From: an uncultured cyanobacterium
Lineage (GTDB): Bacteria; Cyanobacteriota; Cyanobacteriia; Cyanobacteriales; Microcystaceae
Direction: 5' to 3'
Assembly (NCBI GenBank): GCA_903869185.1
Contig: CAIPYC010000071.1
Coordinates: 1 to 33,593 of the forward strand
DNA: 33,593 nt
Under the pieces are notes generated by a model. That model was given only the letters and a program-made list of their open reading frames with translations, did not search any database and was not told where the DNA came from. The position numbers and the translations under genes were made by a program. Shown piece after piece: positions 1-33,593 of the stretch. Within the stretch, counting starts at the first letter, position 1, and each line of letters begins with the position of its first letter.

Positions 1-2
1 CC

Positions 3-248
3 ATTTTGACTGTCCAACAAACTCTAGACTCTGCCAGAAGTACATTTGAAAATACCCAAAAAATCACCTCTGATGTAGATGAACTAACAGGTGATCCCAA
101 ATTCAGAGCCAATCTACACCGTTTGGTAAATGGACTTAGCGCTCTTGTCTCTAGCACTGATCAACTGCAAAAACAATTGCTTTTATCCCAGTCGTTAGAA
201 TCGGCCCGTTCCTCGATAACCGATACCTATCTCGCCAAAACCAAATGA
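3..248 (+). CDS. MlaD/MCE-like lipid transporter substrate-binding protein, C-terminal fragment
   Basis: The reading frame is already open at the window edge, so this is the 3' end of a larger gene. The TTG at 6 is not a credible start. The 80 or so visible residues are a helical tail with the stretch DELTGDPKFRANLHRLVNGL followed by SALVSSTDQLQKQ. This matches, from memory, the C-terminal helix of cyanobacterial MCE-domain (MlaD-like) proteins, the membrane-anchored subunits of ABC systems that move lipids between the inner and outer membranes. The MCE domain itself lies outside the window, so the family call rests on the tail only. The gene converges on the 87-aa gene at 263-526 with a 14-nt gap. 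Confidence 0.65.
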   Translation: MLTVQQTLDSARSTFENTQKITSDVDELTGDPKFRANLHRLVNGLSALVSSTDQLQKQLLLSQSLESARSSITDTYLAKTK

Positions 249-262
249 GCAATTGGTTATTT

Positions 263-526
263 TTATTCTTTGGGATCTTTATCGTCTTTCTCTTCTTCTT
301 CGTCTCTTTCCTGTTTGAGTTCGCGCAGGCATTCCTGGGCTATTCCGACAGTGGCACCAACTCCAGCTCCAATCCACATAAAGTTCTTATATATTTTGCT
401 ATACACATCAGTAGGATACTTGAGTCTATTAAAATCGGGTTGACCTATCTTGGTAGCTGCAAGTCCTACCATCATGCCAATTAAACCTGTTACTAGGCCA
501 GAAAAGACTATTAAACGAATTCTCAT
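263..526 (-). CDS. 87-aa small membrane protein with acidic/charged tail
   Basis: Function is unknown. From the ATG at 526 the protein has one hydrophobic segment at residues 4-24 (FSGLVTGLIGMMVGLAA), a polar linker, and a second Gly/Ala-rich segment around residues 50-62 (WIGAGVGATVGIAQ). It ends in a highly charged tail rich in Glu, Asp and Lys. The pattern resembles short cyanobacterial two-helix proteins that I cannot name. An upstream TTG at 547 would add seven residues but overlaps the 32-aa ORF, so the ATG is preferred. It is the last gene of the dxr to RND block, eight bases after the 32-aa ORF. The opposite-strand ORF at 245-484 looks like its antisense shadow. Confidence 0.6.
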   Translation of the reverse strand: MRIRLIVFSGLVTGLIGMMVGLAATKIGQPDFNRLKYPTDVYSKIYKNFMWIGAGVGATVGIAQECLRELKQERDEEEEKDDKDPKE

Positions 527-534
527 ATCCAAAA

Positions 535-633
535 CTAATGGTGCCAAAAGAAAAAAGAATAGATCAAGGCTATCACGGTCAAAGCAAAAATTAAATGGTT
601 CATCCAGTCGTCAAAGTTCCAGTTTTTGAACAT
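535..633 (-). CDS. Candidate 32-aa single-helix membrane protein behind the RND pump
   Basis: This ORF starts with ATG five bases after the RND pump stop and ends eight bases before the ATG of the 87-aa gene, so it fills that gap almost exactly. The product begins MFKNWNFDDWMNH, continues with a hydrophobic helix (LIFALTVIALIYSFFF) and ends WHH. No strong ribosome binding site is visible, although a GGGGTATC stretch lies upstream. A small membrane protein tightly coupled to an RND transporter recalls AcrZ of E. coli, a short helix that binds AcrB, but no sequence relationship is claimed. It could also be a chance ORF; the spacing and the amphipathic start followed by a clean helix argue for a gene. 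Confidence 0.45.
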   Translation of the reverse strand: MFKNWNFDDWMNHLIFALTVIALIYSFFFWHH

Positions 634-638
634 TGTGC

Positions 639-3600
639 TTAGATACCCCTATTGTTATGTTGTGATTTGTTATCAGGAGTATCTAGGAAGTTGTTTGCCA
701 AATTCTTAATAACAATATAGAGAATGGGAGCTATGACTAAACTCAAGATAGTTGAAATAAGATAACCACCGAAGATCGCAGTACCCAAAGTCCAGCGACT
801 CATCGAACCAGCACCTTGAGCAATCGCCAGAGGCAAAAATCCAACAAGTCCAGCTAAAGCTGTCATCAAAATCGGACGAAGCCGTTCTTGCGCTGCCTTA
901 GTTGCTGCTTTGATAATCGTAAGACCTTCTTGGCGAGCTTGATTGGCAAACTCAACTACTAGGATTGCGTTTTTACTGGCTACCCCAATGAGCATCACTA
1001 GGGCAACCTGGCAGTAGATATTGTTGTTGACAATTGGCCAAACCGAACCAATTTGCAATACATTAGCCCTGAAAAAGATACTGAGCATTGCTCCAAGAAC
1101 AGCCAAGGGAACGGTCAACATGATGATCATAGGGTCAATATAGCTCTCGTACTGAGCAGATAAAACCAAAAAAACCATCACAAAAGCCAAGCCAAATACT
1201 ATTGGGGCAGCACCTGCCGAATTTGACTCTTGTAAGGAAAGTCCGGATAATTCATACCAAAATCCCGTCTTACCCCCTTTGAATTGTTCCTCTGCTATTT
1301 CTGTTATTGCCCTGATCGCATCCCCGCTACTGTGACCTGGGGAAGGATTGCCTATAAATTCCACAGAAGGATAGATATTGAAATGTCCAACTACCGGTGG
1401 ATAGGATATTTTTTCTGTTTTGACCACACTCGAGAGCTGGATTGTCTTACCATCTTTACTGTTGAGATAGATCTTGTTGATATCTTCTAGATTTGACCTG
1501 TATTTTTGGTCAGCCTGGGTATAGACTCTATACACTTGATCGCCCAAAACGAACTGGTTGACATAGGAAGAACCAAAGTAAGTCTGTATAGTATTAAAAA
1601 TTTGATCTATATCTATATTAAGAGCCTTAGCTTGATCTCGATCAACCGTGATTTTTGCCGTCGGTACACCAAAGGTAAATTGAGTGAATATTCCACCAAT
1701 TTCAGGTCTTTTTTGTGCTGCTGCCAAAAAGGTTTGCGCATTCTGGATCAAGGTATCCATTGACTGAGCGCCGCGATTTTGTAATTCAAACTGAAAGCCC
1801 CCAATACTGCCCAAACCATCTGCTGGTGGGGCATTTACGGCAAAAGCAAGAGCCTTGGTTGTTTTAAAGCGAAGGGTCTTATTGAATCTCTGTATAATTC
1901 CAAATACAGAAGAATCAGGTCCCTTGCGCTCATTCCAATCCTTAAGCTTGCTAAAAACTATCGCCTGGTTGCTGGAAAATCCATTAAAACTGAAACCTAC
2001 TAATGCAACAGTGCTGGATACCTCTTTTAGTTTGAGAGCTTCGGCGCTAACTTCCTTGGCAATTTTTTCGGTGTAATTTAAAGAGACTCCCGGGGGTGCC
2101 TGGATTACAGTAATAAAGTAGCCTTGATCTTCTTCCGGTAAAAACCCTTGGGGTACAATCTTGTACAGAGTACCAGTTAAAAATAGAGAGGCTACAAAAG
2201 CTATCACCACCAACCAACGCAGGGGAATCAAAAACTCTAAAAACTTCACAAAACCTCTTCGGAAGAGTTCGAATCCCTTATTAAAGGTTTTAAAGATCAA
2301 TCCGATAGGTCCTTTTGGCTCTTCTGGATGAGTCTTTAGCAATATGGCTGAAACACTAGGCGAAAATGTTAGAGAATTGACCGCAGATATGGCAACGGAA
2401 AAAATAATCGTCAGAGCAAACTGTTTATAAATAATGCCGGTTGTACCTGGAAAGAAGCAAACTGGAATGAAGACCGACATCAACACTAGGGATGTTGCTA
2501 CAATTGCCCCTCCAAGACTTTCCATTGCCTCTAATGAAGCCACTTTGGGCTTTTTCCCTTGAGATATTTTGGTAGAGATCTCCTCAACTACGATGATTGC
2601 ATCATCTACAACCAGCCCAGTAGCCAAAACCACCCCGAAGAGTGTCAATTGGTTCAATGTAATGCCAAATATTTTCAAAAAAGCCATACAGCCTATCAGA
2701 GAAACAGGAATGGCAATAGCAGGAATCAAGGTGATTCTCCAGTCTTGTAAAAAGATAAAGATCACCAGAATTACTAAAAATATTGCCTCCCAAAGAGTTT
2801 TAACAGCCTCATCTAGAGATGCTGTAACAAAGAGAGTATTATCTACAATCACTTCTGTAGCCATATCTGGTGGAAAAAGCCTGATTTGTTCTTCCATCAC
2901 TTTCCTAACTTGGTGCGCAGTACTTAGAGCATTGGTTCCAGGTAACTGGTAGATCACCATGGCCACTCCAGGCTCTCCTTTATAGAGACCAAGCGTGGAA
3001 TAGTCCTGAGCGCCTAGTTCGACCCTACCTACATCTTTTAGCTTGATTAAGCTGCCATCTTTGCTTACCTTGACTACTAGATCCTCTGCCTGCTGCGGCG
3101 TTTCGAAGCGACCCTGGGCCCGCAGAACGATTTGGTATTGCTGATCACTGTCATTTGGTTTTTGTCCGATGATCCCAGCACCAGTTTGTACGTTTTGCTC
3201 GTTGATCGCCGTAGTGACATCCTTGGCAGTGATACCGCGGGCAGCCAATTTTTCTGGATCTAACCAGATCCTCATGGCATAGGAAGCAGAGCCAAATAGT
3301 CTTATATCTCCCACACCTTGGATCCTTTTTAGAGGATCTATCAGAAAACGATCAGCGTAATTGTACAAAAAAAGTGGATTATAGATGAGTTTGCCTTGAC
3401 TATCTTTTTCGCTATAGAGAGCATAAACTAGGGTGATACTGGGAGATGCCTGGACAACAGTTACACCTCCCCTTTGAACTTCAGCAGGAAGCTGAGAGTT
3501 GGCTTGCGCTTCTCGATTTTGTACCAATACTTGAGCAATATTTGGATCCGTTCCTACAGGAAAGTTAACGTTAATGGAAGAATTGCCGCTACTATCAGTA

Positions 3601-3854
3601 AATGATTGCTGATAGAGCATATTGGGTGCGCCGTTGATTTTTTTTTCTATGATGGTCGTAACATTGTCGGTAGTGGTTTTGGCATCAGCTCCGACATAGT
3701 TAGAAGATACCTGAATTTGAACCGGAGCCAGTTGAGGCAGCTTTTCTAGAGGCAATAGCGGAATACATATTCCCCCTACCAACAAGATGATCAATGTGAT
3801 CACCGTTGTAAGAACAGGTCGCCTGATAAAAATGTCTGAGATACTTAAAAGCAT
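639..3854 (-). CDS. RND-family efflux pump, inner-membrane transporter (HAE1/AcrB type)
   Basis: This is a full-length (1071 aa) proton-driven RND transporter that would export small hydrophobic or amphipathic compounds from the inner membrane and periplasm through a tripartite channel. The N-terminal helix (IFIRRPVLTTVITLIILLVG), the large periplasmic loops and two sets of six membrane segments are in the expected order. The proton-relay residues are present: the Asp pair at 417-418 in GLVVDDAIIVVEE (helix 4) and Lys961 in GVASKNAILVVEF (helix 10). Between roughly 930 and 950 it has a segment (GSVWPIVNNNIYCQV) that is longer than in E. coli AcrB; I recall this from cyanobacterial homologues. 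It lies 20 bases after the adaptor gene, so the two form one operon. Substrate cannot be read from sequence, and no outer-membrane TolC gene is in the window. Confidence 0.93.
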   Translation of the reverse strand: MLLSISDIFIRRPVLTTVITLIILLVGGICIPLLPLEKLPQLAPVQIQVSSNYVGADAKTTTDNVTTIIEKKINGAPNMLYQQSFTDSSGNSSINVNFPVGTDPNIAQVLVQNREAQANSQLPAEVQRGGVTVVQASPSITLVYALYSEKDSQGKLIYNPLFLYNYADRFLIDPLKRIQGVGDIRLFGSASYAMRIWLDPEKLAARGITAKDVTTAINEQNVQTGAGIIGQKPNDSDQQYQIVLRAQGRFETPQQAEDLVVKVSKDGSLIKLKDVGRVELGAQDYSTLGLYKGEPGVAMVIYQLPGTNALSTAHQVRKVMEEQIRLFPPDMATEVIVDNTLFVTASLDEAVKTLWEAIFLVILVIFIFLQDWRITLIPAIAIPVSLIGCMAFLKIFGITLNQLTLFGVVLATGLVVDDAIIVVEEISTKISQGKKPKVASLEAMESLGGAIVATSLVLMSVFIPVCFFPGTTGIIYKQFALTIIFSVAISAVNSLTFSPSVSAILLKTHPEEPKGPIGLIFKTFNKGFELFRRGFVKFLEFLIPLRWLVVIAFVASLFLTGTLYKIVPQGFLPEEDQGYFITVIQAPPGVSLNYTEKIAKEVSAEALKLKEVSSTVALVGFSFNGFSSNQAIVFSKLKDWNERKGPDSSVFGIIQRFNKTLRFKTTKALAFAVNAPPADGLGSIGGFQFELQNRGAQSMDTLIQNAQTFLAAAQKRPEIGGIFTQFTFGVPTAKITVDRDQAKALNIDIDQIFNTIQTYFGSSYVNQFVLGDQVYRVYTQADQKYRSNLEDINKIYLNSKDGKTIQLSSVVKTEKISYPPVVGHFNIYPSVEFIGNPSPGHSSGDAIRAITEIAEEQFKGGKTGFWYELSGLSLQESNSAGAAPIVFGLAFVMVFLVLSAQYESYIDPMIIMLTVPLAVLGAMLSIFFRANVLQIGSVWPIVNNNIYCQVALVMLIGVASKNAILVVEFANQARQEGLTIIKAATKAAQERLRPILMTALAGLVGFLPLAIAQGAGSMSRWTLGTAIFGGYLISTILSLVIAPILYIVIKNLANNFLDTPDNKSQHNNRGI

Positions 3855-3874
3855 ATTCTTGCAGGCTTAGAGTT

Positions 3875-5335
3875 TTACGGTACCTTTTTAGGAGATTTTT
3901 GTAAGAGAGCTTCGGAAATCACTGGCATACCGTTGGCTAGAATCTGGGTTCTTGATATGATGATCTCCTCTCCAACCTTGAGACCTGAGATAACCTGATA
4001 TGCTTGTCCCTGAATTTTGCCTAGTTCGATCAGTCTCTGTTTTGCAATTTGCATTTCTTTGCCATCTGGAGTTTTGCTTTTTTCAACCACGAAGACAAAG
4101 TTGCTCGCTCCGATATTGGTTACCACGCTAGTTGGTATTAGCAAGCCAGTTGATTTGTTCCAGATGATTCTAGATTTGACATATTGAGAGTCTTTTAGGT
4201 TGCCATCATTATTGAAAGTAACTTTAGCCAAAACAACTTGAGAGTCTTGGGTCACTGTAGGGGAAATAAAAGTAATCTTGCCAACGTTGCCTTTTGTTCC
4301 ATTGGATTTAATGATCTCAACTGGTAAGCCTAATTTGAGTTTATTTCTTTTTTCTATCGGTACATATATATTTAGATTTAGCTTTCTGTTGTCGACAATG
4401 GTAGTAAAAGGTACGCCGCTACTGAGGATATCCCCAATTTTTTTGCTAGAGAGATCGCCTATTGTTCCAGTTATTGGAGAAACCAAGGTATTGTATTTTA
4501 GATCTTCTTTAAAGACCTTGACGTTGCTAAGAGATGCATCTATGGCTTGTTGCTTGTTTTCAATATTGGCCAGGGCTGTTTGGATTTGTTTTTCGGCAAT
4601 TTTTTGATCAGAATAAGCCGAATTTAAAGCCGCTTTGCTAGCCAGAAGAGCAGCTTGGGCAGCATCTCTATCTTTTTGGGCAACCTTGAGTGAAGATCTG
4701 GCATTTTCTAAGGCGGCTGTCTTATTGTCAACATCCTGTTGGGCTATGGCACCTTCTTTGATCAAAAACTGACTTCTTTGATAATTTTTCTCGGCCAAGA
4801 CAAGATCAGATTTGGATTTGACAAGATCCGCCTGTCTGCTTTCGAGCTGGGCATTGGACTGGGCTATATCCGCGCGGCGCTGGGCAATTGCATCGATAGT
4901 CTTGTTTTTTTGGGACTGGGCACTTTGAAGCTGAGCCTGAGCTTGAGTAAGATCGGATTTGGCTTGGCCAACTTGGGCATTGGCTTGGTTCACCTGAGCC
5001 TGTTGTTTGATGGGAACCAATTTCAGTATTTTCTCACCTGGAGTTAGATTCTGTCCGCTGCTGACATATATAGAGCCAATTCGTCCATCTATCTGTGAGG
5101 CTAAATTCACCCTTTTGACGGCCTCTAGTGTACCAACAAAGTCACTGCTATCTATCACAGTTGAATTGTTAAGGCTTTGGAAAGCCACAGGAATAGATTG
5201 TGGCGCCTGGACGGACTGATTTTTTTCGCCACAGCCAAACAGCATTTCTGACAAGGCAATCAAGGCCAATGATATTTTGTAGTAGAACGCACTCTTGACC
5301 AAATTAACCCCGTTGAAGAATTTATTTACTGACAA
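3875..5335 (-). CDS. RND periplasmic adaptor (membrane fusion protein, HlyD/AcrA type)
   Basis: Adaptor subunit (up to 486 aa) linking the RND pump to an outer-membrane channel. The N terminus has a hydrophobic segment ending in LFGCG, which reads as a lipobox, so the mature protein is probably a lipoprotein on the periplasmic face. Two half-lipoyl motifs are visible (ASQIDGRIGSIYVSSGQ, about residue 80, and SPITGTIGDL, about residue 288). They flank an unusually long coiled-coil hairpin at roughly residues 112-280, rich in Ala, Gln, Ser and Lys. That is longer than the AcrA hairpin. Beta-barrel and membrane-proximal domains follow. The annotated start is TTG directly after an in-frame stop; a second TTG at 5302 would give a more typical signal peptide. 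Confidence 0.88.
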   Translation of the reverse strand: MSVNKFFNGVNLVKSAFYYKISLALIALSEMLFGCGEKNQSVQAPQSIPVAFQSLNNSTVIDSSDFVGTLEAVKRVNLASQIDGRIGSIYVSSGQNLTPGEKILKLVPIKQQAQVNQANAQVGQAKSDLTQAQAQLQSAQSQKNKTIDAIAQRRADIAQSNAQLESRQADLVKSKSDLVLAEKNYQRSQFLIKEGAIAQQDVDNKTAALENARSSLKVAQKDRDAAQAALLASKAALNSAYSDQKIAEKQIQTALANIENKQQAIDASLSNVKVFKEDLKYNTLVSPITGTIGDLSSKKIGDILSSGVPFTTIVDNRKLNLNIYVPIEKRNKLKLGLPVEIIKSNGTKGNVGKITFISPTVTQDSQVVLAKVTFNNDGNLKDSQYVKSRIIWNKSTGLLIPTSVVTNIGASNFVFVVEKSKTPDGKEMQIAKQRLIELGKIQGQAYQVISGLKVGEEIIISRTQILANGMPVISEALLQKSPKKVP

Positions 5336-5360
5336 AGTTTAATTAGGTTTCATTCTAATG

Positions 5361-5570
5361 TTATTTGCCAAAAAGATGTGAAATATTTTCCGGTAAGGTT
5401 AATATCTCATTCCATAGTTTTTGGGGATTGATACCAAATGTGAATTGTAAAATTATCAGAATTATTGCTATGGTGGCTGCGGTTGAAAGTCCAACCTTGA
5501 GTATTTTAAGTAGTGCATTAAATACCAGCCAAGCTACTACAATGGCAGCTATGAGCAATAGGATATTCAT
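5361..5570 (-). CDS. 69-aa two-helix membrane protein between dxr and the RND operon
   Basis: Function unknown. It has a clean ATG seven bases after the dxr stop. The product is almost entirely hydrophobic: one helix at residues 2-22 (LLLIAAIVVAWLVFNALL), a short KILK turn, and a second helix at about 28-48 (TAATIAIILIILQFTFG). A short polar end contains NPQKLWNEI. I believe similar short proteins occur in cyanobacteria, but I cannot name a family. It is 25 bases upstream of the adaptor start, so it probably shares the dxr to RND transcript. The opposite-strand ORF over the same bases looks like a shadow. Confidence 0.65.
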   Translation of the reverse strand: MNILLLIAAIVVAWLVFNALLKILKVGLSTAATIAIILIILQFTFGINPQKLWNEILTLPENISHLFGK

Positions 5571-5577
5571 TGTTTTT

Positions 5578-6756
5578 TTAAACCAATATTTTTGATTTAG
5601 TACTTAAGTTCAATGCTTCTTTTCTAGCCCATTGATCTGCTTGTAAAATATCATCCAAGCTTGGAGTTTGGGTATTCTGGGCATCAAATACTTCACAACA
5701 ATGTTCAATCAGTTGGGGGATTTCCAGAAAAGTGATCTTCTCTTCTAAAAAGAGAGCTACCGCCTGTTCATTAGCTGCGTTGAGTACAGCTGGCATAGAT
5801 CCACCTGCTTTACCGGCTGCGTATGCTAGTTTCATACAGGGATATTTATTGTGATCGGGTTCTTTGAAAGTTAAATCTCCGGCTTTGATCAGATCCAAAC
5901 TTGGCCAATCTGTGATTATCCTTTTGGGCCAAGAGAGCGCGTAAAGTAAAGGTAATCGCATATCTGGCCAGCCCATCTGGGCTATTACAGAAGTATCTTG
6001 CAGTTCAATTAAAGAATGAATAATACTCTGAGGATGAATAACAATGCCTATCTGTTCATAATCTACGCCGAAAAGATAATGAGCTTCTATCACCTCCAAA
6101 CCCTTATTCATTAAAGTAGCCGAATCGATAGTAATTTTGCGGCCCATCGTCCAGTTAGGGTGTTTGAGAGCATCAGCTACAGTTACCCGACTCAAACTCT
6201 CTACCGGTAAATCGCGAAAGGAACCACCAGAAGCGGTCAATATGATTTTACGTAAACCATCAGAAGGGACTCCCTGGAGACATTGAAAAATGGCGGAATG
6301 CTCAGAATCAGCCGGCAGCAATTTTATATTGTGCTTTGCCACCAGTGGTAGAACAACAGGTCCGCCTGCGATGAGAGTTTCCTTGTTGGCTAAAGCTATA
6401 TCCTTACCCGATTCAATAGCAGAGATAGTCGGCAAAAGTCCAGCACAGCCAACTATTCCACTGACTACTGTCTGCGCATCGCCATAGCGAGCGACCTCTT
6501 GAGTTCCTTTTTCTCCACTGAGAATTATGGGCTTATAGCCAACTCCAGCGATCGCATTTTGTAGGGAACTGATTTGTGCTTCATTCTGGATAGCCACTAT
6601 CTGAGGGCGAAATTCTTTGATCTGCTGGGCTAGAAGTTGAATATTGGTTCCGCAGGAGAGCCCTACTACTTGGAACTGGTTGGGATATTGGGCTACAATC
6701 TCTAGCGTTTGTGTGCCGATTGAGCCGGTTGAGCCAAGGATAGATATTTGCTTCAC
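5578..6756 (-). CDS. dxr: 1-deoxy-D-xylulose 5-phosphate reductoisomerase
   Basis: Cytosolic enzyme that converts 1-deoxy-D-xylulose 5-phosphate to 2-C-methyl-D-erythritol 4-phosphate with NADPH, the committed step of the MEP isoprenoid pathway. That pathway feeds carotenoids, quinones and phytyl chains. The sequence shows the N-terminal nucleotide-binding motif GSTGSIG (residues 7-13), [10 protein letters not shown], the substrate/metal block [30 protein letters not shown] and the metal-ligand motif [13 protein letters not shown]. Length (392 aa) is normal. The start is a GTG (Met-Lys-Gln-Ile-Ser), which places the Rossmann motif correctly. It heads a closely spaced run of six minus-strand genes ending with the 87-aa protein. 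Confidence 0.97.
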
Positions 6757-6865
6757 AATCAGGAACTCTATTTTTAAATATTTATTAAATTTCGCCGAGG
6801 ATCATTTAACAATATTAAGGCTTTAGGTTTACATCATTCAATATTTTTCTTTTTGGATGGTTGCC

Positions 6866-7867
6866 CTAAGGAACCTGCCAAATTCTCTGATGATACTTTT
6901 CCGGGTCAGAGTAAGGATCCTCGGGAAGATGATTATGATTACTATGTTCATGACCATGATGATGGTGGTGGTGAGCCTGGTCTTCCTGAAGTGGGGCCAT
7001 CTGTCTAAATTTACACATTTCACAGTTCATGTTTACCTGAGACTTCTGGATCTCAATTTCCCTTTCTCTGACCAAAGTTAAAAGCTCAAGCTGAATACCC
7101 ATTTCTGGCAGGCAAGTAAAAGAAATATCTGAATGTTGATTTTCTTGTTGGGTTGTAATATCAAATATTTTCTTGATTAAGGCCCCGGTGAATAAAAAGT
7201 AGGGCAGAACGATTATTCTCTTGGGTTTGTAAAGAAGAGCCCTTCGAAACCCTTCCTCAAGTCGTGGATGTGTTATGCCAATGAAACAAGTTTCTACAGT
7301 AAGATAACCACTTCCCTCCCAGAGAAGGCGGGCCATTTTGGCAACATCACTATTGGCATCAGGATCACTCGAACCCCTTCCTACAAATAAAAGAACCGTC
7401 TGTGATCGAGGAATCTCTCTGGGATTATTGTGCAATTGATCGACTTGAGCCAATCTATTTTGACAAAGGCTAAGGATGGAAGGATTGATCCCAAAATGTC
7501 TTCCATAGTGAAATTTTAATTGGGGATAATGTGTGCGGCAGTGATCAAGTTCATTAGTGATATCAAACTTGTTATGTCTGGCTGCAAACAGAAGTAACGG
7601 TAAAGCTGAAAGTTCCGTATAACCTTTTTCCAGGCAAAGTTCAACACCCTCTTTGATAAAAGGAGGTGTCAGCTCCAAAAAACAGGGGATAACGGGACGA
7701 CTGTGGTCTAGGCTCTGGTAAATCTTGGCAAAATTCAAAAAAGTTTCTCTTCCTTGTTCGTCTTTGGTTCCATGCCCAATCAACAATAGAGGACGATCAA
7801 GAGGCAGTGGCTCTAATTGGAGAGAATCTGGACTAGGCAAAGGCTCTTTGAGCGTAATGATAGACAT
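6866..7867 (-). CDS. cbiX: Sirohydrochlorin chelatase, long form, with CxxC and His-rich tail
   Basis: Two-domain CbiX-type chelatase (333 aa) that inserts a divalent metal into sirohydrochlorin, for cobalamin or siroheme synthesis. Two related halves are visible: one starts at LLIGHGTKD (metal-site His32), the other at [14 protein letters not shown] (about residue 161), with LPYFLFTG near 221. After the catalytic domains comes MNCEMC (280-285), the MxCxxC motif that binds an Fe-S cluster in the Bacillus megaterium enzyme. It is followed by a run with ten His in fifteen residues (299-313), probably a metal store or delivery segment. Metal choice (Co, Fe or Ni) cannot be decided here. It lies 26 bases downstream of the CCA-adding enzyme gene. 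Confidence 0.9.
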
Positions 7868-7893
7868 TCAAGTTTTTATTAAAAACGTAGATC

Positions 7894-9144
7894 TTAAGAT
7901 TCTAACCGATCACCTTGATCTTTGAGAAACTTTCTTGCCCAAATGATTGATTCATCTTTGGTTTGAATTATTCCTTCCAAATGGGCAATTTGAATCTCGG
8001 TGAGTAATTTACCGATCAATGGACCTGGAGTCAATTGTAAACCAGCGAGTAAGTCTCTTCCTGTGACTAAGGCTTTGGGATGGGCTATAGGATCTGTTAA
8101 ATCAAAATAACGTCCCAAAAGAGACATAATTTCCAATTCGCCATAGCCATATACTAAAGAGAGCAGGCATAAAATCACAAAAGAATCCTGGCTCTCCAAA
8201 AACAAAAAATATTGATCTTTGATTGACAATGGTTTTGAAAAGTTCTTCAATTTATTTAATTTTTCTAGAGCAACAGTGATGGATCTTATTTCACAGCGAG
8301 AAGCTTTTAAGTTAATTAACTCTTCTTTTGCCTGCTCTAGAGAGTAAGAAAGTAAAAGAGCAAATTTGGCAAGAACTATACTAGAGACAATGTTGGTTTT
8401 GAATTCAACAGAAATCAGTTCACCAATGCGATCAATTTCAGATAGCAATAATACTTTTTTATCTGTAGCACTCGGTAGCCAATCACGGAGTATTTGATCT
8501 CTCCAGGCCATTTCCAGCCAATAGCTACTTTGTAAGCTTAATAAAATATAATTTAGCTCACTTTTAATCCTCTCACCAGCTACCTTTTTTAATTCAGGTG
8601 CTAGCTCCCGTAATGATTTTCTTGTTTGATTTTCAATGGTAAGATTTAGCTGAGCAGCCTGTCGATAAGCCCTTAGCAATCTAAGAGGATCATCCTTGAG
8701 ATTTTTAACTGAAATCATGCGAATTACTCGAGTCATTAGATCATCAATTCCCTCTGTAGGATCACAAATTTGTGCATCTTTTAGAGAGTAAGCAATCGCA
8801 TTAATTGTAAAATCACGACGTTGGAGATCAACTTCAATTGTCTCTCCCTCTTGTTCGGCAAAATCACAGGTAATTTGTGGAAATACAACCCTGGCAATAC
8901 GTCTTTCTTTATCCAAAATCACAAAACCTGTTTGATATATTTTAGCTAGATATTGGGCAATTTCAATAGTATTAAAAGGTATAATAAAATCCAAATCCAA
9001 ATATTCTCTCTGTCTCTTCAATAAAATATCTCTGACTGTCCCACCTACTAAATAACTGCCTTCTGGTAAATAATCTATATTGAAGGGCAGATATTGATCC
9101 AGCCAATTACTTATAAGTTGAGAGATGAGATGGTTGGGGTACAT
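7894..9144 (-). CDS. tRNA nucleotidyltransferase / CCA-adding enzyme family (class II)
   Basis: Class II nucleotidyltransferase (416 aa) that adds C and/or A to tRNA 3' ends. The head domain shows YLVGGTVRDILL (residues about 31-42), the catalytic Asp pair in YLDLDFII and the sugar-selecting block RRDFTINAIAYSL. The neck follows with DDPLRLLRAYRQAAQL. The C-terminal half is helical and diverged. Some cyanobacteria, including Synechocystis, split the work between separate CC-adding and A-adding enzymes of this family, and the sequence alone does not show which this is. The split tRNA-Arg at 29742 lacks an encoded CCA, so such an enzyme is needed. Start is a plain ATG. Confidence 0.88.
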   Translation of the reverse strand: MYPNHLISQLISNWLDQYLPFNIDYLPEGSYLVGGTVRDILLKRQREYLDLDFIIPFNTIEIAQYLAKIYQTGFVILDKERRIARVVFPQITCDFAEQEGETIEVDLQRRDFTINAIAYSLKDAQICDPTEGIDDLMTRVIRMISVKNLKDDPLRLLRAYRQAAQLNLTIENQTRKSLRELAPELKKVAGERIKSELNYILLSLQSSYWLEMAWRDQILRDWLPSATDKKVLLLSEIDRIGELISVEFKTNIVSSIVLAKFALLLSYSLEQAKEELINLKASRCEIRSITVALEKLNKLKNFSKPLSIKDQYFLFLESQDSFVILCLLSLVYGYGELEIMSLLGRYFDLTDPIAHPKALVTGRDLLAGLQLTPGPLIGKLLTEIQIAHLEGIIQTKDESIIWARKFLKDQGDRLES

Positions 9145-9212
9145 TTATAATTCTTTGAGGATTAAAATTTGACTTCAGGTACGCAATTATTTTACATGAA
9201 ACACAATTTTTG

Positions 9213-9218
9213 TATAAA
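9213..9218 (+). promoter_or_regulatory. Possible -10 element upstream of parA-like gene
   Basis: The hexamer TATAAA lies 37 bases before the ATG at 9256, in the 111-base divergent gap between the CCA-enzyme gene and the ParA-type gene. A TG precedes it. No good -35 element sits at 16-18 bases upstream, so the call rests on the -10 alone. Confidence 0.3.
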
Positions 9219-9255
9219 ATGAATATGTAAGAATTTTAAATATTAATAGAAAACT

Positions 9256-9843
9256 ATGTATATTGCTATCACCGCACTCAAAGGTGGAGTTGGTAAAACC
9301 ACTACCGCTATTCATTTAGCTGCCTATTTTCAGAGCAAAGCTCCCACACTGTTGATAGATGCCGATCGCAATCGTTCAGCAATTATTTGGTCTGGTCAGG
9401 ACAAGCTTTCTTTTTTTGTCGCATCCCAAGCTGGTGCTACTGGTTTAATCAAAAAATATACCCACTTTATTCTTGATACCAAAGCCAGGCCTGAGCCAGA
9501 TGAAGTAAAAGATATCGCCGAGGGAAGTGATTTGTTAATCATTCCAACTACGCCCAATCATTTGGATATTGACGCCACACTCAAGGCGGTTGAATTGATT
9601 AAAAACTTCAAAACTAATTTTAAAATTTTGCTCACCAAAGTAGATAGTCGCACCAAAAATGGTAGGGAAGCCAGAAACATTTTAAATGAACACAAACTAC
9701 CGTTGTTTCAATCGGAAATTCCTTTGCTGGTAGCTTTTGAGCGTGCCTCACAAAAGGGGGTTGTCATCAAGGATTATAGTGATACCAGGGCGCAATATGG
9801 TTGGTTGAGTTACCAATCAGTTGGGAAAGAGATCTTTAATTAG
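9256..9843 (+). CDS. Solitary ParA-family ATPase
   Basis: Short (195 aa) deviant-Walker ATPase. Residues 9-16 read KGGVGKTT, the ParA/MinD P-loop with the signature Lys. LLIDADRNRSA is the next conserved block, and DTKARPEPDEV with LLIIPTTPNHLD corresponds to the Walker B region. The DTKARPE variant of the usual DTPP is what I recall from cyanobacterial stand-alone ParA proteins. There is no parB and no parS-like repeat nearby, so a role in chromosome partition is not shown; such orphan ATPases also position carboxysomes or other cargo. The stop overlaps the DegT-type gene stop on the other strand by four bases. Confidence 0.85.
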   Translation: MYIAITALKGGVGKTTTAIHLAAYFQSKAPTLLIDADRNRSAIIWSGQDKLSFFVASQAGATGLIKKYTHFILDTKARPEPDEVKDIAEGSDLLIIPTTPNHLDIDATLKAVELIKNFKTNFKILLTKVDSRTKNGREARNILNEHKLPLFQSEIPLLVAFERASQKGVVIKDYSDTRAQYGWLSYQSVGKEIFN

Positions 9844-10952
9844 ATCATCAATTCCTTGAGCACCTGGGCAACCTTTTCTTGTTCTTCCAACGATAGATCT
9901 GGAAACATTGGCAAAGAGAGAACTTCATTGGCAGTTGCTTCAGATAGTGGTATATCCCCTAAACGATAACCTAGATTTCGATAAACAGGCTGTAAATGAA
10001 GGGGAATGGGATAGTAGATCATTGAGGAAATATTTTTCTTCTCCAGATCTTCTTTTAATTGATCTCTCGAGCCTTTGAGTACTCTGATTGTATATTGGTT
10101 CCAGACATGCCCATTGCCGGATATATCCTGGGGTAGGGCTATTCCGGGTATATGTTCTAGTAGACGATGATAAGATTGCGCGATTGAGCGGCGATTTTCA
10201 TTCCATTGATCCAGATAGGTCAACTTAACTCTTAAGATAGCGGCCTGAACTGCATCTAGACGACTGTTTAGTCCAATCTCCTCATGACAATAGCGCTGAA
10301 CACTGCCATGTTCTTTCAGCATACGAATAAACTTGGCTAAATCAGCGTTGTTTGTTGTAACTGCGCCCCCATCTCCACAACCACCTAGGTTTTTGGTTGG
10401 GAAGAAACTAAAACAGCCCAGATCTCCGAAACTACCAACTCTTTGTCCTTGCCACTTGGCCCCGGTTGCTTGAGCACAGTCTTCTATAACATAAAGACCA
10501 TAGCGCTTTGCGATATCCATCACGCGATGCATATCTACAGCATGACCATATAGGTGTACCGGAATGATTGCCTTGGTGCGTTCTGTAATTGCCGCTTCTA
10601 CTAGATCTATATTGCAATTAAAGGTTTCTGCGTCAATGTCTACAAAAACCGGGGTGGCCCCGTTACGGGTGATAACTTCACCGGTAGCTATAAAGGTTAA
10701 AGATGATGTAATCACTTCATCTCCAGGTCCTATCTTTAAAGACTGTAGCGCCAAATAAAGTGCATCAGTTCCAGACGCGCAGGAGATCGTGGACAAGACG
10801 TCATTGTAATTTGCAAAATCTTCTTCAAATTTGGAAACTACCGGTCCATTGATGTATTTTCCTGAGGAAAGTACTTCTAGAACTGCCTCATTCACCTCCT
10901 GCTCAATTTGTTTGTACTGTCTAGCTAGATCGACAGGTAATATTTTTTTCAC
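9840..10952 (-). CDS. DegT/DnrJ/EryC1/StrS-family aminotransferase
   Basis: PLP-dependent aminotransferase of the family that makes amino sugars from keto-sugar nucleotides. Motifs seen are SCASGTDALYLAL, GDEVITSSLTFIAT, VIEDCAQATGAKW, the PLP-lysine block CFSFFPTKNLGGCGDGG, and the C-terminal YYPIPLHLQP. The start is uncertain. The longest frame begins with TTG at 10973, but GTG at 10952 gives the usual family start (VKKILPVDLARQYK, 371 codons) with a GGGAGAT stretch upstream, and is preferred. There is no nucleotide-sugar or glycosyltransferase gene near it, so the substrate is unknown. An upstream hairpin with a T run (10974-11001) could attenuate its transcription. Confidence 0.88.
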   Translation of the reverse strand: MKKILPVDLARQYKQIEQEVNEAVLEVLSSGKYINGPVVSKFEEDFANYNDVLSTISCASGTDALYLALQSLKIGPGDEVITSSLTFIATGEVITRNGATPVFVDIDAETFNCNIDLVEAAITERTKAIIPVHLYGHAVDMHRVMDIAKRYGLYVIEDCAQATGAKWQGQRVGSFGDLGCFSFFPTKNLGGCGDGGAVTTNNADLAKFIRMLKEHGSVQRYCHEEIGLNSRLDAVQAAILRVKLTYLDQWNENRRSIAQSYHRLLEHIPGIALPQDISGNGHVWNQYTIRVLKGSRDQLKEDLEKKNISSMIYYPIPLHLQPVYRNLGYRLGDIPLSEATANEVLSLPMFPDLSLEEQEKVAQVLKELMI

Positions 10953-10971
10953 GAAATATGATACATCTCCC

Positions 10972-11001
10972 AAAAAAGTAACAGTCCTTTTCGAGAGGAC
11001 T
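10972..11001 (-). promoter_or_regulatory. Hairpin followed by T run in the leader of the aminotransferase gene
   Basis: On the minus strand AGTCCT (11001-10996) and AGGACT (10988-10983) form a 6-bp stem with a 7-base loop. This is followed by GTTAC and then six T. The layout resembles an intrinsic terminator or attenuator just upstream of the aminotransferase start, although five bases separate the stem from the T run, which weakens the case. There is no upstream minus-strand gene within the 229-base divergent gap that would need a terminator here. Confidence 0.35.
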
Positions 11002-11111
11002 CGGGTGTCAAAGGTTAACTAGATATTCTAAACTTTTTTAAAGTAATCTATCAATAATTTTTGATTCTCCTCTTGATTTATTGAGCCTGAGATTTTCTAA
11101 AGAGGATTCAT

Positions 11112-11125
11112 TTTCTCTAGAGAAA
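11112..11125. repeat. Perfect 14-bp palindrome in divergent intergenic region
   Basis: The sequence TTTCTCTAGAGAAA is fully self-complementary (7+7). It lies between the aminotransferase gene (minus) and the deformylase gene (plus), where it could be an operator for a dimeric regulator. No regulator can be assigned. Confidence 0.5.
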
Positions 11126-11141
11126 CATCTTTGTTGATAGG

Positions 11142-11162
11142 TTAGAATGGGAATTATTCTAA
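11142..11162 (+). repeat. Inverted repeat upstream of def
   Basis: TTAGAAT and ATTCTAA form 7-bp arms around a 7-base spacer (GGGAATT), ending 19 bases before the preferred def start at 11182. The left arm contains TAGAAT, which could serve as a -10 element, in which case the repeat would overlap the promoter. It may instead form a leader hairpin. Confidence 0.45.
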
Positions 11163-11181
11163 TATCATGCCTTGGCATATC

Positions 11182-11751
11182 ATGACTTCAGTTATCGTTT
11201 TTGATAAGCAAAAATTACAAAAGCCTCCTCTCAATGTCTATAATCTGGGGCATCGGGTCTTGCGCCAGCCAGCCAAACGGGTCGCCAAGATTGATACAAA
11301 AATCAGGCAACTGGCCAAGCAAATGTTGCAAACGATGTATAGCGCAATCGGTATAGGTCTTGCCGCACCACAGGTAGGTATTAATAAGCAGTTGATTGTT
11401 GTTGATTGTGATCCAGATAATCCTCACAGTCCCCCTCTAATCATGATCAACCCTGAGATTGGCAACTACAGCCCCCAGCTGGAGCTCTCCGAAGAAGGCT
11501 GCCTCAGTGTTCCCAAGATTTACCTCGATGTTGCCCGGCCCGTCCAAATAGAGGTATCTTATAAGGATGAACAGGGAAGAGCTCACATCATCCAGGCTGA
11601 TGGACTGTTATCTCGGGTAATCCAACATGAAATAGATCATCTAAAAGGTGTGATGTTTGTAGATCGTGTTGAGAACCAGTTGGCTCTGACTGCTCAATTT
11701 AGCAAACATGGCTTTTCCCAATCACATATCAGACCAGTAAGAAAGGATTAA
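11182..11751 (+). CDS. def: Peptide deformylase
   Basis: Metalloenzyme that removes the formyl group from nascent N-terminal Met. All three family motifs are present: GIGLAAPQVG (motif 1), EEGCLSVP with the metal-binding Cys (motif 2), and QHEIDHLKG with the two His ligands and catalytic Glu (motif 3). An upstream ATG at 11167 would add five residues (MPWHI); the ATG at 11182 gives MTSVIVFDKQKLQKPPL, the N terminus I recall for cyanobacterial enzymes, so it is preferred (189 aa). The inverted repeat at 11142 is immediately upstream. The small membrane-protein gene follows after five bases. Confidence 0.96.
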   Translation: MTSVIVFDKQKLQKPPLNVYNLGHRVLRQPAKRVAKIDTKIRQLAKQMLQTMYSAIGIGLAAPQVGINKQLIVVDCDPDNPHSPPLIMINPEIGNYSPQLELSEEGCLSVPKIYLDVARPVQIEVSYKDEQGRAHIIQADGLLSRVIQHEIDHLKGVMFVDRVENQLALTAQFSKHGFSQSHIRPVRKD

Positions 11752-11756
11752 AGCCT

Positions 11757-11957
11757 GTGACCCCAAAAAGCGGTATATTTCTCTTCGGTAGCTGTATTTC
11801 GGCTATTGCCTCTGTCGGATCTGTGTTTGAATTGACTTCTGGCGTTCCCGAACTGGGAGTCTTGGCAACCAGCCTTATCCTGGCAGCAGCAGTTCCTCTG
11901 ACTGTAATCTTGTTTCTAGCTGCAGTCAAGGATACTAAAAATTCAATGAATTCCTAA
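11757..11957 (+). CDS. 66-aa two-helix membrane protein downstream of def
   Basis: Function unknown. It starts with GTG five bases after the def stop, with an AAAGGA stretch upstream that can serve as ribosome binding site. Two hydrophobic segments are visible: FLFGSCISAIASVGSVFEL (about 8-26) and GVLATSLILAAAVPLTVILF (about 34-53). The C terminus is short and polar (KDTKNSMNS). It looks like a conserved small cyanobacterial membrane protein, but I cannot name a family. Its stop overlaps the stop of the opposing gene (11954-13270) by four bases (CTAA). An antisense ORF at 11729-11929 is dismissed as a shadow. Confidence 0.65.
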   Translation: MTPKSGIFLFGSCISAIASVGSVFELTSGVPELGVLATSLILAAAVPLTVILFLAAVKDTKNSMNS

Positions 11958-13270
11958 GCTAGGCAGACATTCAGTAGCTTTTCGACTCCATCAACTGGAT
12001 AGATCGGGCTTTTTAATTGGCGACTTATATCCTCAACAGTAGTATCATCGAGGAATTTGTCTTCATCATGTTTGAGCATTACAGCAGGTAAAAGTATACC
12101 ATCTCCTAAGTCCTTATCAGCTAAGCCTTTTAGTAGATCATAGCCAGTTAATAATCCGGTAACAGTGATCTCCTGTCCCCAATATTCACTCCTTAAAGGT
12201 ACTAGTTCAACCTGAAGTCCCTCTACCTTGTTAAGCTGAGCTACTAGAGGTTCAAAAGCCAATTCAACTGCATTACCAACTACCCATAACATTTTCCGCT
12301 TTGGGCTGATTTTTTGAGGCAGTTTTTTTCTGGCAATCTTCTGGAATTCCTCAATGAATTTACCAATTGAACCTACGCCATTGCCAATTTGCGGATAGTC
12401 TTCATAATCTTTAGGAAGTTGTTTACCAGCTATCAAGAACCATTCATCAGCTAGCCATACTATCCTGGTTTGATATTGCTTGGCAAAGATTTTTTGCAGA
12501 GCCTGAACCTGCTCGATCACTTCGCTGGCAGTTTTTTTGCTCACAGGCGTAAGTGAATCTTCACTGGGACGGAAACGAGTTAGACCAACGGGAACAACGG
12601 CAATAGAAGCAACAGCTGGCCATTCACCTTTATGGAAACTTGCCAAGTCCCGAATAGTTCTTTCCAGGTTAGGTCCATCATTGATCCCTGGACAGACCAC
12701 TATTTGAGTATGGATCTGCAGTTCTCTTTCTGCAAACCAGCGCAGTTGCTCCATGATCAAACCAGCTCGAGGGTTTTTTAGCAGGCGGATCCTCAGCTCC
12801 GGTTGGGTGGCATGAACTGAAACATAAAGTGGAGAGAGTCTCATTTGTTCAATCCTCCGCCATTCCCGTTCACTGAGATTAGTCAGGGTCAAATAGCTTC
12901 CATAGAGAAAACTGAGCCGATAGTCGTCATCTTTAAGGTATAGGCTATTGCGCTTGCCCTGTGGCTGTTGATCGATAAAGCAAAAAGGACAGTTGTTGTT
13001 ACATTGAATCAGTCCATCGAAAAGAGCTGTTTCAAATTCCAGTCCAAGATCTTCATCGTAATCTTTTTCTATTTCCAGTTTATGTTTTTCTCCTTGAGGA
13101 TTAATTGTTTCTAATTCTAAAAACTCGTCCGCGCAGAGAAATCTATAATCAATCAGGTCGCGCAATTTAGTACCATTGATTGAAATAAGCGCATCACCCG
13201 TGGTCAAACCAAGCTCTTGGGCGATGGAATCAGGTAAGACTCGAGAAATTTTGGCGATAGCTTCACTCAT
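11954..13270 (-). CDS. PDZ-containing radical-SAM-like protein (TIGR03279/DUF512 type)
   Basis: A 438-aa protein with an N-terminal PDZ-like segment (VLPDSIAQELGLTTGDALISI, about 10-30). It also has a Cx3Cx2C iron-sulfur motif (CNNNCPFC, about residues 89-96) followed by FIDQQPQGKRNSLYLKDDDY, and a C-terminal DUF512-like domain. I recall this domain order from the cyanobacterial family annotated as a putative Fe-S-containing oxidoreductase (TIGR03279). Relatives outside cyanobacteria exist, and their substrate is not known. It faces the def gene pair with overlapping stops. The ATG at 13270 is well placed ahead of the PDZ segment. Confidence 0.85.
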   Translation of the reverse strand: MSEAIAKISRVLPDSIAQELGLTTGDALISINGTKLRDLIDYRFLCADEFLELETINPQGEKHKLEIEKDYDEDLGLEFETALFDGLIQCNNNCPFCFIDQQPQGKRNSLYLKDDDYRLSFLYGSYLTLTNLSEREWRRIEQMRLSPLYVSVHATQPELRIRLLKNPRAGLIMEQLRWFAERELQIHTQIVVCPGINDGPNLERTIRDLASFHKGEWPAVASIAVVPVGLTRFRPSEDSLTPVSKKTASEVIEQVQALQKIFAKQYQTRIVWLADEWFLIAGKQLPKDYEDYPQIGNGVGSIGKFIEEFQKIARKKLPQKISPKRKMLWVVGNAVELAFEPLVAQLNKVEGLQVELVPLRSEYWGQEITVTGLLTGYDLLKGLADKDLGDGILLPAVMLKHDEDKFLDDTTVEDISRQLKSPIYPVDGVEKLLNVCLA

Positions 13271-13320
13271 ATTTGTTGGGTCAGAGGTACCGTCTACTCT
13301 GAGATTCTAACACACTGCCC

Positions 13321-13326
13321 TATAAT
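13321..13326 (+). promoter_or_regulatory. Probable -10 box upstream of the Rieske oxygenase gene
   Basis: A perfect TATAAT lies 41 bases before the ATG at 13368, in the 97-base divergent gap shared with the TIGR03279-type gene. No convincing -35 hexamer is seen at the right distance, so a factor-dependent promoter is possible. Confidence 0.4.
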
Positions 13327-13367
13327 GAGACTTAAGTGGTGTATAAGAGGTATCACTATAACGCTCT

Positions 13368-14417
13368 ATGTCCTCATTGTTGCGCAATTTCTGGTACATG
13401 GCAATGCCCGGGAAGCAGCTCAAGCCCGGTCAGATGATCCATAAAAAAATGTTGGGAGATCCTCTCTTGGTTGGCAGAACCAATGAAGGTCAAATTTTTG
13501 CTATGAGGGATATCTGTCCCCATCGTGGTATACCTTTGAGTCATGGTTGGATCGAAGGAAATGCAGTATGCTGTTGCTATCATGGCTGGAAATTTGAAAC
13601 TGAAGATGGAAGATGTAGCGAAATTCCGTCATTGACATCCGATAACAATCTTGAAATAGAAAGAATCAAGGTGCCTGTTTATCCTGCCCAAGAAGTGCAG
13701 GGCAATATTTGGGTTTACATTCCCAATGATCCTAAAGAAAAGCTAGATCTATCCAAAATATCATCTCCACCATTGATTCCTGATTTTGGTATCGCTTGTC
13801 CTGGAATATCAGAAACTATAGATTTTGATTGCAATATAGATCATGCCATCATCGGCTTGATGGATCCTGCCCATGGACCTTATGTTCATCGTTCCTGGTG
13901 GTGGAGAAATGGTCCGCGTAAGTTTCGAATTAAGGAGAAAGCTTATGAACCTGCTCCTTTTGGCTTTCGTCTAGTACCCTATCAAATGCCAAAGAGCGCT
14001 AAACCCTATAGACTATTGGGTAAAGATATAACTATAGAAATTGTCTTTAAATTACCTTCCTATAGAACGGAGCTGTTGATAGGGGATCGATATAAAGCCT
14101 GCGCGTTTACTGCTATCACCCCTATTGATGAAAACCATTGTCAGCTCTTCCAAAGTCTCTATTGGACAGTGCCGGGTCTGGTTATTTTTAAGCCTTTACT
14201 TAGTATCTTAACCAGGCAGTTTCTTTCAGAAGATAGGGATGTGATTATAAAACAGCAAGAAGGTTTAGCCTATGATCCCTCTTTGATGCTGATTGATGAT
14301 TGTGATACCCAGGCCAAATGGTATTTTCGTCTTAAACAGGAGTATCTCAAATCTCTCCAAGAAAGTCGAGAATTTGAAAATCCCGTGGAACCTAGAATAC
14401 TTCAGTGGAGAAGTTGA
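13368..14417 (+). CDS. Rieske non-heme iron oxygenase (aromatic-ring-hydroxylating type, alpha subunit-like)
   Basis: A 349-aa oxygenase. The N-terminal Rieske domain has CPH (Cys50, His52) and CCYH (Cys69, His72), the ligands of the [2Fe-2S] centre. The catalytic domain has the mononuclear-iron motif D-x2-H-x4-H as DPAHGPYVH (Asp166, His169, His174). In cyanobacteria and plastids this superfamily includes pheophorbide a oxygenase, chlorophyll(ide) a oxygenase and Tic55-like proteins. This one lacks a clear transit or C-terminal membrane segment and is shorter, so a specific substrate cannot be assigned. It is followed 53 bases later by a radical-SAM gene on the same strand. A TATAAT box precedes it. 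Confidence 0.87.
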   Translation: MSSLLRNFWYMAMPGKQLKPGQMIHKKMLGDPLLVGRTNEGQIFAMRDICPHRGIPLSHGWIEGNAVCCCYHGWKFETEDGRCSEIPSLTSDNNLEIERIKVPVYPAQEVQGNIWVYIPNDPKEKLDLSKISSPPLIPDFGIACPGISETIDFDCNIDHAIIGLMDPAHGPYVHRSWWWRNGPRKFRIKEKAYEPAPFGFRLVPYQMPKSAKPYRLLGKDITIEIVFKLPSYRTELLIGDRYKACAFTAITPIDENHCQLFQSLYWTVPGLVIFKPLLSILTRQFLSEDRDVIIKQQEGLAYDPSLMLIDDCDTQAKWYFRLKQEYLKSLQESREFENPVEPRILQWRS

Positions 14418-14470
14418 ATATTAACTTATGTTACAGTTAAGGATAGATTACTAGATTTACTAACTCAAAA

Positions 14471-16030
14471 ATGATGCAGCGTATTCTCTATGTTCGTCTG
14501 CCCTGTAATCCTATATTTCCCATAGGTGTAGTTTATCTTTGTGATCATGTTCATAAACTCTTTCCTGAAATTGAGCAGAGAATTTTTGACTTAGGAACGG
14601 TGCCGCCTCTTGATTTTCGCAAAGCCCTCAATGATGTCATTGATGAGTTTACGCCTACTCTGGTTTTGTTTTCATGGCGAGATATACAGATTTATGCCCC
14701 AGTAGGTGGTCGTGGTGGTAATCCACTACAAAATGCTTTTGAGTTTTTTTATGATAGAAACCCTTTGGTTAAGCTCAAGGGTGCCTTGGGCGGACTCAAT
14801 GTAGTCATCGCCTACTATAGTGAGCTATGGCGCAATCTGGGTTTGATTAAACAAGGACTTAAAAGAGCTAAAATCCATAATTCCCAAGCACAGATCATTG
14901 TAGGTGGTGGAGCGGTCAGTGTTTTCTACGAACAGCTAAAGAGCATGCTACCACATGGAGCAATTGTATCAGTTGGCGAAGGGGAAACGCTCCTGGAAAA
15001 GCTTTTAAAGCAACAGGATATCTTTACTGAGCGTTGCTATATAGTGGGGCAGGAAGAGCCTCGTCCGCGTTTGATTCATGAATGGCCTACCCCTCTAGAA
15101 AAAAGCCATTGTAACTACGACTACATAAAGCTTGTCTGGCCTGAATTTGATTACTATCTAGAGGAAAACGATTTCTATATTGGAGTTCAGACTAAAAGAG
15201 GTTGTCCACATAACTGCTGTTACTGTGTCTATACCGTGGTGGAAGGAAAGCAGGTAAGGATTAACCCTGCCGATGAGGTAGTCAAGGAGATGCAACAGCT
15301 CTACAACAGGGGTATTCGGAATTTTTGGTTCACCGATGCTCAGTTCATTCCAGCACGTCGTTATATAGCCGATGCCATTGAACTACTGCGAAAGATAGTT
15401 GATTCTGGTATGAGTGATATTCATTGGGCCGCCTATATCAGAGCTGATAATCTAACTCCAGAGCTCTGTGAATTGATGGTCAAAACAGGGATGAACTATT
15501 TTGAAATTGGGATTACCAGCGGCTCTCAAGAATTAGTACGTAAGATGAGGATGGGCTACAATCTTCGTACAGTCTTGGAAAACTGTCGAGATCTAAAGGC
15601 CGCCGGTTTTAATGATTTGGTTTCTGTAAATTATTCATTCAATGTCATTGATGAAACCAAAAACACCATAAGACAAACCATTGCTTACCATCGTGAATTA
15701 GAACGTATTTTTGGTGCTGATAAGGTAGAGCCAGCTATCTTTTTTATTGGTCTTCAGCCACATACCCATCTTGAGCAATACGCTTTTGATAAAGGAATGC
15801 TCAATCGTCAGTATAATCCGATGAGTTTCATGCCCTGGACAGCTAAAAAACTCCTTTGGAATCCTGAGCCTTTGGGTTCATTTTTTGGAGAGGTCTGTTT
15901 GGAAGCCTGGCGAAATAATCCCAATGATTTTGGACGCGAGGTGATGCGGATTTTAGAAGCAAGATTAGGTTGTAGTGATTTGGAAGAAGCTCTATGCGCT
16001 CCTCTAGAAAAGCCGCCAGCGCTTGTTTGA
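14471..16030 (+). CDS. Radical-SAM protein, cobalamin-binding-type N terminus
   Basis: A 519-aa protein. The N-terminal 200 residues look like the B12-binding-type domain of BchE-like radical-SAM enzymes (VLFSWRDIQIYAPVGG; IIVGGGAVSVF; VSVGEGETLLEKLL), without an obvious DxHxxG cobalt-ligand motif. The radical-SAM core starts at Cys245 with CPHNCCYC (Cx3Cx2C), then FWFTDAQFIP and FEIGITSGSQE. I recall near-identical N termini (LYVRLPCNPIFPIGVVYL) across cyanobacteria, sometimes labelled as a photosystem II high-light acclimation radical-SAM protein; that name is from memory and unverified. Two ATGs in tandem (14471, 14474) can start it. The pairing with the Rieske oxygenase suggests linked function, perhaps pigment or cofactor modification. 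Confidence 0.85.
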   Translation: MMQRILYVRLPCNPIFPIGVVYLCDHVHKLFPEIEQRIFDLGTVPPLDFRKALNDVIDEFTPTLVLFSWRDIQIYAPVGGRGGNPLQNAFEFFYDRNPLVKLKGALGGLNVVIAYYSELWRNLGLIKQGLKRAKIHNSQAQIIVGGGAVSVFYEQLKSMLPHGAIVSVGEGETLLEKLLKQQDIFTERCYIVGQEEPRPRLIHEWPTPLEKSHCNYDYIKLVWPEFDYYLEENDFYIGVQTKRGCPHNCCYCVYTVVEGKQVRINPADEVVKEMQQLYNRGIRNFWFTDAQFIPARRYIADAIELLRKIVDSGMSDIHWAAYIRADNLTPELCELMVKTGMNYFEIGITSGSQELVRKMRMGYNLRTVLENCRDLKAAGFNDLVSVNYSFNVIDETKNTIRQTIAYHRELERIFGADKVEPAIFFIGLQPHTHLEQYAFDKGMLNRQYNPMSFMPWTAKKLLWNPEPLGSFFGEVCLEAWRNNPNDFGREVMRILEARLGCSDLEEALCAPLEKPPALV

Positions 16031-16036
16031 AGAAGA

Positions 16037-16915
16037 TTAGAATTTGAAAGTTGCAGCTATATAAAGCCCATTTAAGCTCTCGTTGAAGGTCATATTGTTA
16101 TTGGTGTAGCTGATTTGGTAGAAATGGTAGCCAAGTGTAAGAAAAGTATTTTGGTTAACCCACCAATCAACTCCAGCAAGAGTATTCCAACTCAAATCAT
16201 CTTGACCTGCTAAGCCAAAACCAGAAACATCTCCTCTAGCCCAGAGAATAATGGGCTTTGATATCTGTAGAGCCAACTTCCCCCCGAGCATGGGCTCAAA
16301 CCAAGTACGTCCTATGGATACACTTTTTTGAAAACTGGTGTTAACAATTCCGACATTCAAAGTACTATTAATTGTTGAAGAGAGTGAGTTGAGTCTAACT
16401 CCTACAATTGGTTCAAAAGAAAGAAGAGGAAAATTTTGGGATGTCAAGTCTTGTTTTGGTCCAATATGATAACTCAGAGCAAAATCATATATACCTTGAT
16501 CAAAAGTCAGAACCGACTGAAAGCTTGTATCTAAAATAGGTCCTGTATTCTTGATTCCACTCCCCTGCAAGCTCACATAGTAGTCGTCAGTAATAAAGCC
16601 AAAATTGTTGTACCAAGCCTCAATCCGTCCGCTAACTACCATCCTGAGAACTTGTAAAAGATCACCCAGGCTTTGCTGATATTCAACTGTGCGCCCACCA
16701 ATAATAACATTGCCATAAGTAGTTATTGGAAGTGTTCCATAAGGCTGTATTTGAAAGCTCCATTGGTCTTTGTTCTTGTCTTCAACCTCTAAATAAGACT
16801 TGGGAGGAGTAGTTTCTGGAAGAATTTGGGCAGAAACACCAAAAGACAAGAACGAGAAAAAAATTGACAATGAGGAGACTATAGTCAAAAAATATTTCGA
16901 ATGGGAAAAAGTCAT
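16037..16915 (-). CDS. Putative outer-membrane beta-barrel protein
   Basis: Function unknown. The 292-aa product has an N-terminal signal peptide (FLTIVSSLSIFFSFLSFG, cleavage probably after VSA) and then alternating polar/hydrophobic strands with many Gly, Asn, Tyr and Trp. It ends in a C-terminal aromatic residue (YIAATFKF), the usual terminus of an outer-membrane barrel recognised by BamA. Stretches such as IEAWYNNFGFITDDYYVSL and WWVNQNTFLTLGYHFYQIS read as membrane strands. It lies 36 bases after nadB on the same strand and converges on the radical-SAM gene with a six-base gap. Confidence 0.7.
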   Translation of the reverse strand: MTFSHSKYFLTIVSSLSIFFSFLSFGVSAQILPETTPPKSYLEVEDKNKDQWSFQIQPYGTLPITTYGNVIIGGRTVEYQQSLGDLLQVLRMVVSGRIEAWYNNFGFITDDYYVSLQGSGIKNTGPILDTSFQSVLTFDQGIYDFALSYHIGPKQDLTSQNFPLLSFEPIVGVRLNSLSSTINSTLNVGIVNTSFQKSVSIGRTWFEPMLGGKLALQISKPIILWARGDVSGFGLAGQDDLSWNTLAGVDWWVNQNTFLTLGYHFYQISYTNNNMTFNESLNGLYIAATFKF

Positions 16916-16951
16916 AGAATTTGTTATTAAATAAAAATATTCATTTCAATT

Positions 16952-18589
16952 TTAGCCAATAAATGACTTCCAGCAATCATAATATCTTACTAAGGTATGA
17001 GCTTGCCAGTCTGCAATAGTCTCAGGATGATCGCTGCGATAATGCCCGCCTCTACTTTCATTTCTAACAAGGGCGCTATTGAGGATCAAAAAAGCTACAT
17101 CCAAAAGATTCAATATTTCTCCAGCAGTTTTGAGTTGTGATTGCGCCTCCGTATTTTCCAGCTTAAGAGTCTGATTTGGGCTTAAATTAGAGATAAATTG
17201 GCATATTTTTAAACTTCCTATCTCCTCTTTCCATTGCTTTACTGTAATTAATGCAGATTGCAAATCGCAGCGCTCTCGGGAGATTCCAGCAGAGCGCCAC
17301 ATCAAAATAGGCAACTCACGCCTGATTAGATGAATTTTCTCAAGCTCGCTTGACCAATCTTGTGAAGTAACCAAGATCTCCAGAGGCTGCTCTATTGATG
17401 ATTTGGATGGATGGATATCCATTTTGGCAAATTGCTGGGCAAAGACCAAACACTCCAATAAAGAATTACTGGCTAGGCGATTGGCACCATGAACACCCGT
17501 ACTGGCCACCTCGCCAAGTGCATAGAGTCCGGCAATTGAGGTTGAATTATCTAGATTGACAGCAATACCACCCATCCAATAGTGGGCAGCAGGAGAAACG
17601 GGAATTGGCTCTTGACAAACATCAATTCCCCAGTGACGACATTTTTCAATGATATTAGGAAAACGATAAGTAATTTTTTCCGGTGGAATTGGCCTAAGGT
17701 CAAGATATGTCGGCCGATCTCCTTGCGCAAAAATAGCTCTACTGACAACGTCTCTAGGCGCTAAATCTCCACTTGGATGATAATCAAACACAAACCTTCT
17801 ACCTTGATCATCAATCAGCTGCCCTCCTTCCCCTCTGACGGCTTCACTGATAAGAAAGTTTGGAGCGCCATTTTTATTGAGTACGGTTGGATGAAATTGG
17901 ATGAATTCGAGATCTCTAAGGATTGCCCCAGAACGCCAAGCTAGAGCGGCACCATCTCCTGTACTAACAGAAGGATTCGTCGTTTTGGCAAATACCTGTC
18001 CGCATCCTCCTGTAGCCAAAATCACTGCCCCAGCTCTTAGCCAACTGATTGTCCCACAATACAATAGAGAAATACCTTGACAAGAACCAGTTTTTTGATT
18101 TAACCAGAGATTTAGGGCCGTAGCCTGTTCATAAACATCGATATTGGAGCGCTCTAATACCTTTTTTGTAAGAACTTCGATGATCGCCGCTCCTGTAGTA
18201 TCGCGCGAGTGAAGAATTCGCGGGCGAGAATGGGCAGCCTCTAGAGTCATAGCTAGCTGGTGATCGTGGCGATCAAATGGTACCCCCATCTCTACCAGGT
18301 AATCAATACAATTGGCTGCATTTTCTACCAAGAATCTTACTGCATTTAGTTCACAAATACCTTGGCCGGATTTAATAGTATCCTCGCCATGAAGATCGGG
18401 TGAATCAGTAATGGCAAGCGGCGCTGCAATTCCACCTTGGGCCCAATCACTGGAACTGGAATTGAGATTTTCCTTGGAGATTAGTGCGATGCGATATTTA
18501 GATGGTAGACATAGCGCGGCATATAGACCGGCCGCACCTGAGCCGACTATCAAAACATCAAAGTAGTTGGGAAGTTTGGCCTCTTTCAT
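16952..18589 (-). CDS. nadB: L-aspartate oxidase
   Basis: FAD enzyme (545 aa) that oxidises L-aspartate to iminoaspartate, the first step of de novo NAD synthesis. The N-terminal dinucleotide fold VLIVGSGAAGLYAALCL (about 13-29) is followed by SSSDWAQGGIAAPL, HSRPRILHSRDTTGAAI, the flavin block FIQFHPTVL, SEAVRGEGGQLIDD, AAHYWMGGIAV and GANRLASNSLLECLVF. The C-terminal helical domain with WRSAGISRERCDL completes the family pattern. Relatives are the flavoprotein subunits of succinate dehydrogenase and fumarate reductase; the absence of the long SdhA C terminus and the length favour NadB. No nadA or nadC is in the window. Confidence 0.93.
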   Translation of the reverse strand: MKEAKLPNYFDVLIVGSGAAGLYAALCLPSKYRIALISKENLNSSSSDWAQGGIAAPLAITDSPDLHGEDTIKSGQGICELNAVRFLVENAANCIDYLVEMGVPFDRHDHQLAMTLEAAHSRPRILHSRDTTGAAIIEVLTKKVLERSNIDVYEQATALNLWLNQKTGSCQGISLLYCGTISWLRAGAVILATGGCGQVFAKTTNPSVSTGDGAALAWRSGAILRDLEFIQFHPTVLNKNGAPNFLISEAVRGEGGQLIDDQGRRFVFDYHPSGDLAPRDVVSRAIFAQGDRPTYLDLRPIPPEKITYRFPNIIEKCRHWGIDVCQEPIPVSPAAHYWMGGIAVNLDNSTSIAGLYALGEVASTGVHGANRLASNSLLECLVFAQQFAKMDIHPSKSSIEQPLEILVTSQDWSSELEKIHLIRRELPILMWRSAGISRERCDLQSALITVKQWKEEIGSLKICQFISNLSPNQTLKLENTEAQSQLKTAGEILNLLDVAFLILNSALVRNESRGGHYRSDHPETIADWQAHTLVRYYDCWKSFIG

Positions 18590-18682
18590 CGATTTGCTCC
18601 TGGCTTATCATCCTCATCAATGATCAAATTCCAAAGGAAAAAGAATTAAGATTTTACCTAGGCAGAGCATGCTTGAAAATTA

Positions 18683-19024
18683 TCATTTGCCAGCGCGACA
18701 CCCCTGAGATATAGCCTCTATTTGTGGAGAGGGTTTGCCGCTTTTATGGGATTGCTCGGCCATGGCAGTCATATTTTCAAAAGAAATTTCAGTTTGCAGG
18801 CGCGAGATGAAGCAAGAGCATTGGCTTTCTATTAGATCTTCAGGAGCTCCCTGAGATTTGCCAGTTTTGATACAGTTTTCCATCAGAAGCTTGCCAAACC
18901 CATCGGGATAACCGTTAGTGCTTGAATCTTTAGCAGAGGACTCTGCTTGGGCAGGGAGAATCAAGCAACAAAACAGAGTAAATGAACTAAGATAGAAGTG
19001 CCAACAAGTTTTTGTTTTGGACAT
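18683..19024 (-). CDS. Small secreted cysteine-containing protein
   Basis: Function unknown. From the ATG at 19024 (113 aa) there is a signal peptide, with a hydrophobic core around LSSFTLFCCLILP and probable cleavage after AQA. An upstream ATG at 19051 would add nine residues and blur the signal peptide. The mature part has four Cys (ENCIK, QCSCF, GCRAG) in a helical domain, probably forming two disulfides in the periplasm. It resembles, from memory, short secreted cyanobacterial proteins with this QCSCF pattern. It is divergent from clpC and 93 bases upstream of nadB on the same strand. Confidence 0.65.
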   Translation of the reverse strand: MSKTKTCWHFYLSSFTLFCCLILPAQAESSAKDSSTNGYPDGFGKLLMENCIKTGKSQGAPEDLIESQCSCFISRLQTEISFENMTAMAEQSHKSGKPSPQIEAISQGCRAGK

Positions 19025-19119
19025 TACAGCTTGTGCCTGAAATAACAACATTCAATCTACAAATGAGCCTATGCTAAGATCATCATACTAGGGATCAGCA
19101 GCAGGTGATGGAATAAATC

Positions 19120-21600
19120 ATGTTTGAACGCTTCACAGAAAAAGCCATAAAAGTGATCATGCTCGCCCAAGAGGAAGCTCGCCGCCTAGGACATAACTTT
19201 GTCGGAACGGAGCAAATTCTCTTGGGACTGATCGGAGAAGGGACAGGAGTAGCAGCCAAGGTTCTCAAATCAATGGGGGTCAATCTCAAAGATGCCCGGG
19301 TTGAGGTCGAGAAAATCATCGGGCGTGGTTCTGGTTTTGTTGCGGTGGAGATACCTTTTACTCCAAGAGCCAAAAGAGTTCTGGAACTCTCGTTGGAAGA
19401 AGCTCGCCAACTCGGTCACAATTATATTGGGACGGAGCATCTTTTGTTGGGATTAATCCGAGAAGGTGAGGGTGTAGCTGCTAGGGTCTTGGAAAACTTG
19501 GGAGTTGACCTTTCTAAAGTTCGAACCCAAGTGATCCGCATGTTAGGTGAAACAGCGGAAGTTTCCGCCGGCTCTAGTTCGCAAGGAAGAACTAAAACTC
19601 CAACACTAGATGAATTTGGTTCCAACCTGACTGAATTAGCTGCTAAGGGTAACTTGGATCCGGTAGTCGGAAGACAGAAGGAAATAGAAAGAGTCATCCA
19701 GATCCTTGGTAGAAGAACAAAAAATAACCCAGTCTTGATCGGTGAACCGGGAGTTGGTAAAACGGCAATTGCTGAGGGTCTTGCCCAAAGAATTGCCAAT
19801 AGAGACATCCCAGACATTTTGGAAGACAAGAGAGTTGTTACATTGGACATCGGCCTGTTAGTAGCAGGAACCAAGTATCGTGGAGAGTTTGAAGAACGTC
19901 TCAAAAAGATCATGGATGAGATTCGTCAGGCTGGCAATATAGTGCTGGTAATAGATGAGGTTCACACTCTTATTGGAGCTGGAGCCGCTGAAGGTGCCAT
20001 TGATGCTGCCAATATTCTCAAGCCTGCTCTTGCCAGGGGTGAGCTGCAGTGCATTGGGGCTACCACTTTAGATGAATATCGTAAGCATATCGAAAGAGAT
20101 GCAGCTTTAGAACGTCGTTTTCAGCCTGTCATGGTCGGTGAACCCTCGGTTGATGAAACAATTGAGATTCTCTACGGATTAAGAGAGCGTTACGAGCAGC
20201 ATCATAAGCTCAAGATCCTAGATGAAGCCCTAGAGGCAGCGGCCAAGCTTTCTGATCGTTATATCTCAGATCGTTTTTTACCAGATAAGGCAATCGATCT
20301 GATGGATGAAGCCGGCTCTAGAGTCAGACTTATGAACTCCCAGTTGCCAGATGCTGCCAAAGAGTTGGATAGGGAATTGCGTCAAATTCTCAAGCAGAAA
20401 GATGAAGCGGTTAGATCCCAAGATTTTGATCGCGCAGGCGAGCTCAAAGATAAAGAGATCGACCTAAAAGCGCAAATTCGCGCTATTGCCCAGGCCAAGA
20501 AAGCAGAATCTGACAGGGGTACAGAAGGCTCTCCTACAGTCACAGCTGAAGAGATTGCTCACATAGTAGCCTCTTGGACTGGTGTACCAGTCAACAAGCT
20601 AACTGAAAGTGAATCCGAGAAACTTCTCAACATGGAAGATACTCTCCATCAGAGGTTGATAGGTCAAGAGGACGCAGTCAAAGCTGTCTCACGTGCAATT
20701 CGTCGGGCCAGAGTAGGGCTTAAGAATCCCAATCGTCCAATAGCCAGTTTCATTTTCTCTGGTCCCACTGGAGTCGGCAAGACTGAACTTACCAAATCGT
20801 TAGCTGCCTACTTCTTTGGTTCGGAAGATGCCATGATTCGGCTGGATATGTCTGAGTATATGGAGCGTCACACGGTTTCCAAACTGATCGGTTCACCTCC
20901 AGGTTATGTTGGTTATAACGAAGGTGGTCAACTTACAGAAGCCGTCCGTCGCAAACCTTATACAGTAGTCCTCTTTGACGAGATTGAAAAAGCTCATCCT
21001 GATGTCTTCAATCTACTTCTTCAGATACTAGAAGATGGTCGCTTGACAGATGCCAAAGGACGAACAGTGGACTTTAAAAATACCCTATTGATTATGACTT
21101 CCAACATTGGTTCTCAGGTAATCGAAAAAGGTGGAGGTTCTCTGGGCTTTGAGTTTTCGGAAAATCGTTCCGATAGCCAATACAACCGCATACGCTCCCT
21201 GGTCAATGAAGAACTTAAAAAATTCTTCCGTCCAGAATTTCTCAATCGTCTAGATGAAATAATTGTTTTCCGTCAGCTCACCAGAGATGAGGTTAAAGAA
21301 ATAGCCGAAATTCTACTCAAAGAAGTATTTTCTCGTCTAACTGAGCAGAATATTGGTATTTCGGTAACCGATAAATTTAAAGAGCGTCTGGTAGAAGAAG
21401 GATACAATCCTTCCTACGGAGCAAGACCACTCAGAAGAGCTATCATGCGTCTGTTAGAGGATGTCTTGGCGGAAGAAATTCTTTCGGGACGTTTGAGAGA
21501 TGGCGATACATCTATTGTTGATATAGATGATGACAACAAGGTCATTATCACTTCAACTACACCAGAGAGAAAAGGTGAGCTTTCAGAGGCAACTCCTTGA
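19120..21600 (+). CDS. clpC: ClpC AAA+ chaperone, ATPase subunit of Clp protease
   Basis: HSP100 unfoldase of 826 aa that feeds substrates to ClpP. Two N-terminal Clp repeats (about 5-70 and 80-145) come first. AAA+ module 1 follows with Walker A GEPGVGKT (208-215) and Walker [15 protein letters not shown]. Next are the middle domain with a UVR-like segment (about 420-455) and AAA+ module 2 with Walker A GPTGVGKT (548-555) and [14 protein letters not shown]. The LGF tripeptide near 675 is the ClpP-docking loop, and length and motifs fit the cyanobacterial/plastid ClpC form. An AGGTG stretch 12 bases upstream is a possible ribosome binding site. A clear intrinsic terminator follows at 21649. 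Several antisense ORFs over it are shadows. Confidence 0.98.
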
Positions 21601-21614
21601 GTGTCACTGTGGTA

Positions 21615-21636
21615 ATGTAATGTAATTTGATGTAAT
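21615..21636 (+). repeat. Three copies of ATGTAAT downstream of clpC
   Basis: ATGTAAT occurs at 21615-21621, 21620-21626 and 21630-21636, so the starts are 5 and 10 bases apart. It lies between the clpC stop and its terminator. It may be simple AT-rich repetition with no function. Confidence 0.4.
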
Positions 21637-21648
21637 TTTAATCTTGAG

Positions 21649-21672
21649 CCATCTCACCCTGAGATGGTTTTT
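21649..21672 (+). terminator. Intrinsic terminator of clpC
   Basis: CCATCTCA (21649-21656) pairs perfectly with TGAGATGG (21660-21667) around a CCC loop, followed directly by five T. This is a textbook rho-independent terminator, 48 bases after the clpC stop and 46 bases before the serS start. It implies that serS has its own promoter in the short gap. Confidence 0.9.
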
Positions 21673-21718
21673 CCCTTAAATTAGGATAATAAAGTAAGCT
21701 AAGACTATTAGATTAACT

Positions 21719-22987
21719 ATGTTAGATATTAAATATATTAGAGACAATCCCAAGAAAGCTCAAGAACTGCTCAATTTAAGAACCAATTCCCAATTATATG
21801 ATTTAGCTCCAATTCTCGAGCTTGATCACCAACAAAAGGAACTTGAATCAAAGCGTACCGAGCTTCAAATGCGATCCAATGAGATTGGCAAACTTGTCCC
21901 TCAAAAAATCAAGCTAGGTGAAAATATAGATCAACTCAAAGAAAATGGCAATAAAATCAAACAGCAGCTAGGTGATCTTGAGCCCAAGAAGAGAGAAATT
22001 AAAGCTTCGATAGAGCGAATGTTGCTAACTTTGCCCAATTTTCCAAGTAGCACAACCCCTATCGGCAAAGATGAACAGGAAAATGTAGAAATTAAGCGCT
22101 GGGGAGATGAATTCATAAATTCCAAGGAAATCTTACCACATTGGGAAATCGGAGAAAAACTGGGGATTTTAGAATTTGAAAAAGCTGTTAAGATAGCCAA
22201 GAGTCGCTTTGTGGCTTTATTTGGTGCAGGAGCTGCTCTTGAGAGAGCTCTGATTACTCTGATGCTAGATCGTCATATTGCCAAAGGTTATAACGAAGTG
22301 ATACCTCCGTTTTTGATCAATAGTCAATCTATGCAGGGTACTGGACAACTGCCTAAATTTGCAGATGAAGGTTTTAACTGTAGCCAAGATGATCTTTGGC
22401 TAGCTCCAACTGCCGAGGTGCCGGTTACTAATCTCTATCGTGATGATATTCTCGATTTGTCCCAACTACCTATATATCACTGCTCATATACTCCCTGTTT
22501 CCGTCGTGAAGCTGGTAGCCATGGCAAAGATACCAGAGGATTGATCCGTCTGCATCAGTTTAACAAAGTAGAGCTAGTGAAGATTGTCACTCCTGAAACC
22601 TCGCCCCAAGAACACCAAGGTCTTCTCCAGGATGCAGAAGAAATCTTACAATTACTCAAACTGCCTTACCGTGTGATTGAGCTTTGTACTGGCGATCTTG
22701 GTTTCGGGGCTGCCAAATGTTATGATATTGAAGTTTGGTTGCCATCAGCAAGTAAGTACAGAGAGATCTCCAGCTGTTCTAATTTTGGGGATTTTCAAGC
22801 CAGAAGAGCCAATATTCGATACAAAGAAGCTGGCAAAAAGGGAACAAACCATGCTCATACGCTCAACGGTTCTGCTTTGGCAGTTGGTAGAACGATGGCC
22901 GCAATCCTAGAAAATTATCAGCAAAGTGATGGTAGTGTACGAGTACCCGAAGTACTCCAGCCTTATCTCAAAAGAGAACTTCTCTAA
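21719..22987 (+). CDS. serS: Seryl-tRNA synthetase
   Basis: Class II aminoacyl-tRNA synthetase (422 aa) that charges tRNA-Ser. The N-terminal tRNA-binding coiled coil covers about residues 25-110 (charged heptads around [19 protein letters not shown]). The catalytic core shows [27 protein letters not shown], motif 2 with [20 protein letters not shown], the serine-binding block [20 protein letters not shown] with [16 protein letters not shown], and motif 3 with [20 protein letters not shown]. Length is normal for bacterial SerRS. It is followed after 13 bases by the TPR gene. Confidence 0.97.
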
Positions 22988-23000
22988 ATAGCTAAAAATT

Positions 23001-23573
23001 ATGAAGTGGATCTTTGTTTTTTTGTTGATTTTTTTTCTGTTGTTGAGTACTCCTGTTGTTTTGGCGCAGCCACTTGCTCCAGCGTTAGATCACGTAAGTA
23101 ACAATATCTTGGCTCAAGGAGAAGAACATTGGAGTCAGATGATTGAAGATTTGACCAAGAGTATCAAGCTAAATCCAGAAGATGTGGAACTTTATAATCG
23201 AAGAGGAATCGCCCAATGTAAATTAAGAAAATGGGATTTGGCTCTATCTGATTACCAAAAAGCTCTCGAATTAGATCCTAACTCTCAATTGGCTTTAACC
23301 AACCAATCCCTTGTCCTTTTTGAGTTGGGCAAAAATGAAGAAGCCCTCAAGTCTCTCCAGGAGATAGTTCGGAAATATCCAATGCTTTCTGATGCGCGCG
23401 CAGCTCTTACAGCACTTCTCTGGTATTCTGGTTACCAAGGTGAAGCCGAAAGTAACTGGGTATCTGCAGTGGGACTTGATAAGCGTTACGGAGATCGAGA
23501 TTGGATAGCCAATACCAAAAATTGGCCCCCCAAAATTGTAGCTGCTTTAGATCAATTCATTAATTTCAATTGA
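23001..23573 (+). CDS. Secreted tetratricopeptide-repeat protein
   Basis: A 190-aa protein with a strong N-terminal signal peptide (MKWIFVFLLIFFLLLSTP, probable cleavage after LAQ), so it is periplasmic or lumenal. Two to three TPR units are visible: SIKLNPEDVELYNRRGIAQC, then LALSDYQKALELDPNSQLAL, then the weaker EEALKSLQEIVRKYP. TPR domains bind partner proteins, often in assembly of photosynthetic complexes in cyanobacteria, but nothing here shows the partner. Its ATG is 13 bases after serS, and its stop precedes the ATG of the pseudouridine synthase by eight bases, so the three may be co-transcribed. Confidence 0.85.
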   Translation: MKWIFVFLLIFFLLLSTPVVLAQPLAPALDHVSNNILAQGEEHWSQMIEDLTKSIKLNPEDVELYNRRGIAQCKLRKWDLALSDYQKALELDPNSQLALTNQSLVLFELGKNEEALKSLQEIVRKYPMLSDARAALTALLWYSGYQGEAESNWVSAVGLDKRYGDRDWIANTKNWPPKIVAALDQFINFN

Positions 23574-23581
23574 TCCACGGT

Positions 23582-24175
23582 ATGTATAGATATATCCTGC
23601 TATATAAACCCTACAATGTAATCTGCCAGTTTAGCCCAAATGGCAATAATAGCCCAACTCTTAAGGATTATGTGTCAGTATCTGGTGTTTATCCTGTTGG
23701 TAGATTGGATCAAGATAGTGAAGGACTGGTATTGCTGACAGACAATGGGATAGTACAAAACCGTTTATCACATCCTAAATTTGGACATCCCAAAACTTAC
23801 TTGGTACAGGTAGAGGGGATCCCTGATGAAAATTCTCTAGATCAATTGCGTAGAGGTGGAGTTCTAATACAGGGTTATCGAACCCAACCAGCAAGAATAA
23901 AAATACTAGCGCAAGAGCCGGTCTTGCCGCCAAGAAATCCACCTATCCGCTATCGTAAGAGCGTGCCTACTAGCTGGTTAGAAATGACCCTGACGGAAGG
24001 CAAAAACCGACAGGTACGACGCATGAGCGCCCATATAGGCTTTCCTACCCTTAGGTTGGTCAGAATTTCTATCAATCTTGAATATCTTAGCTTAAGTATA
24101 GAAGGACTAAACCCTGGGCAATGGCGCGAGCTAAGCCAAGAGGAAAGTCCAATACTTGAGAGCCTTCAATATTAA
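23582..24175 (+). CDS. RsuA/RluE-type rRNA pseudouridine synthase
   Basis: Small (197 aa) pseudouridine synthase without an S4 domain, closest in layout to RluE, which modifies 23S rRNA in E. coli. The N-terminal LLYKPYNVICQFS matches the family start. The catalytic block VGRLDQDSEGLVLLTDNG contains the nucleophilic Asp in GRLD, and KNRQVRRMSAHIGFPTLRLVR is the conserved C-terminal motif. An in-frame TTG at 23570 would overlap the TPR stop and add four residues; the ATG at 23582 is preferred. It converges on folB with a two-base gap. The exact rRNA target cannot be told from RsuA/RluB/RluF relatives without alignment. Confidence 0.9.
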   Translation: MYRYILLYKPYNVICQFSPNGNNSPTLKDYVSVSGVYPVGRLDQDSEGLVLLTDNGIVQNRLSHPKFGHPKTYLVQVEGIPDENSLDQLRRGGVLIQGYRTQPARIKILAQEPVLPPRNPPIRYRKSVPTSWLEMTLTEGKNRQVRRMSAHIGFPTLRLVRISINLEYLSLSIEGLNPGQWRELSQEESPILESLQY

Positions 24176-24177
24176 AA

Positions 24178-24534
24178 TTAATTAGAACGAACAATCTCTA
24201 GGCTGACCTGACCAGAAAAATCAGGAATGGGAGGAGAGATCTTGGTGAGCCTCAATTTAACATTTTGTACTAAAGGTATCTTTAGAATATCTTGAGCAAT
24301 CACTTCGCTCAAACGCTCAATCAGGGCATATTTAGAATTAGCTATTCTCTCTTTAATCAGCTTAACTACTTCGGCGTAGTTAATGGTATCTGTAAGTTCG
24401 TCACTTTGGCCAGCTTTAGATAAATCATAGGCAATCCTAATGTTAACCTCGAACCACTGTCCAAGTATTTTTTCTTCAGGAAAGTAGCCCACATAACCAT
24501 AACAGCGCAGATCACTGATTTCTACAATATCCAT
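24178..24534 (-). CDS. folB: Dihydroneopterin aldolase
   Basis: Short (118 aa) enzyme of folate synthesis that cleaves 7,8-dihydroneopterin to 6-hydroxymethyl-dihydropterin and glycolaldehyde. The N-terminal DLRCYGYVGYFPEEK carries the substrate Glu of the family (equivalent to HGVLPEE). TDTINYAEV holds the active-site Tyr, LIERLSEVIAQDIL is the central helix and LTKISPPIP carries the catalytic Lys. The ATG is only 12 bases after the ndhE stop, so it probably belongs to the ndhAIGE transcript, an unrelated function carried as a passenger. Confidence 0.92.
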   Translation of the reverse strand: MDIVEISDLRCYGYVGYFPEEKILGQWFEVNIRIAYDLSKAGQSDELTDTINYAEVVKLIKERIANSKYALIERLSEVIAQDILKIPLVQNVKLRLTKISPPIPDFSGQVSLEIVRSN

Positions 24535-24546
24535 TCAAGCAGACCA

Positions 24547-24858
24547 CTACCATTTAAGAAGATTAAACTGCTCCATGTCAATTGTCTGACGATTTCGGTA
24601 AATTGCCAGAATGATAGCTAAACCTACTGCGGCCTCAGCTGCTGCTACTGTTATCACAAAAACAGTAAAAACTTGTCCTTTGATAGCACCGGGATCCAAA
24701 AAATTGGAAAATCCCATCAGATTTATATTAACCGCATTCAATAATAGCTCAATCGACATCAATACCCTAATCGCATTACGACTAGAAACCAATCCAAAAA
24801 TGCCTATACAAAAGAGAGCCGCTGACAATAATAGATAAAATTGCAATTGATTTGACAT
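24547..24858 (-). CDS. ndhE: NAD(P)H-quinone oxidoreductase (NDH-1) subunit 4L
   Basis: A 103-aa membrane subunit of the cyanobacterial NDH-1 complex (NuoK homologue). Three hydrophobic helices are visible. The second carries [19 protein letters not shown] with the buried Glu of the family, and the third holds [20 protein letters not shown] with its conserved Glu. Both Glu residues are thought to take part in proton transfer. It begins three bases after ndhG. Confidence 0.96.
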
Positions 24859-24861
24859 GAC

Positions 24862-25464
24862 TTATTTTTCACTTTTGGTTAATTCACGGGGACGTTCTGG
24901 CAAGGTCAAGGCGGTACTTGTTAACTCTGATTTACCAGAGATATCAGGAATGAAATCACGACGAGCTAGGACAATAGCGCCGATCATGGCGATTAACAAC
25001 AAGATTGAAGCAAGTTCAAAAGGTAAGAGGAAATCACTAAAGAAATGCTTGCCAAGAGCCACCATTGTATTTTCTATCACCGCAGGAGAAGTCGTGGAAA
25101 TCTGCCAAGGCGTTATCAAAACCATTGTACCTAGTAGGGCAAACAATCCTAAACAGACTAAAGCTGTAGATCCGCTTCTAATCCAACGGCGGGGAATCGC
25201 TACAAAATCTTCTGTTTTATTGACAAGCATGATGGCAAATAGGATCAGAACATTTATAGCGCCGACGTAGATCAATATTTGTGCCGCCGCTACAAAGTCA
25301 GCATTGAGCAAAATGTAGATCCCAGAAATACAGATAAACACTCCTCCCAAAAGAAATGCTGAATAGACGATATTGGAAAGTAAGACTACCCCCAAAGCTG
25401 CGGCGATTAACATTGCTGAGAGAATAATCAGGGAGACCGATTGTACTCCTTCTGCTAAATTCAT
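24862..25464 (-). CDS. ndhG: NAD(P)H-quinone oxidoreductase (NDH-1) subunit 6
   Basis: A 200-aa membrane subunit (NuoJ homologue) with five hydrophobic segments. The conserved block VAAAQILIYVGAINVLILFAIM at about 55-76 (helix 3 of the family) is clear, as is SILLLIAMIGAIVLARRD near the end of the membrane part. The C-terminal tail is polar and charged. The start ATG lies 24 bases after the ndhI stop. An antisense ORF at 24857-25270 is a shadow. Confidence 0.95.
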   Translation of the reverse strand: MNLAEGVQSVSLIILSAMLIAAALGVVLLSNIVYSAFLLGGVFICISGIYILLNADFVAAAQILIYVGAINVLILFAIMLVNKTEDFVAIPRRWIRSGSTALVCLGLFALLGTMVLITPWQISTTSPAVIENTMVALGKHFFSDFLLPFELASILLLIAMIGAIVLARRDFIPDISGKSELTSTALTLPERPRELTKSEK

Positions 25465-25488
25465 TTTAATTAGGTTCCTTGAGATTGG

Positions 25489-26070
25489 TTAACTAGATGG
25501 AGAATTGATATCTTCTGGACGTTTTCCACTTCTTTGGCTACCCTCTGGTAAATCATGAGGTTCGCTAATGCCTTTGGGTAGGTAAGCAAATTCTCTCAAG
25601 GGAGTAACCATAGGATCATCAGTAACTTTATAGGGAAGTCTACCCAGGGCAACGTTATCATAATTTAGTTGATGACGATCATATGTGGATAACTCGTACT
25701 CTTCAGTCATGGAAAGACAGTTGGTAGGACAATATTCCACACAGTTACCACAGAATATACATACACCAAAATCAATACTATAGTGCTTAAGCTCTTTTTT
25801 CTTAAGTTCCTTTTTGAACTCCCAATCTACTACAGGTAAATTAATAGGACACACTCTCACGCAGACTTCGCAGGAAATACACTTGTCAAATTCAAAATGA
25901 ATCCTCCCTCTGTAACGTTCGGAAGTAATCAGTTTTTCGTAAGGATACTGAACAGTAACAGGACGACGACGCATGTGATCAAAGGTAACACCTAGACCCT
26001 CTCCGATATATTTGGCCGCCTGTATAGTTTCTTTAGTATAGCTAGTGACTTGCTTGAGGAGGTTAAACAT
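25489..26070 (-). CDS. ndhI: NDH-1 subunit I, 2[4Fe-4S] ferredoxin-type
   Basis: A 193-aa peripheral subunit that carries two [4Fe-4S] clusters in the connecting module of NDH-1 and passes electrons towards the quinone site. Both ligand sets are intact: [12 protein letters not shown] and [12 protein letters not shown], each Cx2Cx2Cx3C with the following Pro. The N terminus ([19 protein letters not shown]) is typical of NdhI. An AGGAG ribosome binding site (26083-26087 on the minus strand) sits 12 bases before the ATG. The C-terminal 35 residues are variable and Ser/Pro rich. Confidence 0.97.
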
Positions 26071-26109
26071 GAACTTAAGGCTCTCCTGAGTATGATAATT
26101 TGAGTTAAT

Positions 26110-27228
26110 TTAGCCGCCGAAAGCAAAAGGAAATGTCAATTTGAGTGCAGCTGTCAGAAGGAGATTGACCAAAGATACTGGAAGAAGAAATTTCCAACCT
26201 AAATTTAGTAATTGATCAATGCGTACCCTGGGTACAGTCCAGCGTACTAAAACCGCCAGAAATACCAAAAGGTATGTTTTCAGGATAGTCATAACAATCC
26301 CTACGGCTGCATCAACAATCTCCAAGACATCATTGTTAGGATTGATATTAAACCAGGATGCCAGATTTTCCAGAGGCAGGGGAGACTCCCACCCACCAAG
26401 ATAAAGAATAGCAAAAACCAGAGAAGATAAAACCAGGTTGACATAGGAGCCCACATAAAATAAGCCAAATTTCATGCCTGAATACTCAGTTTGGTAACCA
26501 GCGACAAGTTCTTCTTCAGCTTCGGGCAAATCAAAGGGAAGTCGTTCACATTCAGCTAGAGCTGCGATCCAGAAAATGAGAAAACCTATAGGTTGACGCC
26601 ATATATTCCAGCCCAAAATACCATAACCTGATTGCTTGTCAACTATATCAATAGTACTAAGGCTATTGGACATCATAACTATTGCCAAGACAGCAAAAGC
26701 AAGAGGCAATTCGTAGCTTATAGATTGGGCTGCAGCTCTCAATCCTCCCAGAAGAGAATACTTATTGTTAGAAGAATAGCCTGACATTAACAGTCCTATC
26801 GGAGCAATACTGGAAAGGGATATCCAAAGAAATATACCTATATTTAGATCAGTGATTACCAAATGTTCTCCAAAAGGAACAACAAGATAGGAAAGAAAGA
26901 CTGGTAAAACCACCAGCACCGGACCCAAGGTAAAAAGGATAGAATCAGCCTTTGCAGGAATGATGTCCTCTTTGAATACAAGTTTCATACCATCTGCTAC
27001 AGGCTGCAGAAATCCAAGAGGGCCTGCGTATTCAGGACCAATTCTTTGCTGGACAGCTGCTGAAACCTTTCTCTCTAGCCAAACACATACCAATACTCCC
27101 ACTGTAGCGCCCAAAATCATCAATAACATTGGCAAGGGCATCCAGAAGAGTTTAGCCACTCCTTGCGAGAATCCTAGATCTTTGAGAGATTCGATAAAGG
27201 TTCCCTGTAAATCAATTCCTGAGTCCAT
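26110..27228 (-). CDS. ndhA: NAD(P)H-quinone oxidoreductase (NDH-1) subunit 1
   Basis: A 372-aa membrane subunit (NuoH homologue) at the junction of the membrane and peripheral arms, forming part of the plastoquinone site. The family signatures are visible: [28 protein letters not shown] (shown in parts: [10 protein letters not shown] and [11 protein letters not shown]), [35 protein letters not shown] and the C-terminal [20 protein letters not shown] region ([12 protein letters not shown]). About eight hydrophobic helices can be counted. It heads the ndhA-ndhI-ndhG-ndhE-folB series; a 137-base gap to the HtrA stop upstream contains an inverted repeat and a possible -10. Confidence 0.97.
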
Positions 27229-27247
27229 CTAAATCAAGTTTAAGTTT

Positions 27248-27274
27248 AGGGTTTCATAGTATAAAGTATACCCT
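27248..27274 (-). promoter_or_regulatory. Nested inverted repeats with possible -10 elements upstream of ndhA
   Basis: GTATA (27259-27263) and TATAC (27267-27271) are inverted around AAG, and AGGGT (27248-27252) faces ACCCT (27270-27274). On the minus strand this gives two TATACT-like -10 boxes 30-40 bases before the ndhA ATG. No convincing -35 is visible. It is the likeliest promoter/operator position for the ndh cluster. Confidence 0.4.
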
Positions 27275-27365
27275 TGTCTGAGGAAGTGTAGAAAAACAGA
27301 GTCTAGTTTTATTAGCAAAAAGAACTGAATTTGTTCTATCTACGCCACGGAAGTTCCAACATCGC

Positions 27366-28589
27366 TCAGTTTGCAGGTGAGGGAATTGAATCGACTTTCA
27401 CATTGAGACTGATTTTTTGACCATCGCGATCCAAAATAACTGGTATTTCCTTGCCAACGGAGGTTTTCTCCACTAGATCTTGAATAGAACCAGGATCTTG
27501 AACTTCTTTATTAGCTAAGCTTTGAATCACATCTCCCGGTTTAATTCCTGCTTTTGCAGAAGGAGAATTGTTGGCTACCCGAACCACAAGAACGCCCTTG
27601 TTAGCTTTAACATTGAAGTTCTTGGCTTCTTGCAATTGCTGTTTAAGTTCAGGATTAATTGCCACCATGTAAATACCGAGATATGCGTGTTCAACCTTAC
27701 CCTTGGTAATAATTTGATCGGCAACCTGTTTTGCTTTATTGATTGGAATAGCAAATCCTAATCCCTGGGCATGCTGGATGATTGCAGTATTGATGGCAAT
27801 CACCTCACCTTTGGCGTTAAGCAAAGGTCCTCCAGAGTTGCCTGGGTTAATTGCTGCATCAGTCTGTATAAAATCAATTCTTTTATCTCCCTCACCGATT
27901 TCTGAACTGTGGCGACCAATAGCGCTGATGATTCCTGCTGTCACAGTATTATCCAAACCAAGGGGATTCCCAATGGCTATTGCCCATTCCCCGGTTTGTA
28001 AACGATCTGAATTACCCAGTTTGACTGTTGGCAAATTATTGGCGTTGATTTTAACTACAGCAACATCGGTGACCTTATCACCGCCTAAAACTTTACCCTG
28101 GAGGGTTCTTCCATCTTTGAGAGTGACAGTGACCTTGTCAGCTCCCTCTATGACATGAGCATTGGTATAGATCAATCCATCCGAGCTAACAATCAATCCA
28201 GAACCAAGTCCACGCCTGATCTGTTTTTCTGGAGTCTGAGGCAGTGAATCAGCGAAAAAATGGCGAAATACAGGATCTTTGAAAACTTCAGGAAGTTCTG
28301 TAGATACAACTTTGGACGCATTTATTCGGACAACGGCAGGTCCACTCTCTTTGACTACATCTGTAATGAAGCTCACAGGAGAAACTCCTGGTGGAATAGC
28401 AGCTGTAGCAGAGTTATTTGGCAATTGCTCGGCCGAGTTAGATGGAGTTGCACTTTGCACTTTATTTTTATCAAGCAAAGACGAGCCAGATAGACCTAAG
28501 CTTCCACCTAATAAAAATAGGGAAATACAGGTCAAAACCGCCTTGGCAGAGGGAAATTCCGATACTTTCTCGTTGTTCATGGTTTTCAT
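27366..28589 (-). CDS. HtrA/Deg-family serine protease
   Basis: Periplasmic trypsin-like protease/chaperone of 407 aa. The N-terminal hydrophobic segment (AVLTCISLFLLGGSLGL) exports or anchors it. The catalytic triad is His145 (TNAHVIEGAD), Asp175 (TDVAVVKI) and Ser252 (GNSGGPL). One PDZ domain follows (about 295-395; PSAKAGIKPGDVIQSL). Cyanobacteria have three such proteases (HtrA, HhoA, HhoB) involved in stress and photosystem quality control; the sequence does not decide which one this is. A second ATG three codons later (28580) is an alternative start. It lies upstream of ndhA on the same strand, with a 137-base gap. Confidence 0.95.
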   Translation of the reverse strand: MKTMNNEKVSEFPSAKAVLTCISLFLLGGSLGLSGSSLLDKNKVQSATPSNSAEQLPNNSATAAIPPGVSPVSFITDVVKESGPAVVRINASKVVSTELPEVFKDPVFRHFFADSLPQTPEKQIRRGLGSGLIVSSDGLIYTNAHVIEGADKVTVTLKDGRTLQGKVLGGDKVTDVAVVKINANNLPTVKLGNSDRLQTGEWAIAIGNPLGLDNTVTAGIISAIGRHSSEIGEGDKRIDFIQTDAAINPGNSGGPLLNAKGEVIAINTAIIQHAQGLGFAIPINKAKQVADQIITKGKVEHAYLGIYMVAINPELKQQLQEAKNFNVKANKGVLVVRVANNSPSAKAGIKPGDVIQSLANKEVQDPGSIQDLVEKTSVGKEIPVILDRDGQKISLNVKVDSIPSPAN

Positions 28590-28687
28590 AGTAGTTTGAG
28601 TGTAAACTAGAACAAATAATCAGATCATTTGACTATAATTTAGACTGCCAAGATGGCTAATTAGTTACAAATTTGCGAAGAAATTGT

Positions 28688-28702
28688 GTCAACTATATTG
28701 AC
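28688..28702. repeat. Short inverted repeat in the htrA/membrane-protein divergent gap
   Basis: GTCAA and TTGAC flank CTATA (5-bp arms, 5-base spacer). The 194-base gap 28590-28783 separates the HtrA gene from the plus-strand membrane-protein gene and must hold both promoters. A TATAAT at 28634-28639 is also present. Neither element has a clear partner hexamer. Confidence 0.3.
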
Positions 28703-28783
28703 TTAATAAACTTGATGCTTTTGTTTAGGATCTCAAACCATGGGAAAATATCCCAAAAATCTGGAATATAAGGTGTATTTACA

Positions 28784-29303
28784 GTGTTAAAAAAATTTCC
28801 ATGGACTTCATGGATTCTTTTCTTAGTTACATATGCAGCCTTTGGCTGGATCGCAGGCTCAGAAAATTTTTTTTTTATCGCGTTTTATCTTTAATCAGAT
28901 GAAACTTTGGGGTGTTGGACCACTTATGGTAGAGCATAAATACTGGATCCAAACTTTTATCAAGATTGCAGAGACATCGCTTATTTTTGTAGTTACACTT
29001 TTCCTGTCGGATTCGCTGCGTGTATTGAATACCGTGGTCAGGAAACCTTTTTCTTCAAATGTATTAACTTTTTTCTATATTCTACTTTGGTCTAGTTTAA
29101 TTCCAGTTATTTTAGCCTGGTTTTCTTATTTTATTCGTTTTATTATAATACTAGCTGCTGCCCTGCTTTTGCGGATTGATATGCAAAGATATGGCTTCAA
29201 GCATTCAATTACTACTTTTGTAGTTTCCTTAAGCGGTATAATTGCCTTTATATTTGGGCTGATAGTTTTTCAGTTGTGGGGAGATAATGTCAGGACAATC
29301 TAA
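28784..29303 (+). pseudogene. Conserved membrane-protein gene split by a frameshift at a ten-T run
   Basis: From the GTG at 28784 the frame reads LKKFPWTSWILFLVTYAAFGW, which matches from memory the N terminus of a short cyanobacterial membrane-protein family. It continues to SENFFF and stops at 28892-28894. The remainder lies in the +1-shifted frame through 29303 and carries the rest of that family, with membrane helices around SLIFVVTLFLSD and WSSLIPVILAWFSYF and the near-C-terminal LLLRIDMQRYGF. The switch falls at T10 (28867-28876); removing one T joins the two parts. Either the gene is broken, or slippage at the T run restores it, or the T count is a sequencing error. The intact downstream frame, with no stop codons, argues for recent damage or slippage. 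It overlaps the next gene by 17 bases. Confidence 0.65.
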
Positions 29304-29706
29304 ATTTAATTCTCGTCAAATCATCATAATATCAGTGATGATTGTGGGCTTCCTTGGGTTTGCTGTGATGCCTCTTTTGAATCTTTTTAATGGACTCAAT
29401 AATAGTTCTTCGGTTCCCCAGGCTAACCGAACAACCAAAGAGGATCTGCTTAAGAAACTGGGCGAACAAGAAAAAAGCTATCAAAAGATTTTAGAGCGTG
29501 AACCTAAAAATGCCTTCGCACTTCAACGAGTCGTTGATGCGAGACTAAAGATATATCAGGTTAACGGAGATGTGACAATGTTACAAAAAAGTTTGGCTCC
29601 ACTTGGTGAGTTGATAAGACAAAATCCGAAAAACTCAACACTGGTTGCCCTAAAACGACAAATTGAATTGATGGCAGATCGCGAAGGCAAAAAGCCAGCA
29701 CATTAG
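29287..29706 (+). CDS. Membrane-anchored TPR-like protein
   Basis: A 139-aa protein with one N-terminal membrane helix (IIIISVMIVGFLGFAVMPLL, about 12-31). The soluble helical part contains a TPR-like stretch (YQKILEREPKNAFALQRVVD) and a second helix pair (LAPLGELIRQNPKNSTLVAL). It resembles conserved cyanobacterial proteins of unknown function and is likely a scaffold facing the cytosol or lumen. Its ATG lies inside the end of the preceding membrane-protein gene (17-base overlap), so the two are probably translationally coupled. That matters for the frameshift: a ribosome stopping at 28894 would not reach this start. Confidence 0.75.
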   Translation: MSGQSKFNSRQIIIISVMIVGFLGFAVMPLLNLFNGLNNSSSVPQANRTTKEDLLKKLGEQEKSYQKILEREPKNAFALQRVVDARLKIYQVNGDVTMLQKSLAPLGELIRQNPKNSTLVALKRQIELMADREGKKPAH

Positions 29707-29741
29707 GGAACAAGTTTGTTATGATGATATGGGCTAAGTTT

Positions 29742-30081
29742 GGGGCCGTAGCTCAGCCGGATAGAGCGAGCGCCTCCTGAAATATCGGGCACTCTGGTTG
29801 GGAAACTACAGGAGTGAATGTGGTCAAATTCAAGGAAGCCTAAGTCTATATACAGATATGGTAATCTTGAGCCAAGCTCCGAAGGTTTTCTATTTCGGAG
29901 AAGGTGCAGAGACTGGCTGTGAGAACCGAAGGATGGTTTTTGAGATGGATAATCTCTCTTGCAGCGGAGACGGCCACCACCTAAGGATTATTTTATCTAT
30001 GGTGAAGGAATAGTCCAGAGAGTGAGGAAACTCACGCAAATCTGAAGCGCTAGGCCGCCAGTTCGATTCTGGCCGGTCCCT
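29742..30081 (+). tRNA. trnR-CCU: tRNA-Arg (anticodon CCU), split by a group I intron
   Basis: The cloverleaf is complete once the intron is removed. The acceptor stem GGGGCCG (29742-29748) pairs with CGGTCCC (30074-30080), with one G-U pair. The D stem is GCTC/GAGC. The anticodon stem AGCGC (29769-29773) pairs with GCGCT in the 3' exon, and the T arm is GCCAG-TTCGATT-CTGGC. The anticodon loop reads CT-CCT-AA, which decodes AGG. The 5' exon ends at 29778 after the third anticodon base, and the 3' exon starts at 30045. CCA is not encoded. A TATGAT at 29720-29725 may be its -10 element. The discriminator base would be T, unusual for Arg. Confidence 0.93.
29779..30044 (+). ncRNA. Group I intron in tRNA-Arg(CCU)
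   Basis: A 266-base intron placed between tRNA positions 36 and 37. P1 is drawn as exon CCT plus intron G (29776-29779) with C-GGG (29786-29789), giving a T-G wobble exactly at the 5' splice site. P2 is CACTCT (29790-29795) with GGAGTG (29811-29816). A longer hairpin is CTCCGAA (29877-29883) with TTCGGAG (29894-29900). P7 pairs GACT of GTGCAGAGACT (29904-29914) with AGTC (30012-30015). P9 is GTGAG-GAAA-CTCAC (30022-30035), with a GNRA loop. The last base is G. These are the hallmarks of a self-splicing group I intron of the tRNA (IC3) class. No homing-endonuclease ORF fits inside. Confidence 0.92.
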
Positions 30082-30280
30082 TTATATTTAAAAAAAAAGA
30101 AATCCCCCTGTTTGTCATCTGTTGCTTATAAGTCTAAAAAAAATAAAAAATCAAGAGAAAATCCAAAAAAAACTGTTATCATCAATACATTATAGAATGA
30201 GGTCAGCAGATATAAAGACCTTAAAAATAAAAATTCTCAAAGTGGTGGTCGAATCTTATGGCTACCATTTTTTATGTTTG

Positions 30281-32206
30281 TTAAGTCCTTCTTGTCGTTG
30301 GAGGCAGTTTATTGGTTGTCTCTGGTTCAATCAACAGAGAGCGTATCAAATGAATCAAGCTTTTTTGCGCTAATCCTGCAAAGATTTGTTGACCCATATG
30401 TTGAGTTTCAGGTTTTTGGATCAATTTAACCAGAGCCAAGATAGCTTGATTGATATCAAAGCCTGGGGTGTCCTTGATAATGGCAAAAACTCGACGCAAT
30501 AAATCCAAATTGCCAGGATTTTGCTCAAGCTCAGCTGGAGGATTACTTATGGGTAAACCAATTTGCTCTCTGATTGAAGTTGAAAAATTGTAGATACTTC
30601 TGCGTCCAAAAACGTCTAGAGCATTGATAATTTCCTGAGTTAGATTTTCTCTGATAAAGCTACCCCTTTCGGAAAAAAGGTAATCGCTGGCCTGGTCAAA
30701 TATCTTAGAAAAGTTATAATCTTGGGAATTTTGAGCATTTTTAAGAAGATTTTCCAAACGATTCCAGCGAAAAGTACCATCTTTGAACAGGAGATCTTTG
30801 AGAGAATTACGAAGCTCCGGTGAAGGATCGATTAATAGTCTTTTTGCAATATAAGGATAGGCTTTGCTAAGAACTTTAAAATTAGGATCTATTCCTATGG
30901 CAATTCCCTCTAGGGTAACCATCGAGCGAATGATCAGAGCATAGTATGCTGGTACGCTAAAAGGTAACTCGTACATCATAGCCGACATCTTATCGGTGAT
31001 ACTTTTGAAATTCAATTCAGCTACGCTAGCACCTAAAGCATTACCAAATACCGCACCTAGTGCGGGGATAATAGGAGTTAGATCGGTATCAGGTTTTAAA
31101 AAGTCCAGCTTAATATAGTCATAAGCGAGAGCCTCAAAATCCCTATTGACCAAATGAACCACTGCCTCAATCAAACCATAGCGTTGATAAGGTTTGATTG
31201 TGCTCATCATGCCGAAATCAAGATATGCCAAACGACCATCAGGCATGGCCAAGAGATTTCCAGGGTGAGGATCTGCGTGAAAAAAACCATGCTCAAGTAA
31301 CTGACGAAGCGAACAGTTGACTCCTACCTCAACCAAATGGGTAGCATCGATACCCTGTGCTTGTATCTCTTTAATATTTGTTAATTTTGTCCCGTCTATC
31401 CATTCCATTGTCAGAACCTTTCTGCCACAATACTGCCAATAGATTTTAGGAACGTAGATTTCAGGTATATGTCCATAGAGCTCTGCAAAGCGCTCAGCGT
31501 TATGGCCTTCGTGTGTATAATTGAGCTCTTCAAAAATTCGCCCAGCTAGCTCATCAATGATAGCAACTAGATCCGAGCGCATTTTTTTAAATCTGCTATT
31601 GGCAAACTCGGCAAGTCTGCGCATGATATAAATATCCAGCATGATTGCTTCAGAAAGATCAGGTCGCTGTACCTTTACAGCAACTTTTTCGCCAGTCTGA
31701 AGTATACCCTGATATACTTGACCTAAAGAAGCTGCTGCAATTGGCTCAGGGGATAGATAAGCATAAATAACCTCAGGAGTCGCGCCCAATTCCTCTTCAA
31801 TAAAACTATGGGCGACATCATTAGGAAAAGAAGGTAACTGGTCTTGTAAGATTGTCAATTCCTCAATATAGGCAGGTGGAACCAGATCAGGTCTAGTTGA
31901 GAGTGCCTGCCCAATCTTGATATAGGTTGGACCTAGCCTGGTGAGAATTGTTCGAAGCTGAGATCCTCTTTTTCTTTCATTTCTCTCTACACTATTTGTG
32001 GTGCGATCCCACCATAGATTGATTGAAAAAGAAAGAAAAGGCAATACAACCGAAAAAAAACGCTTAACCACCTGCCATGGTCGTTTATCATGATAGGCAT
32101 TTATAAGCTCATAGTTATAGCGCCAACTTTCATCATCAATATCAGCCACGGACTCTACCGTAATAGTATCCGGCAAAATAGAAGAAATAACAGTGTATTC
32201 TTTCAT
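30281..32206 (-). CDS. ABC1/UbiB-family atypical protein kinase
   Basis: A 641-aa member of the ABC1K/ADCK family. In cyanobacteria and plastids these proteins regulate prenyl-quinone (plastoquinone, tocopherol) and lipid metabolism. The family motifs are intact: the KxGQ helix (TYIKIGQALSTRPDLVP, about 95-111), the Ala-rich loop replacing the P-loop (AAASLGQVYQG), the ATP-site Lys in VAVKVQRP (about 178), HADPHPGNLL and the metal-binding Asp in YLDFGMM (about 330). The start ATG at 32206 is preferred over TTG at 32215. The C-terminal third is helical and poorly conserved. It is transcribed away from the HMA-like gene across a 182-base gap. Confidence 0.93.
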   Translation of the reverse strand: MKEYTVISSILPDTITVESVADIDDESWRYNYELINAYHDKRPWQVVKRFFSVVLPFLSFSINLWWDRTTNSVERNERKRGSQLRTILTRLGPTYIKIGQALSTRPDLVPPAYIEELTILQDQLPSFPNDVAHSFIEEELGATPEVIYAYLSPEPIAAASLGQVYQGILQTGEKVAVKVQRPDLSEAIMLDIYIMRRLAEFANSRFKKMRSDLVAIIDELAGRIFEELNYTHEGHNAERFAELYGHIPEIYVPKIYWQYCGRKVLTMEWIDGTKLTNIKEIQAQGIDATHLVEVGVNCSLRQLLEHGFFHADPHPGNLLAMPDGRLAYLDFGMMSTIKPYQRYGLIEAVVHLVNRDFEALAYDYIKLDFLKPDTDLTPIIPALGAVFGNALGASVAELNFKSITDKMSAMMYELPFSVPAYYALIIRSMVTLEGIAIGIDPNFKVLSKAYPYIAKRLLIDPSPELRNSLKDLLFKDGTFRWNRLENLLKNAQNSQDYNFSKIFDQASDYLFSERGSFIRENLTQEIINALDVFGRRSIYNFSTSIREQIGLPISNPPAELEQNPGNLDLLRRVFAIIKDTPGFDINQAILALVKLIQKPETQHMGQQIFAGLAQKSLIHLIRSLLIEPETTNKLPPTTRRT

Positions 32207-32257
32207 GGATCTCAACAGTAAGCCTTTAAATTCAACTTTAAGGTAGTTTTGTGAACT

Positions 32258-32271
32258 ATTGTAACAACAAT
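32258..32271. repeat. Inverted repeat between the ABC1 kinase and HMA-like genes
   Basis: ATTGT and ACAAT (5-bp arms) flank AACA. The right arm runs into TTGACT (32271-32276), which could be a -35 element with a weak TAATCC 17 bases later, in front of the plus-strand gene. The repeat is placed where a divergent operator would be expected. Confidence 0.3.
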
Positions 32272-32380
32272 TGACTTAGCTTAGATAGTTAGGTAATCCC
32301 TCTTAACTTGGGTTGATACTTCTACAAGGTTCTGTAAAGATATTAAGATGGTTGATTGAGAATCCATTTATAAACATTTT

Positions 32381-32385
32381 AGGAG
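32381..32385 (+). promoter_or_regulatory. Ribosome binding site of the HMA-like gene
   Basis: AGGAG lies three bases before the ATG at 32389 (AGGAGAATATG). Spacing is short but the match to the anti-Shine-Dalgarno sequence is strong, unlike most genes in this window, and it fixes the start. Confidence 0.65.
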
Positions 32386-32388
32386 AAT

Positions 32389-33513
32389 ATGCAGCCTGAA
32401 CTTTTAATTCTTGTGGTTTCCACAATTGGTACTGCTATTTGGTCAGTCTTAACTTGGGCTGAGCAAGAGGAGAAAGAAAGAAAATCAGAAGAAGATCAGC
32501 TAGATACCCTCTATGTTAATCCTTTTCTGAACGCTGCCGAAGAGCTTCAGATGCTTTTGTATAACCTCTTGGTTGGTAATGAGATAGAATTTCTTAGAAC
32601 CGGGATTACGCATAGAGCTAGAGAGAGAGCTGATGAAATCAGTTACAATGAAGCACTCGAAATTGTTCATCCATTTGCTAAATTCTTTGGCTGGTCAATT
32701 TGCTTTAATCGTTATGGCTCATATTCTCAGGATAAAAATGCCATACTGATGGCCAGACAAATCAGTTTGATGTTTGCTGATCGTGAACAATTTGGTGATG
32801 ATCCTTTCCGCTTCTCTCTGACAAAACAACATGGACTCGGTCGTCAATTCGTACAAAGAATCTCTTCTGTTGCAGGAGAAGAAATGCAAGAGTACTCCGC
32901 TGTCACTCTTTACGATTTTTGTGAAAAAATCATGAAAAATAAAAAAGAAGGAGGTTCTCTTTTTGATGACATTAGTCTCTTGATTGATACTATTCGCAGC
33001 ACACCAACTTCAAAAGACCTACCTGGCAGAGCTCGTCTAAGTACTATCCAGAATCAATTAGTTGATCTGATTAACTATATTGAATCTAAGGAAAAATTCA
33101 CTTTAACTAACGAAGTCAGGAAAAAAACCAGACTGGTAGGCGATGAGATTATAGTTGAAATTTTCCCAGCAATTCCATCAAATGAGAGTTGGAGTCCATT
33201 GTTAACCATCCCTGCGCTTTTTAGCCCTATAATTCCTCTAGTCCAAAACAGAGAAGAGACTGAACAAGCGCAAATCATACACACAACTGATGGCCGGGTC
33301 AGGCTTAAGATCCCTCAAATCAGCAATGATGCAAGTTATGCCGGGAAATTGGTATCTTGGGTAGAAAATATACCAGGGGTAAAATCTGTCCAAACCAATT
33401 CTCGGGCTAGTTCGCTTACAATACACTATAATCCAGAAATCTATGACAACATTCCATCTCTTTTACTAAGAGAAATCAACAATGGAATAACTTTCCCTAG
33501 TTTGATTAGCTAG
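32389..33513 (+). CDS. Membrane-anchored protein with C-terminal HMA-like domain
   Basis: A 374-aa protein. It has an N-terminal membrane helix (LLILVVSTIGTAIWSVLTW, residues 5-23), then a charged helical region (EQEEKERKSEEDQ) and a long domain of unknown function with no motif I recognise. The C terminus (about 290-365) fits an HMA-like ferredoxin fold of the HMA_2 type: TDGRVRLKIPQI, then VSWVENIPGVKSVQTNSRASSLTIHYNP. The canonical CxxC metal-binding motif is missing, so metal binding is not implied. The gene is divergent from the ABC1 kinase and its stop shares CTAG with the stop of the partial gene that follows on the other strand. Confidence 0.75.
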   Translation: MQPELLILVVSTIGTAIWSVLTWAEQEEKERKSEEDQLDTLYVNPFLNAAEELQMLLYNLLVGNEIEFLRTGITHRARERADEISYNEALEIVHPFAKFFGWSICFNRYGSYSQDKNAILMARQISLMFADREQFGDDPFRFSLTKQHGLGRQFVQRISSVAGEEMQEYSAVTLYDFCEKIMKNKKEGGSLFDDISLLIDTIRSTPTSKDLPGRARLSTIQNQLVDLINYIESKEKFTLTNEVRKKTRLVGDEIIVEIFPAIPSNESWSPLLTIPALFSPIIPLVQNREETEQAQIIHTTDGRVRLKIPQISNDASYAGKLVSWVENIPGVKSVQTNSRASSLTIHYNPEIYDNIPSLLLREINNGITFPSLIS

Positions 33514-33593
33514 ATGAGCTCTGCGCGATATTCAACGAATGTCTTGAAACTTTGAGCAGGTTGCAATATATGCAAATTTTTTCCAGTGTTAAA
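33510..33593 (-). CDS. C-terminal fragment, possibly aldose 1-epimerase-like
   Basis: The minus strand is open from the window edge to a TAG at 33512-33510 and encodes 27 residues containing NTGKNLHILQPAQSF and ending FVEYRAELI. This resembles the end of galactose mutarotase-like proteins (an NTG..L..L.PG.S pattern), but the fragment is too short for certainty. The tail-to-tail overlap of four bases with the HMA-like gene repeats a pattern seen at two other convergent pairs here, which supports it being a real gene end. Confidence 0.45.
   Translation of the reverse strand, partial: FNTGKNLHILQPAQSFKTFVEYRAELI

Follow-up and report, generated by a model that had tools for sequence, protein, structure and literature searches.

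A tRNA-Arg(CCU) gene divided by a group I intron

Within the 33,593 nt of cyanobacterial DNA analysed (hereafter the window) lies a tRNA-Arg(CCU) gene that is interrupted by a compact group I intron (Table 1). The only match above the gathering score (50 bits) that cmscan finds in the whole window is to the group I intron family RF00028; it lies at 29766-30037 on the + strand, scores 67.8 bits (E = 2.4e-15) and covers the full model, positions 1-253 of 253. The tRNA gene is one that is missed in annotation by ARAGORN at its default settings, which call no tRNA in the window. When an intron is allowed, the program places tRNA-Arg(cct) at exactly 29742-30081 with a 266-nt intron following the 37th base of the gene, and the joined exons form a standard 74-nt tRNA-Arg(cct) cloverleaf. 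The initial annotation had placed an ORF-less intron after U36, with splice junctions at 29778/30045, and these boundaries prove to be exact.

The 5′ exon supplies the acceptor strand GGGGCCG, the D arm, the 5′ strand of the anticodon stem (AGCGC) and the loop sequence CUCCU. The intron starts with GAAAUAUCGGG and ends in AAAUCUG, the terminal ωG being G30044. The 3′ exon continues with A37 and A38, GCGCU, the variable loop, the T arm, the acceptor strand CGGUCCC and a discriminator U73 at 30081; CCA is not encoded at its 3′ end. The intron contains a single reading frame of at least 60 amino acids, a 71-aa TTG frame that crosses the conserved ribozyme core.

The discriminator is unusual, since this position is G in 102 of 105 cyanobacterial tRNA-Arg(CCU) genes, and U73 could reflect either a genuine substitution or a mistake in the assembly. 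It might also be taken as the mark of a decaying gene whose tRNA is becoming non-functional, but the acceptor stem and the D, anticodon and T arms are all intact, the spliced exons are still called as tRNA-Arg(cct) by ARAGORN and the intron core is fully conserved, so that we consider decay most improbable.

Table 1. Features of the tRNA-Arg(CCU) gene and its intron, in window coordinates.
Feature	Position	Strand	Basis
tRNA-Arg(CCU) 5′ exon	29742..29778	+	ARAGORN, unspliced and joined sequence
P1, CCU/GA (splice site at the slash) with UCGGG	29776..29789	+	paired in 78/78 copies
Group I intron, 266 nt	29779..30044	+	RF00028, 67.8 bits; covariation over 78 copies
P2, GAAA cap 29802-29805	29790..29816	+	96.5% of cells paired; 5/7 pairs doubly changed; GGAAAC at 29801
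P3 5′ strand (3′ strand 29972-29977)	29820..29825	+	99.8% paired; 4 pairs doubly changed
P4-P5 domain; P4 = 29830-29835/29865-29870	29830..29870	+	covariation
P6/P6a	29871..29905	+	P6a: all 7 pairs doubly changed
P7 5′ strand GAGACU, bulged A29910	29909..29914	+	99.7% of cells paired, nearly invariant
Extra J7/3 hairpin ('P7.1'), GCUGUGAGA/UCUUGCAGC, 9 bp	29916..29965	+	folds of individual copies
P8; CCUAAG 29980-29985 and UAUGG 29998-30002, second 11-nt receptor motif	29979..30003	+	covariation, motif location
P7 3′ strand AGUCC, partner of 29909..29914	30012..30016	+	helix model on 78 copies
P9, GUGAG-GAAA-CUCAC	30022..30035	+	100% of cells paired; 2 pairs doubly changed
tRNA-Arg(CCU) 3′ exon	30045..30081	+	ARAGORN and sequence

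The fold of the ribozyme

Cyanobacterial copies of the intron were gathered by genome search, together with an IUPAC scan of named genomes for tRNA-Arg(CCU) genes lacking A37. From these, 78 distinct copies were aligned with MAFFT, and a helix model of 72 pairs was counted over the alignment columns. The model pairs in 91.0% of cells, compared with 84.4% for shuffled and 32-43% for slid controls, a percentage biased towards the window because the helices were drawn on its sequence. Stronger evidence for the fold comes from the double changes, of which there are 397 against 134 in the shuffled control, distributed over 37 pairs. The core helices P3 to P9, including the P3/P7 pseudoknot, are paired in 88-100% of cells, and covariation is seen in P3, P4, P5, P6a, P8 and P9. 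In P4 three successive pairs are replaced together, AAG/CUU becoming GGU/ACC in 20 copies. Almost no variation is seen in P1 and P7; they are conserved, and therefore give no covariation signal in either direction.

The elements that the initial annotation had drawn by eye, namely P1, P2, P7 and a GNRA-capped P9, are all present. P1 is formed by pairing of the internal guide GGG (29787-29789) with the anticodon CCU, and both hallmarks of a group I intron are found, the terminal ωG and the U•G wobble at the 5′ splice site; the latter (U29778•G29787) is invariant in all 78 copies. G29911-C30015 is expected to be the guanosine-binding pair of P7. GAAA loops cap P2 (L2, at 29802) and P9 (L9, at 30027). 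P5 carries CCUAAG (29839-29844) and UAUGG (29857-29861), which we take to be an 11-nt GAAA receptor, and the same motif recurs in P8. Two GAAA loops and two receptor motifs placed in this manner constitute the IC3 architecture known from the Azoarcus intron. With its small P5, GNRA loops in L2 and L9 and predicted receptors in P8 and P5, the intron, which occupies the only tRNA-Arg(CCU) gene of its cyanobacterial host, is IC3-like.

These features suggest how the tRNA would be made. The pre-tRNA would fold into the ribozyme, probably locked by docking of the two GAAA loops into the CCUAAG/UAUGG receptors, L2 and L9 with P8 and P5, and the guide GGG would form P1 with the anticodon. An external guanosine bound at P7 would attack after U29778, whereupon the freed 3′-OH of the exon would attack after G30044 and ligate the exons to give a normal tRNA-Arg(CCU). 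Self-splicing and the tertiary contacts are predicted for the window intron from its sequence. We hold with high confidence that the tRNA-Arg(CCU) gene contains a group I intron and that this intron is spliced as predicted.

The host genome and the decoding of AGG

The host genome (G000) comprises 2.76 Mb in 205 contigs and is 96.6% complete. It gives one match to RF00028, so that the window intron is the only group I intron found in it. On the minus strand of the window, the ORFs at 25489-27228 look by eye like ndhI and ndhA, subunits of complex I, which fits a cyanobacterium.

The tRNA set was taken from RF00005 and ARAGORN. An intact second tRNA-Arg(CCU), which together with unjoined exons the initial annotation would have counted against its reading, was sought in this 96.6% complete genome, and the anticodon CCU is absent among the 34 other tRNAs found; therefore the intron must be excised if this tRNA is used. 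The tRNA-Leu(UAA) is intronless.

Could splicing efficiency tune the decoding of AGG, as the initial annotation proposed? AGG is indeed among the less used arginine codons, at 54 of 461 in 24 window ORFs, with CGA and CGG rarer still. Against such regulation, an intact tRNA-Arg(UCU) is present, which by ordinary wobble rules should read AGG too and so probably does, and the gene is without the intron in most sampled genomes of the order. A regulatory role is thus unsupported, and we think it very improbable.

How widespread is the intron?

According to the initial annotation, introns of this kind are known in few cyanobacteria. The survey indicates otherwise. An intron at the same site of tRNA-Arg(CCU) is present in 34 of 58 related genomes (that of the window included), in 6 of the 16 sampled from the family and in all three genomes of the genus. 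Planktothrix is a culturable example among the relatives with the intron. For the order, a hand tally of 83 genomes, from which pattern matches lacking the P1 signature or the tRNA stem were dropped, gave 26 with an intron-type site, 53 intronless, four with neither and none with both. The matches without the P1 signature (e.g. G205, G181 and G302) were discarded as chance. No intron-type site was found outside the order in a phylum-wide sample; the scan of named genomes yielded copies outside the order in Leptolyngbyaceae (L285 and L307), and related introns at the same tRNA position in many Alphaproteobacteria and in a small number of Gammaproteobacteria. Four other loci from the genome scan (L230, L275, L280 and L286) did not look like group I introns on inspection and were set aside. 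No close DNA relatives were found on phages or plasmids. These introns are therefore no rarity, but an established and common lineage in one cyanobacterial order.

Other group I introns were encountered in the relatives. L107 (G035:C177:26534-26802) and L113 (G041:C220:2927-3180) lie apparently in tRNA-Asn(GUU), between U35 and U36; this tRNA is not known as a bacterial group I host. In L068, L071, L090, L091, L103 and L114 the 3′ flank of a group I intron reads as tRNA-fMet, with possible coding sequence upstream. The long-intron genes that ARAGORN proposed in L090 and L314, tRNA-Leu(caa) and tRNA-Ser(cga), were given no weight; the flank of L090 reads tRNA-fMet. At L072/L188 (G006:C1:4211508-4212092) two RF00028 matches share a strand, separated by some 70 bases, and seem to lie outside a tRNA.

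Origin of the intron

A tree was constructed from a 192-column core alignment of Arg and Leu introns, excluding L261 for its very long branch. The introns fall into three separate clades: cyanobacterial Arg (100/98), proteobacterial Arg (98/92) and cyanobacterial Leu (100/100). A second tree gave a similar grouping. Bootstrap values are unsettled and the branches between groups are long, and the tree is used solely against recent transfer from alpha-proteobacteria. Such a transfer is the origin that might be expected from the insertion site, after U36 of tRNA-Arg(CCU), which as the initial annotation stated is the one used in Alphaproteobacteria, and also in some Gammaproteobacteria. The window intron nevertheless lies outside the proteobacterial clade, and there are differences in the anticodon stem and in the region of P9. 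As the cyanobacterial and proteobacterial Arg introns form separate clades, there appears from the sequences to be no sign of recent alpha-proteobacterial transfer, to which we give very little credence. Of the two routes left open by the initial annotation, the lateral one is disfavoured in this form; among the cyanobacteria, descent may have been vertical or lateral.

Within the cyanobacterial clade the window intron and the copy in G002 are sisters (100/99), and that in G001, of the same genus, branches away from them in the second tree. The intron may have reached the genus by homing from an ORF-bearing cyanobacterial donor instead of by vertical descent. The G001 branching would fit this, as would the existence of ORF-bearing relatives and the patchy presence of the intron in family and order, never beside an intronless copy. 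Yet repeated loss yields the same pattern, all three genus genomes carry the intron, two of them as sisters, and a tree constrained to group the three is not rejected (p-AU 0.43). We regard homing into the genus as possible but somewhat doubtful. A Nostoc-type variant of the Arg intron (e.g. L118, L185, L215 and L282) forms a clade of its own, with P4 UCGGUG/UACCGA and without the J7/3 hairpin.

The J7/3 hairpin and the LAGLIDADG_2 reading frame

Many relatives (L192, L211, L216, L232, L243, L252, L263, L270, L284, L292, L308-L312 and L315-L344) have long introns of 830-970 nt with one ORF of about 206-265 aa; copies of the Microcoleus vaginatus type bear it. Three of the proteins were tested, and match LAGLIDADG_2 (PF03161) with E values of 1e-25 to 1e-33; the nearest relevant solved chains are I-SceI and 6x1j, the latter probably an endonuclease encoded by an intron. 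A search for the ORF in 391 genomes of the order found strong matches in about 40. Of 30 loci fetched, 25 proved to be inside a tRNA-Arg(CCU) intron, whereas five do not match the site pattern used. The ORF is located in the stretch that separates P7 from P3. Its frame begins before P7 in several copies, and its last codons overlap the P3 strand.

In all 15 long copies examined the ORF flanks are complementary, forming a hairpin of the GUUGUAG...CUACAAC type. The ORF-less copies have a corresponding element in J7/3. Here the copies were folded singly, since the MAFFT columns misalign the loop (35% of cells paired). Of the 62 copies that have a J7/3 extension but no ORF, 57 close it with a helix of 5 bp or longer, compared with 146 of 1240 shuffles. 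The hairpin is missing from three window-type and roughly 20 Nostoc-type copies. Of 54 J7/3 loops without the ORF, 27 contain a purine-rich motif resembling a ribosome-binding site (shuffled mean 4.9, maximum 11), a count inflated by the relatedness of the copies.

The window intron has no such ORF and no homologue was found in the host genome; thus it does not encode the homing endonuclease that marks a mobile intron. Because the hairpin, and with it the purine run, persists in ORF-less copies, we consider it rather likely that the J7/3 loop of the window intron once held a LAGLIDADG gene, since lost, although an ORF could instead have been gained into an existing hairpin. On the reading that the gene was lost, the window copy is probably immobile now, and we infer that its lineage was mobile in the past.

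From endonuclease to maturase?

Catalytic residues of the ORF proteins were assigned by motif alignment against I-SceI-like motifs. Most of the proteins are without one or both catalytic acids: the acid of motif 1 and the second acid of motif 2 are both kept in two of 27 distinct proteins (L328 and L339) and both lost in 15. Pairwise dN/dS is about 0.1-0.4 for most pairs, with the ORF ends also constrained by overlap with conserved RNA strands. Since both acids are lost in so many proteins while dN/dS remains well below 1, the sequences suggest a role as maturases.

The various forms might be stages of one series. A mobile intron with a LAGLIDADG_2 enzyme would have given rise to copies in which an acid-less protein is kept only as a splicing maturase, as in most of those that bear the ORF, while others, such as that of the window, lost the gene but not the hairpin; splicing of the tRNA would have passed from a mobile through a protein-dependent to an RNA-only form. 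We put this forward tentatively, as a scheme that may or may not hold. At a single site, copies with the ORF, copies whose protein is catalytically dead and copies without an ORF are found side by side, so that the gain and decay cycle of a mobile intron, as well as a possible change of role from endonuclease to maturase, can be tested directly.

Comparison with known introns

The alpha-proteobacterial tRNA-Arg(CCU) introns, of the Agrobacterium type, were compared using sequences from Rhizobiales, Rhodospirillales and Acetobacteraceae. They share with the window intron the tRNA, the site after U36, the size class and the core over 192 columns, but form a separate clade, differ in P9 and the 3′ end, and lack the J7/3 hairpin in those inspected. 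The cyanobacterial tRNA-Leu introns have the same core organization and belong to the same phylum, but are inserted after U34 and form a clade apart. The Azoarcus tRNA-Ile group IC3 intron, for which there is a crystal structure, likewise has a tRNA host, with two GAAA loops and two 11-nt receptor motifs in matching places. It resides in a different tRNA and is not known to have a J7/3 hairpin.

Descriptions of cyanobacterial tRNA-Arg(CCU) introns were not found in the literature searched, from which older intron papers are mostly absent, and which therefore does not prove them new. The 'group I intron' reported in tRNA-Arg(ACG) (PMC5733544) has 22 nt and is too short for such an element. In the group I introns of cyanobacterial LSU rRNA a peripheral loop holds a LAGLIDADG gene, and the homing endonucleases encoded are of the single-motif kind (PMC1995217). 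Those introns thus combine an rRNA host with a single-motif enzyme, whereas the window copy, itself devoid of such a gene, belongs to a family that is hosted by a tRNA and whose ORF-bearing relatives encode two-motif proteins of the LAGLIDADG_2 type (PF03161).
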